This document shows, in pieces, positions 1 through 64,000 of a stretch of DNA of 64,000 bases. Made by a program: the position numbers and the translations under genes. Within the stretch, counting starts at the first letter, position 1. The number at the start of each line of letters is the position of its first letter. The notes under the pieces were generated by a model that was not told the origin of the DNA, ran no database searches, and was given only the letters and a program-made list of their open reading frames with translations. The DNA comes from an uncultured cyanobacterium (lineage in GTDB: Bacteria > Cyanobacteriota > Cyanobacteriia > Cyanobacteriales > Geitlerinemataceae), in assembly GCA_937899645.1 (NCBI GenBank), contig CALCCD010000109.1, positions 1 through 64,000 on the forward strand, given 5' to 3'.

Positions 1-1617
1 ATACAATGCCGCCAAATTGTTGAGGCTGGAGGCGGTATCGGGACGATCGCGACCGAAGCGAGCCTCGCTCACCTCAAGCATCCGCCGCCGACAGCACTCG
101 GCGGACTCAAATAGGCTTTGGGTTTCGTAAAACCGAGCCGCACCTTCAAGCGGCCAGCCCCACTCGTAATCCTCCGAACTCAGCAAATCGCTGTAGTCCG
201 CCGCTGCCTCCATGTGCGCGATCGCATCTTTCAGCGCCGCCTGCTGCGCGACCGTCACGGCCTGCGGTATCTGCTGGGCGATCGCCGCCATCATTGTTGC
301 AAACGTCTGTCGCCAGTCCGTCGCCTCCTCTCGCTCCGCCAGCTTCATCCCGAAAAACTCCCGCACCAGCGGATGCAGCCGATAGCGCCCCGCCTCCAAG
401 CGCTTCAGCCAGTGCAGCCGCACCAGCTCCTCCTCGCGCCATTCCTCCAGTTCCTCCTCCTCGATCGCGACGCACCGCTGCACCAACTCCCACGGAATCG
501 GAGCCGCCGCAAAGATACTCAGCCGCATCGCCAACGCCTGCGCGCCCTCCGACAACATCTCCCAACTCAACTCGAACGCCGCCACCACGCCCCGCTCCGC
601 CGTCAGTCCCGCCGGAAACTTGCTCGGATTCAGCGCCCGCGCCGTCACCGCCAGCCGATCGAGCAGCGTCGCCAGCGCCAGATCTGGCCTGCGCTTCAGA
701 TAGAACCCCACCAGCTCCACCCCCAGCGGCAGATATCCCAACGCCTTCAGCAGATCCCGCGCCGTGCGGGCTTCCGGGCAGACGCGATCGCGCCCGACGA
801 TCGACACCAACAGCCGCAGCGCCGCCAACGGTTTCAGCACGTCGAGATCGAGGAGATCGAGCTTGTGTCCCTCAATCTTCTCCCGCGTCGTCACCAGCAC
901 CCGAAACCGATCGCCCATCCCCGGCAAATACGGCTCCACCTGCGACCCGTAGTCCGTCACGTCATCAAAAATCAGCAGCACCCGCGCGGCCTCCAGCATC
1001 GGCCAGTTGCTCAGAACATGCCGAAGCTGCATCGTTTCATCGCCCCGCTCCGCCAGCCGCTCGCCTTTGAACAGCTCTGCCTGCGCGAACGCCAGCAAAT
1101 CCGTCGCCGCCCGATCGCCCGACAGCCACGCCACCCCGCCGCCGTAGGTCTCGCGCAAATGCCGCTTCGCGTACTGCGCCGCCAGCTCCGTTTTGCCGAT
1201 GCCGCCCATCCCGGCCACGACCGAGACCCGCTGCGATCGCGTCAGTTTCTCGTGCAGCGTTTGCAGGTCAGTTTCGCGCCCGAAGAAGCGATCGGGCTCG
1301 ACGCCGCGAAACCCGAGATTGTTCGGCACGGTCGTTTCTTTAGGCGGCTCGAAGTTCGGAGGTTCGGGTGTTGCCTCTGGCTTTGGCTCCAGATTTAGCT
1401 CGGAAATCCGATCTTCGACTCCTAATGCCTGCGCGATCGCAGCAACTGTCGTGCGATTGACACGCTTGCCGTCAAGACACCGCTTCACCGTCCGCTCGCT
1501 CATTCCCGCCGCCGCCGCGAGGTCACTGTTTTTCCATACTTCATCGTCTGTGTTGCGCTGACTCGCCTTAGCGTCGAGCAAGATTTTCCGGCTGGCTTCA
1601 CCGAGCGCGATCTTCAC
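1..1617 (-). CDS. STAND/NLR-like ATPase (HTH, NB-ARC, TPR), 3' end beyond the left edge
   Basis: The minus strand is open from a GTG at 1617 to the left edge with no stop, so at least 539 residues are present and the C-terminus is missing. A GGAAAG lies just before the GTG. An N-terminal helix-turn-helix (LAAAAGMSERTVKRCLDGKR, about residues 29-48) is followed by a Pro-rich linker, FFGRE and the P-loop GMGGIGKTEL (about 134-143). Next come Walker B LLIFDD, the sensor VLVTTRE, a GYLPLG motif and a winged-helix-like HPLVREFF. The last visible residues (RPDTASSLNNLAALY) are a TPR start. NB-ARC NTPases of this layout are signal-activated switches; in cyanobacteria they serve regulation or defence. 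The role here is unknown. Its promoter should lie in 1618-1851, which holds no clear gene. Confidence 0.88.
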   Translation of the reverse strand, partial: MKIALGEASRKILLDAKASQRNTDDEVWKNSDLAAAAGMSERTVKRCLDGKRVNRTTVAAIAQALGVEDRISELNLEPKPEATPEPPNFEPPKETTVPNNLGFRGVEPDRFFGRETDLQTLHEKLTRSQRVSVVAGMGGIGKTELAAQYAKRHLRETYGGGVAWLSGDRAATDLLAFAQAELFKGERLAERGDETMQLRHVLSNWPMLEAARVLLIFDDVTDYGSQVEPYLPGMGDRFRVLVTTREKIEGHKLDLLDLDVLKPLAALRLLVSIVGRDRVCPEARTARDLLKALGYLPLGVELVGFYLKRRPDLALATLLDRLAVTARALNPSKFPAGLTAERGVVAAFELSWEMLSEGAQALAMRLSIFAAAPIPWELVQRCVAIEEEELEEWREEELVRLHWLKRLEAGRYRLHPLVREFFGMKLAEREEATDWRQTFATMMAAIAQQIPQAVTVAQQAALKDAIAHMEAAADYSDLLSSEDYEWGWPLEGAARFYETQSLFESAECCRRRMLEVSEARFGRDRPDTASSLNNLAALY

Positions 1618-1851
1618 GTTGCCGCTTTCCAAACCAAGATTCTGACTTGAGGTTAGCTCACTTCGGACTGATGTGGCGATCGGCTGAAACGGCGAAATTT
1701 CTAAGGTGCACTGCCGTGACGCCCCTACCTTGGCGGGTGTTCTGCGCGGGTCTGTTGTCTCGGTTTTTTGCTGACAAAAAAGGCGTTTTCGGACAGTCCA
1801 CTGCCGTCGAGACCTGTCCGGGCTGAATCCGCGAAGCTCCAAGCATCGAAT

Positions 1852-2118
1852 TCAGCAACACGCCAAATGACGCACTTCCAAGCCCAACTCGCCTTTCACC
1901 TCGCCCACCATCACCCGCTCACCCTGAGCCGCCCAAACCTTCACTGGGCGATCGGCTCCAGCATCACCACCGACGCCGCGCGCTCTCGCCTCAGCGCGAT
2001 CGAGACCCTTACCCTCAGCTTCGTCGCCACCTTTTTTCCCGAAGCCGCCGTCGGCCTCTTTCTTTTGCGTGTCTGCTTCGCCATCCTCAAGCGCCGCTAA
2101 TCCCCCGAGCGCCACCAT
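1852..2118 (-). CDS. small hypothetical protein downstream of the acetyltransferase gene
   Basis: An 88-residue minus-strand frame starts at an ATG at 2118, 11 nt after the stop of the GNAT gene, with AGGGG 8-10 nt upstream. The product is charged and Gly-rich (DTQKKEADGGFGKKGGDEAE) and ends in a more protein-like part (VKVWAAQGERVMVGEVKGEL). Codons have G-rich first positions as in real genes here. An in-frame ATG at 2169 would overlap the GNAT gene and is less likely. No family is recognised and there is no signal peptide or membrane segment. An opposite-strand frame at 1768-2100 competes for the same DNA. A weak inverted repeat (GGACAG 1791-1796, CTGTCC 1814-1819) followed on the minus strand by a T run could be its terminator. 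Confidence 0.4.
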   Translation of the reverse strand: MVALGGLAALEDGEADTQKKEADGGFGKKGGDEAEGKGLDRAEARARGVGGDAGADRPVKVWAAQGERVMVGEVKGELGLEVRHLACC

Positions 2119-2129
2119 GCCCGCGACCC

Positions 2130-2765
2130 CTACTTCAAATAGACCGTGTCGGGAACGGTTTCCAGGCAAGTCAACAGCAGTGGATCGTTCGCAGGCCGGT
2201 CGTACAAATCTTGGAAAAAATGGCGGAGCAAGCTGCGCACCCGATCGCCACTCAGCGTCGGCTCAGCGTATTCCGACGCGATCGCCAGACACATCTCCGT
2301 CGGCTCGCCCCCCGACAGCGGCGGCAAAATGTAGCGCACGCCCTCCAGGAACACCGCACCGAACCGCCGGTAGAACTCGCAGCGACGCTGGGTCATCGGG
2401 TCGGTCTCGACAGGCAGCTCGACTTCGAGCAGCAGGTAGCGATCGCGCTGCTGCAGTTCCGCCAAGATCTGCCGCAAAAACTGACTGCCGATGCCCTGAT
2501 TTCGCGCCGAGCGGTGCGTGGCGATGTAGCCGAGCAGCGTCAGGTCGCTGTCGGGGAACGGATAGAGGACGGCCAGAAAGACGACGCGATCGCCCTGTTG
2601 GCCGCGCCAGAGTTCGTAAATGCCGCGATCGACGCGCTCTTTGAGTACCGGAATCGGCAGGCGTTCGCTGGCCGGGAAGGCTTCTGTGTAGATCTCCAGG
2701 ACGGCGGGCATCGCGGGGTGCGACGTGTTGGAGAGGCGATCGAATTTGACCTCGCTGTCTGTCAT
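2130..2765 (-). CDS. GNAT-family N-acetyltransferase
   Basis: The product has 211 residues and a GNAT fold: a strand-turn pattern LTLLGYIATHRSARNQGIGS contains the acetyl-CoA pyrophosphate loop (R/Q-x-x-G-x-G/A type, RNQGIG), followed by FLRQILAEL and a late FYRRFGAVF typical of the last helix/strand. Such enzymes transfer acetyl from acetyl-CoA to an amine; the substrate cannot be told. The ATG at 2765 was preferred over a GTG at 2798, which lies inside a hairpin and has no ribosome site. The gene follows gatB on the same strand, separated by a short hairpin, and is followed closely by a small unknown ORF. Confidence 0.82.
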   Translation of the reverse strand: MTDSEVKFDRLSNTSHPAMPAVLEIYTEAFPASERLPIPVLKERVDRGIYELWRGQQGDRVVFLAVLYPFPDSDLTLLGYIATHRSARNQGIGSQFLRQILAELQQRDRYLLLEVELPVETDPMTQRRCEFYRRFGAVFLEGVRYILPPLSGGEPTEMCLAIASEYAEPTLSGDRVRSLLRHFFQDLYDRPANDPLLLTCLETVPDTVYLK

Positions 2766-2798
2766 TTCGTTTGGAGAACTACCGAACAAAGCCTTCAC

Positions 2799-2819
2799 CT
2801 GAGAAGCCCGACTTCTCAG
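2799..2819 (-). terminator. short hairpin after gatB, possible weak terminator
   Basis: CTGAGAAG and CTTCTCAG form a perfect 8-bp stem with a 5-nt loop (CCCGA), 18 nt after the gatB stop. There is no T run, so termination is uncertain. The same GAAGCCCGACTT core recurs in the longer hairpin at 29118-29150. Confidence 0.35.
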
Positions 2820-2837
2820 CCCCCGCGCGATGTGTCC

Positions 2838-4337
2838 CTAGCCCTTCAGCTTCGGAACCAGCAGCTTGTTGGTCAGCTTCGGATCGGCACGACCGCTCGT
2901 CGCTTTCATGACTTGACCGACAAAGAAGCCTTGCAGCTTGGTTTTCCCGGCTCGGTACTGCTCCACCTTGTCGGGGTTGTCCGCCAGCAGCTTGTCGATA
3001 ATCGCTTCCAGCTCGCCCTCGTCGGAGATTTGAATCAAGCCTTTTGACTCGACCAGCTCCTTCGCCGAGCCGCCTTTTTCCAGCAGCTCCGGCAACACCT
3101 CTTTCGCGATTTTTCCGCTGATTGTGCCGTCGGCGATCAGGCCGATGAGTTCTGCCAGCGTCTCCGGCGTCAGCGCCAAATCGGCGAACGACAGCTTTTG
3201 CTCCTTGGCGTAGGCTGTCAGGTCGCCCATGACCCAGTTCGCTGCCTGCTTCACATCCGCACCGGCAGTCAGCGCCGCGTCGAAGTAGGCCGTCACGTCC
3301 ACATCTTCGGTGAGGACGCGGGTGTCGTAGGCCGAGAGGCCGAGCTCTTCCTGGTAGCGGTGGCGTTTCTCGCGGGGTAGCTCGGGCAGCTCGGCTTTCC
3401 AGCCCTGCACCTGCTCGGCGGGAACTTCTAGCGGCGTCAGGTCGGGCTCGGGGAAGTAGCGATAGTCGCTGGAGCCCTCTTTACTCCGCATGCTTTTGGT
3501 GCACTGGAGGTTTTCGTCCCAGAGGCGCGTTTCCTGGACGATCGTCTCGGAGCCAGTTTCGATCGCCTGGGTTTGGCGCTCGATCTCGTAGTCGATCGCG
3601 CGGGCGATCGCGCTAAACGAGTTCATATTTTTGATCTCGACCTTCGTGCCGAACTTCTCTTGACCGACGGGGCGGATCGAGATGTTGACGTCGCAGCGCA
3701 TCGAGCCTTCTTGCATGTTGCCATCGCAAACGCCCAGGTATCGGACGATGCGGCGGATCTCCTGGCCGTACTCGGCGGCTTCGCGTCCGGAGCGGATGTC
3801 GGGCTCGGAGACGATTTCGAGCAGCGGCACGCCCGCGCGGTTGTAATCGACGAGGGAGTGGGTGGAACCGGCGAGTCGATCGCTGCCCGCGTGAACGAGC
3901 TTGCCCGCGTCTTCTTCCATGTGGGCGCGGGTGACGCCGATGCGCTTGCGCTGGGGATTGCCGTCGTCGTCGATTAGTTCGATTTCCAGCCAGCCGTGTT
4001 CGGCGATCGGCAGGTCGAACTGCGAGATTTGGTAGTTTTTTGGCAGGTCGGGGTAGAAATATTGCTTGCGATCGAACTTGCTGTAGGGCGCGATCTGACA
4101 GTTGAGCGCGAGGCCGAGCTTGACGGCGTATTCCAGCACTTTTTGGTTGAGGACGGGCAGGACACCGGGCAGACCCATGCAGATCGGGTCGATGTTGGTG
4201 TTGGGCGTCGCGCCGAACTCGGTCGAGGAGTTCGAGAAAATTTTGGTGTTCGTGCTGAGCTGGCAGTGGGTTTCGAGGCCAATAACGGCTTCGTACTGCG
4301 TTTCGTGCGGAGTTTTCGTCGGAGCTGCGGCTGTCAT
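2838..4337 (-). CDS. gatB: Asp-tRNA(Asn)/Glu-tRNA(Gln) amidotransferase subunit B
   Basis: The 499-residue product is a full-length GatB, the tRNA-binding kinase-like subunit of GatCAB, which activates and amidates Glu-tRNA(Gln) or Asp-tRNA(Asn). Most cyanobacteria use this route to make Gln-tRNA. The N-terminal catalytic core carries [13 protein letters not shown] (about 15-27), [10 protein letters not shown], and the family motif [15 protein letters not shown] (about 97-111), then [10 protein letters not shown] and the SMRCDVNIS segment. The C-terminal YqeY-like tail has the typical [17 protein letters not shown]. Start is ATG at 4337. No gatA or gatC lies nearby, as is usual in cyanobacteria, where the subunit genes are scattered. 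Confidence 0.97.
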
Positions 4338-4440
4338 GGGCGCTTTAGCTAGGGTGACGGGTAAAGTTAACGGTCGATCGCGCGCCGATCGCCGGAGCGA
4401 GACGAGCGCACTTCGATCTTACCTCCAAGGCGCAGCAAGT

Positions 4441-4488
4441 CATGGGGTTCGGCATGGCGTTCGACATGGGGTTCGGCATGGCGTTCGG
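4441..4488. repeat. minisatellite, 4 x 12 bp
   Basis: Four tandem 12-bp units alternate between CATGGGGTTCGG and CATGGCGTTCGA/G, so the array is also two 24-bp units. It lies about 100 bp upstream of gatB on the non-coding side. Confidence 0.85.
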
Positions 4489-4577
4489 CGCGGGAGTTAA
4501 CCGAGATCGCCCCACGGGCAGCGACGCACCGCCATCTCCCACGCGGCAACGTCTCCAAGGAAATGCTTAGGGTATAC

Positions 4578-4609
4578 TTCTGGCAAAACGCACGTTCTGG
4601 CAAAACGCA
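4578..4609 (+). promoter_or_regulatory. direct repeat beside a TATACT box, upstream of the coiled-coil gene
   Basis: The 15-mer TTCTGGCAAAACGCA occurs at 4578-4592 and 4595-4609. It starts at the end of a TATACT (4573-4578) that resembles a -10 element; no good -35 is seen. The rest of the 4338-4661 spacer holds the 12-bp repeat array and no gene. A regulatory role is inferred from position only. Confidence 0.35.
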
Positions 4610-4661
4610 TGCTCGCGCTGTGTCTTTTTATCTCGCCACACCTCAGATCCACACTTTGTCT

Positions 4662-5249
4662 ATGACTGATATCAATCCCAATCAAATGCGAGATCGACTT
4701 GGCAATATCGATCAGATTCGCGACATTCTGTTCGGCGATCGCGAGCGTGAGTACACCGAACGGCTCGATCGCATTGAGGTCGAAGTCGATGAGCTGAGTC
4801 GGGTAATCGAGGCGCGACTGAGCAATCTGGAGAATCAAATTTCCACCGATCTACAAAACGCGATCGACGCCCTCGAGAAAAAAATCCAGTTCGTCAGCTC
4901 CACGCTCAACACCGACTCGAGCGAGATCCGTCAGGGTCTGCAAACCGTCGAGCGCGACCTCGCGGGCAACATCGTCATCGTCGAGAAGACGCTCTCGGCC
5001 AATATCGGCGAGCTGAGCGATAGCCTGACCAGCACGCGATCGCAGCTCAAATCCGGCCTGCAAGAGCTTAAATCGCAGCTCCTCGACGAGTTGACGAAGA
5101 GCTTCAACAGCCTGGGAGAGGAGAAAGTATCGCGCGCTGACCTAGCCGAGATGCTTTTCGATCTGTGCATGCAGGTGCGCGGCCAAGCCGAGCGTCCGGC
5201 TGAAGCCGAAGCAACCTTTCTTCTCCCCGAGCACCAGGTCGGCAGCTAG
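4662..5249 (+). CDS. coiled-coil protein, probable partner of the OmpA-domain protein
   Basis: The 195-residue product starts MTDINPNQMRDRLGNIDQIR at ATG 4662; an in-frame ATG at 4563 would add an unlikely leader. From about residue 25 to 160 it is a heptad-rich coiled coil with no signal peptide or membrane segment, followed by a short segment EEKVSRADLAEMLFDLCMQV and an acidic tail. It should be cytoplasmic. The OmpA-domain gene begins 49 nt downstream on the same strand, and that protein also contains a long predicted helical region, so the two probably act together at the membrane. No enzymatic motif is visible and I do not recognise a named family. Confidence 0.8.
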   Translation: MTDINPNQMRDRLGNIDQIRDILFGDREREYTERLDRIEVEVDELSRVIEARLSNLENQISTDLQNAIDALEKKIQFVSSTLNTDSSEIRQGLQTVERDLAGNIVIVEKTLSANIGELSDSLTSTRSQLKSGLQELKSQLLDELTKSFNSLGEEKVSRADLAEMLFDLCMQVRGQAERPAEAEATFLLPEHQVGS

Positions 5250-5298
5250 GTCAGAGCCTCCCGTCCCCGATGGGCGAGGCGTCTGTCACAATAGTTCC

Positions 5299-7935
5299 AT
5301 GACTGGCTCTCACCCCTCATCTGACCTGCCGCCCGATCGCGCATCTTCTGAGGATTCGCCGCGCGATGGCGGTGAGGCGCAGTTAGCGCAGCTACTCGAC
5401 CTTCTCGCGGTGTCTAAAGACGGCTCCGCTGCCGATCGTGCTGCCGCGAATTCGGGGCCGCAGCCCGGCCACCCGCCAGCGCCAGACCCGTCATTGCCAA
5501 ACGCGCCAGAACCCAGCCCACCCGCATCAAACCAGCCAGAACTTAGTACGCCAGAACCTAGCGCGCCAGAACCCGGTCAGTTGGAACCCAACCCGCCGAC
5601 GCCCGACCCGCCCGCGCTAGCTCGGGCTGAGCCCAGCCCCCCAGAGCCTGACAGTTCCAAGACACCGCGTCGCCCTTCCTCCCGCCTTCGAGTCAGCCGC
5701 CAATCGGGGCTTGGTGCGCCCGAGCAACGACCTTCCGCCGCCGAGACACCAGCCCCTCCACCGTCCGACAGCAGTTCCGACCGCGACATGGATAACCCGC
5801 TCGAAGAGCCCGCGCCGAGACGCACGCAACGTTTGCTCAGCCCCCACACCCGCAAGCAGCGCCATCAGTTCGCGGATCTACAGGGGACGATCGAGGGCGA
5901 GTCGCCGACGGTCGAACGACCGCTCTTTAGCGACGGCACGCTCAATCGCATCCTCGATCGCCTCAATACGCCGACCGTCTCCCAAGCAGAACTCGAGCGG
6001 GCGCTCCTGGACTTCGAGCGAGAGCGCTTCTCCGTGCTCGAATCGCGCATCCACGAACTCGAAGCTCAGCTCGAAATTTTCCACGACACCGACGAGCACG
6101 ATAAGCAAAGCAAGCTGATGCCGCTGGTGGACGAGATTCTCAGCAGCCTGACGCCGACGGCCCTGCGCCAGGAGACAATCCGCAGCCTAATTCCGGTGAT
6201 CGATCGCGTCATTGCCGAGCGCACCGCCCAGAACAGCGAAGCGATGAGTGCCGTGATCGCCGAACTGATGCCGCTGGCGATCGAGCGGCAAATTAAAGAA
6301 GATCCCCACACGATCGCCAACGCCGTCGCGCCAGAAATGGCGGAAGCAATTCGGCGTCAGATCGCCCTGAGGAAAGGCTCGCTCGGTGAGGCGATCGCCT
6401 CCGAGATGGGCGAAGCGATTCGCGGCCAGGTGGTGCTGGCGCGCGACGAGATGATCGATGCGCTCTACCCCGTTATCGGCAACACGATTACGAAATACAT
6501 GGCGGAGGAGATCCGCAACATCAATGCCAAGGTCGAGCAGAGCTTTAGCTTCGAGGGCATTACGCGCAAGATCCGCGCCAAAGTCCAGGGCGTCTCGGAA
6601 GCGGAGCTAATCCTGCGCGATTCGGCTTCGTTCAGTGTCAAGGCAGCGTTCCTAATTCACAAAGAGTCGGGCCTCGTGATCGCCGAAGCCCAACAGCCCA
6701 ACACGCAGCCCCTCGAATCCGACATGATCGGCGGGATGCTGACGGCAATTCGCAGCTTCGCCAACGACTGCATCGCCCAGGCCGACGCGGGCATCCAGGC
6801 CGAGCTGAACGAAATCGAATACGACACCTTCAAGCTCGTGCTAGAGGTGGCTGGCTACTGCTATGTGGCGCTGGTGGTGAAGGGCAACGTGACGAAGCCC
6901 TACGTCAATCACATGCGGCTCGTGATGGCTGGTGTCGTGCAGCAGTTCGGCCAACACATCAAGGATTTCGATGGCGATCCGAGCACGATTCCTGGCAAGG
7001 TTGCGACCGAGGTCGCCAGCCTCGTGCCCGACCCGCTCGAACTCGAGCGTGCAAACGCAAAGGATTCAAAGCGTCCACCGATGCTGCTGGTGATGCTGGT
7101 GCTGGCGTTACTAGGGGGACTCGGGCTGTGGGCACGGCAGTCGTGGCTGCGGCGCGTCGAGCGGACGGTGCTGCAAAAGATCGACGCGGTTCCCGAGCTG
7201 ACGGCCTATCAAATCGAGGTGGACGCGCGAGGCAACCGGCTGGAGCTGTCGGGCGATTTGCCGTATCAAGCGCTGCAAGATCGGTTGATCGAAGTCGTAA
7301 CGCCGATCGTGCCCGATCGCGAAATCGTCGATCGCACTCAGCTCGCCACCTTCGAGCCGGACGATGTGACGATCGCGCTGGAGGTCGATCGGTTGACGGC
7401 ACTGCTCAACCGCACGCTACCGGCCACGGTCGTAACGCAGTACGAAGACCGGCGCGTAACGCTGCGAGGCTGGGCGGAAGACGAGAACGTGCTAGAGGCG
7501 GTCGGCGAGGCGTTTGAGGCGATTTCTGGAATGCGATCGGTGTCGAGTGCGCTGCTAATCGACGCGCCGCCGGACAAGATTCGCCTCTACTTCGATTTGG
7601 GCGAGGTGGAACCGATCGCGATTGGCAAAACCAAGCTGGACTCGGTCGAGCGTTTCTTACGGAAGTTTCCCGATGTCAAGATCTCCGTGGTCGGTCACGC
7701 AGATCGCGTTGGCTCCGCCGAGCAAAACCAGATCCTGGCTGAGGCCCGCGCCGATCGCATCCGCGAACTGCTCGTCGAGCGGGGGATCGACGGCGATCGG
7801 CTAGCGACACGCGGCTCGCTGGAGCTACCGCCAGGAATCTCCGCGCAACAGCCTCTCGACCTCAGCCGCTGCGTCCGCTTCGAGATTACCAACGCTGCCG
7901 AAATCGGCCTATCCGAAGATCCCGAGCTGCCCTAA
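5299..7935 (+). CDS. large membrane-anchored protein with C-terminal OmpA domain
   Basis: The 878-residue product has four parts. Residues 1-150 are Pro/Ser/Glu-rich and low-complexity. About 170-590 is helical and charged, with repeated motifs such as EMAEAIRRQI and EMGEAIRGQV and a globular stretch near 430-560. One membrane segment (LLVMLVLALLGGLGLW) lies near residue 598. The outer part has BON-like segments and a C-terminal OmpA/MotB domain (about 760-860; DVKISVVGHADRVGSAEQNQ) of the kind that binds peptidoglycan. A long cytoplasmic part is therefore joined through the inner membrane to a wall-binding domain. Similar OmpA-family proteins occur in other cyanobacteria, without clear function. 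It appears to form an operon with the coiled-coil gene upstream. Confidence 0.85.
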   Translation: MTGSHPSSDLPPDRASSEDSPRDGGEAQLAQLLDLLAVSKDGSAADRAAANSGPQPGHPPAPDPSLPNAPEPSPPASNQPELSTPEPSAPEPGQLEPNPPTPDPPALARAEPSPPEPDSSKTPRRPSSRLRVSRQSGLGAPEQRPSAAETPAPPPSDSSSDRDMDNPLEEPAPRRTQRLLSPHTRKQRHQFADLQGTIEGESPTVERPLFSDGTLNRILDRLNTPTVSQAELERALLDFERERFSVLESRIHELEAQLEIFHDTDEHDKQSKLMPLVDEILSSLTPTALRQETIRSLIPVIDRVIAERTAQNSEAMSAVIAELMPLAIERQIKEDPHTIANAVAPEMAEAIRRQIALRKGSLGEAIASEMGEAIRGQVVLARDEMIDALYPVIGNTITKYMAEEIRNINAKVEQSFSFEGITRKIRAKVQGVSEAELILRDSASFSVKAAFLIHKESGLVIAEAQQPNTQPLESDMIGGMLTAIRSFANDCIAQADAGIQAELNEIEYDTFKLVLEVAGYCYVALVVKGNVTKPYVNHMRLVMAGVVQQFGQHIKDFDGDPSTIPGKVATEVASLVPDPLELERANAKDSKRPPMLLVMLVLALLGGLGLWARQSWLRRVERTVLQKIDAVPELTAYQIEVDARGNRLELSGDLPYQALQDRLIEVVTPIVPDREIVDRTQLATFEPDDVTIALEVDRLTALLNRTLPATVVTQYEDRRVTLRGWAEDENVLEAVGEAFEAISGMRSVSSALLIDAPPDKIRLYFDLGEVEPIAIGKTKLDSVERFLRKFPDVKISVVGHADRVGSAEQNQILAEARADRIRELLVERGIDGDRLATRGSLELPPGISAQQPLDLSRCVRFEITNAAEIGLSEDPELP

Positions 7936-8025
7936 TCGATCGCGCCCGCACTCCAGAAGTCAGGCTTTTCCAAAAGGTTCCGCCTTCTGGCCCCCCCGCA
8001 CCTGGCCCCCCGCAATCGTGCGGCT

Positions 8026-11000
8026 CTACGTGTCGCCGGGAGCCCCAAAGCCCCCACCCCCCGGCGTCTCAATTTCGATCGCCTCACCCGCCGCCAGCTC
8101 GATCGTCACCGTCCCCGGCAGCTCTTCGATCGCGCCATCCCGCGCCACTTTCAAATTCCGCCCCGGCCGCGCGGCTCCGCCGCCAGCGAGCCCCGCCGGA
8201 GCCACCCGCCGCCGCCCGGATAACACCGACACCGTCATCGCCTCGCGAAAACGCAGCCGCCGCACGATTCCGTTTCCGCCGCTCCAGCGACCCGCGCCAC
8301 CGCTGCCCACCCGAACCCCAAACGACTCCACCACCACCGGAAAGCGTAGCTCCAGCACCTCCGGGTCGGTGAGCCGCGAGTTGGTCATGTGGGTTTGCAC
8401 CGCGTCGGCTCCCGCGAAGCCCTTGCCTGCGAGACCCTTACCCGCGCCCGCGCCGCCGCAGATGGTTTCGTAATACTGGTGGCGATCGTTGCCAAACGTC
8501 AGATTGTTCATCGTGCCTTGGGAGTTGGCGAGGACGCTGATCGCGGCATACAGCGCATCAGCGATCGCCTGGGAAGTCTCCACATTTCCTGCCACAACGG
8601 CAGCGGGCGGCGCGGGGTCGAGCAGCGAGCCGGGTGGAATGACGATATCGAGCGGCTTCAGGCATCCAGCGTTGAGCGGTATATCGTCATCGACGAGCGT
8701 ACGAAACACGTACAGCACTGCCGCTTTGCAGACCGCCGCCGGGGCGTTGAAGTTGCTAGCGAGCTGAGCAGAGGTGCCGGAGAAGTCGATCGTGGCGCGG
8801 CGGGCTTGGCGATCGACCGAGATTTTGACGCGAATCCGATCGCCGCTATCGAGTTCGATGCAGGCTTCGCCATCCGAGAGCTTAGCGATCGCCCCGCGCA
8901 CGGCAGCTTCGGCATTGTCCTGGACGTGCTGCATATAGGCGCGCACCGTCGGCAGGCCGTAGTTAGCGACCATGCTGCGAAGCTCTGTGACGCCGCGATT
9001 GTTGGCGGCGATTTGGGCGCGGAGGTCGGCCAGGTTGCGATCGGGGTTGCGGGCGGGGTGCGTGTGGCTCGCGAGGCGATCGCGGATTTCGGCTTCGAGG
9101 AACTTGCCGCCGCGCACGAGCGGCACGTTATCGAAGAGGATGCCTTCGTCGGCGATCGTTTGGCTCTGCGGCGGCATTGAGCCGGGGGTGATGCCGCCGA
9201 TGTCGGCGTGGTGGCCGCGCGAGGCGACGTAGAAGAGTGGCTTTTCAGTTTTATCGTCAGTATCTGTCGAAAAGACGGGTGAAATCGCCGTGATATCGGG
9301 CAGGTGCGTGCCGCCGTTGTAGGGATTGTTGGAGAGGTAGACGTCGCCGGGTTGGAGTTCGCCGCCGCGATCGCGCACCAGCGATCGGACGCTCTCGCTC
9401 ATCGAGCCGAGGTGGACGGGAATATGAGGCGCGTTGGCGACGAGTTCGCCGTGGCGATCGAAGATGGCGCAGGAGAAGTCGAGGCGCTCTTTGATGTTGA
9501 CGGAGCTGCTGGTGTTTTGAAGCGTGATGCCCATCTGTTCGGCGATCGCGCGGAAGAGGTTGTTGAAGATTTCCAGGCGTACGGGATCGGGGCGGGTGGT
9601 GTGAAGGCTGAGCGGAGTCGTTCGCGTAGCGTCGGCCTCGCCGATAGCCTGGTTGGGGTCGTGGGTCGTCGAAATCTGGGCGAGATCGCTGGAAGTGGCC
9701 GCACTTCGACTCCGCTCAGTGCTCGAATTCTGGTTGCCTTTCTCCAAAATCAAATCGCCCCGATCGCCCAGAACTGCAGACCATCCCGGCTCGATGATAT
9801 TCGTCCCCGTCGGTTCGATAACGATCGCCGCGCCCGCCACGCGATCGCTCGCCCGCAAGTCCTCGCGGCGATAGACCGGGGCATCGTGCCAGCGTCCCGC
9901 CGCGTAGAGCCGTACTGTGGCGACGGGTTCGAGCCCGCCTTCACGCTTGACTGGGCTAATGACAGACTCGATCGCCTCGCCCGCCCGGATCGCCTCGACG
10001 ACGATCGCGTCCACCACCAGCGTCTTCTTCGGCGAGACGAAGCCGTAGCGCTGCCGGTGCTGCGCCTCAAACTCTGCCACCATCACCGCGCGATCGCCGA
10101 AGTCCACGGCCAGCGGCGAGTCGGTTCCTTGATATTTGAGCTGCACCTTGCGGACGAAATCGAGTGTTTCGCGTGCCCCGCCCAGCTCGGCCGCCGCTTC
10201 GGTTTCTAGCTCGTCGATCGGCGCGGCCAGGTCGAGAGCGTCGTCAAGGGTCGCCACGATCGAGCGCTCCCGCAGCGCCCGCACGTCCGCCAAGCCCATA
10301 CCGTAGGCTGACAGCACTCCGGCGTAGGGATGCAAAAAGACGCGATCGATGCCCAACGATTCGGCGATCGTGCAGGCGTGCTGACCACCCGCACCGCCGA
10401 AACAGCAGAGCGTATAGTCCGCCAGGTCGTAGCCGCGCTGGAGCGAGATTTTTTCGATCGCCTGCGCCATCTTCTCGATCGCGATCGCCAGGAAGCCCGC
10501 CGCGACTTCTTCCGCACCGCGATCGTCGCCGGTTTGCGCCGCTATCTCAGTGGCGAGAGATTGGAAGCGATCGCGCACCACCTCAGCATCCAACGGCGCG
10601 TCGCCAGCTTTGCCAAACACCGCCGGGAAAAACGGCGGCTGAATCCGACCCAACATCACATTGCAGTCCGTCACGGTCAGCGGCCCCCCGTTGCGATAAC
10701 AGGCAGGCCCCGGATGCGCCCCCGCCGACTCCGGCCCGACGCGGTAGCGCGACCCGTCGAAGCGCAGGACGCTGCCGCCACCCGCCGCCACGGTGTGAAT
10801 CGCCATCATCGGCACGCGCATCCGCACGCCCGCTACCTCCGTCTCGAATTCGCGCTCGTATTCCGCTGGCTTGGTCGGATCGCCCGCGTAGTGCGCCACG
10901 TCCGTGGAGGTTCCACCCATATCGAAGGTGACGATTTTGTGGAAACCGGCACGACGGCTGGTCTGGACTGCGCCGACGATGCCGCCCGCAGGCCCCGAGA

Positions 11001-11808
11001 GGATGCTGTCTTTGCCCTGGAAGCGATCGGCAGGGGCCAGACCGCCGTTGGACTGCATAAACATCAGCGCCCCGCTTTGCCCATTTGACGAGCAGTCCGA
11101 ACCGAGCGCCGCCCCAACGCGATCGACATAGCGCCGCAGGATGGGCGACAGGTACGCATCGACGCTGGTGGTATCGCCGCGACTGACGAACTTAATCGAC
11201 GGGCTGACGGCGTGGGAGGCGCTGACTTGCGTGAAGCCGATGTCTCGGGCGATCGCGGCCACTTCTCGCTCGCGCTGCGGGTAGCGGTAGGCGTGCATCA
11301 GGACGATCGCGCAACTGCGAATTCCGTCGGCGTAGGCGCGCTGTAGCTGTGGCACTAGCTCGCTCGTATCGAGATCGACGCGGCTCTGGCCGTCGGCGTC
11401 GAGGCGTTCGCGCACTTCAATGACCCGCTCGTAAACGCGATCGGGGCGGACGATCTCGCGGGCGAAGATCTCCGGGCGGTGCTGGTAACCGATCGCCAGC
11501 GCGTCGCGGAATCCCTCGGTGACGAGCAGCACCGTGCGATCGCCCTTACGCTCCAGCAGCGCGTTCGTCGCCACGGTCGTGCCCATCCGCACTTCGGCGA
11601 TGCGGTCGGTCGGGATGGGTTCGTCGGCGCTGAGGCCGAGTAATTCGCGGATGCCCGCGATCGCAGCGTCGGCGTAGCGGTCGGGATTCTCTGAGAGAAG
11701 CTTGTGGGTGCGGGTCGCGCCGTCGGGCGATCGGGCGACGATATCGGTGAACGTGCCGCCGCGATCGATCCAGAAATGCCAGCGGCGGGAATTCGGGGTC
11801 GGGGCCAT
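8026..11808 (-). CDS. 5-oxoprolinase / hydantoinase A-B fusion, ATP-hydrolysing
   Basis: The 1260-residue product joins a HyuA-type ATPase half (about 1-690) and a HyuB-type half (about 735-1260), the layout of eukaryotic and bacterial 5-oxoprolinases that open 5-oxo-L-proline to glutamate with ATP. The HyuA half has [27 protein letters not shown], and [17 protein letters not shown]. The HyuB half has [33 protein letters not shown], and a Gly-rich [10 protein letters not shown] end. Hydantoinase activity cannot be excluded. ATG 11808 is favoured over 11835. The linker between the halves, rich in Ser/Thr, is encoded by a piece of dispersed repeat (9604-9733), which keeps the frame open. It converges with the OmpA-domain gene; a weak stem (7953-7959/7984-7990) lies between the two stops. 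Confidence 0.93.
9604..9733. repeat. dispersed repeat fragment inside the oxoprolinase gene
   Basis: Both ends carry pieces of the core seen in the miniature elements at 29155 and 41672: GGCTGAGCGGAGTCG with GCGTAGC at one end, and GTGGCCGCACTTCGACTCCGCTCAGTGCTCGAATTCTGG-like sequence at the other. The two ends are inverted relative to each other. It codes in frame for the inter-domain linker. Confidence 0.7.
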
Positions 11809-11897
11809 ATTCGTAAAGCCAGTGCAGGCTCCCATCCTGCCACGCCTGCTGCGTGTCGTCGGGCGTGGCGACCTCGCGGGTACGATCGCGCTCGCGA

Positions 11898-11963
11898 TTC
11901 AATAGATGTGGCAGATGATTTCAATAAGAGATTTATTTATTGACAGGAAGATTCAATAAATTG
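11898..11963. promoter_or_regulatory. clustered TTCAATA repeats between oxoprolinase and porin genes
   Basis: TTCAATA occurs at 11898, 11920 and 11952, and TCAATAA (11921-11927) pairs with TTATTGA (11937-11943) as a 7-9-7 inverted repeat. The stretch is much more AT-rich than its surroundings and sits about 100 bp upstream of the oxoprolinase start and 310 bp upstream of the first porin. It looks like an operator array; the binding protein is unknown. The rest of the spacer 11809-12276 is the porin leader. Confidence 0.4.
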
Positions 11964-12276
11964 CTGCGGTACATCCGCCTGAAATCACAGCAATCGATCG
12001 CACGCTTGAAGGCTCGCCCGAAACCGCAGATTGTAGGCAATAAAAGCATTTGGGGGTCTGAATCGCAACGATTTGCCAACTCTGGATAGACCCGAGCTGG
12101 TTCGATCTCAGTCTTGCCTAATTGCGATAAATACACGGCCAACGGTAAGCTTCTATACGAGCTCATTCGCATTTGCGAGTCGGATGCATGCCGCACTGGG
12201 GCCGCATACGGTTCGCTCGCGCCTGGCTCGTATTTCAAAACCCAGTACGGGTGTGAGAGAGACAGTACTAACAGCT

Positions 12277-13851
12277 ATGCAAAACAAGATCGTAAACGCG
12301 CTATGGCGCATGTCGCCCGCCCTGCTGGGTGCAGCGGCAGTGTTCGGCCCGATTGCCGCAGCAAACGCGGAACTCCTTTCCGTTGACGAACTCTCGTCCT
12401 ACGAAACGCCGGAAAACCTCGACCAAGTGACCTCCGTGTCGCAGCTGTCGGACGTCCAACCGACCGACTGGGCCTTCCAAGCGCTGCAGTCGCTCGTCGA
12501 GCGCTACGGCTGCATCGCCGGTTACCCCGACGGAACCTTCCGTGGTAACCAGCCCCTGACCCGCTACGAGTTCGCCGCCGGTCTGAACGCTTGCTTGGAT
12601 CAAATCCTGGCCCAAGTCGGTGGCGACGGCATCGCGCCTGGCGACCTCGACACGATTCGCCGCCTGCAAGACGACTTCGCGGCCCAGCTCGCAGCCCTAC
12701 GCGGTCGCGTCGATAGCCTCGAAGCTCGCCTCGACACCGTCGAAGCGCAGCAATTCTCCACAACGACCAAACTGGCCGGTGAAGTGCTGTTCACGCTCGC
12801 CGACACCTTCGGTCCGGCAATTGGCGAAGACGATGGCGACCCGACCCAAACGATCTTCGCCGATCGCGTTCGTCTGAACTTCCACACCAGCTTCACGGGC
12901 CGCGACCGTCTGCGTACCCGACTGCAAGCCGGTAACTTCGACAACTTCAGCGGCGCGACCGGCACCGACGAAGTGCGCATCGGTCACGCGGCGGGCGGCG
13001 GCAACAACGTCGCAGTCGATGACCTCTGGTATCGTGGCAAGCTCGGCGATGACATCACCTTCTGGGTTGGTGCCAACGGCCTCAACTGGGACAACGTCTT
13101 CAACGTCGTCAACCCTTACATCGGTAGCGACGGCAAAGGTTCGATCTCGCGCTTTGGCGTCCGCAACCCCGTGGTCTACCGCCAACAAAGTGGTGCCGGT
13201 GTGGCTGTGAGTGCCGATCTGAGCGACACCCTCGCGATCACTGCCGGTTACCTGGCAGCTGGTGGCGATGCGCCGAACTCGAGCCCGAGCCAAGGCGTCT
13301 TCAACGGTGCCTACTCTGCTGGTGCGCAAATCGACTTCACGCCGGGTGACTTCCACCTCGCGCTCACGTACCTGCACAGCTACTCGGATAGCCCGAACAT
13401 CAGCGGTACGGCGGGTACTGACCTTGCACAAGATCCGTTCGGCAGCAGCACGCCGACCTCGGGCGACCACTTCGGTCTGCAATTCGCTGCGGATCTCAGC
13501 GACAGCTTCGCGATCGCCGGTTGGGCTGGCCTTGTCGCCGCCAACAACGTTGACAACAGCGACGAAGACTCGACCATCTTCAACTGGGCGTTTAACATGG
13601 CCTTCCCCGACCTGGGTGGCGATGGCAACCTGGGCGGTATCATCATCGGCCAAACGCCGCATGTGATCGACGCGAGCAATGGCGCGCAAGAGGATGAGGA
13701 TGCAACCTTCCACATCGAAGCGCTTTACCGCATCAACCTCGCAAAAGGCATCGACATCACGCCTGGTATCACCTGGCTGATCAATCCCGAAGCTGACGAC
13801 GACAACGAGGACATCGTCATGGTCGCGCTTCGCACCCGCTTCGCATTCTAG
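12277..13851 (+). CDS. SLH-domain OprB-type porin (SOMP), copy 1
   Basis: This is an outer-membrane porin of 524 residues. It has a signal peptide (MQNKIVNALWRMSP... with cleavage near AAANA), one SLH domain (about 45-105; DVQPTDWAFQALQSLVERYG, then GYPDGTFRGNQPLTRYEFA), a coiled coil (TIRRLQDDFAAQLAALRGRV), and a long beta-barrel of the carbohydrate-selective OprB family ending in VMVALRTRFAF with the terminal Phe typical of barrel proteins. In cyanobacteria such proteins bind peptidoglycan-linked polysaccharide through SLH and admit small solutes. ATG 12277 precedes the signal peptide; the frame is open further upstream but lacks signal features. It is the first of two tandem copies; nucleotides 12277-12978 differ from copy 2 at only two positions. 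Confidence 0.95.
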   Translation: MQNKIVNALWRMSPALLGAAAVFGPIAAANAELLSVDELSSYETPENLDQVTSVSQLSDVQPTDWAFQALQSLVERYGCIAGYPDGTFRGNQPLTRYEFAAGLNACLDQILAQVGGDGIAPGDLDTIRRLQDDFAAQLAALRGRVDSLEARLDTVEAQQFSTTTKLAGEVLFTLADTFGPAIGEDDGDPTQTIFADRVRLNFHTSFTGRDRLRTRLQAGNFDNFSGATGTDEVRIGHAAGGGNNVAVDDLWYRGKLGDDITFWVGANGLNWDNVFNVVNPYIGSDGKGSISRFGVRNPVVYRQQSGAGVAVSADLSDTLAITAGYLAAGGDAPNSSPSQGVFNGAYSAGAQIDFTPGDFHLALTYLHSYSDSPNISGTAGTDLAQDPFGSSTPTSGDHFGLQFAADLSDSFAIAGWAGLVAANNVDNSDEDSTIFNWAFNMAFPDLGGDGNLGGIIIGQTPHVIDASNGAQEDEDATFHIEALYRINLAKGIDITPGITWLINPEADDDNEDIVMVALRTRFAF

Positions 13852-13925
13852 AAGCGGACTGCTAGCCGCTTGCCTAACCCTTGACGGGGCTCGCTAGCGG
13901 CTCTAGAACGACATCTCAATTGAGG

Positions 13926-13966
13926 AAATAGCGCAGCTGCGATCGCGGCTGCGCTATTTCTTTATA
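13926..13966 (+). terminator. intrinsic terminator of porin copy 1
   Basis: A perfect 12-bp stem (AAATAGCGCAGC 13926-13937 with 13948-13959) has a 10-nt loop that contains the HIP1 core, followed by CTTTATAT. It lies 75 nt after the porin stop. Confidence 0.85.
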
Positions 13967-14193
13967 TCTAGCGACTGATTCTTTAAAGAACTATTAACCC
14001 CGGATTAACCCGAATCCGTTCGGTCTCGATCTAGCTTAAATTGCGGTACGTGCAGTGAAAACAGTAAGCTCTGATACAGGCTTATTGCCGATCGCGGATT
14101 GAAGTACGACGCGACTGTCGCTTGGCTTCGGTCAGTTCGTACGCACGTGGATCGCATTTCAAGGCCCCATTTGGTTGTGAGAGAAACAGACCC

Positions 14194-15771
14194 ATGCAAA
14201 ACAAGATCGTAAACGCGCTATGGCGCGTGTCGCCCGCCCTGCTGGGTGCAGCGGCAGTGTTCGGCCCGATTGCCGAAGCAAACGCGGAACTCCTTTCCGT
14301 TGACGAACTCTCGTCCTACGAAACGCCGGAAAACCTCGACCAAGTGACCTCCGTGTCGCAGCTGTCGGACGTCCAACCGACCGACTGGGCCTTCCAAGCG
14401 CTGCAGTCGCTCGTCGAGCGCTACGGCTGCATCGCCGGTTACCCCGACGGAACCTTCCGTGGTAACCAGCCCCTGACCCGCTACGAGTTCGCCGCCGGTC
14501 TGAACGCTTGCTTGGATCAAATCCTGGCCCAAGTCGGTGGCGACGGCATCGCGCCTGGCGACCTCGACACGATTCGCCGCCTGCAAGACGACTTCGCGGC
14601 CCAGCTCGCAGCCCTACGCGGTCGCGTCGATAGCCTCGAAGCTCGCCTCGACACCGTCGAAGCGCAGCAATTCTCCACAACGACCAAACTGGCCGGTGAA
14701 GTGCTGTTCACGCTCGCCGACACCTTCGGTCCGGCAATTGGCGAAGACGATGGCGACCCGACCCAAACGATCTTCGCCGATCGCGTTCGTCTGAACTTCC
14801 ACACCAGCTTCACGGGCCGCGACCGTCTGCGTACCCGACTGCAAGCCGGTAACTTCGACAACTTCAGCGGCGCGACCGGCACCGACGAAGTGCGCCTCGG
14901 TCACACCGCAGGCGGCGGCAACAACGTCGCGATCGACGACCTGTGGTATCGCACCAAGCTCGGCGACAGCATGACCTTCTTCGTCGGTACCAATGGTCTC
15001 GACTGGGATAACGTCTTCGACGTGGTCAACCCCTACCTGGCCAGCGGTGGCAGCGGCGCACTCTCGCGCTTCGGTCGCCGCAACCCGGCGGTCTACCGCG
15101 CGGAAGAAGGTGCCGGTGTGGCGCTGAGCGTCGATCTGAGCGATAGCCTCGCGATTACCGCCGCCTACCTGGCAGATGATGGCGATGCGCCGAACTCGTC
15201 TCCGAGCCAAGGCGTCTTCAACGGCGACTACGGCGCTGGCGCGCAAATTGACTTCACGCCCAGCGATGACTTCCACCTGGCGTTCACTTACCTGCACACC
15301 TACTCGGACAGCCCGAACCTGAACGGCTCGACTGGCTCCGACCTGGCGCAAGACCCGTTCGGTTCGAGCACCAAAACCTCGGGTGACCACTTCGGTCTGC
15401 AAGCCTTTGCACAGGTGAGCGATGGTTTCGCATTGGCCGGCTGGGCTGGTCTGATCTCGGCGAACAACGTCGATGACAGCGACCAGGATTCGACCATCTT
15501 CAACTGGGCGCTGAACGCTGCGTTCCCCGACCTGGGTGGCGACGGCAACCTGGGCGCGCTGATTGTCGGCCAAACGCCCCGTGTAACCGATGGTAACGAC
15601 GGTGCAGGCGAAGACGAAGATGCAACGTTCCACATCGAAGCGATGTACCGCATTCGCCTGACCAAGGGCATCGACATCACTCCCGGCGTCATCTGGCTGA
15701 TTAACCCCGAAGCGGATGATGACAACGATGACATCGTCGTCGTCGCCGTTCGTACCCGCTTCAAGTTCTAG
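14194..15771 (+). CDS. SLH-domain OprB-type porin (SOMP), copy 2
   Basis: The 525-residue product has the same order as copy 1: signal peptide (cleavage near AEANA), SLH domain, coiled coil and OprB barrel ending VVAVRTRFKF. The SLH, coiled coil and first barrel strands are essentially identical to copy 1, while the remaining barrel differs at many positions (for example the strand after GAQIDFTPSDDF). ATG 14194 follows a leader (TTGTGAGAGAAACAG) that matches the leader of copy 1 (GTGTGAGAGAGACAG). Each copy has its own terminator, so the genes are probably transcribed separately. Divergence in the surface-facing half suggests different pore or receptor properties; this is inference. Confidence 0.95.
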   Translation: MQNKIVNALWRVSPALLGAAAVFGPIAEANAELLSVDELSSYETPENLDQVTSVSQLSDVQPTDWAFQALQSLVERYGCIAGYPDGTFRGNQPLTRYEFAAGLNACLDQILAQVGGDGIAPGDLDTIRRLQDDFAAQLAALRGRVDSLEARLDTVEAQQFSTTTKLAGEVLFTLADTFGPAIGEDDGDPTQTIFADRVRLNFHTSFTGRDRLRTRLQAGNFDNFSGATGTDEVRLGHTAGGGNNVAIDDLWYRTKLGDSMTFFVGTNGLDWDNVFDVVNPYLASGGSGALSRFGRRNPAVYRAEEGAGVALSVDLSDSLAITAAYLADDGDAPNSSPSQGVFNGDYGAGAQIDFTPSDDFHLAFTYLHTYSDSPNLNGSTGSDLAQDPFGSSTKTSGDHFGLQAFAQVSDGFALAGWAGLISANNVDDSDQDSTIFNWALNAAFPDLGGDGNLGALIVGQTPRVTDGNDGAGEDEDATFHIEAMYRIRLTKGIDITPGVIWLINPEADDDNDDIVVVAVRTRFKF

Positions 15772-15837
15772 AGGCGAGCCCGCCGCTTGCGGGGTGTATA
15801 TCCCGCGAGCGGTTTGAGGTGAACTGAGACTGACGTT

Positions 15838-15872
15838 ACGGCGTAGCTGCGATCGCGGCTGCGCCGTTTTTT
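15838..15872 (+). terminator. intrinsic terminator of porin copy 2
   Basis: ACGGCGTAGC (15838-15847) pairs with GCTGCGCCGT (15858-15867) with one G-T wobble. The loop TGCGATCGCG is the same as in the copy 1 terminator, and six T follow. Confidence 0.88.
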
Positions 15873-15950
15873 GCGCGATCGCGGAAGATCGGCCTCTCGC
15901 GATTCAGACGCCTGTAGTCTGGAGGCGGGGAGCTAGAAGCGAAAGTCACG

Positions 15951-16439
15951 ATGTCCGATACCAACACCAACACGCCCGAGCCACCGTCCGATCGGTCCGA
16001 TCGCCGGGCGCTGGGGTTCGATCCGGGACGCGAGAAGTGCGGCATTGCCAGAGTCTCGCTCCGAACGTCGGCAGGCGGGCTCGCGACGGCAGTGGAGGAG
16101 ATGGCTGTCGTCGAGTCCGCGCGGGCGATCGAGTGGGCGATCGCGCAGTGTCGGCAATACGGCGTGTCCGTGCTGGCGATCGGCGATGGCACGAGTTCCA
16201 AGCAGTGGCAAACGCGCCTCGCGGCCGCGCTCCCCGAGTCCGTCGCCCTCGTGCGGGTCGATGAGTACAACAGCACTCAAGAGGCGCGCGATCGCTACTG
16301 GGAGCTGTATCCGCCGCGCGGCCTGACCCGCCTCGTTCCTGCCAAGCTGCGATCGATTCCCCGACCGATCGACGATATCGTTGCGACGATCTTGGTCGAG
16401 CGCTGGGCGGCAACGCAGCCGCGCGCCCCAATGCCTTGA
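15951..16439 (+). CDS. YqgF/RuvX-like RNase H-fold nuclease
   Basis: The 162-residue product has an RNase H fold of the YqgF type. After a Ser/Thr/Pro-rich leader come ALGFDPGREKCGIA (first catalytic Asp, about residue 25), VSVLAIGDGTSS, VRVDEYNSTQEAR (second acidic site), and IPRPIDDIVATILVERW (third acidic site). YqgF/RuvX proteins process pre-16S rRNA 5' ends or act on branched DNA; this one is a divergent cyanobacterial form. It follows the porin 2 terminator, on the same strand, with its own 5' region. Which substrate it uses cannot be told from sequence. Confidence 0.72.
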   Translation: MSDTNTNTPEPPSDRSDRRALGFDPGREKCGIARVSLRTSAGGLATAVEEMAVVESARAIEWAIAQCRQYGVSVLAIGDGTSSKQWQTRLAAALPESVALVRVDEYNSTQEARDRYWELYPPRGLTRLVPAKLRSIPRPIDDIVATILVERWAATQPRAPMP

Positions 16440-16661
16440 CCCAGACGCGATTCAGCCGCCGTTCGGGAAGCGCAAACGCTCGCCCGTTCCTGCTTGCAGA
16501 GGTTGGGGCGATCGATTGATGACGCTTTCCGTAGCCTATGGCCTCGCACGACTCAGTCGCCTGAGGTATCATTCTTCACTGAAGCGCTCCCGGATTTCCC
16601 AGAGTGCCGACTCGATCGACTTACACTTCCCCAACGAAACGCAGCCTCTTTCGTTCGTAGC

Positions 16662-17495
16662 ATGAGCCATTCAACCCGCACACACCAGACGCTTCTGGGA
16701 TATACCGGTTTTGTGGTTTCAGCACTGGCCGTTCTGGGCTTTGTGATGCCGCGTGGACTGATGGAGCTCTCGCAGCAAAGTGCGACGGCGACAATGCCGA
16801 TCCCGGCGCACGTGTTTGCGAAGTCGTTCCGCTTTGGGGCGACGAGCCTGACGCCTGCGGTGCAGATGTCGCCGGTCGATGCGTCGCTGGCGGCGGATCT
16901 GAAGCTGGCGCTGGCAGACGGGACGGCGGCGCTTGAAGGTGGAGACTACTCGGCAGCGCACACCGCTTTCTCGAAAGCTCTCGACTTGCAGCCGGAGAGC
17001 GTCTTGAGCTACCACGGGCGGGCGCTGGCTTCGCTGCGCATGCAGAAGTACGATGCGGCGATCGCCGACCTGAGTGCCGTGCTCGAACGCCGCCCGGACG
17101 ACGTGCGCGCTCTGGCCAATCGCGGCAGCGCCCACCACGCACTGGGCAAAACTCGTCTGGCAACGGTCGATTACAACCGCGCGATCGCCCTACAGCCGGA
17201 CTACGAGATCGCCTTCGCCAATCGCGGCAGCCTGCACTTCGACTTGGGCAACTACGAGCACGCCCTGGCGGACTTCGATCGCGCGCTGGTGCTCGACCCC
17301 CAGGACTCCAAGACTTTTTACAATCGCGCGATGGTGCTGGCCCAGCTCCAGAAGTTCGACGACGCGATCGCCGATCTGAAGGTGGCCGAAACGCTATTTC
17401 GCCAGCAAGAACAGATAACCGCCGCCAAGCTCTCGCGCCAGGCGACCGAGCAGCTCGAGGCCGGAACCTTCGATCCTCTCGCGCCGATGGAGTAG
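16662..17495 (+). CDS. TPR-repeat protein with N-terminal membrane anchor
   Basis: The product has 277 residues. After MSHSTRTHQTLLGYTG a hydrophobic segment (FVVSALAVLGFVMPRG) is a membrane anchor or uncleaved signal. From about residue 85 to 250 there are at least four TPR units, for example YSAAHTAFSKALDLQPESVL, YDAAIADLSAVLERRPDDVR and YEHALADFDRALVLDPQDSK. TPR domains hold proteins together; no enzymatic domain is present. ATG 16662 was chosen because it begins the charged-hydrophobic leader; the frame is open upstream to 16494 but the extra peptide is not protein-like. The Tab2 gene follows on the same strand after 99 nt. Confidence 0.85.
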   Translation: MSHSTRTHQTLLGYTGFVVSALAVLGFVMPRGLMELSQQSATATMPIPAHVFAKSFRFGATSLTPAVQMSPVDASLAADLKLALADGTAALEGGDYSAAHTAFSKALDLQPESVLSYHGRALASLRMQKYDAAIADLSAVLERRPDDVRALANRGSAHHALGKTRLATVDYNRAIALQPDYEIAFANRGSLHFDLGNYEHALADFDRALVLDPQDSKTFYNRAMVLAQLQKFDDAIADLKVAETLFRQQEQITAAKLSRQATEQLEAGTFDPLAPME

Positions 17496-17537
17496 CTGGA
17501 GTACCATCGCCGGAGCCGCCGGGACGGTCGCGCCCGC

Positions 17538-17543
17538 TATGAT
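17538..17543 (+). promoter_or_regulatory. possible -10 box before the Tab2-family gene
   Basis: TATGAT stands 51 nt upstream of the ATG at 17595. No clear -35 hexamer is seen at the right distance. Confidence 0.25.
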
Positions 17544-17594
17544 GGAGAACGCTCTGCATTCACCCACTCATCACCGCTCCCGCGCGACGACACT

Positions 17595-18464
17595 ATGGCT
17601 ACGGTTTGGGAAATAGATTTTTACTCGCGTCCCGTGCTGGGTGACGACGGCAAAAAGCTTTGGGAGCTGCTGGTGTGCGAAGCGCCGCTACGCAACGATC
17701 GCGCTCCCGAAGCGCTGTTTCGCGAGGCGCGCTACTGCCCCAGCTCGGCGGTGAATTCCCAGTGGCTGGGCGATGCGCTGAAAAAGGCAATGGAAACCTC
17801 CGGCCAGTCGCCGAAGGTGGTGCGCTTTTTTCGCCGCCAGATGAACAACATGATCGTCAAAGCCTGCACCGATATCGGCCTCGATGCCAAGCTCGGGCGG
17901 CGCACGGTGGCACTGAACGCCTGGTTTCAAGACCGCCTCGCCAACGTCTACCCCAGCGAGCCGGGATACCAGGAAGCGACGATCTCCTCGCCGTCAGTGC
18001 AGTACCAGCCGCCCGTGCCCTTGGCTTTGCCCGACGCGCTCCAGGGCCAGCAGTGGGCCTTCGTCACGCTGGAGGCCAACGCCTTTGACGAGATGTCCGA
18101 GTGGGAAATCGACTTTGGCGAAGGCTTTCCGCTGTCGCTGGCGGGACTGGCGGGCGATCGCTCGGTTCCAGGGACGATCGTCTTCTCGCCCCGCGCCTTT
18201 CCGCTGGCGGCCTGGATGTCCGGCCTGGAGCTGAGCTTTCTCAAGTACGCGCCCGGTCGCGCGCCGCGCCTGATTTTGGAGACGGGCAGCAACGACGCTT
18301 GGGTGTTGGCCGATGCGGTGGGCGAAGCGACCCAGGCCGAGGCCGAGCGCTTCGAGGCGGCCAAGCAGGCGGCTAACGGCGTTCACTTTTTGGCCGTGCA
18401 GTCCGACCCGAACTCGGAGTCGTTTGCCGGGTTTTGGCTGTTGCAAGAGCTAAACCTGTCGTAG
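17595..18464 (+). CDS. Tab2/Atab2-family RNA-binding protein (DUF1092)
   Basis: The 289-residue protein begins with the family hallmark VWEIDFYSRPVLGDDGKKLW and continues with RNDRAPEALFREARYCPSS, VVRFFRRQMNNMIVKACTDI and a C-terminal SDPNSESFAGFWLLQELNL. Tab2 in algae and Atab2 in plants bind psaB mRNA and help its translation; cyanobacterial homologues are linked to photosystem I accumulation. It is soluble with no signal. The gene is preceded by the TPR gene and followed by a small repeat and the ribulose kinase gene, all on one strand. Length is normal for the family. Confidence 0.85.
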   Translation: MATVWEIDFYSRPVLGDDGKKLWELLVCEAPLRNDRAPEALFREARYCPSSAVNSQWLGDALKKAMETSGQSPKVVRFFRRQMNNMIVKACTDIGLDAKLGRRTVALNAWFQDRLANVYPSEPGYQEATISSPSVQYQPPVPLALPDALQGQQWAFVTLEANAFDEMSEWEIDFGEGFPLSLAGLAGDRSVPGTIVFSPRAFPLAAWMSGLELSFLKYAPGRAPRLILETGSNDAWVLADAVGEATQAEAERFEAAKQAANGVHFLAVQSDPNSESFAGFWLLQELNLS

Positions 18465-18509
18465 CGAACCCCGCCGTCGCGAACCCTGCCGTCGCGAACC
18501 CTGTCGCAG
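18465..18509. repeat. three tandem 15-bp units after the Tab2-family gene
   Basis: CGAACCCCGCCGTCG, CGAACCCTGCCGTCG and CGAACCCTGTCGCAG follow directly on the TAG of the upstream gene. Confidence 0.85.
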
Positions 18510-18531
18510 CTCAACTTTTCTTCGCTAGATC

Positions 18532-19935
18532 ATGCGCTACGCTCTCGGGCTCGATTTCGGTACGTCCGGCGCGCGCGCGGTGGCGATCGACGCGGGCGGC
18601 AATATCCAGGCGTCGCAGTCCGTGCGCTTTGTGGCCCCCGATCGGCCTGCCGACTGGTTCGAGATCTGGCGCGCGGCGCTGGGCGAGCTGCTGGCGGGGC
18701 TGGGCGAGCTGCGCGAAAGTCTGGACGCGATCGCGATCGACGGCACGTCCTCGACGGTCTTTCTCGTCGATGCAGACGGTCATCCCCAGGGCGAGCCGCT
18801 GCTCTATAACGACGATCGCGCCCGCGCCTGCCTCGATCGCGTCGCCGCAATCGCGCCGGAACAGCACCCGACCCGCAGTGCTACCTCCAGCCTCGCGAAG
18901 TTTTTCTGGCTGCTGGGGGCGATCGCGCCGCTGGAGGAGCCAGACGCGCCCTACTTTTTTTGCCATCAGGCCGACTGGCTCGCCGCCCAGCTCCACGGAA
19001 TCCTCGGCGTCAGCGACTACAACAACGCCCTAAAACTCGGCTACGACCCCGCCGCTGAAGCCTACCCGGACTGGCTGCGAGTGGGGCTGGCGCGATCGTT
19101 GCCCGCCTGGGAAATTCGCGAATGCGGCTCGGCTGGGGCGATTTTGATCGGGCCGGACAAAGAGATCGACAGAGAGCGCGACAAACCGGCGCTCGTCTTG
19201 TCTCGCAAGCCAGAGATTATCTTGCCCCGTGTTCTCGCCCCCGGAGAGACGATCGCGCCCGTCACCTCCGCCGTCGCCCGCCGCTATGGCCTGCCGAAGA
19301 CCTGCCGCATTGTTGCCGGAACCACTGACAGCATCGCCTCCTTCCTCGCCAGTGGCCCGTCCCGTCCCGGAGCCGCCGTCACTGCCCTAGGCTCGACCCT
19401 AGCGCTCAAGCTGCTGAGTCGCACGCGCATCGACGACGCTCGCTACGGCATCTACAGCCACCGTCTCGGCGACCTGTGGCTGGCCGGGGGCGCGTCGAAC
19501 ACTGGCGGCGTGGTCTTGCGGCAGTTCTTTCGCGATCGCGAGCTAGCAGACCTCAGTGCCCAGCTGCTGTCCCGGCCCGCGACAAGCGAGCTGAACGATT
19601 TAGACTATTACCCGCTGCCCGCGACCGGCGAGCGCTTCCCCATTAACGACCCCGACCTCGCGCCGCGCCTGACGCCGCGCCCCGACGATCGCGCCGCCTT
19701 TTTGCACGGGCTGCTCGACGGGATGGCGCGCATTGAAGCGCAGGGCTACCGGCTTTTAAACGAGCTGGGGGCCGATCGCCTGGTGTCGGTCGAGACGACC
19801 GGAGGCGGCGCGCAAAACCGCGCTTGGCAGCGGCTGCGCTCGCACCGACTTGGCGTTGACGTACGAGCGGCGCAGATCGCCGACGCGGCCTACGGCACGG
19901 CACGACTCGCCCTCGGCGGCATCCCGCAGGTCTGA
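18532..19935 (+). CDS. FGGY-family carbohydrate kinase, probable D-ribulose kinase
   Basis: The 467-residue product has the two actin-like lobes of FGGY sugar kinases: LGLDFGTSGARAVAIDAGG (phosphate 1, residues 4-22), AIDGTSSTVFLVDADG, the linker LNDLDYYPLPATGER, VAGTTDSIASFLASG (phosphate 2), ALGSTLALKLLSR, and VETTGGGAQNRAWQRLR (adenosine). This is the pattern of the cyanobacterial/plant group once called xylulokinase-like and shown in Synechococcus elongatus to use D-ribulose; I infer the same substrate. Length is typical. It is the last of four same-strand genes from 15951 on; no clear terminator follows. Confidence 0.82.
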   Translation: MRYALGLDFGTSGARAVAIDAGGNIQASQSVRFVAPDRPADWFEIWRAALGELLAGLGELRESLDAIAIDGTSSTVFLVDADGHPQGEPLLYNDDRARACLDRVAAIAPEQHPTRSATSSLAKFFWLLGAIAPLEEPDAPYFFCHQADWLAAQLHGILGVSDYNNALKLGYDPAAEAYPDWLRVGLARSLPAWEIRECGSAGAILIGPDKEIDRERDKPALVLSRKPEIILPRVLAPGETIAPVTSAVARRYGLPKTCRIVAGTTDSIASFLASGPSRPGAAVTALGSTLALKLLSRTRIDDARYGIYSHRLGDLWLAGGASNTGGVVLRQFFRDRELADLSAQLLSRPATSELNDLDYYPLPATGERFPINDPDLAPRLTPRPDDRAAFLHGLLDGMARIEAQGYRLLNELGADRLVSVETTGGGAQNRAWQRLRSHRLGVDVRAAQIADAAYGTARLALGGIPQV

Positions 19936-20326
19936 TGGGGCCAGGCAAGAGCGCTCGATCGACGCGCCCGATCCTGACAGAAATCCCTGACAAAAACGTT
20001 CGAGAAAAAATGGGCGATTGCCAACAGCCCGGCCTCGTACGTACCCCCTCGGGATCGAGATTTACGTTGGCTCCAGACTGTTCGATACACAGTTCGGCGA
20101 CCTTATCGGTTGTCTTTGTTGTCATCCTGCTTGTCAGCAGATCTCCGCAGAAAGAGAAGACAAGAACGAGATCGATCGTGCGGGCAGCTGTCTTTTGACG
20201 AAAGCTAAGATCGGTAAATTCGCATTTCCCTAGGCAGGAATACGGATATTTTTTGCTATCTTCGACCTGAAATTTTTAAAACTGTATTACGACTCGCTGC
20301 CATCCCCCAGAAATGGGAAGGACGAG
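19936..20326. other. intergenic stretch without a recognisable gene
   Basis: Only short frames are present, none with a ribosome site or protein-like composition. The DNA becomes AT-richer towards the two miniature elements that follow. The segment 20435-20616 between those elements is also without a gene. Confidence 0.6.
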
Positions 20327-20434
20327 TTAATACCAAGCCTGGAAAGTAAAACTACAGATGGGTGACCTAGATTACCAGCCAAGCTTCAGTCCTAGACTTA
20401 CCATCTGTAGCTAGACTTTGAGTGATTGGTATAA
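20327..20434. mobile_element. 108-bp palindromic miniature element
   Basis: The ends are imperfect inverted repeats of about 35 bp: TTAATACCAA...AAGT...CTACAGATGG on the left and, reading inward from the right, TTATACCAA...AAAGT...CTACAGATGG. No coding capacity. The TTATACCAA ends next to TA resemble non-autonomous elements of the IS630/Tc1 type, but no parent element is in the window. Confidence 0.65.
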
Positions 20435-20626
20435 AATCGTCTCGACAAATGCCGGTGAAGATACCTTGAAAAAGGTGAATTTTTTTTAACGCTGGCGTCT
20501 GAATCCCTAAATGGCGAGTCGCGCGTTTTGGCTCGCTCGACGCTCGCTCGAATCGCAATTTTTAGGCGATTTCTTGTTGTTGTCTTTGCATCGGCCTCCG
20601 TTTTTGCTTCCGCCTTGTTAGCCCAT

Positions 20627-20913
20627 CAGGGTGAACGCATCTAATTTCGTATCTTTCCATACAGAAAAATTGTCCGAAAGCCAAAACAAATGCCTCCAAA
20701 CAACAAATTGTGGAGTAATTCGGCATCTCTTGCGCCACTCGGCTTAACAAAGAGCTTGCTTTTTAGATTTTCTCCACCTGCTGAGGCGATCGGAACAGGA
20801 TCTACAGAGTGTCGATGGCTAAATGGGGTGGGAAAGCGGGTGAACTCATCGAATCTCAAGGATGAAGATATTTTTCTGTATAGTGGCTAACTAAATTAGA
20901 TGCGTTTACCCTG
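20627..20913. mobile_element. 287-bp non-autonomous element with 10-bp target duplication
   Basis: The left end CAGGGTGAACGCATCTAATTT and the inverted right end (CAGGGTAAACGCATCTAATTT) match at 20 of 21 positions. GTTAGCCCAT flanks both sides (20617-20626 and 20914-20923). CAGGG ends with an 8-10-bp duplication suggest the ISAs1 group, by memory of that family. The inside is AT-rich and codes for no recognisable transposase. The right copy of the duplication contains the first two bases (AT) of the ATG of the hybrid kinase gene. Confidence 0.82.
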
Positions 20914-20921
20914 GTTAGCCC

Positions 20922-23900
20922 ATGCCCGTTTCTTCTGCTTTCGCCGGAGCGTGTGCGATCGTCCGCGATCCGCTGCTTCTGCCAGCCAGTACCAGTCTCC
21001 GCTGCGCGATCGAGCGAGTTCGGACGCTGCGCGCTGCGCCCGTCGAAAGTGGCCCCCGTCCCGCTGAGTTCCCGCGCCAGTTTCACCAGCAGCAGCGCGC
21101 GCGCGCCATTGTCGTGACGGACGGCGATCGCGCGATCGCCGTCGTCACCGAAGCCTCTCTTCTCGATGCGGCGCTCGACTCTCCGGAGGTCGTTCTCGGC
21201 GAGCTGTGTGCGCCCGAGCCGCTGGTTTTCGAGATCGATGCGATCGCAGAGCTGACCGACCTGAACGAAACTTTTCAGGCGCTGACGTCTGCGGGGGGCT
21301 TTGCGATCGTCACGGAGGGCGATCGCCCGGTCGGTTTGCTGTCGGAGGCCAGCCTGCTCGATGCGATGCGGCATCTCGAAGCGTCCCGATGGCGGCAGCG
21401 CCTCGCCACGACGATCGCGCCGGGAGCCCAGGCGTGGCAGGCGAGTGAAGAGCGCTACCGGGCGCTGCTCGATGCCCGCGAGGCCGTGCTGGTGGTCGAT
21501 CTCGACGGCTATGCGATCGACGCTAACCGCTCGGCGGAGGTGTTGTTCGGTTACGGGCGCGAGGCGCTGCTCGGCCTGCACCACACCGAGCTTTACCCGC
21601 CGGAAGAGCGCCCAGCTATGGCAGAGCGCTTCGAGCGCCTGCTGGCGGGCCTGGTCGGCGATGCGCCGATCGCCCAGCAGACCCGCTGCCGCGACGGGCG
21701 TATCGAGTACGTCGAGATTTGCGAAAAGGCGCTCGAGATCGACGGGACGACGCTCGTGCAATTGGTCTTCTACGACGTGACGGAGCGCTACTGGCAGGAG
21801 AACACGCTGCGGCAGGTTTTCGAGGCGACCTCTTCGAGCATCGGCCAGTCGTTTTTCGAGGCACTGGTGGCGGCGTTGGCATCGGCGCTGGCGGTCGATA
21901 GCGTCTTCTTGATGGAGGCTGACAGCAACACGACGATGCGGCTGGTGGCGGGGTGGTCGCGCGGCCAGTCGCAAGTGCGCGGCGAGACGTTCGCGATCGC
22001 GCACACGCCTTGCGGGCGAGTTCGGCAAGTCGGGAGCTTTGTCCGCGAGCGGGGCGTGCGCGCGGCTTTTTCCGGGCAGCTCGTTGCCGACCTGGAGATC
22101 GAGAGCTACGTGGGGGTCGCGTTCTACGACGAAGGCGGTCAAATTTGCGGGCATCTGTGCGTTTTCGAGCGCCGACCCCTGCCCAATACCGAACAGATCC
22201 GCTCGATTTTGAACGTATTCGCCGCGCGCGCCGGGGCCGAACTCGAACGCCAGCGCGCCCAGGAAATGCTGGCGCTGCTAAATCGCAAACTCGAAGCCCA
22301 GGTGGTGGAGCGCACTGCTGAGCTACAGGCACGTCAGGACTTTTTGCAAACCGTAATCGACCTGGAGCTGTTTCCGCTGGCGATCTCCTGGAAAGACAGC
22401 AACTCGGTTTACCTCGGCTGCAACCGCAAGTTCGCTGAAGATGCGGGGCTCGACTCGATCGAAGAAATCGTCGGCAAAACCGATGCCGAGCTGCCCTGGG
22501 GCTCCCAAGCGGAAACTTACCGTCGCGCCGATCGCCAGACGATCGCCTCAAATAAGCCGAAGCTGGGCTCGATCGAGACGTTCGTCCGTGCTGATGGCCA
22601 TTCACCTTGGATCGAGATAAGCAAGGTGCCGCTGCACGATCTCGACGGCAACGCGATCGGCATTCTGGTCATGTATCGCGACATCACGGCCCAAAGACAG
22701 GCCGAAGCGGAGCGCCAGCAGCTCGTGACCCGACTCGACGTGGCCGTGAAGTCAGCGGGCCTGGGGATTTGGGACTGGGATCTCGCCAACGACGAGCTGG
22801 TCTGGGACGAGCGCATGTACGCCATCTACGGCCTCGAGCCTCGCGAGGGCTGCAACACCTGCGAGCAGTGGAAGCGCTGTCTGCACCCCAGTGATGTGGC
22901 GATGGCAACGGACTATCTCGACTACATCTTGCAAACCAACGAAGACTACAAGCTGGTGTTTCGCATCATTCGCCCGGATGGCGAGGTTCGCGAGATCGAC
23001 GCGCGCGCGATCGTCCAGCGCGACGCCAACGGTAAGCCGCTACGCATGACCGGCGTTAACGTTGATATCACCGAGCGCCGAGAAACCGATCGCCTGCTCG
23101 AGCGCCAGCTCGCCACCATCGAAGCTGCCGCCGAAGGTCTCGCTATCGTTCGGGGCCAGATTCTTACATATGTCAACTCCGCTTTTGCCCGGATGTTCGG
23201 CCATCGCAGCGCTGCGTCCCTGATCGGCCAAAGCTGGCAGCCGCTCTACGCCGAAGAGACGATCGAAGTCCTGCGCCAGCCAGTCCTCGCCTCGCTGCAA
23301 CAGTCCGGAACCTGGAAGGGCGAGACGATCGCCCGTCGGAGCGACGGCACGAATTTTAGCGAAGAACTGTCGTTGACCCGAGCCGAAGACGGCAGCATTA
23401 TCTGCGTGTGCCGCGATATTTCCGAGCGCAAGCAGGCCGAGGCCGCCCTCCAGCAGAGCGAGGCGCGCTGGAAGTTTGCCTTGGAGGGTGCGGGCGATGG
23501 CGTTTGGGACTGGAACCTCAAAGCCGATCGCATTTTCTTTTCGCACCAGTGGAAAAGCACGCTGGGCTATGACGACGGGGAAATCGGCGATCGCCCCCAC
23601 GAGTGGACGAGCCGCATCCACCCCGACGATCGTCCGCACTGCCAGGCGGCGCTGACGGCTCACTTCAACGGCGAAATGTCGGTTTACACCAGCGAATACC
23701 GCATCCGCTGCAAGGACGGCCAGTACAAGTGGGTGCTCGATCGCGGGCAGGCGATCGAACGGCAGGCCAACGGACGCCCGCTGCGGACGATCGGCTTGCA
23801 GTCGGATATCACCGCCCGTAAGTTGGCCGAGCAGCAACTGCGCGACTCGAAAGAATCCGCCGAGCTGGCCGATCGCGCCAAAAGCAACTTCCTGGCGCTG

Positions 23901-25664
23901 ATGAGCCACGAACTGCGCACTCCGCTCAACGGCATGCTCGGGCTGGCGACCTTGCTCTCCCAAACGAACCTCAAGCCCCAGCAGCACACCTACGTCAACA
24001 CCCTGCGCGACACCGCCGCCTCGCTGTCCCAGATCGTCAACGACATTCTCGACTTTTCCAAGCTCCAGGCTGACAAGCTCCAGCTCGACACTATCGAGTT
24101 CGACCCGCGCGAAACGATCGCCCGCCTGGAGGCACTGCTCGTCCCCAAAGCCGAAGAAAAACAGCTCGACCTGTGCTTCGAGACCGAAGCCGCCCTGCCG
24201 TCCATGCTGGCTGGCGATCCGCTGCGTCTCAGTCAGGTGCTGCTCAACCTAATCGGCAACGCGATTAAGTTCACCGAGTCCGGCAGCATCACCGTCGCGA
24301 TCGCCGAGCGCACCCGAGACGCCGAGCGCATCCGGCTGAACTTTTCCGTCTGCGATACGGGCATCGGCCTCAGCGAGCGGCAGATACAATCGCTCTTCGA
24401 CCCCTTCACCCAAGTCGATCCGTCCCCCAGTCGTCGCTACGGCGGCACGGGCCTGGGGCTGACGATCTGCCAGCGGCTCATCGAGTCGATGGGCGGCAAA
24501 ATTTCCGTCCGCAGCGAAGTCGGTCGGGGCAGTACCTTCGACTTCGAGCTGCCTTTTGCCTATCGTGCGGCGAGTGTCGTCAAGCTCGGGCCGCATCCGG
24601 ATCGCGCGGACGATCGCTCTGCCCCCGTTGAAGTGGCCTCCTCCGACAGCGGCGGCCCCCGCGATACGAACGACCTAGCCGATACCAGCTTGCTGAAAGG
24701 CGCGTCCGTTCTGCTCGTTGAAGACAACGAGGTCAACCAGCTCATCGCCAGGCAGATCCTCCGCCAGCTCGGCATGCAGGTGTCCGTCGCCGCCGACGGA
24801 CGCAAGGCGATCGCCCAGGCGGTCAACCAGCCCTTCGACGCGATCTTGATGGACGTGCAGATGCCCGGACTCGACGGCCACGAGACCACTCGCCGCCTCC
24901 GCCGCCTAGCGCAGCTCGGGACGGACTCGACGCGACACCTGGCTCATATCCCGATCGTGGCAATGACGGCCCACGCCTTCGAGTCGGATAAGGCGCGCAG
25001 CCTCGAGTCGGGAATGAACGATCATTTAACGAAGCCGATCGACACGCGCACGCTGGCCACGACTCTGGCCTACTGGCTCGATCGCAACGATCCGGCGACC
25101 TCGCCCGTCGCGCTCCCCGTCGCCGACCTCGCCTTGGGCGTCCGGGAGTCGCGCCGCGAGTTGCACCGAGAGCTTCAAAGCGACCCCGCCATGCCGCCGA
25201 CCCGATCGCCCGAAAGCGCTACCGCAAAGACCCCCAACAGCACTCCCAAACCCCTCGTCGCAGGTCGCAACAGTCCGCCCGCCGCGCCTCCTGCCTCGCT
25301 TCCCGGCCTCGATCTCGAGCAGGGGCTAGAGCGCATCAGCCACGATACGGAGCTGTACGCCGAGCTGCTGGAGATGTTTTCGGAAATCTATACACCCTTC
25401 CACCGAACCCTAAACGAGGCGGTCGATCGCGGCGATCGCGACGAGATTATCCATCTGCTGCACACCCTCAAAGGCTCGGCGGGCAACATTGCCGCCACCT
25501 CGCTCCGCCACGGAGCCGCTCGCATCGTCGATCGGCTGCGCCAGGAAGAGAAAAACCAGCCCGTCAAAATCGACCCGGTGGAAGTTTCGTCGCTGCTGCA
25601 CTGCCTCGATCGCGTCCTCGAAAGCATCGATCGCTACGCCCACGATTTCGTCGGAGTTTCCTGA
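20922..25664 (+). CDS. hybrid sensor histidine kinase (CBS, PAS, GAF, HisKA, REC, HPt)
   Basis: The 1580-residue protein has no membrane segment and is probably cytoplasmic. Order: CBS pair (about 5-155), PAS (175-290), GAF (295-445), four more PAS/PAC blocks (470-975), HisKA with MSHELRTPLNG (His996), HATPase with LNLIGNAIKFTESG, DTGIGLS and GTGLGLTIC, receiver LLVEDNEVNQLIA to ILMDVQMPG (Asp1311), and HPt LLHTLKGSAGN (His1514). Phosphate can thus pass His-Asp-His to an unseen regulator. Input from nucleotides (CBS) and small ligands (GAF, PAS) is likely. A stop codon lies two codons upstream of ATG 20922, so this start is secure, yet the upstream DNA belongs to an inserted element and no ribosome site is seen. 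No response regulator gene is adjacent. Confidence 0.95.
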   Translation: MPVSSAFAGACAIVRDPLLLPASTSLRCAIERVRTLRAAPVESGPRPAEFPRQFHQQQRARAIVVTDGDRAIAVVTEASLLDAALDSPEVVLGELCAPEPLVFEIDAIAELTDLNETFQALTSAGGFAIVTEGDRPVGLLSEASLLDAMRHLEASRWRQRLATTIAPGAQAWQASEERYRALLDAREAVLVVDLDGYAIDANRSAEVLFGYGREALLGLHHTELYPPEERPAMAERFERLLAGLVGDAPIAQQTRCRDGRIEYVEICEKALEIDGTTLVQLVFYDVTERYWQENTLRQVFEATSSSIGQSFFEALVAALASALAVDSVFLMEADSNTTMRLVAGWSRGQSQVRGETFAIAHTPCGRVRQVGSFVRERGVRAAFSGQLVADLEIESYVGVAFYDEGGQICGHLCVFERRPLPNTEQIRSILNVFAARAGAELERQRAQEMLALLNRKLEAQVVERTAELQARQDFLQTVIDLELFPLAISWKDSNSVYLGCNRKFAEDAGLDSIEEIVGKTDAELPWGSQAETYRRADRQTIASNKPKLGSIETFVRADGHSPWIEISKVPLHDLDGNAIGILVMYRDITAQRQAEAERQQLVTRLDVAVKSAGLGIWDWDLANDELVWDERMYAIYGLEPREGCNTCEQWKRCLHPSDVAMATDYLDYILQTNEDYKLVFRIIRPDGEVREIDARAIVQRDANGKPLRMTGVNVDITERRETDRLLERQLATIEAAAEGLAIVRGQILTYVNSAFARMFGHRSAASLIGQSWQPLYAEETIEVLRQPVLASLQQSGTWKGETIARRSDGTNFSEELSLTRAEDGSIICVCRDISERKQAEAALQQSEARWKFALEGAGDGVWDWNLKADRIFFSHQWKSTLGYDDGEIGDRPHEWTSRIHPDDRPHCQAALTAHFNGEMSVYTSEYRIRCKDGQYKWVLDRGQAIERQANGRPLRTIGLQSDITARKLAEQQLRDSKESAELADRAKSNFLALMSHELRTPLNGMLGLATLLSQTNLKPQQHTYVNTLRDTAASLSQIVNDILDFSKLQADKLQLDTIEFDPRETIARLEALLVPKAEEKQLDLCFETEAALPSMLAGDPLRLSQVLLNLIGNAIKFTESGSITVAIAERTRDAERIRLNFSVCDTGIGLSERQIQSLFDPFTQVDPSPSRRYGGTGLGLTICQRLIESMGGKISVRSEVGRGSTFDFELPFAYRAASVVKLGPHPDRADDRSAPVEVASSDSGGPRDTNDLADTSLLKGASVLLVEDNEVNQLIARQILRQLGMQVSVAADGRKAIAQAVNQPFDAILMDVQMPGLDGHETTRRLRRLAQLGTDSTRHLAHIPIVAMTAHAFESDKARSLESGMNDHLTKPIDTRTLATTLAYWLDRNDPATSPVALPVADLALGVRESRRELHRELQSDPAMPPTRSPESATAKTPNSTPKPLVAGRNSPPAAPPASLPGLDLEQGLERISHDTELYAELLEMFSEIYTPFHRTLNEAVDRGDRDEIIHLLHTLKGSAGNIAATSLRHGAARIVDRLRQEEKNQPVKIDPVEVSSLLHCLDRVLESIDRYAHDFVGVS

Positions 25665-25826
25665 AGGTTGCGGCAGTTACCCTCCCAGAATCCGGCAGCG
25701 CGCCGTGCGTTCCTCAACTTTCAGTAATTCTCAGTTAGCAGATTTGTACAGAGTTTTGCAGCTTACCGCTGGCGTTTGAGTCCTCACCCGCCTCAACCCG
25801 CCGCAACCCGCCGTAACTCCCTGAAC

Positions 25827-26708
25827 CTAGGCCGCAGGCGCAAAGGCAGGCAGCACCAACGTCACGAAGTAGTACACCAACGGCGCGGTGAAGATGTAGC
25901 TGTCAGTGCGATCGAGGATGCCGCCGTGGCCGGGAATCAGCTGCCCCGAGTCCTTCACGCCCGCATCGCGCTTCATTAGCGACTCGGTCAGATCGCCCAC
26001 CAGGCTGGCAATACCGACGATCGCACCGAACAGCAACCCAAACAGCGGCCACATCGACCAGCCCAGCGCATACGCGCCAATCTCACCGACCGCCATACTG
26101 CTCGCGATCCCGAAGACCGCACCTTCGACGGTTTTCTTGGGGCTAACGGCGGTCAGCCGGGTTTTCCCAAAGCTTTTCCCGAAGAAATACGCCCCGATAT
26201 CCGCTGCCCAAATGCAGCAAAATGCCAGCAGCGTCGTCAGCAAACCGGGCGTCAGGGCCGACATGTCTGGCGCGATCGAGCCGCTCGTCGCTTGGCTGGC
26301 CACCGCGATCGGGGCCATGCCCCCGTCCAGCTCGACTCTAAGGCGGATCCAGTAGCTCGGCAGCAGCCCGCCATAAAACAAGCCCAGCACTGATGTAGAC
26401 ATATCGGCGATCGTCGCTAGCTTCGGCTGGAAGAGCAGGTAGCAAAAGATCGCAGCTCCAGCGATCGGGAAGGCCACGCTGACGAAACTCGGAGCTAGCA
26501 GCGCGCACAGCAGCAGAAGCTGGGTTGCGACCATCGTGGTCTTCTTCGCCGGGTCGATGCCTTTGGCTTGGACGAGCTGGAAGTATTCTTGCTGGGCGAG
26601 GTACGCGAGCGCGCCGATACCGAGCGCAAACGCCGAGCCTCCCATAGCCAGAACAGACAGCGCGATGACGATCGCGATGACACCGCTAACGATACGAGTG
26701 ATAGGCAT
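25827..26708 (-). CDS. cdsA: phosphatidate cytidylyltransferase
   Basis: The 293-residue integral membrane protein converts phosphatidic acid and CTP to CDP-diacylglycerol, the precursor of phosphatidylglycerol and other phospholipids. About eight hydrophobic segments are visible, starting ITRIVSGVIAIVIALSVLAM. The C-terminal CDS signature is intact: SLMKRDAGVKDSGQLIPGHG followed by GILDRTDS, with the catalytic Asp and Lys residues. DIGAYFFGKSFGKTRL and SPKKTVEGA are also typical. Length is normal. It converges with the hybrid kinase gene; 162 bp lie between the stops. CbiT lies upstream on the same strand, too far for close coupling. Confidence 0.96.
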   Translation of the reverse strand: MPITRIVSGVIAIVIALSVLAMGGSAFALGIGALAYLAQQEYFQLVQAKGIDPAKKTTMVATQLLLLCALLAPSFVSVAFPIAGAAIFCYLLFQPKLATIADMSTSVLGLFYGGLLPSYWIRLRVELDGGMAPIAVASQATSGSIAPDMSALTPGLLTTLLAFCCIWAADIGAYFFGKSFGKTRLTAVSPKKTVEGAVFGIASSMAVGEIGAYALGWSMWPLFGLLFGAIVGIASLVGDLTESLMKRDAGVKDSGQLIPGHGGILDRTDSYIFTAPLVYYFVTLVLPAFAPAA

Positions 26709-27056
26709 AGGGGCAGAGGAAACAACACAGATGACAGGCAGAAGGCACGGCGGTCGATCGCCATGTATTCAGGTCAAGGTGCGATATCGGCGCGCAAGCT
26801 CGACGATCGCGCACTGCGACCGCAGCTCTCTGAAGCTTACGTTAATCGAAGACTAAGCTCGCGGTAACAATCCTTTAAGAATATTTGGGCGCGGGCGATC
26901 GAACCGTAACGCGAGTGGCCTTTGCGGCGCGACACCAACGCACGGACACCGAAGCTGTTGGAACAGTAGCGATATGGGATTTCACAGAGCTGCCAGTAAA
27001 GATAGCAAACGCCCCAATCGCTCGTTGGATTTCCCCCGCAAAGGCCGCCGCACTCG
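26709..27056. other. spacer between cdsA and cbiT, no gene seen
   Basis: The 348 bp hold several HIP1-like sites and an AT-rich patch (near 26860-26885) that may carry the cdsA promoter. No frame looks coding and no hairpin with a T run is seen. Confidence 0.5.
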
Positions 27057-27659
27057 TCAGTCGAGCCTCGCGCCGCTCAGCACGAACACCGGGTCGATCG
27101 CTGCCAGCGCCTGATTCGTGCCGCGCCGCTCGAGGCGATTGATCGATGCCTGCACGACCTCGATCTGGCGCACCTGTAGCCTCGCGAACCCTTCCGAGAC
27201 GGCGTAGAGCGCTTCGAGATTGTTCGCCGTCGCCACGATGCGGCCCCCGACGGCCAGGGCCCCCCAGGCGGTTTCGAGGATTTGGGCGATCGCGCGGCTG
27301 CTCTCGACGCAGATGCGCGTCGGGCGATCGGTGCGATCGTGCAAGCAGTCCGGCGCGTTGCCCTCCACGACCTCGACGTTGCCTGCTCCGAAGCGGGCGC
27401 AATTGGCCTCGATCAGCGCCACCACATCCGGGTCGCGCTCGAAGGCCACGACGCTGCCGCCCTCGCAAAGCAGCGCGCTCTCGACGGCGATCGTCCCCGT
27501 TCCCGCCCCGATATCCCAGAGCAGCGAGTCCGCCTCGAGCTGGAGCTGCGAGAGGATCGTCAGTCGGATTTCACGCTGCGTCATCGGAATTCCCGGCGAT
27601 CGCTCGAAGAGGTGGTCGGGAATTCCGGGAGTGACGTAGGGCCAGAGGGCGGAGGGCAT
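27057..27659 (-). CDS. cbiT: precorrin-6Y/8 methyltransferase CbiT (decarboxylating C15)
   Basis: The 200-residue product is a SAM-dependent methyltransferase of the corrin pathway. It starts MPSALWPYVTPGIPDHLFER, as cyanobacterial CbiT proteins do; an upstream in-frame start at 27704 adds an untypical leader. The SAM loop is LLWDIGAGTGTIAVE (about 45-60), followed by FERDPDVVALIEANCARFG, VEVVEGNAPDCL and GGRIVATANNLE. It methylates C15 and decarboxylates during cobalamin ring synthesis; in many bacteria it is fused to or adjacent to CbiE, which is not here. It is divergent from ychF, with about 175 bp between the starts. Confidence 0.88.
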   Translation of the reverse strand: MPSALWPYVTPGIPDHLFERSPGIPMTQREIRLTILSQLQLEADSLLWDIGAGTGTIAVESALLCEGGSVVAFERDPDVVALIEANCARFGAGNVEVVEGNAPDCLHDRTDRPTRICVESSRAIAQILETAWGALAVGGRIVATANNLEALYAVSEGFARLQVRQIEVVQASINRLERRGTNQALAAIDPVFVLSGARLD

Positions 27660-27833
27660 AGATTTCGTAAAGGCGGCAGGCGCGGCGCTCGGCCGTGAGG
27701 ACACTCAAATCAGGGTAGAGTATCTAGGGATTTTCCAGTCACCGACCGCACGAACGACCGCAGGCGCGGCGGCTGTATCCCCGATTAAAAGATCCTTTCG
27801 AGTCAACCGGGATCGACTCCCGCCACCACCACG

Positions 27834-28925
27834 ATGTTAAGAGCCGGAATCGTCGGACTGCCCAATGTCGGTAAGTCCACTCTCTTCAACGCCCTCGTTG
27901 CCAACACGGCGGCGCAGGCGGCGAACTTCCCGTTTTGTACGATCGAGCCCAACGTCGGCGTGGTGGCCGTGCCGGACGCGCGCCTCGCAGTACTGGCCGA
28001 GCTGTCGAAGTCCGCTAACGTCGTACCGACGCGCATGGAGTTTGTCGATATTGCCGGACTCGTTGCCGGGGCGAGCAAGGGCGAAGGATTGGGCAACCAG
28101 TTTCTGGCCAATATCCGCGAGGTAGACGCGATCGTCCACGTGGTGCGCTGCTTCGACAACGACGACATCATCCACGTCTCCGGCTCGGTCGATCCGATTC
28201 GCGATATCGAGGTCATCGACCTGGAGCTTGGCCTCTCCGACCTGGCGCAGGTGGAGCGCCGCATCGATCGCGTCCGTAAACAGGCGCGATCGAGCAAAGA
28301 AGCCCAGGTCGAGCTAGAAATCCTAGAGCGCATCGTCGCCGTCCTGAACGAAGGCCAACCGGCTCGGGCGATCGACCTGAACGAAGAAGAAGAGCTCCTC
28401 ATCAAAAATCTTGGGTTGCTAACGCGCAAGCCGATTATCTACGCCACCAACGTTTCGGAAGACGACCTGGCGGACGGCAACGACTGGGTCAAGCAGGTTC
28501 AAGAGCTGGCCGCCAGCCAAAACGCGCAGGTGGTGGTCGTCTCAGCCCAAGTCGAGGCCGAACTTGTCGAGCTGCCGGAGGGCGATCGCGCCGACTTCCT
28601 CGAAGCGCTCGGCGTCGAAGAGGGCGGCCTCAAGTCGCTGATTACCGCGACCTATACGCTGCTGGGACTGCGGACGTACCTGACCACCGGCGAACAAGAA
28701 ACCCGCGCCTGGACGATCCGCGCGGGCATGACGGCCCCCCAGGCCGCCGGAGTGATTCACTCAGACTTCGAGCGGGGCTTTATTCGCGCCGAGACCGTGG
28801 CTTACGACGCGCTGGTAGAAAACGGTTCGATGAATGCTGCTAAGGACAAGGGCTTAGTCCGCAGCGAGGGTAAGGAATACGTGGTACGAGAAGGCGACGT
28901 GCTGCTCTTCCGCTTTAACGTCTAG
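27834..28925 (+). CDS. ychF: ribosome-associated ATPase/GTPase YchF (Obg family)
   Basis: The 363-residue protein is a full-length YchF/OLA1. G1 GLPNVGKST (8-16), G3 VDIAGLVAGASKGEGLGNQF, the NxxE-type G4 typical of the family (YATNVSEDDLADG), a coiled coil in the middle, and a TGS domain with AWTIRAGMTAPQAAGVIHSD, then FERGFIRAETVAYDAL. YchF hydrolyses ATP rather than GTP and binds ribosomes, affecting stress responses. ATG at 27834 is immediately followed by the first beta strand. The gene stands alone. Confidence 0.97.
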   Translation: MLRAGIVGLPNVGKSTLFNALVANTAAQAANFPFCTIEPNVGVVAVPDARLAVLAELSKSANVVPTRMEFVDIAGLVAGASKGEGLGNQFLANIREVDAIVHVVRCFDNDDIIHVSGSVDPIRDIEVIDLELGLSDLAQVERRIDRVRKQARSSKEAQVELEILERIVAVLNEGQPARAIDLNEEEELLIKNLGLLTRKPIIYATNVSEDDLADGNDWVKQVQELAASQNAQVVVVSAQVEAELVELPEGDRADFLEALGVEEGGLKSLITATYTLLGLRTYLTTGEQETRAWTIRAGMTAPQAAGVIHSDFERGFIRAETVAYDALVENGSMNAAKDKGLVRSEGKEYVVREGDVLLFRFNV

Positions 28926-29013
28926 CCTTTACGTTTGACAGGGAAAATACATACAAAACTGGAAGCAGGCGTGGACGCTTGCGCCACGGTTACTTTTCCG
29001 TTTCTTCCGTCGC

Positions 29014-29030
29014 GCAGGCATCTTGCCTGC
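29014..29030. repeat. small palindrome GCAGGC-ATCTT-GCCTGC
   Basis: A 6-bp stem with a 5-nt loop about 90 bp downstream of ychF; no T run. Confidence 0.4.
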
Positions 29031-29117
29031 AATGGTATCCCGCTGGTTGGAGTACGTATGCGTTTGCGCTGTCGCGTTTGAGAGCTGGGTAAAGCCACCG
29101 TTCCCCGTCGTAACGCG

Positions 29118-29150
29118 AGAAGCCCGACTTTTTCACGGAGTCGGGCTTCT
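29118..29150. terminator. hairpin downstream of ychF
   Basis: AGAAGCCCGACT (29118-29129) pairs perfectly over 12 bp with AGTCGGGCTTCT (29139-29150). A T run lies in the loop, not after the stem, so it may be a repeat-type hairpin rather than a classic terminator. The remaining 28926-29633 spacer is filled by the two miniature elements. Confidence 0.5.
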
Positions 29151-29154
29151 GAAG

Positions 29155-29545
29155 TAGACCTCTTGCATGAATCGAAAAGGTCAGGTTTCGAGCACTGAGC
29201 GGAGTCGTTGGCGTAGCCTCTGCGAAGCAGATAGTGCGGCCACGTTTCGCGACAACACACAGGCTCCGACTCCGCTCAGCCTTCGAGATATTCCTCTTTA
29301 ACGTGAGTTCGGGATAAGAAAATCCGCTCAAATAACGGTATGCAGAGCATTCTGGTCGATGCAAAGCTCCTAGATTCTGGCTGATTGCCCGAATTTCGTG
29401 CAAATCGAGCCGATTGCTAGACCGACGGCACACCGTTGCTCTAGCCACTGCGCCAAAAACAACGGTTTTTCGAGACTTTCAGCCGATTCCTTATCCCGAA
29501 CTCACGTTCTTTAGCCTGTCCAAAAATCTTCGTGCAAGAGGTCTA
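29155..29545. mobile_element. miniature element copy A, interrupted by a second element
   Basis: Ends are TAGACCTCTTGCA and TGCAAGAGGTCTA. The outer parts (29155-29299 plus 29513-29545, 178 bp) align with the 177-bp copy at 41672-41848 in inverted orientation, including a long shared core (GAGCACTGAGCGGAGTCG and CTCTGCGAAGCAGATAGTGC). TA at both ends suggests TA target duplication. No coding capacity. Confidence 0.82.
29300..29508. mobile_element. 209-bp element inserted in miniature element copy A
   Basis: The termini AACGTGAGTTCGGGATAAG are perfect 19-bp inverted repeats, with further similarity inward. CTTT is found on both sides (29296-29299, 29509-29512), a 4-bp target duplication. No frame resembling a transposase is present. 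Confidence 0.82.
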
Positions 29546-29633
29546 GTGAATGGCTCTTGTTCGGGGAAGCTCTCGAAAGGCGCGCCACCTCCGAATAGAG
29601 TGCTGATACTTTTCGCTAGTCCGGTTACGGTTC

Positions 29634-30074
29634 TTACTCAAACTTCAGATCGAACGGCTGCGAGTCGCCCCAATCGCCGACCCACACCCGATAGTCGCCC
29701 GCAGGCCAGGGGCCGTCGTAGCTGGGCATCAGGCCGCCGCTGGTATCGTCAACGCAAGTGCGACCGTCTGGGCCTTGGATCGTCAGAGTCATATCCGCCG
29801 CTGCCGCGCTGGAGCTGACCGTCGCCGACAGGTTGCTCGTCGCCGCCGACAGGGTAAAGGCGTAGGTCTCGCCCGCGCTGGTGAAACCGCAGTCGTTGGT
29901 GTAGGCATCACCGCCCGATCGCCCCGAAACCGTCGTCGGCGGGTTGAGTTCCTCGGCTGCCAAACTCGGGGTGGGCAGGGCCAGCATCGCTCCGCAGAGC
30001 AGCGCGCTCGCGGTCAGAATCTGGGCGGTGGTGGAGCTGGTTTTGGATTTGGTGTTAGAACGGCGTTTTAACAT
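29634..30074 (-). CDS. secreted protein with PPC-like domain
   Basis: The product has 146 residues. A basic start (MLKRRSNTKSKT) and hydrophobic stretch (ILTASALLCGAMLALPTPSL) end at SLAA, a signal peptide. The mature part (GDAYTNDCGFTSAGETYAFT ... MTLTIQGPDGRTC ... WPAGDYRVWVGDWG) looks like a small beta-sandwich of the bacterial pre-peptidase C-terminal (PPC) kind. There is no protease domain, so it is a stand-alone module of unknown role outside the inner membrane; two Cys may pair. ATG 30074 was chosen at the signal peptide; the frame is open upstream. It is followed on the same strand side by the element-filled spacer. Confidence 0.72.
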   Translation of the reverse strand: MLKRRSNTKSKTSSTTAQILTASALLCGAMLALPTPSLAAEELNPPTTVSGRSGGDAYTNDCGFTSAGETYAFTLSAATSNLSATVSSSAAAADMTLTIQGPDGRTCVDDTSGGLMPSYDGPWPAGDYRVWVGDWGDSQPFDLKFE

Positions 30075-30250
30075 CGTGTTCGACCTCTCGTAGTTGCCTG
30101 GCCGGACTCGGCGATCGCATCGCGAAGTGGCTCCGTTCCGGCTTTCATCTTCACTGTAGGACGGGCCGGACGCGGGCTCGCGACTCAGCGTGACACCTGA
30201 TAAACCGTCCGCCGCGATCGCCCCGCCTTCGATGGCAATGGCGAGCGCAG

Positions 30251-31210
30251 CTACGCACCGACGATCGCCAGGGCCGTATCGATATTTTGCCGGACGGCAG
30301 CAGCGGCAGCATCGAGTGCCTTCCGCTCGCGATCGCTTAACGCGACTTCTCGAACCTGCATCACGCCCCCGCGACCCAACCGGCAAGGCGCACCGAGAAA
30401 CACGTCTTTAATGCCGTACTCGCCGTCGAGATAAGCCGCCGCCGTCACCAGTCGCGGCGCGTCCTGCAAGATCGCTGCCACCATTTTGTACACCGATGAA
30501 GCGGGCGCATAGAATGCGCTGCCGGTCTTCATCAGGTTTACCAGCTCCGCGCCGCCGTTGCGCGCCCGCTCGAATAGCGTCTCGATCGTCGCCTCGTCGA
30601 GCAGCTCCGGGAGCGGGATACCGCTGACCGTGCAGTAGCGGGCGATCGGGATCATCTGCTGGCCGTGGTTGCCCAAGATCGACGTCTGCACGTCGCGCAC
30701 GTCGGCCCCGAGCTTTTCGGCGATAAAGGTTTTCAGCCGCGCCGCATCGAGGACGCCCGCCATGCCCATCACGCGCGAACTCGGCAAGCCGGTGGCTTTC
30801 CAGGCCAGATAGGTCATCACGTCCAGCGGGTTGGTGACGACGATAACGATCGCGTCGGGCGACTGGGCGATCGCCGCCTTCGCCGCCCCCGTGACGATCG
30901 CGGCGTTGGTTTGAATCAGGTCGGCGCGATCCATCCCCGGCAGGCGCGGCTTCCCGGCGGTAATCACGACGATGTCCGAGCCCGCCGTGTCGGCATAGTC
31001 GTTCGTGCCGATCGCCGTGCGGCTGTGCCCTTCGAGCGCGCGGGCTTGATTCAAGTCGAGCGCGACACCCTGGGGCCAGCCGTCGAGCGTATCGAGCAGC
31101 ACCACGTCGGCCAAGTCGCGCTCGAGTACCCGTTGGGCTAGGGTACTACCGACGCGACCGGCTCCGATAACGGATACGCGCGGCTGACGGTTGGGGGTCA
31201 CGATCGTCAT
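30251..31210 (-). CDS. mdh: malate dehydrogenase, LDH-like NAD-dependent type
   Basis: The 319-residue product belongs to the LDH/MDH superfamily and should reversibly oxidise malate to oxaloacetate with NAD. The dinucleotide motif is VIGAGRVGSTLAQ (about 13-25). The substrate loop PRLPGMDRADL has the Arg that favours malate over pyruvate. VVTNPLDVMTYLAWK and the catalytic His in SILGNHGQQM follow; the usual Asp or Glu after HG is Gln here. The C-terminal half has KTGSAFYAPASS and a late active-site region DVFLGAPCRLGRGGV. ATG 31210 is the start; extension to 31402 lacks protein character. Confidence 0.92.
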   Translation of the reverse strand: MTIVTPNRQPRVSVIGAGRVGSTLAQRVLERDLADVVLLDTLDGWPQGVALDLNQARALEGHSRTAIGTNDYADTAGSDIVVITAGKPRLPGMDRADLIQTNAAIVTGAAKAAIAQSPDAIVIVVTNPLDVMTYLAWKATGLPSSRVMGMAGVLDAARLKTFIAEKLGADVRDVQTSILGNHGQQMIPIARYCTVSGIPLPELLDEATIETLFERARNGGAELVNLMKTGSAFYAPASSVYKMVAAILQDAPRLVTAAAYLDGEYGIKDVFLGAPCRLGRGGVMQVREVALSDRERKALDAAAAAVRQNIDTALAIVGA

Positions 31211-31313
31211 GGACTCTCCGGAGTAAAAAAGCAGCGCGTCGCGCGAGACTTCTCCCCGTGGGAAAGCGCGATCGCCATCCCTCAATGTTAAAACTCGCCC
31301 GAGCGCTACAGCC

Positions 31314-31856
31314 CTACTCCGCCACGATCGAAATCGTGATGTCCGGCTCGGGTACGACACCACCGCGCGACTCGAACTGCCCCACCGACATAATCTCCGC
31401 AACGCCCACCGTCTCTACCGTCAGCGCGTCGTAGAACGTGATGTCTTCACAGCGCCACTGCCGCCCGCCATCGCTGCGCGCCTCGATCTCGCAGTTGCGC
31501 CCGATCCGAACGTCCGACAGGCTGCGCGTATAAATGCCCGAGTCGAACTCCGGCGACAGGTAGTCCATTAGATTGGCCGGACATTCTTCGCCCTCCTGGC
31601 AGCCCGACCCCGACTGCAAAATCCACCGCGCCGTCCCATCCGAGTTCAAGCAGCCCATCGCAAACGTCGCAAACGTCGAGAAGACATTGCTCGCGCCCAC
31701 CTCGCGCTCCCAGGCCAGCCCGGTGTTGCACTGGTAGATATTGTTGGTGCTGATGCGGCGCACGGTCGAAAAGCTGCCCGCGATCGCGCTAGGTGCGGCG
31801 ATCGCGCCCAAAACAGCAGCCAACAGCGAAGCGCGAACGAAAGATTTCAGGTTCAT
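31314..31856 (-). CDS. secreted cysteine-containing hypothetical protein
   Basis: The product has 180 residues with a clear signal peptide: MNLKSFVRASLLAAVLGAIA ending APSAIAG. The mature part has six Cys (YQCNTGL, MGCLNSDG, SGCQEGEECPAN, RNCEIEA, WRCED), probably in disulfides, and no membrane segment. I recognise no family. An in-frame ATG at 31892 gives a longer leader but hides the signal peptide, so 31856 was chosen. It precedes mdh on the same strand with 103 nt between the genes. Confidence 0.72.
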   Translation of the reverse strand: MNLKSFVRASLLAAVLGAIAAPSAIAGSFSTVRRISTNNIYQCNTGLAWEREVGASNVFSTFATFAMGCLNSDGTARWILQSGSGCQEGEECPANLMDYLSPEFDSGIYTRSLSDVRIGRNCEIEARSDGGRQWRCEDITFYDALTVETVGVAEIMSVGQFESRGGVVPEPDITISIVAE

Positions 31857-32041
31857 CTCAATTCGTTTTATTGGTTTTATCTCAAGAGGCATCGAATTTT
31901 TTCGCACTATTCCAGTTAGCACTATTCCAGAGCATCTACAGGAGCATCCCCCGTCATTCCCATACAGACCCACCCATACAGACCGAACCTGCGGCAAACA
32001 GGTTGCGCGATCGCCCGCAGCGCCTGCTCGACACAAAGGCG

Positions 32042-32959
32042 CTATAGCCGGAACTGGCGGTACAGCTCGCTGCCCGCCCGATGAAGCAGGCTGTGGCGTG
32101 CCACCAATTCGTCGATATTTTTGCAGTAGCCGCCGCCAATGACGCAGGCCACGGGAATCCGCGCCGCCAGACAGGTGCTCAGTACCTGCATTTCGCGGCG
32201 ATAGAGCCCGCCATCGCTCAGCGCTAGCTTCCCGAGCCGATCGCCCACGTGGGGATCGACGCCCGCATCGAAAATCACCAAGTCGGGTTTCGCCGCCGCC
32301 AGCACGTCCGGCAGCCGCAGTCCCAGCTCGCGTAGATAGTCGTCGTCTTCCATGCCGACCGGCAGCGATACATCTAAATCGCTCGCCTGCTTTTGACTGG
32401 GGAAATTTGCACCGCAGTGCATCGAGAAAGTGTAAACCTCCGGCTCGTTCTGGAAAATAAACGCGGTGGCGTCGCCCTGATGGACGTCGAGATCGACGAT
32501 GAGGATGCGATCGGCAAGGCCGTGTTTGCGTAGATATCGCGCCGTCACGGCGATGTCATTAAAGATGCAAAAGCCCGAGCCGTAGCCGGGGTAAGCATGG
32601 TGCGTGCCGCCCGCCGTGTTGCACGCGAGTCCGTGCTCGAGGGCGAGCTTGGCTGTCTCGATCGCGCCGCCTACCGCCATTCGCGTCCGGATCGTCACCT
32701 CAGGCGACCAGGGCAGGCCGATACGCCGCTTCGCCTTCGCGTCCAGCGTACCCTCGCAGTAGTCGCGGATGTACTCCGAATTGTGGACGAGTTCGAGGGT
32801 TTCGTAAGGGGCGATCTGCGGCTCGAAGACGCGATCGGGCCGGACGATTCCTTCACCGAGCAGCTTGTCGTAGAGCAGCTTGAACTTCGGCATCGGGAAG
32901 CGGTGGTCGTCGGGAATCGCCGCGACGTACTGCGGGTGGTAGACGATCGGCAAACCCAT
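32042..32959 (-). CDS. histone-deacetylase-fold protein (AcuC/HDAC11-like)
   Basis: The 305-residue product is a zinc hydrolase of the arginase/deacetylase fold. GGTHHAYPGYGSGFCIFND holds the two active-site His residues, VDLDVHQGDA two zinc ligands, FDAGVDPHVGDRLG the second Asp ligand, and VIGGGYCKNIDELV the Gly-rich loop. Bacterial members remove acetyl groups from small amides, polyamines or proteins such as acetyl-CoA synthetase; the real substrate is not known. Length matches class IV-like bacterial members. It is divergent from the gene at 33049, the starts about 90 nt apart. Confidence 0.93.
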   Translation of the reverse strand: MGLPIVYHPQYVAAIPDDHRFPMPKFKLLYDKLLGEGIVRPDRVFEPQIAPYETLELVHNSEYIRDYCEGTLDAKAKRRIGLPWSPEVTIRTRMAVGGAIETAKLALEHGLACNTAGGTHHAYPGYGSGFCIFNDIAVTARYLRKHGLADRILIVDLDVHQGDATAFIFQNEPEVYTFSMHCGANFPSQKQASDLDVSLPVGMEDDDYLRELGLRLPDVLAAAKPDLVIFDAGVDPHVGDRLGKLALSDGGLYRREMQVLSTCLAARIPVACVIGGGYCKNIDELVARHSLLHRAGSELYRQFRL

Positions 32960-33048
32960 ACGGCGTGCTGCGGAGTATTGCGAGGACGGGATGTAGCATA
33001 CGGATAGATACCGTAACCCACTTTTCGCAGCTTTATTGGGGGCGAATT

Positions 33049-33552
33049 ATGTCCGCGACCGTTTGGCAGTTTGGCAGCAACGATCCGAGCAACGTCGAGG
33101 CGCTGGAAACCATTCAGCAATGGTGGGCGAGGCTGAGCGGCAAGTCCGTCACCTGGCAGCAGCGGGTAGGCAACGGCGGCGCGCCTGCCGAGCTGGACTG
33201 GGAGACACAGGGCTTTGACGAACAGTTCGCGCTGGTTGCGCCGGAACTGAAAGGCATCACGGTATTTTGGTCGAAAGCAGGCGACGACGCGCGGCGCGAC
33301 TTGACCGCCAGCCGCTTCGAGCTCGATCGCACTCAGCAGGCGCTGTTTATCACCCTGAAGTCGAAGCCGGACACGATCGTGCGGGTCGGCGTGCCGCAGC
33401 CAAAATACGAAAAGCTAACGCTCGATCCGTCGGTGGTGACGGTCGTGGATGGAACGCTAGTGCTGCGCGATCGCGGGCAAATGCTCGAAATACGCGCGAA
33501 ACTCGCGCCAGAACAGCTCGCCCAACTGCAAAGCGACTTGGAACGCGCTTAA
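33049..33552 (+). CDS. conserved hypothetical protein
   Basis: The 167-residue product (MSATVWQFGSNDPSNVEALE...) starts at ATG 33049, behind a GGGGG stretch. It appears to be one globular, acidic, soluble domain rich in beta strands with a Trp-rich region (IQQWWARLSGKSVTWQQ) and a C-terminal helix (LAPEQLAQLQSDLERA). There is no signal, membrane segment or catalytic motif that I recognise. An upstream extension to 32965 runs into the divergent promoter region. Confidence 0.7.
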   Translation: MSATVWQFGSNDPSNVEALETIQQWWARLSGKSVTWQQRVGNGGAPAELDWETQGFDEQFALVAPELKGITVFWSKAGDDARRDLTASRFELDRTQQALFITLKSKPDTIVRVGVPQPKYEKLTLDPSVVTVVDGTLVLRDRGQMLEIRAKLAPEQLAQLQSDLERA

Positions 33553-33739
33553 CGCGCGCTTTGCGGATAGAAACTCGGATCGAGCGAAGCCTTCAGCGCA
33601 AAACAGGCGCACCTAATATACAAATGCGAACCAGTTGCAATTGTTAACAGGCGGTGCTTCAATTGCTACACGACTGTTGCATTCATATCGCAATAGGTAT
33701 AAGGCAATAAACTGGCTAAGGCTACCCTACTGCAAGCGT

Positions 33740-33778
33740 GGAACAAGAAACTCCGTGGAGTTTTTTGACTCGCGTTCC
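33740..33778 (+). terminator. hairpin with T run before the iron-binding protein gene
   Basis: AAACTCC (33748-33754) pairs with GGAGTTT (33757-33763), followed by TTT. GGAAC and GTTCC could close an outer stem. It lies about 190 nt after the gene at 33049 and 50 nt before the futA start, so it is a terminator or a leader attenuator. Confidence 0.5.
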
Positions 33779-33829
33779 AGCAGCCAGCCCGTTTACACAA
33801 CGAAGCTCTTTCGCTAGCGTGCTATCGCA

Positions 33830-34876
33830 ATGAACGTAAAACTAACCCGACGTACTTTCCTGGCAGGCGGAACCGCCCTCACGGCGCTCGTGATGAGTGG
33901 ACTGCCGCGCCGTGCCGATGCTCAATCCGGCACGGTTAACCTCTACACCTCGCGCCACTACAACACCGACGAGGCGTTGTACGACTCGTTTATGAATGGC
34001 GAGATCAACATGATCGAAGCCAAGGCTGGCGAGTTGATCGAGCGCATCAAGAGCGAAGGAGTCAACAGCCCGGCAGACGTCTTTATGACAGTAGATGCCG
34101 GTAACCTCTGGCGCGCCGATCGCGACGGCCTGTTCTTGCCCGTCAACTCGTCGATGCTCGAAAGCAAAATCCCTGAAAACCTGCGCCACCCCAACGGCCA
34201 CTGGTTTGGCTTCTCGAAGCGCGCTCGCGTCATCTACTATAACAAAGATCGCGTCAGCCCCTCCGACCTGTCCACCTACGAAGATCTCGCCGATTCCAAA
34301 TGGCGCGGCAAGATTCTGATTCGTTCCTCGGGCAACATCTACAACCAGTCGCTAATTTCATCGCTGATCGCGGCGCACGGTGACGCAGCGATCGAAGAGT
34401 GGCTCGAAGGCTTCACCGCGAACTTCGCGCGCGAGCCGGAAGCAAACGACACCGCCCAAATTCGCGCTTGCGCGGATGGCGTTGGCGACATCGCGATCGC
34501 CAACAGCTACTACTTCGCACGCCTTGTGAAATCGACCGACCCCGCAGACCAAGAAGTCGTGCGTAAGGTCGGTATCTTCTTCCCGAACCAAGGTCGCGGC
34601 GAGCGCGGAGCCCACGTCAACATCAGCGGCGGCGGCGTTCTGGCGAACTCCCCGAACAAAAACGCTGCGGTGGCATTCCTGGAGCACCTGGCATCCGACC
34701 AGTCCCAGCAGTACTTCGCAGAAGGCAACAACGAGTACCCGGTCGTCGAAGGCGTCAGTCTCGATCCCGTGCTCGCAGGCTTCGGCTCCTTCAACGCTGA
34801 CCCGGTCAACGTCGCGCGCCTGGGTGAAAACCAACAGGCTGCAGTTCGCATGATGGATCGCGCTGGCTGGCGCTAG
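33830..34876 (+). CDS. futA: Fe(III) ABC transporter substrate-binding protein, FutA/IdiA type
   Basis: The 348-residue product is the periplasmic iron-binding part of a Fut/Idi ferric iron transporter. It has a twin-arginine signal: RRTFLAGGTALTALVMSGLP with cleavage near ADA. Mature segments include VNLYTSRHYNTDEALYDSF, FSKRARVIYYNKDRV, and IANSYYFARL, with the His/Tyr residues that bind Fe(III) in FutA proteins. Tat export is known for FutA2-like proteins. No permease or ATPase gene is adjacent, which is common. The cyanobacterial IdiA/FutA1 group is also linked to photosystem II protection, so gene symbol is by family. A strong terminator follows. Confidence 0.9.
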   Translation: MNVKLTRRTFLAGGTALTALVMSGLPRRADAQSGTVNLYTSRHYNTDEALYDSFMNGEINMIEAKAGELIERIKSEGVNSPADVFMTVDAGNLWRADRDGLFLPVNSSMLESKIPENLRHPNGHWFGFSKRARVIYYNKDRVSPSDLSTYEDLADSKWRGKILIRSSGNIYNQSLISSLIAAHGDAAIEEWLEGFTANFAREPEANDTAQIRACADGVGDIAIANSYYFARLVKSTDPADQEVVRKVGIFFPNQGRGERGAHVNISGGGVLANSPNKNAAVAFLEHLASDQSQQYFAEGNNEYPVVEGVSLDPVLAGFGSFNADPVNVARLGENQQAAVRMMDRAGWR

Positions 34877-34937
34877 ACGCCTCGGCCACTCGGGCGCTTC
34901 GGCGCTCGGTTTATCCATCAGTTTCTCCGCTTACGGC

Positions 34938-34976
34938 AGCGCTGGACGCACGCGATGCGTTCGGCGCTGTTCTTTT
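34938..34976 (+). terminator. intrinsic terminator of futA
   Basis: A 13-bp stem (AGCGCTGGACGCA 34938-34950 with TGCGTTCGGCGCT 34956-34968, three wobble pairs), 5-nt loop, followed by GTTCTTTTTT. Confidence 0.85.
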
Positions 34977-35063
34977 TTGCTTGATGCAGCTAGGATTCTC
35001 CCTCTCCGTCGTGGAGGAATTAGACCTGTTAGGATGCCGGAATTCTAAATCGCACGGATTTTT

Positions 35064-35081
35064 TTGATAATTCTCAATAAC
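35064..35081. promoter_or_regulatory. possible Fur-like site upstream of the TonB-like gene
   Basis: TTGATAATTCTCAATAAC resembles Fur half-sites (GATAAT with inverted TATTGAGAAT). It lies 170 bp before the TonB-like gene and after futA. No other feature is seen in 34977-35249. Confidence 0.3.
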
Positions 35082-35249
35082 GCACGCGATATTCTCGCGG
35101 TGGCAAGAAGAATTTGAATATTGTGTACTGCTCTCCGTGCGGGCGTTGCGTCGGCTTTGAGCGTACGGACCTTGTAGGAGGTTTGTCTTGTTCGAGAGAG
35201 CGGCGATCGCGGCTGTATGGAAAATTGGTTTTGAGTCCGAGTCTAGAAA

Positions 35250-36011
35250 ATGAGGCCCAAGCGCACTATCGATCGCCTGAAGTTTGCGATATTTCTCGTC
35301 TTGTCGGGTGCTGCTCACATTGCCTTGCTGCGGCGACCGCTCCCGCCCGAACTGGATGTCGAGTCGGGCTTAGAAGACACGAGCGTCGGTCAGGAGATCC
35401 CGATCGACGCGCTTGTCGATGTGCCGCCGCCGCTCGGAGTGCCGATTCCCGAGCCGACGCCGGAAGCGATCCCCGAGCCGATTCCGACGCCGTCGCCTTC
35501 GCCAACGCCCTCACCAACGCCGAGCCCGTCTCCCAAACCGGCTTCGACGCCGAGATCTTCCCCAAAGGCAAGCCCAACGCCCGCGCCGAGCCCCAGTCCT
35601 GGCGCAACGCCGACCCCAACTCCGTCGCCGTCGCCAACGCCCTCACCAACGCCAACGCCAACCCCGACTCCGACTCCGACGCCAACCCCGACGCCAAGTT
35701 TTCCCCACTTCGAGGGCGCGCAGAGTGGCTGCTACGGCTCAGAGGCGTGCTACGAGGTTGCGGGCGCGACGCGGCAAACGGTGATGGACGACCTGGAACC
35801 CCGCCTTAGAGGCGAAGGCTACACTGTCGTACCCTATGACGAACTTGGAGACGAGGCGAACTACCGAATTTTCGAGCTGACCAAAGACGACGGCACGGTG
35901 CAGTTCTTACACGTTTTGACCGAGTGGTCGCCAGAGACTCAAGACGTGACGTCTTATGAATTTAGCGATCGCCCGCTGAGCATCGATGAGCTGAAATCGG
36001 GGGATCGTTAG
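35250..36011 (+). CDS. TonB-like Pro-rich membrane-anchored protein
   Basis: The 253-residue product has the TonB layout: a short basic N-terminus, one hydrophobic segment ([16 protein letters not shown], with the His typical of TonB anchors), an acidic stretch, and a long Pro/Thr/Ser linker (about residues 60-150) ending in repeated PT dipeptides. The C-terminal domain (about 152-253; [20 protein letters not shown], then [16 protein letters not shown]) is not the canonical TonB_C fold motif. It may transmit energy or simply reach across the periplasm. Its place next to futA fits iron uptake, but this is inference. The PT array is an 18-36-bp-scale repeat in DNA and may vary in length. Confidence 0.65.
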
Positions 36012-36225
36012 TTGCGTCCCTGGCTAGAAAGTGCGAGTTCTCTCATTCGAGAAACGTACCAATCACGACAAAAGCGACGGGGAGCGCGCTCCAAATGTGG
36101 AGGCACTCCCCGTCGCAATTCTGTCTGACTTTCGGGATGCGGCTATGCGGGGGCGGCTTCTGCCCGTAGGGCGTCGGGCTCTAGTGATGTCGCGTTGCGC
36201 ACGCGCCGTCGCAGCGCCCTGCTCT

Positions 36226-36543
36226 CTATTTCGCTGCTGATTGGAGATAGGCAATGGCCTTATCGACGCCGGACTGCAGTTCGCCAACGGCGCTCTCGAA
36301 GCTGGCGTGAATCTCTTTCCAGGCATCGTCACCGGCTTGTTGCAAGTTCTCGAAGTACTGCGCGGCTTTCTGGCGCTGCTGCTCGAGTTCTTTCTCCGTT
36401 TCCAGATATTCGGCTTTGGCCGTATTTGCCTTGGCTTTGACTTCTTCTAAGCGCGCTTCGATCAGGTCGATCTTGGCCTGAGCTTGCTTTTCGAGAGTTT
36501 CGCGGGTTTCGTTACCGATATTTTCTAGAGATTGGGTACTCAT
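36226..36543 (-). CDS. small coiled-coil protein
   Basis: The 105-residue product MSTQSLENIGNETRETLEKQ... has a strong ribosome site (AAGGAG, 9 nt before ATG 36543). It is almost entirely a charged coiled coil (about 10-75) ending in a segment DAWKEIHASFESAVGELQSG. There is no membrane segment. Proteins of this look in bacteria include stress and membrane-stabilising proteins, but no family is certain. Its C-terminus resembles that of the next gene (36617-37030), suggesting a duplicated module. The good ribosome site suggests strong expression. Confidence 0.78.
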   Translation of the reverse strand: MSTQSLENIGNETRETLEKQAQAKIDLIEARLEEVKAKANTAKAEYLETEKELEQQRQKAAQYFENLQQAGDDAWKEIHASFESAVGELQSGVDKAIAYLQSAAK

Positions 36544-36616
36544 ATACTTCTCCTTTGTTTTGCTGTGTTCAAAAGTTGACGGTTCACACGTGGCTACCGA
36601 GGTCGGATGCTTGCGT

Positions 36617-37030
36617 CTAGGCCGCTTCGCCCATGCGCTGCGAGGCCGTGGTGCAACGTTGGCGCAGTCCTTCGATCGCCGAGTCGAGCTGGTAGTAAAG
36701 CTCTCGCCAAGAGTGGCCGCGAGTGCGCCGCAGCTGCTCGAAGTCTGCAATTGTCAAATCACGTGCGAGCCGAAGGTTACGCAGGCTAGCGAAATACTTC
36801 TGACGGTTCTCGACGTTGAAGTCGCGAGCCTGAGTGAAAAGATCTTCGCAGCAGCGCAGGGCGTGGCCCAGGCGGCTGGCGAGCTCGCGTTGCATGATGC
36901 GGCAACTGCGTTCGGAGGGCAGCGCCTCCGTCGGCGGCGCGATCGCCGGATCTCGCGACACTTGACGTCGATACGCCGAAGAATTTAGAGACTGCCGGGC
37001 TCGGGGGTGAAAGGTGATGAGAAATTGCAT
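36617..37030 (-). CDS. small helical protein, likely paralogue of the neighbouring coiled-coil protein
   Basis: The 137-residue product begins MQFLITFHPRARQSLNSSAY at ATG 37030; a shorter start at 36895 gives 92 residues. The C-terminal half is helical (RLGHALRCCEDLFTQARDFN, then SWRELYYQLDSAIEGLRQRC). The pattern F-E-x-L ... W-[KR]-E-[IL] ... SA-x-x-x-L is shared with the protein at 36226-36543. No signal or membrane segment, no known domain. It is upstream of that gene on the same strand, 73 nt away, so the pair may be co-transcribed. No good ribosome site is seen, leaving the start open. Confidence 0.6.
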   Translation of the reverse strand: MQFLITFHPRARQSLNSSAYRRQVSRDPAIAPPTEALPSERSCRIMQRELASRLGHALRCCEDLFTQARDFNVENRQKYFASLRNLRLARDLTIADFEQLRRTRGHSWRELYYQLDSAIEGLRQRCTTASQRMGEAA

Positions 37031-37077
37031 TGCGGTTGCGACGGTTGGAGTGGACGTGGGGCACGTAGGGCTTTTGC

Positions 37078-37566
37078 CTAGATGACGCCGACGCCTTTAC
37101 CTCGCGTGTCCGCATGCACGGTCAATTCGCCATCTTCATCGGTTTGCTGGACTTCCCGACGCTTGTTGGCACGTGCTTCTTCGACGGCTTGGTTGCGTTC
37201 GCGCATGTCGCCCGGAACCTCTGCGTAGATTTCCGGCACGATCGCGTGGTTGTTGGCTAGACCTTCGCGATCGACCGTGTAACCGTTCGTCGTATTGAAG
37301 TTACCTTCCGATTCGGGCGTGCTGCCGAACGACTGGCCTTCGCGGGCTTGACGCTCTGCGGTTTCTGCCGAAATCATAAAGCGGTCGTAGCCGTCCGTTT
37401 CGAGTTCGTCTTTGGGCTTCGGTGCGCCTGTGCCCTTCCAGCCGACCGGGCGCTTGGAAGCAAACCAGGCGATGCTGCCAATCGTGGCGGCGGCGGCAAA
37501 TCCAGCGAAGAGCAGAAGCGAAGCTGCGTAGGGAAAGTGCGAAGTCGGTGCAGTCGGTAAGTCCAT
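37078..37566 (-). CDS. single-pass membrane protein, unknown; weak similarity to Psb35-type N-terminus
   Basis: The product has 162 residues. MDLPTAPTSHFPYAA leads into one membrane segment (SLLLFAGFAAAATIGSIAWF) and then SKRPVGWKGTGAPKPKDEL, followed by a long hydrophilic, charged region (about 60-162). The N-terminal membrane-SKRP-GW pattern reminds me of the small photosystem II assembly protein Psb35, but that protein is much shorter and I cannot confirm homology. ATG 37566 was chosen before the membrane segment; the frame is open to 37716. It is the first of three small same-strand genes. Confidence 0.62.
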   Translation of the reverse strand: MDLPTAPTSHFPYAASLLLFAGFAAAATIGSIAWFASKRPVGWKGTGAPKPKDELETDGYDRFMISAETAERQAREGQSFGSTPESEGNFNTTNGYTVDREGLANNHAIVPEIYAEVPGDMRERNQAVEEARANKRREVQQTDEDGELTVHADTRGKGVGVI

Positions 37567-37912
37567 ACAAGGTCTCCAATTCAACAAAGCCAGTGGGATT
37601 TCGCACGTCCTGCTGACTTCTTTTACGGCAGGCCCGAGCCGTGGGCGAAGGCCGAACCGGCTGGCGATGTTCGCGCCGGTTGTCGTAAGTCTCGGGTTCG
37701 GTTCCGGTCGTTTCACTTCAGTGATGAAGCCGCCGGTTGCGAGGCCGCTGCAAGAGAGCGGTGACTGATTAAAGTCTCAAAGGCTCTGTGCGGTTGCGGT
37801 GGCGTTCTCTCGAACTCGATGTATTCAAGTTATCTTCCGAGGCACTTGGAGCACATGGCTCGAAAGGTAGAAGTTGAAATTTTTCGGTGGCCCGATTTCT
37901 AACTATTGGCAT
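37567..37912. other. spacer with a 14-bp tandem duplication at the xseA end
   Basis: TCTAACTATTGGCA (37898-37911) is followed directly by TCTAACTATCGGCA (37912-37925); the second unit contains the xseA stop codon. The rest should hold the promoter for the minus-strand genes below 37566; no box is clear. Confidence 0.6.
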
Positions 37913-39184
37913 CTAACTATCGGCATACTTCGGGGCTACTTCGATCGCCTCGACGTCCACTTCGCCATCGCCCAGACGCACCACCAGCCGGTCGCCGGGT
38001 TGCACCTCTGCCGCCGATCGCACGATCGCCCCACCCGGATCGCGCAGCAGGGCGTAACCGCGCCGCAGGACTGCACTGGGGTCGAGGGCGGCCAGGGTCT
38101 CGCGCCGCGCCGCGCACTGCTGTCGCTCGCGATCGAGCCGAGCTTGGGTCGCGAACCGCAGGCGATCGCGCAGGGATGTCAGCGTCGCCCGCTCGCGAGC
38201 GAGTCGTTTTCGGAGCTGAGCGGGCAGCGGCGTCGTCTGAAGGTTGGCAAGGCGCTGGCGCTGGCGATCGAGCTGGGTTTGGGTTGCGGCTCGGAGGCGA
38301 TCGCGGTGATGTTGGAGATCGGCGCTCAGGTCGGCCAGGTTCGGCACGACCCGCTCGGCGGCGGCGGTGGGTGTATGGGCGCAAGCATCGGCGACTAGAT
38401 CCGCTAGGGATTCGTCGCGCTGGTGGCCGATGCCGGTAATCACCGGAGTGGGGGAGCAAGCGATCGCGCGGACGCCGCGTTCGTCATCGAACGCCGCCAG
38501 GTCTTCACGCGCGCCGCCGCCCCGCGCCAGGATAACGACCTTCGCACGCCCGTCTGCCGCCAGCCGCGCAAATGCCGCCGCGATCGAGGCTGGAGCCAGG
38601 TCGCCCTGGACGATCGCGGGGGAAAACAGCACGTTTAGACCGGGGTAGCATTGGGTTAGGGTGCGCTGAATGTCCCCCCAGGCGGCGGCTTGGGGCGAGG
38701 AGATAACGCCGATCGCCTGCGGGTGGTTCGGCAGCGGGCGCTTGCGATCGACCTCGAACAGTCCCTCGGCCCGCAGCCGCTCGCGAAGCTGCTCGCGCTG
38801 GAGCGCCTGCAAACCCTCGCCGACGGGAAAGACGCGATCGGCAATAATTTTGTAGTCGCTACGCGGGGCGTAGATCTGCATCTTGCCGATGACGACGAAC
38901 TGCTGGCCGGGCTTGGGCAGTGCGGGCTGCTTGGGCAGCAGCGATCGCCACAGCACCGCACTCAGCGAGGCGCTGGACTCCGGGTCGCGCAGCGTAAAAA
39001 ATAGACCGCTACTCGACAGGTTGGCGCTCGAGACTTCGCCGACCACCGCGATCGCGCTGAGCTGGGCGTCGCCTTCGATGAGAGCCTTAAGGTAGTCTGT
39101 GACGCCGCCCACCGACAGCACGCCGCCCGCAAAGTTCTCCAAAGTGACCTCTAGAGCCTCGCGGGAAAATTCCATTGCGTCCAT
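37913..39184 (-). CDS. xseA: exodeoxyribonuclease VII large subunit
   Basis: The 423-residue product is the large catalytic subunit of ExoVII, which degrades single-stranded DNA in both directions in repair. N-terminal OB domain: LSVGGVTDYLKALIE, VGEVSSANLSSSGLFFTLRD. Catalytic domain: IGVISSPQAAAWGDIQRTL, VVILARGGGAREDLAAFDD, and PVITGIGHQRDESLADLVAD, then a long coiled coil with repeated LRDRLR/QLDRQRQR, and a C-terminal GYALLRDPGGAIVRSAAEV. ATG 39184 or 39175 may be used. The small subunit gene xseB is not nearby. It is divergent from recA, the two starts 287 bp apart, which places two DNA-repair genes around a common promoter region. Confidence 0.95.
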   Translation of the reverse strand: MDAMEFSREALEVTLENFAGGVLSVGGVTDYLKALIEGDAQLSAIAVVGEVSSANLSSSGLFFTLRDPESSASLSAVLWRSLLPKQPALPKPGQQFVVIGKMQIYAPRSDYKIIADRVFPVGEGLQALQREQLRERLRAEGLFEVDRKRPLPNHPQAIGVISSPQAAAWGDIQRTLTQCYPGLNVLFSPAIVQGDLAPASIAAAFARLAADGRAKVVILARGGGAREDLAAFDDERGVRAIACSPTPVITGIGHQRDESLADLVADACAHTPTAAAERVVPNLADLSADLQHHRDRLRAATQTQLDRQRQRLANLQTTPLPAQLRKRLARERATLTSLRDRLRFATQARLDRERQQCAARRETLAALDPSAVLRRGYALLRDPGGAIVRSAAEVQPGDRLVVRLGDGEVDVEAIEVAPKYADS

Positions 39185-39470
39185 CGCGTCTATGACTTCT
39201 CCAGTGGCGAGTGTAATGAGTGAGGAATGCGCTAGAATAAAGTACGTATTTCATTTGTAGCCGATCGCGTCCCGCCTGCCAACCTTGCGCCCGCGACCCA
39301 AAGTTCGATTCATGGGCGACCCAAGGCGCGACTTCTGAGTAATCCAAAGCGCGATCGGCAAGGTTGTTAGAATCGAAGCCCAGCTCGCCCCTCAGCTTGC
39401 CCCGGAGTCTTCTCCGTCGGCACTGTGCGCGTCCGCCGACTGTCAAACCCCGCTTTTTTGCCGCACACTC

Positions 39471-40535
39471 ATGGCCAAATCGACCGACACGAACCCCGAC
39501 AAGCAAAAGGCCCTCGACCTCGTTCTCAATCAAATCGAGCGTGCCTATGGGAAAAATGCCATTATGCGCCTCGGCGATGCGCCCCAGATGCGCGTTGCTA
39601 CGATCGGTACCGGCGCGCTGACCCTCGACCTGGCCCTCGGCGGCGGCCTGCCCAAGGGCCGCATTATCGAGATCTACGGCCCAGAAAGCTCGGGTAAAAC
39701 CACCGTGGCGCTCCACGCGCTCGCCGAAGTTCAGCGCGAAGGTGGCATCGCGGCCTTCGTCGATGCCGAGCACGCCCTCGACCCGGTCTACGCTGGCGCG
39801 CTGGGCGTGGACGTGGAGAACCTGCTGGTCTCTCAGCCCGACACCGGTGAGATGGGCCTGGAGATTGTCGATCAGCTGGTGCGCTCGATGGCCGTCGATC
39901 TCGTGGTTGTGGACTCGGTGGCGGCGCTGGTGCCGCGATCGGAAATCGAAGGCGAAATGGGCGACGTCCACGTCGGCCTGCAAGCGCGACTGATGAGCCA
40001 AGCCCTGCGGAAAATCACCGGCAATATCGGCAAATCGAGCTGCACGGTGATTTTCCTCAACCAGCTCCGCCAGAAAATCGGCATCAGCTACGGCAACCCG
40101 GAAGTCACCACCGGCGGGAACGCCCTCAAGTTTTACTCCTCGGTGCGCCTCGATATCCGCCGTATTCAAACCCTGAAGAAAGGCACGGAAGAGTACGGCA
40201 TCCGAGCCAAGGTCAAGGTCGCCAAAAACAAAGTCGCGCCGCCATTCCGTATCGCCGAATTCGACGTGCTGTTCGGTAAGGGCATTTCGCGATTGGGCTG
40301 TTTGCTGGATATGGCCGAGGCGGAAGGCATTATCAAGCGTCGCGGAGCCTGGTACAGCTACGAGGGCGACAACCTCGGTCAAGGGCGCGACAATACGGTG
40401 AAGTACATGGAAGAGAATCCTGACTTTGCCGCATCGATCGACACGATCGTGCGCGACAAGCTCGGCATCGCTGTGGAGGGCGAGGAGGCAGGAGCGGAGG
40501 CCGAGGCGGAATCGGCTCAAGCGAAAGAAAAGTAG
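39471..40535 (+). CDS. recA: recombinase RecA
   Basis: The 354-residue RecA catalyses strand exchange in recombination and, in species with LexA control, the damage response. Walker A is GPESSGKT (70-77), [17 protein letters not shown] follows, and the L1/L2 region is intact ([13 protein letters not shown] and [19 protein letters not shown]). The C-terminus ends in an acidic Glu/Ala-rich tail, as usual. ATG 39471 begins [25 protein letters not shown] boxes at 39367 and in the region near 39232 could be -10 elements; no convincing LexA site was seen. Confidence 0.98.
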
Positions 40536-40804
40536 CGCTCGTTCTCGCCTCCCCTAGAGGCCGTGTTTCAAAGAGCCAATTGCGGCGAGTCAATTGCGGC
40601 AAGAGTATTTCAGCACGATGCCTCGAACCCTCAAGGTAAAGATGTCGGTAGTGACGCAACCGTAATGGTATTCCCGGCTTGAGTTGCCGAATCGCAACGG
40701 TTTCAGCAGTCAGGGATCGTTACGCTGCATTAGTACCAAGATGCCGTTCGAGATCTTCAACAGGGCTGAAATATTTTTGCCGCTTCCTTCACGATCGGGC
40801 CGCG

Positions 40805-41602
40805 ATGATGACTGAGGCAAACAGTTTCAACTTAGGCTCGATCGAGAGCCAGTATCAAAGAGACGGCTACGTTAAAATATCTGACGGCTTCGATGGGATT
40901 GAATTAAGAGAAGTTGTCTCCGTCGTTTCTAGGTTCCATAATTGCTGGAAGCAAGAAAATGGTAAGACCTTATTGAAAGGAGCTGTGAACTCGTCTTACC
41001 TAACTGGAACACAGTATTTAAGCGATTTGGATCGATCAGCTCTCTTCTGGTTTATTTCGTCTAGCAAAATCGCCCGCATTATATCGGAGCTGCCTTTCCA
41101 AAGAGCGGCATTTATGAACGCTCAGTTATTTTTCGATCCTGTAGACGCGAAGCGAAAGAATTACTGGCATCGGGATCCGCAGTACCACTTGTCCATCGAT
41201 GAGCAGAAGAAGGTCTTAAGCGGCTCTGAGGTCATACATATCAGAATACCCCTGAGAAACGAGCCGGGCATCGAGCTGATTCCCGGCACTCACAGGCGCT
41301 GGGACTCAGAGGAAGAGTTGAAGGTCAGGCTAGAGCAATCGGGCAAGAAAAACCATCACGATATTTCTACTGGAGTTGTCGTTCCGCTCAGTAAAGGCGA
41401 TGCTTTGGTATTTTCTGCAAACATCATTCATCGAGGTCTGTATGGAAACGACAGACGATCGTTCGATTTGCTTTTCTGTGAAGCTAAGCCAGAGCTGGCG
41501 CAGTTTCTTCGTCGCGACTGCTTGCCAGACCGATCGATTCTAAGCAGTCTTGAAAATCCTCTCTGGTTTCAGAATGCGATCGATCTTAAAGGCAGGGATT
41601 AA
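40805..41602 (+). CDS. phytanoyl-CoA dioxygenase (PhyH)-family oxygenase
   Basis: The 265-residue product is a PhyH-like Fe(II)/2-oxoglutarate oxygenase. The iron site is H-x-D in NYWHRDPQYH (about residue 121) with the distal His in FSANIIHRGLYGNDRRSFDL, whose later Arg binds 2-oxoglutarate. RIPLRNEPGIELIPGTHRRW is a typical strand. Substrate unknown; relatives hydroxylate lipids or natural products. The gene is plainly more AT-rich and uses more A/T third positions than its neighbours, and a miniature element lies 70 bp downstream, so it is probably acquired. ATG 40805 or 40808. Confidence 0.82.
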   Translation: MMTEANSFNLGSIESQYQRDGYVKISDGFDGIELREVVSVVSRFHNCWKQENGKTLLKGAVNSSYLTGTQYLSDLDRSALFWFISSSKIARIISELPFQRAAFMNAQLFFDPVDAKRKNYWHRDPQYHLSIDEQKKVLSGSEVIHIRIPLRNEPGIELIPGTHRRWDSEEELKVRLEQSGKKNHHDISTGVVVPLSKGDALVFSANIIHRGLYGNDRRSFDLLFCEAKPELAQFLRRDCLPDRSILSSLENPLWFQNAIDLKGRD

Positions 41603-41671
41603 GAGTCGATTTAGAAAGTAGAGGTTGGGCCGCAAATCGTCAGAGCGCGAGCAGAAGCGAGAGACTTACAT

Positions 41672-41848
41672 TAGACCTCTTGCACAAAGATCCTGAGTTC
41701 TCGAAAAAGAGAGATTTTGGAGGCTGAGCGGAGTCGAAGCTTGGGGGGCGTCGCGAAAAGTGGCCGCACTATCTGCTTCGCAGAGGCTACGCCAACGACT
41801 CCGCTCAGTGCTCGAATCCTGGCTCTTTCGATTCATGCAAGAGGTCTA
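41672..41848. mobile_element. miniature element copy B, intact
   Basis: The 177-bp element has ends TAGACCTCTTGCA and TGCAAGAGGTCTA and matches the interrupted copy at 29155-29545 in opposite orientation. Contains GCTGAGCGGAGTCGAAGC and ACTATCTGCTTCGCAGAG. It occupies most of the spacer 41603-41936. Confidence 0.85.
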
Positions 41849-41936
41849 TTCGCTCACTTCTGCTCGCGCTCCTTCAGCTTTGTGGAGGAGAACTGTGCTG
41901 TTTCTCAAATTTGTTGCTTTGCTGCAGGCGGAGACT

Positions 41937-42557
41937 CTACAACGGAATTAGCTCGGGGTAGTTCGTCAGGAGCTGCTCGTCGGTCAGGCAGTCACCGAAC
42001 TGCGCCGGAGCGAAGTGTACCTGCACCGCCCGTAGACGCTCTTGGTAGTGCAGCTTGCCCAGTGCCTTGAGGCCATCGGTGAGTGCGTCGAGTTCGGCCA
42101 GGTCGGTCTCCAGGTCGGGCGCTTCGCCCTCGGCGGCGATCGTCAACGAAACGATCGCGTTTTCCGTTACCGGTAGGGTCAGCGGCGCGTCGGGGTCGCC
42201 GATACCGGCAGTTTCGGGTGCGTCGGCCAGATCGAAATCGCCCTGGTAGCGCTGGGCGGAGTCGGCGAACAGTTCGTTGACGTAGTCGCCTGCCTCACCT
42301 TCGCTCCAAAACACGTCGCCTTCGTTGCAGGCCGATCGCCAGTAGGGCTGCAACTCCAGAAGCTGCGCCGCGATCGTTTCGAGCTGCTCGCCCAGTACGC
42401 CCAGGTCGCCGTCCGCTGCGATCGCCTCGCGGGCCGCGCGATTTAGCGTGCCGAGCAGCGGTGCGACTTCCGAGCCGTGGAGGCTGACGACGAGGCGGCA
42501 GACCACGAAGCGGGTTTTGCCGGTGATGCGGTTAAATCGGTCTCCGATAGCGCTCAT
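41937..42557 (-). CDS. DUF1517-family protein, soluble form
   Basis: The 206-residue product starts MSAIGDRFNRITGKTRFVVC. The central part (EVAPLLGTLNRAAREAIAAD, LLELQPYWRSACNEGDVFWS) and the end (ERLRAVQVHFAPAQFGDCLT followed by DEQLLTNYPELIPL) fit the DUF1517 family, which includes the thylakoid protein FLAP1 involved in light acclimation in plants and cyanobacterial relatives. Unlike those, it has no N-terminal membrane segment or Gly/Ser linker, so it should be cytoplasmic. The start at 42557 is chosen because the frame further upstream overlaps murI antisense-like sequence without protein character. The gene follows murI on the same strand. Confidence 0.75.
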   Translation of the reverse strand: MSAIGDRFNRITGKTRFVVCRLVVSLHGSEVAPLLGTLNRAAREAIAADGDLGVLGEQLETIAAQLLELQPYWRSACNEGDVFWSEGEAGDYVNELFADSAQRYQGDFDLADAPETAGIGDPDAPLTLPVTENAIVSLTIAAEGEAPDLETDLAELDALTDGLKALGKLHYQERLRAVQVHFAPAQFGDCLTDEQLLTNYPELIPL

Positions 42558-42667
42558 AAACTCGACAAAGTGAAGGTCGTGCACTCTCGCAAAATAGCGA
42601 AAAAAAGGCCCCAGATCGAGCCGCTTGGCAAAATCCGGGGCGTTGCGCGCGGTCTGTCTGGCAGCCG

Positions 42668-43582
42668 CTACTCGTCGGCGTTGACCAGCGGGCGATCGGC
42701 ATAGGCGTCGTTTCTGTCCGCCCGCTCGATGGCTGGCTCGATGGCTGGCTCGGTGACCGTGGCGACTTCGGCGACCTCGGGCGGCGGCGCAAAGCGAACG
42801 CGCTCGACCCCGGGGCGGTGGCCCAACCAGCGGCTCGACAGCTCGGCGAACTGGGATGGCTTGCCGCTGACGAAGAACTGGGTGGGGCGGTGCGCGCTGG
42901 GAGCTGCGTGTAGTCCTAGCAAATCCAGCTCGCGGACGGTGGCGCGCGTCAGGTGGACGGCGGGATCGATGCAGGTGACCCGATCGCCGACGATCGTGCG
43001 GACGACCTCGGACAGGTGCGGGTAGTGGGTGCAGCCGTAGACCAGAGTGTCGATCTGGCGATCGAGCAGCGGCTGTAAGTATTCGCGGGCCGTGGCGAGC
43101 GTGGCTGGGTCGTGAATGCGATCGCCTTCGACGATCGGCACGAAGTCCGGACAGCCGACCTCCCAGACCTGGGCCTCGGGGCAAATTTCGCGCATGGCTT
43201 GGCTGTACGCGCCGCTGCTGGCCGTGGCGGGCGTGGCGATGACGCCGACGCGCCGCCCGGTTTTCACCGCCGCCCGCGCGCCGGGGAAAATCAGACCCAG
43301 CACCGGGAAGCCGTACTCGCGCCGCACGATATCGAGCGCCAGAGCCGAGCTGGTGTTGCAGGCCATCACTGCCATCTTGACGTTGCGGGCCGCCATCCAG
43401 TCGAGGATGTCGCGCACGAACGCCAGAATCTCCTCGGGGGTACGCGTTCCGTAGGGTAGGCGAGCCGTATCGCCGAAATACAGAACGGACTCGTCCGGCA
43501 GAATGCGCTCGAATTCGCGCAGGACGGTAAGTCCGCCGACGCCGCTATCGAACAGTCCGATCGGCTGATTGTTGGGGGTCAT
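42668..43582 (-). CDS. murI: glutamate racemase
   Basis: The 304-residue product makes D-glutamate for peptidoglycan. It contains IGLFDSGVGGLTVLREFER, LPYGTRTPEEI, the first catalytic Cys in MACNTSSALALD and the second in YGCTHYPHLSEVV. It begins MTPNNQPIGLFDSGVGG at ATG 43582. A C-terminal tail of about 30 residues (VATVTEPAIEPAIERADRND) is low-complexity and partly repeated; it is beyond the catalytic fold. It follows amiC on the same strand (115 nt gap), forming a cell-wall pair. Confidence 0.96.
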   Translation of the reverse strand: MTPNNQPIGLFDSGVGGLTVLREFERILPDESVLYFGDTARLPYGTRTPEEILAFVRDILDWMAARNVKMAVMACNTSSALALDIVRREYGFPVLGLIFPGARAAVKTGRRVGVIATPATASSGAYSQAMREICPEAQVWEVGCPDFVPIVEGDRIHDPATLATAREYLQPLLDRQIDTLVYGCTHYPHLSEVVRTIVGDRVTCIDPAVHLTRATVRELDLLGLHAAPSAHRPTQFFVSGKPSQFAELSSRWLGHRPGVERVRFAPPPEVAEVATVTEPAIEPAIERADRNDAYADRPLVNADE

Positions 43583-43697
43583 TCGCAGTCATGGGGGGCT
43601 AATGGGTGGCGCGTGTGAGGGCAGATGACTTAAATCGTAGCAACCCCGCGCAATCGCGGGATTTACGTACGTGTATTGGAGGGCTCTGGAGACCGGA

Positions 43698-44831
43698 CTA
43701 GGGCTCGCAGTAGGGGCCTGGGCAGTAGCGATCGACGTATTCGAGGATGCCGCGCGCGATGGCGCGCGCCAGCACTTCCCGGTGGTCGGGGTCGGCGAGG
43801 CGAGGCGCGTCGATCGCGCCAGTCACGAAACCGAGCTCGAGAAGGATCGCGGGCATGTCCGTGTGCCGCAGCACGTAGAATCTTGCCGTTCGCACGCCGC
43901 GATCGCCGCTACCGGTCGCATCGAGCAGACTTTCGTGGACGACTTCAGCAAAGCGATCGCCGGTCTGGAAGTAGTACGTTTCGATGCCGTTCACGTCCGG
44001 GCGACTCATGCTAATCGCGTTGGCGTGGATGCTCACGAACAGGTTGGCGTTGACGCGGTTGGCGAAATCAACGCGCGGCTCGAGGTCGAGTTCGTAGTTG
44101 CTCGTGCGAGTTAGCAGCGGTACGACACCGTTTTCTTCCAGCAAATCGGCGACGCGATCGGTGACTGGATTGACGATATCGAGTTCGTCGAGGCCGCCGA
44201 TGCCCACTGCGCCCGGATCGCGTCCGCCGTGACCGGGGTCGAGGACGACGACGATATCCCCATCGCGAATTGTCGGTAGGTTATCGAGCGACGACCAGTC
44301 AAAGGAGCCGGGGCGAACGGGCGACTCGCCAACGGTGGCGGCGTAGGGATCGAGTTCCAGGGAAAGAATCTGCGTGCTCGGTTCGTTGAGCTCGCCGATC
44401 GCCACCTGAGCCGCAGGCATAACAAAAATCGTTACGCTGCCATCGGCATTGGCCTCGGCGCGCACCCAGCGGATGGCGTCGCTGTCGCGGGCGTCGGGTA
44501 TGGTCGCGTTGCGGGCGAAGCGCGCGTTGGGGATGTTGATGGCGTAGGCGAGGCTCGATCGATCCCAGTAATGCTCGTAGCTATCGACGCGGCGATCGGT
44601 GCGAACGAGCAAGCGGTTGCCGTCGGTCGTGATTTCTAGGTACTCCACGATCGCCGGGGAAAACTGGGCGATGTGACCATCGGCGCTCGGCGGCGCGGGG
44701 TCGGGGCTCGGCAGAGTGGCGGACTGGATCTCTAGCGCGCCCAGCGCCGAGCTTGCGGCCAAAGGCACGCACAGACCGGCCAGTGCCGCGACGAGCGAGC
44801 GGGCAAACGGACGGGAATGTTTCACGGTCAT
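43698..44831 (-). CDS. amiC: N-acetylmuramoyl-L-alanine amidase (Amidase_3 with AMIN-like domain)
   Basis: The 377-residue exported protein cleaves the amide between N-acetylmuramate and the stem peptide during cell separation. ATG 44831 has AGGAG before it. Signal peptide: SLVAALAGLCVPLAASSALG. Residues about 60-160 look like an AMIN domain for wall targeting. The C-terminal zinc amidase has IVVVLDPGHGGRDPGAVG (His ligand), EPRVDFANRVNANLFVSIHA (Glu/His ligands) and PAILLELGFVTGAID (catalytic Glu). Filament-forming cyanobacteria use AmiC for septal pores, but nothing here shows filament formation. The symbol is by family. Confidence 0.93.
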   Translation of the reverse strand: MTVKHSRPFARSLVAALAGLCVPLAASSALGALEIQSATLPSPDPAPPSADGHIAQFSPAIVEYLEITTDGNRLLVRTDRRVDSYEHYWDRSSLAYAINIPNARFARNATIPDARDSDAIRWVRAEANADGSVTIFVMPAAQVAIGELNEPSTQILSLELDPYAATVGESPVRPGSFDWSSLDNLPTIRDGDIVVVLDPGHGGRDPGAVGIGGLDELDIVNPVTDRVADLLEENGVVPLLTRTSNYELDLEPRVDFANRVNANLFVSIHANAISMSRPDVNGIETYYFQTGDRFAEVVHESLLDATGSGDRGVRTARFYVLRHTDMPAILLELGFVTGAIDAPRLADPDHREVLARAIARGILEYVDRYCPGPYCEP

Positions 44832-45095
44832 ATCTCCTGCGATCGCCAAGCGCCCTGACGGGGGCGACGATCGAACGTTTCGAGCGAGGTGCGATTCAAT
44901 CGGGATGGTATGCGAGCAATAACCGCCGATGGGCATCGGTCATGCGCTTCCAAAATCGGCACGATCGGTAATCGGGACGATCGGTCACTGCCGCGCAAGC
45001 TGGCAAGCAAAATAGCACGAACTCACGTGCGCGCGTGCATCGAACGGCTACTTTGCGAGCCATTACCACAAATGACTGACGCCGACCTTCGCTCG

Positions 45096-46130
45096 CTAGG
45101 GCGATTCGGGCAGGTTGGGCGATTCGGGCAGGTTGGGCGATTCGGGCAGGTTGGGCAGGTTGGGCGATCGCGGCCCGCCCGGTGTCGTCGTCACCGTCGT
45201 CGCCACCTCGGCTTCTATCCACCTCGTCACCAAGGCGTTAAAGACTTCCGGGCGCTCGTCGTGGGGGCAGTGTCCGGCGGGAGCGATCTCGTGCAGGGCG
45301 ATCCGCTCGCCGTACTGCGCGAAAGCCTCGGGGTGCGCCACGCTCGGCGGTACGAGGCGATCGTCGCGGCCCCAGGTCAGCAATACCGGCAGGCGCAGGC
45401 GACGCAACATCGCGGGAATATCCGGGCAGTAGTCCGGCTCGGAAGCCTGACGCACCAGAGCCACCAGGGCGCGCACGGCGTCGCGATCGCCCGCCGGATC
45501 GGCGAAGACCGACACCAGCTCCGGCGTTACGGCTCGACGGTCGGCATAGGCCAGCTTGACGAATGGCATCAGGCGGCGCGGTGCTTTGAGCAGGCCCAGC
45601 AGTGGCCGCAGCAGCCAGCGCTGGCCGACCGACCCTTCGATCGCCGCGATCGCCTTGCGAAATGGCGGCGGGATGGCCTTCACGCGCACAGACGGATCGG
45701 GCAGCGTCACGCAGACGACGCCGCACACCCAGCCCGGCCCCAAATCCGCCGCCGCCAAGCTCACCAGCGAGCCGATCGAGTGGCCGACGACGATCGCCGG
45801 TCTCCCAACGACCTGCCGCAGAAAGTCCCCTACGGCCTCGGCCCAGAGCGAAATCGAGTAAGGCGCGAAATCTTTAGAAGACGCCCCGAATCCCGGCAGG
45901 TCGATCGCGTAGCAAGCGTGATGCGCCGACCAGGCAGGCAGGTTGTTGCGCCAGTGGCCGATCGCCGCCCCGAAGCCGTGGACGCAGACGATCGGCGCTC
46001 GGCGCTCGCTGACGGGCCGTCCGGTGTAGACATAGCGAACCCGCCAGCCGCGCCAGCTCCAGTCGCGCCAGTTCCAGTCGCGGTCGTTGCTCGCGCCTGT
46101 CGGCATTGCACCCGACCCCGTCTTCGCCAC
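45096..46130 (-). CDS. alpha/beta-hydrolase-fold protein with repeat-encoded tail
   Basis: The 344-residue product is an alpha/beta hydrolase: oxyanion region IVCVHGFGAAIGHWRNNLP, nucleophile elbow VVGHSIGSL, acid in LTWGRDDRLVPP, and His in APAGHCPHDERPEVF. Substrate is unknown; cyanobacteria and chloroplasts have several such proteins. The N-terminus is Trp-rich (DWNWRDWSWRGWRVRYVY). The C-terminal residues are four copies of PNLPESP-like peptide encoded by the 18-bp array at 45099-45161, right up to the stop. This tail is outside the fold and is probably variable. It is divergent from infC. Confidence 0.87.
   Translation of the reverse strand: MAKTGSGAMPTGASNDRDWNWRDWSWRGWRVRYVYTGRPVSERRAPIVCVHGFGAAIGHWRNNLPAWSAHHACYAIDLPGFGASSKDFAPYSISLWAEAVGDFLRQVVGRPAIVVGHSIGSLVSLAAADLGPGWVCGVVCVTLPDPSVRVKAIPPPFRKAIAAIEGSVGQRWLLRPLLGLLKAPRRLMPFVKLAYADRRAVTPELVSVFADPAGDRDAVRALVALVRQASEPDYCPDIPAMLRRLRLPVLLTWGRDDRLVPPSVAHPEAFAQYGERIALHEIAPAGHCPHDERPEVFNALVTRWIEAEVATTVTTTPGGPRSPNLPNLPESPNLPESPNLPESP
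45099..45161. repeat. minisatellite of 18-bp units at the 3' end of the hydrolase gene
   Basis: Three exact copies of GGGCGATTCGGGCAGGTT (45099-45116, 45117-45134, 45135-45152) and half a copy. Unit length is a multiple of 3, so changes in copy number keep the frame. Confidence 0.92.
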
Positions 46131-46274
46131 ACTTCACAAAATCTAGAATTTCCTGGAACTTAACACGGTCAGGAAAGATTCCGAGTAATATATCAACAAA
46201 CGTGCTGCGTGCCAGCACTGCAAGATTGTTCTCCCATTGCCGCGTAGCGCCATTAACTTTCAACATCGCATTGT

Positions 46275-46841
46275 ATGCCTGTAATCCGCAACAGAAGACG
46301 ACAACAGAACCTCCCCCAAATCAACGAGCGCATCCGCTTTCCGAACATCCGAGTCATTGGCACCGATGGCGAACAGCTCGGGATTATGGTTCCGGCAGAC
46401 GCACTCGAAATTGCCGAAGAGAAAGACCTAGATCTCGTACTCGTTAGCGACAAGGCCGATCCGCCGGTATGCCGGATCATGGACTACGGCAAGTTCAAAT
46501 TCGAGGAAGAGAAGAAGAAAAAAGAGGCCAAGAAAAAGCAGCACTCTTCCGAACTCAAGGAAGTGAAGATGCGCTACAAAATCGAGGAGCACGACTATAA
46601 CGTCCGCCTCAAGCACGCCACGCGTTTCATCAAAGCCGGAGATAAAGTCAAGGCAACCGTGATGTTCCGAGGTCGCGAGATCCAGCACACCGACCTGGCC
46701 GCGCGCCTGTTGCAGCGGCTCGCCAGCGACCTGAACGAAATCGCTGACGTCCAGCAGCGCCCCAAGCGCGAAGGCCGCAGCATGACCATGCTCATGTCGC
46801 CCAAGAAAGGCGTCGTCGGTGGCGAAGACGGCAAGAAGTAG
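46275..46841 (+). CDS. infC: translation initiation factor IF-3
   Basis: The 188-residue IF-3 binds the 30S subunit, keeps subunits apart and checks the start codon. N-terminal domain: [20 protein letters not shown], then EQLGIM; linker with a Lys-rich run ([19 protein letters not shown]); C-terminal domain [37 protein letters not shown]. Length is typical. The start used is ATG (46275), not the AUU often used for autoregulation. The usual downstream rpmI-rplT genes are absent; comF converges from the other side. Confidence 0.96.
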
Positions 46842-46881
46842 GCGCGCGGTGCTCGTCTGCGTTCGGAGTCAAGCCGTTCCC

Positions 46882-47547
46882 TCACTGTGCGGTCGTCGCG
46901 ATCGCGGCGAGTCCGGCGACTGGCAGGCGGGCGGCGTCGAGTGCGGCCTTGCCAGCCTTCGCCGTTGCGCCCGTCGTAAAGATATCGTCCACGAGCAGAA
47001 TCGGGCGATCGAGCTGGATCAGCCGCTCGCGATCGGGGCCGACGCGGAAGGCACGCGCGAGTTCGCGTCGGCGCTCGTCGGGCGAGAGATCGAACAGCGC
47101 CCGCGTCGCTCGCACTCGTTCCAGCCCACGCTCCACCAGCGGCGCACCCGTCACCTCGCAGAAGCCGCGCGCGATTTCTTCGGCCTGATCGAAGCCGCGA
47201 TCGCGCCGTTTTTTGGGATGCATCGGTAGAGGAACGACGATAACTTGTCCCACCTTGCGTCGCTGGGCCGACGCCATCCAGGCGCGACCGAGCCGCGTCC
47301 CGAGATATTCTCCGATTTGCGGGCGATTGCTGTACTTCATAGCGGCGATCGCCCGTTTTAGATCGCCTCGGTACTGCCCCCATACAAATGTCGGCGGCGA
47401 CAACCGCCACAGCCGCTCGCGATTGCGATGCGCGAGCCGTTCGAGGTTGGGGCGGCAGCGATCGCAAATCGGCTCGCGACTATCGCGCCCGCACAGGCTG
47501 CACTCGGACTTAAACAGCAAATCGAGCAGCGATCGCCAGCGAACCAT
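46882..47547 (-). CDS. comF: ComF-family phosphoribosyltransferase-like protein
   Basis: The 221-residue product has the ComF layout: a zinc ribbon (CSLCGRDSREPICDRC, residues 16-31), a middle RAIAAMKYSNRPQIGEYLG, and a PRTase domain with VIVVPLPMHPKKRRDRGFDQ and the PRPP loop ILLVDDIFTTGATA. ComF proteins take part in uptake of transforming single-stranded DNA in naturally competent bacteria; the PRTase activity is unproved. Many cyanobacteria are competent. The gene follows ygfZ on the same strand (32 nt), so the two are probably one operon. Confidence 0.93.
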   Translation of the reverse strand: MVRWRSLLDLLFKSECSLCGRDSREPICDRCRPNLERLAHRNRERLWRLSPPTFVWGQYRGDLKRAIAAMKYSNRPQIGEYLGTRLGRAWMASAQRRKVGQVIVVPLPMHPKKRRDRGFDQAEEIARGFCEVTGAPLVERGLERVRATRALFDLSPDERRRELARAFRVGPDRERLIQLDRPILLVDDIFTTGATAKAGKAALDAARLPVAGLAAIATTAQ

Positions 47548-47579
47548 ATCCCCACCCCTCGTTAACCTTGCCTGCGACG

Positions 47580-48644
47580 CTATACTGCCGCTGCTTCGGC
47601 CAGGTAGCCGCGCGTCGCGTGGGGAATCTCCACAACCCGCACCGCCACGCCATCCGCCGTCAGCGACAGGCCCGCGCCGCCCACTTTGGCACGCACGTAG
47701 CCGAGACCGATCGCCCCGTCCGGCGTCGAGATCGCGCTCGTCACTTTCCCGGCTTTGCGCTCGCCCTGCATCAGCATCGCTCCCGCCGCGAGCGGCTCCG
47801 GCCCCTCGGCGCGCAGGCCCCAGAGCTGCTGCTTGACGCCCTTGTAGGTCTTAAGCCGCGCGATCGTCTCCTGGCCGATGTAGCAGCCTTTGTCAAAAGA
47901 GACCGTATGCCAGAGGCCCGCTTCGAGGGGATTGTAGTCTTCGGTTAGCTCGCGATCGGGGCGCGGTCGTCCGTCGATCGCGCGCAGCTCGTCCCAGGTG
48001 GCATCGCCGAGGGGCAGCGCGCCCGCCGCTACGAGCGCTTCCCAGAGCGATCCGCCCGCCGCGCGATCGGCGACTAGCGTTAGCTCCGAGCGCGAGAGAC
48101 CCTGCGTCGCCGCCAGCCGCACCGGGGCTCCGGCGATTTCTACTTCGAGGTGTTTTCCCGGCTCCGGGCAAGCGACGCCGAGCCGAGCGCACAGCGCTGT
48201 GCCGCCCGTCCCGATCGCGCTAAAGCAGACTGTTTCGTCCGTCACGTCGGACAGTTCGACGCGATCCATCGGGAAAATATAGCGATCGAGCAGGGGCAGC
48301 AGGGCGGCGCGGCGCTCGGGCGAGACGATCGCGATCGCGGCCTCATCCGTGAAAATCACCGTCGCCAGGTCGATCGTCCGGGCGGTGCTGGTGACAAACG
48401 TCGTCTCGCAGCACTCGTCCGCTTGCAAGCGCTGAATATCGTTGGTGGTTTGGTTGTGCAGAAAGCGAAGGCGATCGTCGCCGCCGAGCCGCAGGCGTCC
48501 CCAGTGGCTGCGGTCGTAGAGGGCAACGCCGCCGGGAGTCTCGGTGGCCGCTGCGAGCGCCGCACGATCGTCGGGGAAAGTTTGCGCGACTTCGGTGTTG
48601 GTAAAGGTCGCACCGGCGGCGGCTTGCAGGTCTCGAAGTGTCAT
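47580..48644 (-). CDS. ygfZ: folate-binding protein YgfZ (GcvT-like), Fe-S cluster related
   Basis: The 354-residue product has the GcvT-like fold and the YgfZ signature KGCYIGQETIARL, with the Cys that is essential in E. coli YgfZ. YgfZ/IBA57 proteins use folate to help build or repair certain Fe-S proteins. LRFLHNQTTNDIQRLQADEC and the late GYVRAKVGGAGLSL fit the family. ATG 48644. It is the first gene of a probable pair with comF. No partner Fe-S assembly genes are near. Confidence 0.9.
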   Translation of the reverse strand: MTLRDLQAAAGATFTNTEVAQTFPDDRAALAAATETPGGVALYDRSHWGRLRLGGDDRLRFLHNQTTNDIQRLQADECCETTFVTSTARTIDLATVIFTDEAAIAIVSPERRAALLPLLDRYIFPMDRVELSDVTDETVCFSAIGTGGTALCARLGVACPEPGKHLEVEIAGAPVRLAATQGLSRSELTLVADRAAGGSLWEALVAAGALPLGDATWDELRAIDGRPRPDRELTEDYNPLEAGLWHTVSFDKGCYIGQETIARLKTYKGVKQQLWGLRAEGPEPLAAGAMLMQGERKAGKVTSAISTPDGAIGLGYVRAKVGGAGLSLTADGVAVRVVEIPHATRGYLAEAAAV

Positions 48645-49050
48645 GGAGATGTCCGTTGGAGCGGTTCGGTCGGCCTTTGGGATCTTAACCGGAATCCCGA
48701 GGCGCGGGCTCGGCGATCGCGCCTCGGGCCAAAATGCCCTGGAGCAGCTCGCCCGAAAAGCGTCCGAAAAGCGCCCGAAAAATTCAAAAAAAAACTCCGA
48801 CGCGAGCGCCGAAGTTTGCCATCAGGGTGCATCTACCACTCCTTACTGCGTTGCCCGCTGTGCCCCGTCCGGATAAGGTTGCAGAAATTTCGTTGCAGAA
48901 ATTTCTTTTGGGGTCTCGGCGTTGACCCGATCGTCACGTGCAGGTTCGTTAGGACAAGACAAAAGCGAAGATTCGGACATTGAGCGGAGCCGAAGTGCGA
49001 TGTGCCCTAGCCTGACTGAGACTGGCTACAGAAATCGGAAGGCATCGGAG
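48645..49050. other. spacer with terminator and short repeats, no gene seen
   Basis: Holds the hairpin at 48786-48817, the direct repeat GTTGCAGAAATTTC (twice, near 48880-48905), and a fragment (TTGAGCGGAGCCGAAGTGCG, near 48980) of the core found in the miniature elements. Confidence 0.6.
48786..48817 (-). terminator. intrinsic terminator, minus strand
   Basis: On the minus strand AAACTTCGGCGC and GCGTCGGAGTTT form a 12-bp stem with two wobble pairs, followed by a run of T. It can end transcription of the small genes above 49051. Confidence 0.8.
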
Positions 49051-49344
49051 CTACAACACCGTCGAGCAGGGACGCAGCTCGGGGGGAATCGCATCTCCCG
49101 GCGCGAATTCTAGCTGCGTGGCGCTCGTTTCCAGGTAGCCGCTTTCCATAAACGCCAGCAGCATCCGCGATAGCGCTATCCACACCGAGCGATCGAACTC
49201 CCAGTCGCCCGATCGCGGCGCGAAATCACAAATCGACTTCAGTGCCCAAAAATAGGTGTTTCGTACCACCGGCCCCCCCTTCTTAAAGGGCGGCACGTCG
49301 TCGGCGTGGACGAAGAGCATGTCATCTTCGATGCGGGCGCGCAT
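49051..49344 (-). CDS. small conserved-looking hypothetical protein
   Basis: The 97-residue product (MRARIEDDMLFVHADDVPPF ...) is a soluble mixed alpha/beta protein with no signal or membrane segment and an end ELRPCSTVL. The composition and a downstream terminator on the same strand support coding. No family or motif is recognised. It lies 25 nt after the next gene (49370-49651) and is probably co-transcribed with it. Confidence 0.65.
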   Translation of the reverse strand: MRARIEDDMLFVHADDVPPFKKGGPVVRNTYFWALKSICDFAPRSGDWEFDRSVWIALSRMLLAFMESGYLETSATQLEFAPGDAIPPELRPCSTVL

Positions 49345-49369
49345 GGTCGGTCGGAGGTCGAGGGCGGGG

Positions 49370-49651
49370 CTAGTCCACCTGGGCGGGCGGGTTGGCGGCG
49401 GGTACGTCGCTGAGGCCGAAGTGGTCGATAACGCGCAGAACTCCGATCGAAACGATAAGGCCGATCGTTAATCCGACGGCGATCAGCGCCAGATAGAGCT
49501 TCTTGAGCTGAGGCTGAATATCGGTGCGCTCGATCGGGATTGGGGCGGGCATTTCGTCGTCCATTCGCTGGAACACGGGATCGCTGGGGATGCCCGAGTC
49601 GGAAAACGGGTTGTTCGCGTCGCCTTGGAAGGGGTTTGGAGGTTGCTGCAC
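49370..49651 (-). CDS. small single-pass membrane protein
   Basis: The product of 93 residues has a hydrophilic Pro/Asn-rich N-terminus (MQQPPNPFQGDANNPFSDSG) and one membrane segment (LYLALIAVGLTIGLIVSIGV, about 52-71), then a short tail. No domain is recognised. The first gene of a two-gene minus-strand unit; upstream of it lies the 15-bp repeat array, then the response regulator gene. Confidence 0.7.
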   Translation of the reverse strand: MQQPPNPFQGDANNPFSDSGIPSDPVFQRMDDEMPAPIPIERTDIQPQLKKLYLALIAVGLTIGLIVSIGVLRVIDHFGLSDVPAANPPAQVD

Positions 49652-49667
49652 GGTCTGATAGGGCGGT

Positions 49668-49757
49668 CTAAAAATTGCTGGACTAAAAATTGCTGGGCTA
49701 GAAATTTCTGGGCTAGAAATTTCTGGGCTACAGATTGCCGGGCTACAAATTGCCGGG
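49668..49757. repeat. minisatellite, six 15-bp units
   Basis: CTAAAAATTGCTGGA/G twice, CTAGAAATTTCTGGG twice, CTACAGATTGCCGGG and CTACAAATTGCCGGG. It lies between the response regulator stop and the next start on that strand and no gene reads through it. Confidence 0.92.
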
Positions 49758-49790
49758 GGTCTGTTGCACGAGGCCGAGCACAGGTCGGGC

Positions 49791-50186
49791 TTACGATGAA
49801 CTGGCCGCCGATGCGTAGCGATCGACCACCTGACGGAGCGTTTCGGGGCTGAACGGCTTGGTGAGATATTCCGTGGCTCCAGCCATTTTGCCCTGGACGC
49901 GATCGAAGGCTTTGTCGCGCGCCGTCACCATGACGATCGGCAGGTCTGCGAACTGGGGCAGGTTGCGAATCGTCCGGCAGACCTCGAGGCCATCGATATC
50001 GGGCATCGACACATCGAGTAGCACGACCAAAATCGATTCTTTGTAGATGGTGTTGAGTGCGTCGAGGGCATTATCAACACACAGCACGCGATAAGTGTCC
50101 CCCAGAATTTTCTGGATGGTCTTCTGCATGACCGGGCTGTCGTCAACGGTCAAGACAGTTGGCGGGTTGGGACTGGGAGTAGACAT
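49791..50186 (-). CDS. single-domain response regulator (CheY-like)
   Basis: The 131-residue product is a receiver domain only: VLTVDDSPVMQKTIQKIL (acid pair Asp15-Asp16), VVLLDVSMPDIDG with phospho-acceptor Asp58, VMVTARD (Thr88) and YLTKPFS (Lys110). All residues for phosphorylation are present. It has no output domain and would act through protein contact. It is divergent from the GAF/PAS kinase gene at 50895 across about 700 bp; the kinase, which lacks a receiver, is a natural candidate partner. There is no DNA-binding part. Confidence 0.94.
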   Translation of the reverse strand: MSTPSPNPPTVLTVDDSPVMQKTIQKILGDTYRVLCVDNALDALNTIYKESILVVLLDVSMPDIDGLEVCRTIRNLPQFADLPIVMVTARDKAFDRVQGKMAGATEYLTKPFSPETLRQVVDRYASAASSS

Positions 50187-50894
50187 AGAAGAACTCTGTG
50201 CGTTGCAGGGAAGTGGCGCTCGTATATTGGCGTTACTCTGGCTACGTTTGGCGGGGTGGAGGCGTGTGCCGAGGCGTGGCGTCAGGGTGCGCGAATGGGT
50301 GTTGTCTCGGGCGATCGCGTCGATCTTCGGAAGCTAGTGGGCGAGCGTCAGGGGGCGATCTTCAGTGAAATCTCTGAAGCTTCGCGCACCGCCGCCATCA
50401 TGCTAGGTGATTATGGCGATCGAAAATTGCGGTCTTCATCCAGGCCGATTGAAAAGTCGCTAGAATCACGTTGAGGTCTTCTACCGAATGTCGGCCCTTG
50501 CCGCGACATCATCAGGCCCCACGTAAGTCTGATGGCAGTCCGCATTTCCGCCGCGCCTGTCGGCTGTTGAGACAGGAGGACGCTCGGTCTATTGGCGATC
50601 GCGCTTACTCAACCGAAAATTTGGCGGCGCGTCTCGCCCCATCTCGTCGCAATTGTAGCGGCAGTTTTGACGATCGACTCGAAAGAGTTTCGACATCGCG
50701 ACTCCGGCTCGACAGCGATCTTTGCTGTCTATTGTTGAGGGGGTCGCCTGGCTTCGACCGACCGACTGGCCGATCGCATCGCTGCTATGGCCTCCCGCTC
50801 CGGAGCATGGACGCGTTCCTCCTCCCATGCATCGCACTCCAGCCTTCTGGAATGGCTCTTTTCGAGCGTGGCAAACCGCAAAGTTCCTGAAGCT
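50187..50894. other. long spacer between response regulator and kinase genes
   Basis: The 708 bp carry no frame of convincing composition, no clear promoter boxes and no tRNA-like fold. It should contain two divergent promoters. Confidence 0.5.
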
Positions 50895-53800
50895 ATGACT
50901 AACCCTTTGCCAAACGCTTCTGTTACAAACCTCGATCGCGCTCTCTCGACGGATCTTAGCGATAGTGCCGAGAATCAATCGTTCCGCGATCTGACGCTGC
51001 TAGCCGCGCAGGTTTGCAGTAGCGATTTGGCCTTTGTGCTTGTTCTCGGCCAGGGACACGAGCCCGCTTCAGTCGTGGCGCGCCGCCTGGATGTGGCCCT
51101 CGGCCCCGCCTGCTTGTCGTTGGTGATGCGCGCGATGGATGCTGCGCCTGCCGATCGCGTCGTGACGATCGCGGATCTGCCGACCCTGCCCGCCTTCGAG
51201 TCCCTTAGCCGGGAGGCGGGGCTAGAGCTGGCCGACGAAACGGCCTTGTCCTTGGCGGCGCGAACAACCGAAGGCGGACAAAGAGAGTTGCGTAGCGGTA
51301 GCCGCGAGCTAGCGATCGCGCCGCCGATCCGTTTCTTTTGCGGCGTGCGACTGCTGACGCCGAACCACAGCGATGTGGGTGTGCTTTGCGTGCTCGACAC
51401 TCGAGTGCGGGTGCTAGGCGATCGCCAGCGGGAGTCGCTCCACGCCCTCGGGCGGCAGGCTACAGGCGTGCTGCGATCGCTCCACGCGTTTGGTTCGACC
51501 CTGGCTCGCCCGTCGGAAGCCGATATGACGCGCGAGCCGGAGTTGGAGCAGCTCAATTTCAATACGCTGCTGCAATCGCTGCCGTCTTATCAAAATATCG
51601 TCGATATTCTCGATCGCGTCACCGACTCGCTGATTGCAGTGGACTACAGCTGGGACGTTGTCGATATCAACACCCACGCCGAGCAGCTCTGGAACCTCGA
51701 TCGCGAGTCGGCGCTCGGCTGTGAAATTTGGAACTGCCTGCCGTCCTGGCGCGGCACGGACTTCGAGAAGAGCTGCCGCAAAGCCGCCCGCAGCCGCCGC
51801 GCCCAAAAGTTCGAGTACTACGACGTCGCTCTCGATCTCTGGCTCGACGTTCGTATCTATCCGGCCTCCGATCTGATTTCGATTTACCTGCACGAAACCA
51901 CGAATCCCCAGGACGCCGCCGACGACTCCTCCCTAGAGCGCGCCCACACTTCGGCGCTGGTGACGGCGGTCAGTGCGGCCCTCGGCCAGAGCCAGCCCCT
52001 CGAGCAGAGCCTGGAGCTGTGTGCCAGTGCCCTCGAAAGTAACCTCGGGGCTACCTCGGTCGGCATTTGGCTGCTCGATCGCGACCTGCGCGCCGACACC
52101 GACAGCGCCAAAACCGCCGTCCAGGCCGAGAACCTCGAGGAAGACCCCAGCCTGGAGACCCACTCGCGGCTGACGCTGGCGGCGGTGTCTGGCGAGCCGT
52201 TTCCGGCGGACTTTTTTCCGACGACGGCCTGCTGGCAAGAAGACAGCAGCTGGATCGCGCGTACGTCCTATCCGTACTGCATCAACAGCCCGATCGCCCA
52301 GTCATCGCTGCTCGATCGCGTTCCGAACCCAGACAACGGCCTGTGCTTCGTGGTCTGCTACCCGCTCGTGGTCGAGTCGCGACCGATCGGCATTTTGGTG
52401 CTGGGGAGCCCCCAGGCCCTACCCGGCAGCAGCTACGACATCCTCGCCTGGGTCGCCAACGGGACGGCGATCGCCGTCGATCGCATCTGGGCTCGCGACA
52501 CTCTGGCCAGCCGCCGTAAGTCGCTGCTGTTCAGCCTCGCCAACCAGATTCGCAACACCCTGGAACTCGACACGATTCTGACCACCGCCGTCCGCGAGAT
52601 TCGTTCGCTGCTCCAGGTCGATCGCTGCTACTACATCTGGTGCACGATCGAAGTGGACACCCGAATTTTGGCCGTCACCCACGAAGATGCCGAACCCGGC
52701 CTCAACTCCTGGATCGGCGAGCTGCCTACCAGAGAAGAAGCTCGCCTCGCCGACAGCATTGCCAGCCTCGAAAGCCTCTACATCGACAACGTCGCGACTG
52801 AAGACGAGGCCACGCGCGAGATCCTCGAGTCGCTGGGCATTGTCTCCCAGCTCGTGCTGCCGCTGGGGACGCGCGCCAACCAGTTCGGCGCGATCGTCTG
52901 CGCCCACGGCAAAGAAGCGCGCACCTGGACGCACGGCGAAGTCGAGCTGCTGCACGCGGCAGTCGATCAGCTCGCGATCGCGATCGACCAGGCCGAGATG
53001 TACGCCAAAACCTGCGCCGCCGCCCGCGCCGCTGAGACCCAGGCCAGAAAGCTTCAGGACGCAATGCGAAACCTCAAGAAAACTGAGGCGCAGCTCGTCC
53101 AAAACGAAAAAATGTCGAGTCTCGGCCAGATGGTCGCGGGAATCGCCCACGAAATCAACAACCCGGTCAACTTTATCTCCGGCAATCTGACCCACGCCAA
53201 CGACTACATTGGCAATCTGCTGGCCCTGATCGACCTATACCAGGAGAAGTACCCCAAGCCCGACGCGGCGATCGAAGACGAAATGGAGGAAATCGAATTC
53301 GAGTTCCTCCAGGAAGACCTGCCAAACCTGCTCGAGTCGATGCGGATGGGGGCCGATCGCATCCGCGAAATCGTCGTCTCGCTGCGTAACTTCTCGCGCC
53401 TCGACGAAGCGGATATGAAGCCGGTAAAAATCGAAGACGGCATCGACAGTACGCTGCTGATCTTGCAAAGCCGCCTCAAGGCAAACGCCGACGTTAAAGC
53501 GATCGAAATTATCAAAAACTATGGCGACCTGCCGCCCGTCGCCTGCTTCCCCGGCTCGCTCAATCAGGTGTTTATGAACCTGATCGCCAACGCGATCGAC
53601 GCCGAAGACACGAATCGCAAGGCCGAGAACGGCAACCCCCAGATTGCGATCTCCACCAAATCCCTCGGCGAGCGCGTGCTAATTTCCGTGACCGACAACG
53701 GCAGCGGCATCCCTGAAGAGCTGGTCAACCAGCTCTTCGATCCGTTCTTCACCACCAAACCCGTCGGCAAAGGAACCGGTCTCGGCCTCTCGATTTCCTA

Positions 53801-54005
53801 CCAAATCGTCGTCGAGCAGCACGGCGGTCGCTTCTGGTGCGAGTCCGAAGTCGGCAAGGGCACGACCTTCTTCGTCGAAATTCCCATCCAGCAAAAAGAA
53901 GGCGAGGGCATGGAGGGCGTGCCAGAAACGTTTCGCGAGTTCCTCGGCGACCCAGACGACGACAGCAGCGAAGATATGACCGAAGACACGGCCGCAGACG
54001 CCTGA
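50895..54005 (+). CDS. multi-GAF/PAS sensor histidine kinase
   Basis: The 1036-residue product starts [20 protein letters not shown]; the frame is open to 50787 but the extra leader is not protein-like. Domains: GAF (about 25-190), PAS (225-335), GAF (350-540), GAF (545-715), HisKA with [14 protein letters not shown] (His752), and HATPase (about 860-1000) with [22 protein letters not shown] and [13 protein letters not shown]. It has no membrane segment and no receiver; an acidic tail ends the protein. GAF domains may bind cyclic nucleotides or bilins. No obvious CBCR Cys motif was found. The GAF/PAS architecture is typical of cyanobacterial cytoplasmic kinases. Confidence 0.93.
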
Positions 54006-54022
54006 GACCTGTCGGCACGATC

Positions 54023-54598
54023 TTAGGTCGCGATCGCGCTCCGCACGGGAGATGGCCAGCGGATTTCGTAGAGGCGGTGCGATCGCAGCCAGTGCCCGAC
54101 CGGCAGTAGCGGATGCTCGAAGTGCTTGACGTAGCGTAGCCCGAGGCGCTCCATCAGCCGCCACGATCGCCGGTTAGGTTCTGCCGTAAACGACACCAGG
54201 CGCTCGAGACCCAGACGATCGCGTGCGACCTCCAGCGCCGCCGTCGCACCCTCGGTCGCGCAACCCTGCCCCCAGGCGTCGAACGCCAGCCGCCAGCCGA
54301 TCTCGATCGCGGGCGTGAAGTCCGCCTCGAAACGCACCTCGTACAGGCCGATATACCCGATAAAGCTGCCCGTCGCGTTGCGCTCCACGGCCCAGAGGCC
54401 AAAGCCGTGCCGCGCGAAGTGGCCCTCAATGCGTTCGACGAAGCGATCGCTCTCCGCTGCGGTCAGGCGATTGGGAAAAAACTCCATCACGCGCGGGTCG
54501 GCATTGAGCGCGGCGAACGGGGCGCGATCGCTCGGCCGCCAAGTCCGCAGCGTCAGGCGCTCCGTCTCGATGCGGGAGATTGGGGCGCGATCGCTCAC
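54023..54598 (-). CDS. RimJ/RimL-type GNAT acetyltransferase
   Basis: The 191-residue product is a RimJ/RimL-like acetyltransferase: ISRIETERLTLRTWRPSDRA, GSFIGYIGLYEVRF, IEIGWRLAFDAWGQGCATEG (acetyl-CoA loop), and VSFTAEPNRRSWRLMERLGL. Family members acetylate N-termini of ribosomal proteins or small amines; no substrate is evident. The GTG at 54598 overlaps the TGA of the ACT gene (GTGA), so translation is probably coupled. A longer frame to 54712 exists but lies wholly inside the upstream gene. Confidence 0.85.
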   Translation of the reverse strand: MSDRAPISRIETERLTLRTWRPSDRAPFAALNADPRVMEFFPNRLTAAESDRFVERIEGHFARHGFGLWAVERNATGSFIGYIGLYEVRFEADFTPAIEIGWRLAFDAWGQGCATEGATAALEVARDRLGLERLVSFTAEPNRRSWRLMERLGLRYVKHFEHPLLPVGHWLRSHRLYEIRWPSPVRSAIAT

Positions 54599-55314
54599 TG
54601 GCCGAGCAGGCGCGATCGGACGCTTTCGGCGATCTGGTTGCCCAGATAGTCCGGAATCGCACTCTCGTTCGGCCCCAGCAAGTACAAAATCAGCCGCGTC
54701 CGCCCGCGCCACACCAGCAGGTTGGCGTTCACTACCAGCAGATCCTCCTGCCAGATCGCGTACATCACCTTGTAAAAAAGCCCCGGCTGGTTGTCCGCCT
54801 CGATTAGCAGCGCGGGCAGATGAAACACCGGATCGACGTAAAATTCCGTCTCGACATCTTCTAAACCGGCATTGAGGTTAAACTCGACCGCCAGCATCTC
54901 TTCGACTTCAAAGTGTCCCGCCAGCGCCTCGCGGATCGCCCGCCCGACGTTCTCCGCTGTCTTGTCCGTTAGTGACTTGCCGCCCCGCGAGACCACCAGC
55001 TTGACGAACACCAGCATCGGCGCGGCAATCTGGCCGTAGAGGCTCAGGCTGTGGATGGTCAGACCGTAGGCCGCCAAAACGCCGAAAATATCGCTCAGCA
55101 GAAACGACTGATTGCGGTAAGCAAAGTGCAGCGCGCTCTGGTCGCCTTCCGGCCGCAGCTCGATAACGGCCTGACGTTTCTTATATAAGTGGTAGGCCAG
55201 CTTGAGGTTTTGGAGCTGAATCTCGCTACTGACAAACTGCTCGTAAAATTGGGGAAAGGCTCGGTTAAAGCGCTTGAGCAGCTCGAGCGTTGAAGATTTC
55301 GATCCCGAAGTCAT
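54595..55314 (-). CDS. ACT-domain regulatory-type protein, conserved in cyanobacteria
   Basis: The 239-residue product has two ACT-like repeats: FLLSDIFGVLAAYGLTIHSL (about 70-89) and LLIEADNQPGLFYKVMYAIW (about 167-186) followed by VVNANLLVWRGRTRLILYLL. ACT domains bind amino acids or other small ligands and control enzymes; there is no catalytic part. The second repeat resembles that of GlnD and plant ACR proteins, which sense nitrogen status. ATG 55314. Its stop overlaps the start of the acetyltransferase gene. Confidence 0.75.
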   Translation of the reverse strand: MTSGSKSSTLELLKRFNRAFPQFYEQFVSSEIQLQNLKLAYHLYKKRQAVIELRPEGDQSALHFAYRNQSFLLSDIFGVLAAYGLTIHSLSLYGQIAAPMLVFVKLVVSRGGKSLTDKTAENVGRAIREALAGHFEVEEMLAVEFNLNAGLEDVETEFYVDPVFHLPALLIEADNQPGLFYKVMYAIWQEDLLVVNANLLVWRGRTRLILYLLGPNESAIPDYLGNQIAESVRSRLLGQ

Positions 55315-55831
55315 GGCAGAACGGTCGGCCTAGGGGCCAAGATACGGAGTGGAAGGGGTCAGGATCGAGAGTTCAGAGATAAGCTGCCCCGGCGGACTGC
55401 GCCAGACGAGCCGCACCGAACGAACCGTGCCGAACGAGCCGCACCTGAGAGCGATTTTTCCTTCTAACGTTAGCACTCGCGGGCTCACTCCGTGCCGCCC
55501 GTAGCCGCCCGGCAATTCTCGATTCGAGGATTCGGCGGCCAGCAATTCTCCATTCGGTAGAAGAGAGCTCAAAGTAAGGGGGCAAGCGAAGCGGAAGGGC
55601 AGCAGAGACAAGCGAGTTAGCCGCACCGCTCCCAAGATCTGCATCTGTGTCGCGTGCCTGCCGACCTCGCGGAACTGCTGCAAGTTTTAGCGAGCATCCC
55701 GAACGGCTGAGGTTCGGAGCCAAACAAATAAGCCAGGCAATAAATTACCGCACCAACTCCACGCTAGCCACAGCGGACTGCTACGATCGAGGCCGACCAG
55801 TCGAACGCACGGTGACTGAAACGGAGAACCG
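55315..55831. other. spacer before the ABC lipoprotein gene
   Basis: No convincing gene. The only repeat seen is GCAATTCTC-N-ATTCG, twice near 55510-55555. It must hold divergent promoters. Confidence 0.5.
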
Positions 55832-57664
55832 ATGGCTCGAACCGAAACCCCGACGCAGACGATCGCCCGCTGGTGGCACGCCACACGCCAGATGCTGCGC
55901 GACACCGCCCGAATTGCCGCGATTGCCCTGTGCTGTGCGATCGCGCTTGGCATACTCAGCGGCTGCAGTCTCGAAGATTTCCGCGTCGAGCCTCCCACGC
56001 CCCAAATCGTAATCGGCGCGCTCGGCCCTCCGAAAACCTTCAACGCCGCCCTCAGCAAAGAGTCGCCCAACGTCTTCGGCTATATCTACACCGGCCTGCT
56101 GGAAACCAACGGCGGCAATGGCGACCTGGAGCCCAGTCTCGCCGAGTCCTGGGAAATCTCCGAGGACAACTTGCAGGTGCGCTTCACGCTGCGCGAGGGG
56201 CTGCAATGGTCGGACGGCGAACCGCTAACTGCCGACGACGTGGTGTTTACGTTCCAGAAGATCTACGCCAACGAAGCGATCCCGACCTCGACGCGGGACG
56301 TGCTGCGGGTCGGCGAGAGCGGCACGCTGCCCGAGGTGCGGAAAGTTGACGATCGCACTGTCGATTTCATCCTGCCCGAGCCGTTCTCGCCGATCTTGCG
56401 ATCGCTGACCACCGCTATCCTGCCCAAGCACGCCCTGGAAGCGGCGGTGGACAGTGTGGACGCCGAGGGTACACCGGCCTTTAACTCCACCTGGGACACC
56501 AAAACACCACCGGAAGAGATCGTCGCCAGCGGCCCCTATACCCTCAAGGAGTACGTCACCGGCCAGCGCGTTACCTTCGATCGCAACCCCAACTACTGGA
56601 AACAGGAAGACCCCGATCGCCTGATGCCGTACATCGGCCGCTTCGTGTGGGAAGTGGTGGAAAATCAGGATACGCAGCTCTTTCAGTTCCGCGCCGGAAA
56701 CCTCAGCACCGTCAGCGTCGCGCCGCAATATTTCTCGCTGCTGAAGCGCGAAGAAGATCGCGGCGACTTCACGATTTACGAAGACGGCCCCGCCCTCGGC
56801 ACGACGTTTATCACGTTCAATCTGAATCGCGCCACCACCGAAGACGGCACGCCTCTCGTCGATCCGATTAAATCCGAGTGGTTCAACACGCTCGACTTCC
56901 GTAAGGCCGTCGCCCACGGACTCAATCGGCAGCGGGCGATCGACAATATCTATCGCGGCCTCGGCGAACTCCAGCACTCGCCAATCTCGATCCAGAGTCC
57001 GTTTTACCTACCGCCGGAAAAAGGGCTGCCCACCTACGACTACGACCCCGAGAAGTCGCGCGAGCTGCTGGCGGGTGCGGGCTTCACCTACGACGATAGC
57101 GGCCAGCTGTTCGACAAAGACGGCAACCGCGTCTCGTTTTCGCTAATCACGAACGCCGGAAATCAGGTGCGCGAAGCCCTCGGGGCGCAGATCAAGCAAG
57201 ACCTCAGCGAAATCGGCATCGAGGTGAACTTTACGCCGATCGACTTCAACAACTTGGTCGGCAAGCTGACCGATAGCCTCGACTGGGAGTGCCATCTGCT
57301 CGGCTTTACCGGCGGCATCGAACCCCACGGCGGCTCCACGATTTGGTCGGTGGACGGGCGGCTGCACAGCTTCAATCAAGACCGCGCCGACCCGCCGATC
57401 GTCGGGCGCGAGGTCAGCGACTGGGAACAGGAAATCGCCGATCTCTACGTGGCGGGCTCGAAGGAGTTCGACGAAGCGAAGCGCTACGAAATCTACAGCA
57501 AAACCCAGATCGTTACCCAAGAACAACTGCCCTATATCTATTTGGTCAATCCGCTGTCAATGTCTGCCATCCGCGACAACATCGAGAACGTGAAGTATTC
57601 AGCACTGGGTGGGGCATTCTGGAACCTGCACGAGCTGGACTTCACGAGCGAGATTGCGGAGTAG
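55832..57664 (+). CDS. ABC-transporter substrate-binding lipoprotein, family 5 (peptide/nickel type)
   Basis: The 610-residue product is a family 5 extracellular solute-binding protein. The signal ends in a lipobox (ALGILSGC, Cys about residue 48), so the mature protein is a lipid-anchored periplasmic binding protein. Typical segments: VFGYIYTGLLETNGG, EPSLAESWEISEDNLQVRFT, LREGLQWSDGEPLTADDVVF, and GPYTLKEYVTGQRVTFDRNP, VAHGLNRQRAIDNIY. Family members bind peptides, nickel or other solutes; no permease or ATPase gene is here. The Ser/Thr kinase gene starts 4 nt after its stop, so co-transcription is almost certain. ATG 55832; M21 is an alternative. Confidence 0.92.
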   Translation: MARTETPTQTIARWWHATRQMLRDTARIAAIALCCAIALGILSGCSLEDFRVEPPTPQIVIGALGPPKTFNAALSKESPNVFGYIYTGLLETNGGNGDLEPSLAESWEISEDNLQVRFTLREGLQWSDGEPLTADDVVFTFQKIYANEAIPTSTRDVLRVGESGTLPEVRKVDDRTVDFILPEPFSPILRSLTTAILPKHALEAAVDSVDAEGTPAFNSTWDTKTPPEEIVASGPYTLKEYVTGQRVTFDRNPNYWKQEDPDRLMPYIGRFVWEVVENQDTQLFQFRAGNLSTVSVAPQYFSLLKREEDRGDFTIYEDGPALGTTFITFNLNRATTEDGTPLVDPIKSEWFNTLDFRKAVAHGLNRQRAIDNIYRGLGELQHSPISIQSPFYLPPEKGLPTYDYDPEKSRELLAGAGFTYDDSGQLFDKDGNRVSFSLITNAGNQVREALGAQIKQDLSEIGIEVNFTPIDFNNLVGKLTDSLDWECHLLGFTGGIEPHGGSTIWSVDGRLHSFNQDRADPPIVGREVSDWEQEIADLYVAGSKEFDEAKRYEIYSKTQIVTQEQLPYIYLVNPLSMSAIRDNIENVKYSALGGAFWNLHELDFTSEIAE

Positions 57665-57668
57665 TCGG

Positions 57669-58703
57669 GTGAGCGAACTGGTCGGCGCAGGCGAATCGGG
57701 GCGCGTTATTGCCGATCGCTATGCGATCGATCGCGTCTTGGGCCGCAATGCCACCGGTGGTCGCGTGACGTATCTGGCGCGCGACACCGAGACCGACGCG
57801 CGGGTGGCGTTGAAGGAGTTTCAGTTTGCGAGCGGCGGCGGTTGGCAGGGATACGACGCGATCGCCCGCGAGTTCGAGATCTTGCAGGCGATCGCGATTC
57901 CCGGCGTGCCGCGCTATCTGGGCAGCTTTGAGGGCGATCGGGCCGTCTATCTGGTGCAGGAATACAAAGACGCACCGAACCTGGCGCAGCGGATAGCGGT
58001 CTCCAAGCTTGACGCGGTGGCGGTTCGCAAGCTGACGGGCGATTTGCTGGAAATCCTTGCCGCACTACAGGCCAGCGTGCCGCCGATCCTGCATCGCGAC
58101 CTGAAGCCTGAAAACATTCTGCTTTCGGATGCGGGCGAAACTTTCCTCGTGGATTTTGGCTTTGCGCGGCGCGGCGTCAGCGGCGACGGCGATGGTACGG
58201 CGTCGAGCTTGGTGCGCGGGACGCTGGGATTCATGGCTCCGGAGCAGATTTTGAATCGCCCGCTGACGCTGGCGACTGACCTCTACGGGCTAGGGGCGAC
58301 GCTGGTGTGTCTGTGGACGGGGACGCCGAGCGATCGCGTGGGCGACTGGGTGGACGGCGGATTTCGGATCGCGGTCGATCGCGCCGTGCCGCAGTTGCCG
58401 CCAGCAGAGCAGAAGTGGTTGGCGAAGCTGGTCGCGCCTGAAGCGAGCGAAAGATTTGCGAGTGCGAGTACAGCACTAGTGGCGTGGCGAGAGATTGAGG
58501 CGAAGGGCGATGGGGAGGGCGCGATCGAGCCAATCGAGCCGGTGGCGCTGGCAGAAGTTTGGCGGGAGCTGCCGGTGCGGCGACTGCTGGCCTTGGCGAT
58601 TGCGTCGGGAATTTTTGCGAGCGGGATCGACCTGTGGTGGTCGCTGAGCGTTGGCGTCGGGGAGGCGATCGGGGAGGCGCTGCGATCGTTGCTGGCGCTG
58701 TAG
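57669..58703 (+). CDS. Ser/Thr protein kinase with C-terminal membrane segment
   Basis: The 344-residue product starts at GTG 57669, 4 nt after the upstream stop. Hanks-type kinase: a relaxed Gly loop (VLGRNATGGRVTYLARD), the catalytic Lys in VALKEFQF, ILHRDLKPENILL, VDFGFARRG, and GTLGFMAPEQILN. All active-site residues are present. After the catalytic domain, about residues 315-344 hold hydrophobic stretches (LLALAIASGIFASG) that may anchor it. No sensor domain outside is seen. The close link to a binding lipoprotein is unusual for this kinase class and suggests a shared signal; its targets are unknown. Confidence 0.9.
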   Translation: MSELVGAGESGRVIADRYAIDRVLGRNATGGRVTYLARDTETDARVALKEFQFASGGGWQGYDAIAREFEILQAIAIPGVPRYLGSFEGDRAVYLVQEYKDAPNLAQRIAVSKLDAVAVRKLTGDLLEILAALQASVPPILHRDLKPENILLSDAGETFLVDFGFARRGVSGDGDGTASSLVRGTLGFMAPEQILNRPLTLATDLYGLGATLVCLWTGTPSDRVGDWVDGGFRIAVDRAVPQLPPAEQKWLAKLVAPEASERFASASTALVAWREIEAKGDGEGAIEPIEPVALAEVWRELPVRRLLALAIASGIFASGIDLWWSLSVGVGEAIGEALRSLLAL

Positions 58704-58717
58704 CCTGTCTCTGGCAA

Positions 58718-60082
58718 CTATTTTGAAGCCATCGTCCGCAGCCGGTCGTTAACGCGATCGAGCAACTTGCCAAAATTCGGCTCCTGCTCTAGCCGCTGGG
58801 CGATCTTCTCGCAACCGTAAAGCACCGTCGTATGGTCTTTGCCGCCGAACTCTTCGCCGATCTTCGGGAAGCTCAGATCCGTATGTTGCCGCATCAGATA
58901 CATCGCCAACTGCCGCGCTTGGCTGACCTCCCGCCGCCGCGTCGCGCTCTTCATATCCTCCACCGTCACGTTGAGTTCCGCCGCCACCGCCTCCAGCACC
59001 GACTGCGGACGCGCGATCGCGATCTCGAGCTGCGGGCTGAGGATCGGCGCGATATTCTCCACCCGCAGCGGCAGACCCGACATCGAAATATAGGCGACCG
59101 CGCGGATCAGCGCCCCTTCCAGTTCGCGAATGTTCGACTTGTAATTCGTGGCGATGTACTCGATGATGTCGCGCGGCAGGCGCATATTGTCGTACTCCGC
59201 CTTCTTCTGCAAAATCGCCATGCGCGTTTCCAGATCGGGCGTTTGGATGTCGGCAATTAGCCCCATCGAGAAGCGCGAACACAGCCGCTCTTGGAGACAG
59301 GGAATCTGATTCGGGGGGCGATCGCTGGCTAACACCACCTGCTTGCCAGCTTCGTGCAGCGCGTTAAACGTATGGAAAAACTCCTCTTGGGTGTACTCCG
59401 TGCCTTCGATAAATTGAATATCGTCCACGAGCAGCACGTCCGCCTCGCGATAGTGCTGGCGAAACTCCTGCATGCTGTCGCGGCGGATCGCGTCGATTAG
59501 GTCGTTGGTGAAGCGCTCGGTAGAGACGTAAAAAATCTTCGTGCTGGCGTCGGCGTCGAGGCGGTAGTGCCCGATCGCCTGCATCAGGTGCGTCTTGCCC
59601 AGACCGACGCCACCGCAGAGAAACAGCGGGTTAAACTCGCGCCCCGGATATTCCGCCACCGCCAGCGCCGCCGCGTGGGCCATGCGGCTGTTCGCACCGA
59701 CCACAAACCGAGAAAACACGTATTTGCTGTTGAGCTCGAACTGGCGACCGGAAGCGGCCCCGCTCGGCGGTCGCTGCGGCCCGCGTCCCGCCCCCGGCGC
59801 GATCGTCGCATCGGCGATGCCGCCACGCGACGCCGGATCGAGCGTCAGTTCCACCTCGACCGTCTGCCCGAAAGCCTCGCTGGCCGCTGCTGCGATCTTT
59901 CCTAGATAGTACTTTTGCAGCCAGTTGCGCGCGAACGGGTTCGAGACGCGAACGCTCAGGCGCTGGCCGTCGAAATCTTCCGCCTGCGTCGCCGCGAGCC
60001 AAGTCTCGAAAGTCGGCGGGCTAAGCTCCTGCTTAAGCCGCTCCAGCACCGTCTGCCAGGTTGTTTCAAGGGATGTAGTCAC
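58718..60082 (-). CDS. dnaA: chromosomal replication initiator DnaA
   Basis: The 454-residue DnaA is complete: N-terminal domain I ([20 protein letters not shown]), a Pro/Gly-rich linker (about 85-110), AAA+ ATPase with Walker A GGVGLGKT (157-164) and Walker B LLVDDIQF, sensor regions, and domain IV with the DnaA-box helix ([20 protein letters not shown], then [14 protein letters not shown]). It should bind oriC and start replication. It converges with the Ser/Thr kinase gene, the stops 14 nt apart. The upstream region 60083-60460 has no cluster of DnaA boxes, in keeping with many cyanobacteria where dnaA is not next to a clear origin. Confidence 0.98.
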
Positions 60083-60460
60083 AGAAGCGATGTGAAGGAA
60101 CGGTGTGCGGGAGCGAGGTGAAGGGCAGTGAAGAGGCGCGCGAGCCGGATTCGAGGCCGGGGCACGCAGGCTGAATATCAGGGAAGTAGGGTCAGTGTAG
60201 CGTCGCTGCCCGGTTCAGAGAGGTCGATCGCCTGCGGGTAGCACTATCTCCGGAGGGCATCATCCAATTAGCGCTAGACCCTTTTTGCAATGAGCGGCGG
60301 GGCGGGCCGTCGAACGCCCGAGCCAACACGATCGCAGTGACTGAACCCCTCGCTGGATAAGGACTTTAAATCTAATTGATGGCAACTCCTCGCGTGGTGA
60401 TGCGAGCTCGGCCTCCCGTGCCGCCGCCGCGCGATCGGCCTCCAGACTTAATATCCGCGC
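60083..60460. other. spacer upstream of dnaA, no oriC-like cluster seen
   Basis: The 378 bp contain one partial DnaA-like box (TTATCCAGC on the minus strand near 60355) and no second one. No gene or strong hairpin is seen. The dnaA promoter should lie here. Confidence 0.5.
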
Positions 60461-61237
60461 CTAATTCGACGCACCCAGGATATCTTCACCGTCGTGGGCA
60501 TAGATGTAGCTGTAATTAAATTGCAAGGAATTCGGGTGGCGAATCACCGCAAACCCAAATTCCGTCACTTCTCTGGCGGGAAAAGTCGCCATCACCAGCT
60601 CGACGAGCTTGCGCGCCGGGATCGTCGGAACTTTGATGTAGTAGTCGCGGCGCGCGAAGAATTTTTTCTTGTCGCGCGGCACGACGATCCCGTTAACCCG
60701 GTGGGTATTTTGGATTGGCTTAATGTAGCGCTGCATGAATTCTTCCTGGTTTTTCTGCAAGCGATACAGCCGCTCCTGTTGCATCCAGCTCATACCGAAC
60801 ATCATTTTCAGCAGCTCGAATCCCAGCGTGTAGTTAAAAGCATTGTTGCTCTCCTCGGAGCTGCCCATCAGCTTGACGGCAATCTGCAAATACTGCTCCG
60901 GCTGACGCTGCAAGTCCTGGGCGCAGTGAACGTAAAACTGGCGGATGTACTTGCGAAGCAGGTTTTCCGTCAGCGTCGTGTTGATATGAAACGCCTTGAG
61001 GTGGCCTTCGACTTTTCGCTGGGTGTCGTAGTCGTCGAGCAGCCGAAATACCAGGCCGTCCGCCGTGTACTCATCGAGAAATTCTGCCTGCACGCTCGGC
61101 GGTGCTGCGCAGAGCACGTGGCATAGCGACAGCACGTAGCGCCGCTCGTTCCAGTGCAGCGAGCTCACCCACTGACGCACCTCTTGGGGCAACCGCGAGA
61201 AGATGGCATCGGAGTTAAACGTTTCGTTGGACAGCAT
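60461..61237 (-). CDS. conserved cyanobacterial protein of unknown function
   Basis: The 258-residue product starts MLSNETFNSDAIFSRLPQEV and is mainly helical: WVSSLHWNERRYVLSLCHVL, EFLDEYTADGLVFRLLDDYD, IRQFYVHCAQDLQRQPEQYL and LLKMMFGMSWMQQERLYRLQ, followed by a beta-rich end with IVVPRDKKKFFARRDYYIKV. This pattern is familiar from many cyanobacteria, without a proven role. There is no signal or membrane segment. Its promoter should lie in 61238-61600. Confidence 0.75.
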   Translation of the reverse strand: MLSNETFNSDAIFSRLPQEVRQWVSSLHWNERRYVLSLCHVLCAAPPSVQAEFLDEYTADGLVFRLLDDYDTQRKVEGHLKAFHINTTLTENLLRKYIRQFYVHCAQDLQRQPEQYLQIAVKLMGSSEESNNAFNYTLGFELLKMMFGMSWMQQERLYRLQKNQEEFMQRYIKPIQNTHRVNGIVVPRDKKKFFARRDYYIKVPTIPARKLVELVMATFPAREVTEFGFAVIRHPNSLQFNYSYIYAHDGEDILGASN

Positions 61238-61600
61238 AGCGGCGCTCTTCCTGGGTTCGAGCGAAAGTTAGGGCGGCAGGGTTCGGGCACGGATACACGC
61301 CAGAGGAGTTCGATTACTGCTCCCATCATCGCGGCAATTTATCTCTGCCGCCACTGGCTCAGCTTTCTGCTTGGCCCGACCGTACGCAAAACTCGATGCA
61401 GGCAGCGAAGTCCGAGCGACGGTCGTTATTTTCCGTTTTTCCACCTCGTCCGACTGGGTCAGAACTCGCGGCGTTTACTGCTTTCTCCGTAGTCTCCGAA
61501 CGCCTGCGCTTTATCGGCGCTTTATAAACTCCGCGTTCGTGTGAAGAGTGGATGAAGCTCAGGGATTTTACGGTCACCTTGCGCCGCCGATCGGCTAATC
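61238..61600. other. spacer with no gene seen
   Basis: Between the conserved gene and the first PEP-CTERM-like gene. Only short frames; no repeats. The regulatory palindrome follows at 61601. Confidence 0.5.
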
Positions 61601-61618
61601 TTCCGAAGAAGTACGGAG
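61601..61618 (+). promoter_or_regulatory. palindrome upstream of the first PEP-CTERM-like gene
   Basis: TTCCGAAGAAGTACGGAG ends 50 nt before the ATG at 61668. It matches the site before the second gene (62757) in the TTCCG, AAG and TACGGA parts, at exactly the same distance from the ATG. Confidence 0.6.
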
Positions 61619-61667
61619 ACAAAACAGTCGTCTTCGTCGTCAGACCATCAAGCTAGAGGTAGCAGAC

Positions 61668-62276
61668 ATGCGATGTTTAGTACGAATAGCTGTGATGTCA
61701 GGTGCGATCGCGATTGGATTGGGAAGCCCCGCTGTTGCGGGCACGATGTTTCGCTCGGTAGATTTGCCCGAACCGAGCGCGAGTGATTCGGAGTGGCTGC
61801 ACGAGGCTGGTAACCCGACGCACTCCAGCGCAGACGATCTGGGCAGTGCGGCGATCGTCAAAAGTGCGCTCTCGTTACCCCAGACGGGCGAACCACACAG
61901 CTGGACGCGTTCGGGACGTGAGGTTGAAGCCGTAATCGCCTTGGTTAAAGCGCAGCTCGATCGCGTTCTCAGCGTCGATCGTCTGCTCGAGCGCGAGCCG
62001 ACCGCTGTGACCGGCCCTGCGTATTTCCTAGCCCCATCCGTTCCCGACGCCCCGGGCAAGACCGCCGCGCTTGCGGAAACCGCCGCGGAAACCACTGAAG
62101 CGCCGCAGCCGGAGGGCCTGCCTCCGGAGGCGACTCCCACAGACGACTCCGATCGCGCTGACGCCGAAGGAAATATCGAGACAAGAGCCAGTACGGACGG
62201 TCTGGAAACGGGAGCGGCGCTGGGTCTGCTCGCGATCGGTTCGCTCCTGGCCGCGCGGGCACGACGCCAGGTCTAG
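61668..62276 (+). CDS. exported protein with PEP-CTERM-like tail lacking the PEP motif
   Basis: The 202-residue product has a signal peptide (MRCLVRIAVMSGAIAIGLGS, cleavage near AVAG) and a C-terminal tail LETGAALGLLAIGSLLAARA ending RRQV: a membrane segment followed by Arg, as in PEP-CTERM proteins, but with LETG in place of VPEP. The same ALGLLA-GSL segment appears in the neighbour at 62824. The middle part is low-complexity, acidic, Ala/Pro-rich, with no domain. It may be a degenerate exosortase substrate or use a different sorting signal. The upstream palindrome is shared with the neighbour, which supports joint regulation. Confidence 0.7.
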   Translation: MRCLVRIAVMSGAIAIGLGSPAVAGTMFRSVDLPEPSASDSEWLHEAGNPTHSSADDLGSAAIVKSALSLPQTGEPHSWTRSGREVEAVIALVKAQLDRVLSVDRLLEREPTAVTGPAYFLAPSVPDAPGKTAALAETAAETTEAPQPEGLPPEATPTDDSDRADAEGNIETRASTDGLETGAALGLLAIGSLLAARARRQV

Positions 62277-62487
62277 TGCCGTCGGCTTACCTCGGAAGCT
62301 CTACGGGGCGGGTCTCGCAAAACAGGCCGGGAGTTATCCTCCTGACGGGGGCTAGGGTCGCGAGACTTTTACGGCAATACTTCTGAAAACAGAGTCATCG
62401 TCGTTCCTCCGCTCTTTTGAAAGTGGGGGAATTTGGCGATCTTGTCGTCATGTAAACGTACGCGTTATCTCGATCTCTCCTGAATCT

Positions 62488-62527
62488 AAAAATCTCCCGA
62501 GATCTTGCTGAGATCGGGAGATTTTTT
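62488..62527 (+). terminator. intrinsic terminator between the PEP-CTERM-like genes
   Basis: AAAATCTCCCG pairs with CGGGAGATTTT, with an inner ATCT/AGAT pairing and a 2-nt bulge, followed by TTTTTTG. Confidence 0.85.
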
Positions 62528-62756
62528 GTGCTGACCGTAATTCTCTACAGCAGCAGTTTTCTCGATCGGTCTTCAGAATAGCACCGAAAGATTAAGACCT
62601 TATGTAGATTGCGGGGATTTTAAATGCCTTTGTAGACACCTTTGCATATTCTTGCGAATTGATTCTTTGTCGCATCTTTATAAAAGTCACTTTTTCTTGA
62701 AGACTGCGTAAAGTCATTCGGCTTTGCGTGCACTTGAGAGAACTTGGGAATAGATT

Positions 62757-62774
62757 TTCCGTATAAGTACGGAA
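62757..62774 (+). promoter_or_regulatory. palindrome upstream of the second PEP-CTERM gene
   Basis: TTCCGTATAAGTACGGAA is a 7-4-7 inverted repeat (TTCCGTA/TACGGAA). It ends 50 nt before ATG 62824, the same spacing as at 61601. Confidence 0.7.
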
Positions 62775-62823
62775 GCAGCTTTTAGAACCTCCGTAGAAAA
62801 ACAGAAGCTTTAAGGTACGTAAA

Positions 62824-63549
62824 ATGCAAAACTTTGTGCGCGTTGCGATTACGGCTGGTGTGGCAGCGATCGGTTTGGGCCTCTCTACGGCTGCTCACGC
62901 CGGAACGCTCGTTGAGAAGAAAGTTGATTTCCGTGGATGGTGGCGGGCTGACGCATCCGAGCCGATCGATCTAGGCAACGGACTGATGCTGACGGTGACG
63001 GCTGGGGTGCACTCCGGCGGCCCGAGCGCGAATGCGCCTCTGAACGTCGTCCGTGATGCGAAGGTAACTCAAAACGCCAAAGGCTTGGGCGTAAAGAACT
63101 TCCCGATCGTCGACTCGAAAGAGCTCGACGGTTCTGGCTTTCCGGAGTTCCTGCGCTTTACGTTCTCCGAGGCTATCGATCTTAGCTCGGTGTTCTTTTC
63201 CAAGGCCGATGGGAAAGACGAGTTCGATGTGGGCATCGACGGTATCGACATGCACATCAACGACACGTTCGGCACCGATCGCATTCGCAGCTTTGCGCGG
63301 GTTCCCACACGGAAGGGTCCCCTGTATAAGGTGGACTTCTCGGGCGGCGTCGATCTCGCCGGTGACGGCACGAACGCCCTGGTTCCGGCAGAAGGTACGG
63401 TCTTCGACTTTTACACGACCGACAAGGGAGACGACTACCGTATTGCGAAGATGAAAATCGTCCACGAAGTACCCGAACCGGCGACGGCGCTGGGGCTGCT
63501 GGCGGTCGGTTCGCTGGCGATCGCGCGCGGACGCAAGCGCGACAGCTAG
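62824..63549 (+). CDS. PEP-CTERM exported protein
   Basis: The 241-residue product has a signal peptide (MQNFVRVAITAGVAAIGLGL, cleavage near AHAG), a beta-rich body with segments such as LMLTVTAGVHSGGPSANAPL and FLRFTFSEAIDLSSVFFSKA, and a canonical PEP-CTERM tail: VPEPATALGLLAVGSLAIAR followed by GRKRDS. PEP-CTERM proteins are handled by exosortase, which removes the tail at the membrane; no exosortase gene is in the window. The body is of the type that forms small extracellular beta-sandwiches and may belong to the matrix or surface. Paired with the gene at 61668 by promoter and tail. Confidence 0.88.
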   Translation: MQNFVRVAITAGVAAIGLGLSTAAHAGTLVEKKVDFRGWWRADASEPIDLGNGLMLTVTAGVHSGGPSANAPLNVVRDAKVTQNAKGLGVKNFPIVDSKELDGSGFPEFLRFTFSEAIDLSSVFFSKADGKDEFDVGIDGIDMHINDTFGTDRIRSFARVPTRKGPLYKVDFSGGVDLAGDGTNALVPAEGTVFDFYTTDKGDDYRIAKMKIVHEVPEPATALGLLAVGSLAIARGRKRDS

Positions 63550-63623
63550 CTCGATCGCGCGTGACTCAGGCCGCTCTGCCGACCTAGCGATTCCAGGCAA
63601 TATCGAGGAATGTATCTCGCTGC

Positions 63624-63652
63624 ATCCCCGGTTTCACGCTGAAGCCGGGGAT
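63624..63652 (+). terminator. hairpin after the PEP-CTERM gene
   Basis: ATCCCCGGTTTC (63624-63635) pairs with GAAGCCGGGGAT (63641-63652); only two T follow, so termination is likely but not strong. The rest of 63550-63822 holds no gene. Confidence 0.6.
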
Positions 63653-63822
63653 TTGCCGTGCGCTAGGCGGTTCGACAGGGCTCTCCGGGACAGCCCCAAG
63701 GCATGCCATCAATTCGCACCCGACTCCTTACGAAGTCAGCAGTTGAGCGCCCGACCCAAAATCAAATTAGGGGCTGAAATCCTTGTCAGCTAGGCGCTGT
63801 AGATTTAATGGATAACGAGCCC

Positions 63823-64000
63823 CTAGTCGTCGAGCGAGAACTTCAACGCCACGGGCTTATCGGTAGACGCGGTGCTACACCAGACGCGATCGTCGTTGGC
63901 CCGCTCGTATATGCCGCAGGTGACCACCTGCTCCAGGGCCTCGGCGCTGCCTTGGAACGAGCCCGGATCGATATTGAGCTTGCGACGAAACTCCGGCCAA
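63823..64000 (-). CDS. C-terminal part of an unknown protein, runs off the right edge
   Basis: On the minus strand 58 codons are open from the right edge to the TAG at 63823-63825: WPEFRRKLNIDPGSFQGSAE, then ALEQVVTCGIYERANDD and a tail STDKPVALKFSLDD. Codon composition is like that of neighbouring genes (many C/G third positions). Two Cys are present. No family is recognised and the N-terminus is outside the window. Confidence 0.6.
   Translation of the reverse strand, partial: WPEFRRKLNIDPGSFQGSAEALEQVVTCGIYERANDDRVWCSTASTDKPVALKFSLDD

Follow-up and report, generated by a model that had tools for sequence, protein, structure and literature searches.

An ISAs1-Type MITE at the Start Codon of a Hybrid Histidine Kinase Gene in a Cyanobacterium

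MITEs and Their Partner IS Elements

Elements of the ISAs1 family generate target-site duplications (TSDs) of about 8–10 bp. Nezha, cited in PMC10969869, is reportedly another short cyanobacterial MITE. An example of a cyanobacterial ISAs1-family IS is ISAsp2, which is listed in a report on Anabaena sp. 90 (PMC3542288). That report also describes MITEs which, like the present element, are short and cyanobacterial and in some cases interrupt genes. They were called type II, with no IS having the same ends (PMC3542288), whereas the ends of the MITE studied here recur in a resident IS.

A second system for comparison is MITEAba12 from Acinetobacter. A coresident IS with matching terminal inverted repeats (TIRs) mobilises this element, and the TSD has a fixed length (PMC6382973). 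The present MITE is similar in both respects, although here mobilisation is inferred. Both elements also carry stop codons that are read inward and a start codon near an outer end, which can supply a neighbouring gene with its first four residues. These are MQQS in MITEAba12 (PMC6382973) and MRLP in one copy of the present MITE, on contig C101. MITEAba12 differs in having another IS as its partner, a 9-bp TSD, and a length of 111–114 bp. Moreover, promoters were predicted and a transcript was observed for MITEAba12 (PMC6382973), whereas no sigma-70-like promoter was found in the MITE described here.

The Element and Its Target Site

The window (the whole stretch of DNA analyzed, 64,000 nucleotides) contains a 287-bp element on the plus strand at positions 20627–20913. 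Sequence reading and a repeat search placed it between two exactly matching 10-bp copies of GTTAGCCCAT, the left TSD at 20617–20626 and the right TSD at 20914–20923, neither of which has a strand. The span of 20617–20923 originally predicted for duplication and element together was exact. The TIRs are imperfect, with 44-nt arms that are 80% complementary in the repeat search. The left arm (20627–20670, plus strand) begins with CAGGGTGAACGCATCTAA, and the right arm (20870–20913, minus strand), when read inward, begins with CAGGGTAAACGCATCTAA, which is the sequence at the ends of six ISAs1 copies in the same genome. On the plus strand the element terminates in TTAGATGCGTTTACCCTG and is followed by the right copy of GTTAGCCCAT and then by a G. 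The right TSD contributes its final two bases, A and T, to the ATG of a kinase gene. When the flanks were joined in silico they read ...CCGCCTTGTTAGCCCATGCCC, with the kinase ATG unchanged. Regeneration of this start codon by the right TSD, with an unaltered protein, had been predicted and is borne out. The element is short and lacks a transposase gene, with no contained ORF of at least 90 aa. Matches to Rfam within 20000–21500 (Gl_U6, E 0.055; mir-283, E 0.39) fell far below the gathering scores and were rejected as chance. A tRNA scan of the window found none.

Copies in the Genome and the Resident ISAs1 Element

A search of the element's own genome (134 contigs, 4.55 Mb, with the window on contig C109) revealed five copies of the MITE, each 100% identical over 287/287 bp and each flanked by a different, exact 10-bp duplication. 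The proposal of a genuine transposition with a 10-bp TSD is right. Because none of the copies has diverged from the others, the insertion is recent, and the 287-bp element is a recent, non-autonomous, IS-derived MITE.

A genome search with up to two mismatches allowed gave 22 occurrences of the terminal 18-mer and none of the reversed control. The five MITE copies account for ten of these occurrences, one at each end. The remaining 12 are close to contig ends and run into two further sequences, six into each; they mark the two termini, left and right, of a longer IS at whose copies the assembly broke. Using a script, each of the six left ends was paired with one of the six right ends by an exact 10-bp TSD (L012/L026, L013/L021, L014/L018, L019/L017, L020/L016, and L025/L023). 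The TSD of the partner IS is therefore 10 bp in 6/6 paired copies, within the range of the ISAs1 family. As a side observation on the draft assembly, 12 of its contig ends can be joined as six pairs through these duplications.

The longest of the IS ends (L018, on contig C73) is a right end which extends 567 bp into the IS and encodes the C-terminal 170 aa of a transposase. This fragment matches the ISAs1-family model NF033564 of NCBIfam with 140.8 bits (cut-off 70), and its match to Pfam DDE_Tnp_1 is weak. The N-terminal half of the transposase was not found in the assembled own-genome contigs inspected, where the IS copies break the assembly. The outer bases are common to the MITE and the six IS copies at 18/18 positions of the right end and 17/18 of the left. 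Since the outer 18 bp and the 10-bp TSD are shared by both, the MITE was likely moved in trans by the resident ISAs1 transposase, as judged from these sequence features.

Distribution in Relatives and in the Order

The MITE was found in one of the 39 genomes examined, the one being its own. The original prediction had allowed for an element carried by all relatives; 0/38 of the nearest relatives have it. The ends are distributed more widely. Of 388 genomes from the order, 56, own genome included, contain exact matches to the 18-mer written with R at position 7, and reversed-pattern controls gave zero. Among 29 foreign loci with the 18-mer, nine contained two facing ends inside 2.5 kb, and an exact 10-bp duplication was found at six of these and at none of the remaining three. 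One of the six elements (L135) is a complete IS of 1471 bp encoding a 376-aa ISAs1 transposase (413 bits), which has the same end as the MITE when one mismatch is allowed and a 10-bp TSD. The other five are MITE-like, with lengths of 125–269 bp. Transposase matches were detected at only 5/29 foreign loci, but these loci include no more than about 1.5 kb of flanking sequence.

The MITE differs from the complete IS in that it has no transposase and in that its interior is unmatched beyond the outer ends of about 20 bp. In comparison to the foreign elements as a group, its interior also gave no match of note beyond the ends. An exact 27-base left-end pattern had no match across a collection of genome contigs, and the paired-end pattern had none in viral contigs. 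Scanning the genome contigs for the ISAs1 transposase yielded 25 relatives at 31–58% identity, none of them close; other cyanobacteria are among the nearest named ones. No publication on this MITE was found in the open-licence literature searched.

The Kinase and Its Start Codon

The gene that begins at the right TSD (20922–25664, plus strand) encodes an intact hybrid histidine kinase of 1580 aa with orthologues in two congeners (G001 and G002). Domain searches revealed PAS repeats, GAF, HisKA, HATPase_c, REC, and Hpt domains, as well as a weak CBS region near the N-terminus whose match is sub-threshold. An in-frame TAG lies inside the TSD two codons upstream of the ATG (20922–20924), so no longer reading of the kinase is possible either before or after the insertion. 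The next in-frame start is a GTG at codon 65. The best congeneric homologues, of 1509 aa in G001 and split into two ORFs in G002, align from residue 12 of the window kinase and start near the same point. Given the upstream TAG, the distance to the next start, and the nearby beginning of the orthologues, the ATG at 20922 is likely the true kinase start before and after insertion.

Consequences for the Kinase Leader

The most probable explanation, to which a probability of about 0.6 is assigned, is that an ISAs1-type MITE was recently inserted at the kinase start by means of the resident ISAs1 transposase, and that the protein stayed the same while its translation was lowered. The ISAs1 transposase, encoded elsewhere in the genome, would recognize the terminal 18 bp common to MITE and IS and would make a target cut staggered by 10 bp across the kinase start codon. 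Repair would then duplicate these 10 bp, which leaves the ATG, with the 8 nt that precede it, on the kinase side. In a read-through mRNA, kinase translation would be reduced by an inverted-repeat stem that stops 9 nt short of the AUG and by competition from an out-of-frame AUG located 22 nt upstream of it, unless transcription begins within the final ~30 bp of the MITE.

In the present sequence 8 nt upstream of the kinase ATG are kept by the duplication and everything further upstream is element. The prediction that the native promoter and ribosome site now lie 287 bp away is only partly right in view of these 8 nt. In addition, no recognizable Shine-Dalgarno site was displaced and no native promoter could be identified. 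The anti-Shine-Dalgarno duplex was calculated at +1.0 kcal/mol for the native leader and −2.7 kcal/mol for the inserted leader, with no Shine-Dalgarno pairing in either. For this reason no ribosome site appears to have been lost, and the slightly better value after insertion speaks against a loss of translation. Of six neighboring genes compared, good pairing was calculated for two (−7.1 and −3.6) and for none of the other four.

The case for reduced translation comes from RNA structure. As RNA the element folds strongly (−93.6 kcal/mol, z −5.0), and in a read-through mRNA its inverted-repeat stem is predicted to close 9 nt before the AUG. Opening the region from −20 to +15 around the AUG was calculated to cost 28.0 kcal/mol with the full element, compared to about 6–7.5 kcal/mol for the native leader (7.5 at equal length), in a calculation that ignores co-transcriptional folding and ribosomes. 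For 100 dinucleotide shuffles of the element the cost was 13.2 ± 3.0 kcal/mol and none reached 28.0. An ATG in the right TIR, 22 nt upstream of the kinase ATG and in another frame, opens a 55-codon ORF which overlaps the kinase start (20900–21067, plus strand). On the basis of the stem upstream of the AUG and this out-of-frame AUG, reduced kinase translation from a read-through mRNA is the most likely predicted effect, reasoning from transcript structure to protein level. Of the two outcomes originally proposed, silencing of the kinase or expression driven by the element, the first is thus favored through RNA structure and the upstream ATG, although unproven.

The second of these outcomes, in which the kinase is transcribed from an outward promoter in the element, much as the neighbors of some Correia and MITEAba12 elements are, is rather unlikely. 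Promoters in MITEs are the subject of a review (PMC10969869) and have been shown for MITEAba12 (PMC6382973). In the present MITE the hexamer TATAGT at 20879–20884, about 37 bp from the ATG, could serve as a lone −10 element, but it has no good −35 partner (by eye, at most 2/6 matches). Across 19900–21100, a scan for promoters of the sigma-70 type only, at 9/12 matches, yielded 0 sites compared to 0.8 ± 0.9 in shuffles. This leaves the idea of a kinase driven by the element unsupported and sets the MITE apart from the promoter-carrying class represented by Correia and MITEAba12, in which an outward sigma-70-like promoter is found. Leaders starting at 20890 or 20895 would nevertheless be as open as the native one (6.3 and 6.2 kcal/mol), and the AUG would be accessible in a transcript that begins at or beyond 20890. 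A promoter in the right tip of the element would therefore rescue expression, which counts against the translation-loss explanation.

An insertion without effect is about as improbable as an outward promoter. The kinase could be little expressed, or equally expressed with its leader lengthened by 297 nt (287 plus the second 10-bp TSD). Its ORF is intact with all domains present and no Shine-Dalgarno site was lost, as would be expected for a neutral event. However, the identical copies indicate a recent insertion, so decay would not show yet. Moreover, the energy for opening the start region rises about fourfold, far beyond the shuffled elements, and a new competing out-of-frame ATG is present. 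A chance resemblance of the 10-bp match and inverted ends, with no insertion at all, had been named in the original prediction as a possible objection and is refuted by the genome search: the five copies are identical, each has an exact TSD of its own, and their ends recur in the IS.

Reduced translation after a recent ISAs1-type insertion is therefore retained as the preferred explanation. A staggered transposon cut across a start codon kept the coding sequence exactly and replaced all but 8 nt of the leader, which makes this locus a clean natural case isolating the effect of a MITE on initiation, and one in which a MITE with an order-wide terminal sequence is tied to ISAs1. The biological stake is modest, since a single sensor kinase in a single cyanobacterium is concerned, and the insertion, though well placed, is of an ordinary kind.

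Other Insertions and a Speculative Translation Cassette

Three of the other four copies lie within genes. The copy on C101 (L059, element 7821–8107) splits a REC/hybrid histidine kinase gene. Its upstream half ends ...SRAL-QGERI-stop inside the TIR, and the other TIR supplies the downstream half, of 730 aa with two REC domains, GAF, HisKA, and HATPase_c, with an ATG in frame (M-R-L-P-W...). The copy on C48 (L061, element 8035–8321) interrupts a DUF427 gene close to the 3′ end of that gene, the copy on C18 (L062, element 8468–8754) interrupts a SUFU-domain gene, and the copy on C67 sits between ORFs. Phase analysis showed that two of the three frames entering the MITE from either end are closed by a stop within 6 codons, and that outward reading of the right end provides a start in one frame only (ATG-CGT-TTA-CCC-TG). 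Given these inward stops and the outward ATG, an insertion can end one protein and start another, or set up a competing start. The in-frame restart at the C101 copy and the competing out-of-frame start at the window kinase are the two cases found. A broader suggestion, in which the ends of the MITE/IS family work as a compact cassette for translation and sensor kinases of cyanobacteria might in this way be re-cut or adjusted at the translational level, is speculative and probably wrong. By analogy with MITEAba12, which does the same, donation of a start codon by MITE ends is not new in kind.

Surroundings of the Kinase Gene

In G001 and G002 the kinase orthologues lack the element and adjoin cdsA, as in the window; that of G001 also adjoins ychF. 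The DNA upstream of these orthologues does not align with the window, the best matches being of 10–25 bp with E 0.33 or worse. In the window the upstream neighbor is an FGGY-family carbohydrate kinase gene (18532–19935, plus strand), whereas in both congeners it is a divergent gene which we take to be hemJ-like. In the element's own genome hemJ lies on C89 (L138) and adjoins a presumed leuD, both names being given by sequence resemblance, while in G002 (L058, L139) leuD adjoins the FGGY gene. A single inversion with its ends at FGGY/kinase and leuD/hemJ would explain these gene orders and would place one end in the spacer upstream of the kinase. It may have run in either direction, since in 4/4 family-level relatives leuD was not found within the FGGY flank examined. 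Such a rearrangement upstream of the kinase would be a likely reason why the congeners show no aligned empty site.

The same spacer contains a second short palindromic repeat at 20328–20435, which has ends ATACCAA and TTGGTAT and a length of about 105 bp. Partial matches to it occur in the genome, three of them within 60 bases of a contig end, along with five other near-full copies at 90–100% identity and one at about 73%. This repeat looks like another MITE.

Follow-up and report, generated by a model that had tools for sequence, protein, structure and literature searches.

A palindrome in front of two adjacent cyanobacterial genes and its enrichment ahead of PEP-CTERM genes across Cyanobacteriales

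Regulatory elements in front of PEP-CTERM genes, which encode substrates of exosortases, have been described from Proteobacteria. A 2006 survey, in which upstream regions of A. variabilis were among those pooled, found a conserved upstream motif in Proteobacteria only; this motif lay ahead of 99 of 167 PEP-CTERM genes and was taken as a regulator site, and the PrsK/PrsR pair together with a -24(GG)/-12(GC) sigma-54 promoter was likewise reported for Proteobacteria only (PMC1569441). Several cyanobacterial sites provide further points of comparison: the CRP site TGTGA-N6-TCACA (PMC2633013), the LexA site AGTACWNWTGTACT and the NtcA site GTAN8TAC (PMC3091678, PMC3898017), and the SigJ J-Box GGGaAtacT of hormogonium genes (PMC6495340). 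Pilus genes have been connected with CRP, for which sites 143–371 nt upstream are reported. In N. punctiforme, several PEP-CTERM genes are hormogonium-induced and SigJ-dependent without a J-Box, indicating indirect control (PMC12188702). Here, we describe a palindrome, TCCGTA-N4-TACGGA, in front of two adjacent genes for cell-surface proteins of an uncultured member of the Geitlerinemataceae, denoted gene 1 and gene 2. In contrast to the earlier conserved PEP-CTERM site, which the 2006 survey found in Proteobacteria only (PMC1569441), this dyad is cyanobacterial and occurs order-wide, before a subset of the genes.

Like the PrsK/PrsR site, the palindrome is a conserved element that precedes many PEP-CTERM genes, though not all of them, at variable distance. 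The proteobacterial site, however, consists of two motifs roughly 63 nt apart, whereas the element here is a compact dyad of other sequence, and TTTACA, the end of the 17-nt proteobacterial motif 1, is absent from the 200 nt before either ATG. The CRP site likewise spans 16 bp, as a dyad of two 5-bp arms around 6 bp, but its half-site is TGTGA and that of the palindrome TCCGT, so that the two share the 5-6-5 geometry only. LexA and NtcA sites are likewise dyads with GTA/TAC elements; here, GTA-N4-TAC is flanked by TCC and GGA, and the palindrome belongs to neither class. The J-Box resembles it as a cis element of a surface and motility programme but is not palindromic. Gene 2 has GGGAATAGA at 62746–62754, which lacks the conserved final T of the J-Box, and no J-Box lies before gene 1.

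The two sites and their genes

The locus comprises the following features.

61601–61618, + strand: palindrome in front of gene 1, TTCCGAAGAAGTACGGAG, matching TCCGTA-N4-TACGGA at 11 of 12 positions, spacer GAAG
61668–62276, + strand: gene 1 (202 aa), encoding a signal peptide and a PEP-CTERM-like tail in which LET replaces PEP
62488–62526, + strand: strong terminator-like hairpin between genes 1 and 2 (-21.5 kcal/mol, z -5.6)
62757–62774, + strand: palindrome in front of gene 2, TTCCGTATAAGTACGGAA, exact TCCGTA-N4-TACGGA with 7-bp arms, spacer TAAG
62790–62805, + strand: weaker second copy, TCCGTAGAAAAACAGA, 10 of 12 positions, 32 bp 3′ of the main gene 2 site and ending 18 nt before the ATG
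62824–63549, + strand: gene 2, 241-aa PEP-CTERM protein (PF07589, 22.2 bits; TIGR02595, 19.6 bits)

Both main palindromes, first noticed in a sequence-only reading of this DNA, are real and end at -50 of their ATGs (61668 and 62824). The gene 2 site is fully palindromic, whereas the gene 1 site amounts to TCCG..CGGA with one inner pair broken. The two agree in register at 15 of 17 bases. Among 20,000 Markov-simulated pairs, 3 matched at 14 or more of the 17 positions at the same spacing, as did 59 of 200,000 pairs of segments drawn at random from the window (the whole 64,000-nt stretch of DNA analysed). The same reading held that nothing else nearby carries the motif. This is correct for the 17-mer, of which the window holds no other copy with three or fewer mismatches, but not for the inner 16-mer, which recurs with two mismatches at 62790–62805. 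Defined by its two half-sites and a spacer of 4 nt, the order-wide element described below includes both copies, that of gene 2 exactly and that of gene 1 at 11 of 12 positions.

Gene 2 encodes a C-terminal PEP motif, a transmembrane helix and a basic end, and scores above both family cut-offs (PF07589, 22.2 versus 20.7 bits; TIGR02595, 19.6 versus 16 bits). Gene 1 has no family match at E values up to 10 and is not a PEP-CTERM member by these models. Its tail (62186–62276) has LETG at the PEP position and may represent a sorting signal that has decayed or been altered in a paralogue. The two genes had been taken as the only ones with a PEP-CTERM-type tail, which is true within the window; the genome, however, contains about 21 PEP-CTERM matches and one exosortase over cut-off, and gene 1 fits no PEP-CTERM model. 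Because of the terminator-like hairpin between them, the two genes are probably separate transcription units.

The similarity of the two loci extends beyond the palindromes.

61508–61733, + strand: 5′ block of gene 1, from -160 to about +66, aligning in register with gene 2
61520–61528, + strand: CTTTATAAA block ahead of gene 1, a possible promoter element, in register with gene 2
62664–62889, + strand: 5′ block of gene 2, homologous to the gene 1 block
62676–62684, + strand: CTTTATAAA block ahead of gene 2, a possible promoter element, in register with gene 1

The upstream regions from -200 to -1 align with a score of 21, against a shuffle mean of 9.6 (reached by 0 of 1,000 shuffles), and the part 5′ of the motif (-200 to -69) with 15.5 against 8.6 (2 of 1,000), with no significant similarity beyond -200 or from the motif to the ATG. 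Within the shared region, conservation is highest in the motif block (15 of 17 bases; 17 of 20 at -70 to -51). Between the encoded proteins, similarity is significant in the signal peptide and the tail but not in the middle. These alignments show genes 1 and 2 to be paralogues, and the simplest reading is that a gene was duplicated in tandem together with its control region and the copies then diverged: one ancestral gene passed its promoter region, site, spacing and signal peptide to both adjacent copies, and within this inherited region the palindrome changed less than its surroundings. The equal spacing is accounted for by the common 5′ region of the paralogues, and it therefore does not count as independent evidence for an operator at fixed distance. 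The syntenic place in congeners holds neither gene, and neither 59 related genomes nor the species genomes scanned yielded a full-length relative of gene 2. The CTTTATAAA block, which stands at -148 relative to each ATG, is possibly a promoter -10 region.

Genome-wide, the frequency of the motif does not exceed chance expectation, and it shows no enrichment. A search for TTCCGTAN4TACGGAA with up to two mismatches gave 10 sites, compared with 4 for the reversed control. Among roughly 19 other PEP-CTERM genes scanned, none has the motif at 40–60 nt, and the best site within 450 nt is a single 10/12 match at 218 nt. The spacing is thus not kept in the other PEP-CTERM genes of the genome, and an operator at fixed distance serving all of them is ruled out by its absence at 40–60 nt and the lack of a genome-wide excess. 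In its own genome, only the two adjacent paralogous genes carry the motif, which is almost unique to the pair.

The palindrome across Cyanobacteriales

In 110 Cyanobacteriales genomes, 118 exact copies of TCCGTA-N4-TACGGA were counted, compared with 10 of the reversed control; two congeneric genomes have 11–12 copies of the 16-mer each. A looser search of 13 genomes of the same family gave matches far above control in several (for example, 25 versus 2), many of them TCCGTA-N4-TACGGA. The exact 18-mer TTCCGTAN4TACGGAA was found in 18 of 291 genomes across the class, in mixed contexts and with one PEP-CTERM hit, L054; the shorter 16-mer was the informative form. When exact sites were read in context, 15 fell within long reading frames and 64 did not. 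Among the latter, six (L177, L181, L193, L196, L200 and L210) lie ahead of genes whose PEP-CTERM character is supported by family models or a PF07589 scan, where about 0.2 would be expected. This count leaves out L054, whose PEP motif was recognized by eye only and whose site, part of a longer inverted repeat, may be a terminator, and L204, which encodes a phytase-like protein without a PEP-CTERM match. A literature search by the motif letters, with subscription papers largely beyond its reach, found no description of TCCGTA-N4-TACGGA.

TCCGTA-N4-TACGGA is strongly and specifically enriched ahead of a subset of PEP-CTERM genes, with variable spacing, across the order. Within 450 bp upstream of 94 PEP-CTERM genes from ten site-bearing genomes, 23 genes have a site matching at least 10 of 12 positions, 9 at least 11 and 5 all 12; these genomes were picked for carrying the palindrome (G008 was added as a family member) and include congeners and close relatives, so that the counts are not fully independent. 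For the same 94 genes, 180 permuted half-sites gave a median of 1, the best other than the motif reaching 6, and other spacer lengths gave 0–2; the five exact sites compare with 0.036 expected from the density of those genomes. Sites number 27 in 41.5 kb of upstream sequence; the remainder of these loci, which is mostly coding, has 5 in 132 kb, and other loci from the family have 2 in 144 kb. The controls were permuted half-sites, other spacer lengths, the remainder of these loci and other loci from the family, and the starts of scanned genes were chosen by a simple signal-peptide score. An unselected set of 35 PEP-CTERM genes gave 6 matches and rank 1 of 180, a weaker agreement, and the motif also ranked first in an earlier mixed set of 55 that included the seed site. 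Sites before PEP-CTERM genes lie 35–431 nt from the start. Thus, the proposal of a regulatory palindrome for PEP-CTERM genes holds at the level of the order, for a subset (23 of 94), but its fixed spacing, its exclusivity and its extension to the genome of origin do not.

Nature of the element

Variation among the sites bears on how the palindrome may act. Of the changes in the arms, 37 affect one side only and 2 are mirrored; the spacer, which was not scored in matching, is A or T at 105 of 116 positions (90%), compared with a local A+T content of 59.6%; and 20 second sites lie within 60 bp of another, where about 2.5 would be expected. The one-sided changes, the A/T-rich spacer and the clustered second sites therefore favour a protein-bound DNA dyad over an RNA hairpin. 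On this sequence evidence, we consider it probable that the palindrome is the operator of a dimeric transcription factor controlling a pilus and surface regulon that is not confined to exosortase substrates. The putative regulator would bind TCCGTA-N4-TACGGA, and a single such protein would presumably act throughout, on transcription. A CRP/FNR-type protein is a candidate, no more, by analogy, because the 16-bp dyad with its 5-bp outer arms (TCCGT-N6-ACGGA) shares the site geometry of the CRP superfamily.

Alternatively, the palindrome in this genome could be a relic that was copied with a gene and its upstream region and has no present function there. The in-register alignment over roughly 160 nt, which extends outside the motif, would fit such an origin, as would the lack of the motif before the other PEP-CTERM genes of the genome and of any genome-wide enrichment. 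However, the motif block is better conserved than the rest of the shared region and coincides with the consensus enriched ahead of PEP-CTERM genes of other genera, and gene 2 has an exact copy with a second copy nearby; we therefore regard a functionless relic as rather unlikely.

An RNA hairpin in the 5′ untranslated leader, acting on translation or message stability, seems distinctly improbable. The gene 2 copy does fold into an 8-bp hairpin (-7.8 kcal/mol), and a TATAAA-containing upstream block common to both genes could set the start of transcription before the site, but a hairpin is at odds with the one-sidedness of 37 of the 39 arm changes, the weaker stem of the gene 1 copy, the fixed length and A/T-richness of the spacer, the second copies nearby and sites up to 431 nt from the start. 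More doubtful still is a promoter part for a special sigma factor, with the palindrome framing a -10 box. At the pilM loci L165 and L166, the site, 17 nt ahead of the ATG, includes TATAAA, and the gene 2 site contains TATAAG; the equivalent in gene 1, however, is AAGAAG, the inner four bases are in general A/T-rich without a fixed box, sites with dyad symmetry occur at 35–431 nt, and a scan for sigma-70-type promoters gave no match. A strictly dedicated operator for exosortase substrates at fixed distance, as the sequence-only reading proposed from the identical distance of the two sites, is hardly tenable: enrichment ahead of PEP-CTERM genes elsewhere agrees with it, but the site is absent from the other PEP-CTERM genes of its own genome, varies in spacing elsewhere and also precedes pilM, sigF and adhesin genes.

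We also considered helical phasing (about 10.5 bp) of tandem sites. With loose partners, R was 0.59, a value reached by 4 of 5,000 random sets, but the signal disappeared with stricter partners and was weakened by orthologous pairs; it is suggestive only and was not relied on.

Genes beyond exosortase substrates

Exact sites precede pilM in two families, in one of them at 15–17 nt from the ATG, and sigF in the Sodalinema group. SigF has been linked to pilA expression, the exoproteome and exopolysaccharide (PMC7690835). A scan upstream of sigF in 80 named genomes gave 14 matches (rank 1 of 180), the site being exact in Phormidium OSCR, P. willei and Geitlerinema P-1104, among others; matches also extend to the more distant Lyngbya aestuarii (exact) and to Microcoleus. 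RTX, TPS-domain, chemotaxis-receptor (MCP) and M23-peptidase genes also lie behind exact sites, and glycosyltransferase genes follow the palindrome as well. With pilM, sigF, RTX/TPS adhesin and chemotaxis genes among its targets, the palindrome is not dedicated to exosortase substrates. The listed targets also include the housekeeping genes uvrA, scpA and invertase; therefore, either the regulon is mixed or some sites are due to chance.

Tentatively, a single undescribed regulator acting through TCCGTA-N4-TACGGA may connect sigF with the assembly of type IV pili and with some of the surface proteins sorted by exosortase, although we hold this to be somewhat short of an even chance. If true, Cyanobacteriales would possess an order-wide motility and surface regulon with a previously undescribed master site. 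The 16-bp dyad common to PEP-CTERM, pilM and sigF genes offers a bait for the missing regulator, and the question of control can be tested directly in cultured strains such as Lyngbya aestuarii and Phormidium willei.

Some further arrangements were observed around individual sites. In the Sodalinema group (L124, L125, L128, L211, L213 and L215), the palindrome is located between sigF and a divergently oriented gene whose protein, MELTYLDSNSWLLDFDGCRILLDPWLVGP.., looks metal-dependent-hydrolase-like by eye; the half-sites are the same in several species and the spacer differs. At L127 and L144, the palindrome precedes a gene for a protein starting MNSDWIFxSIDxxxPFEVCLYHQVVPLSMEGSRIYLG, which by eye resembles the N-terminal domain of PilB/GspE. 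At L156, L157 and L158, from three genomes of one family, it is found some 340 nt ahead of a gene for a response regulator and is accompanied, at a distance of 64 bp, by a weaker second copy.
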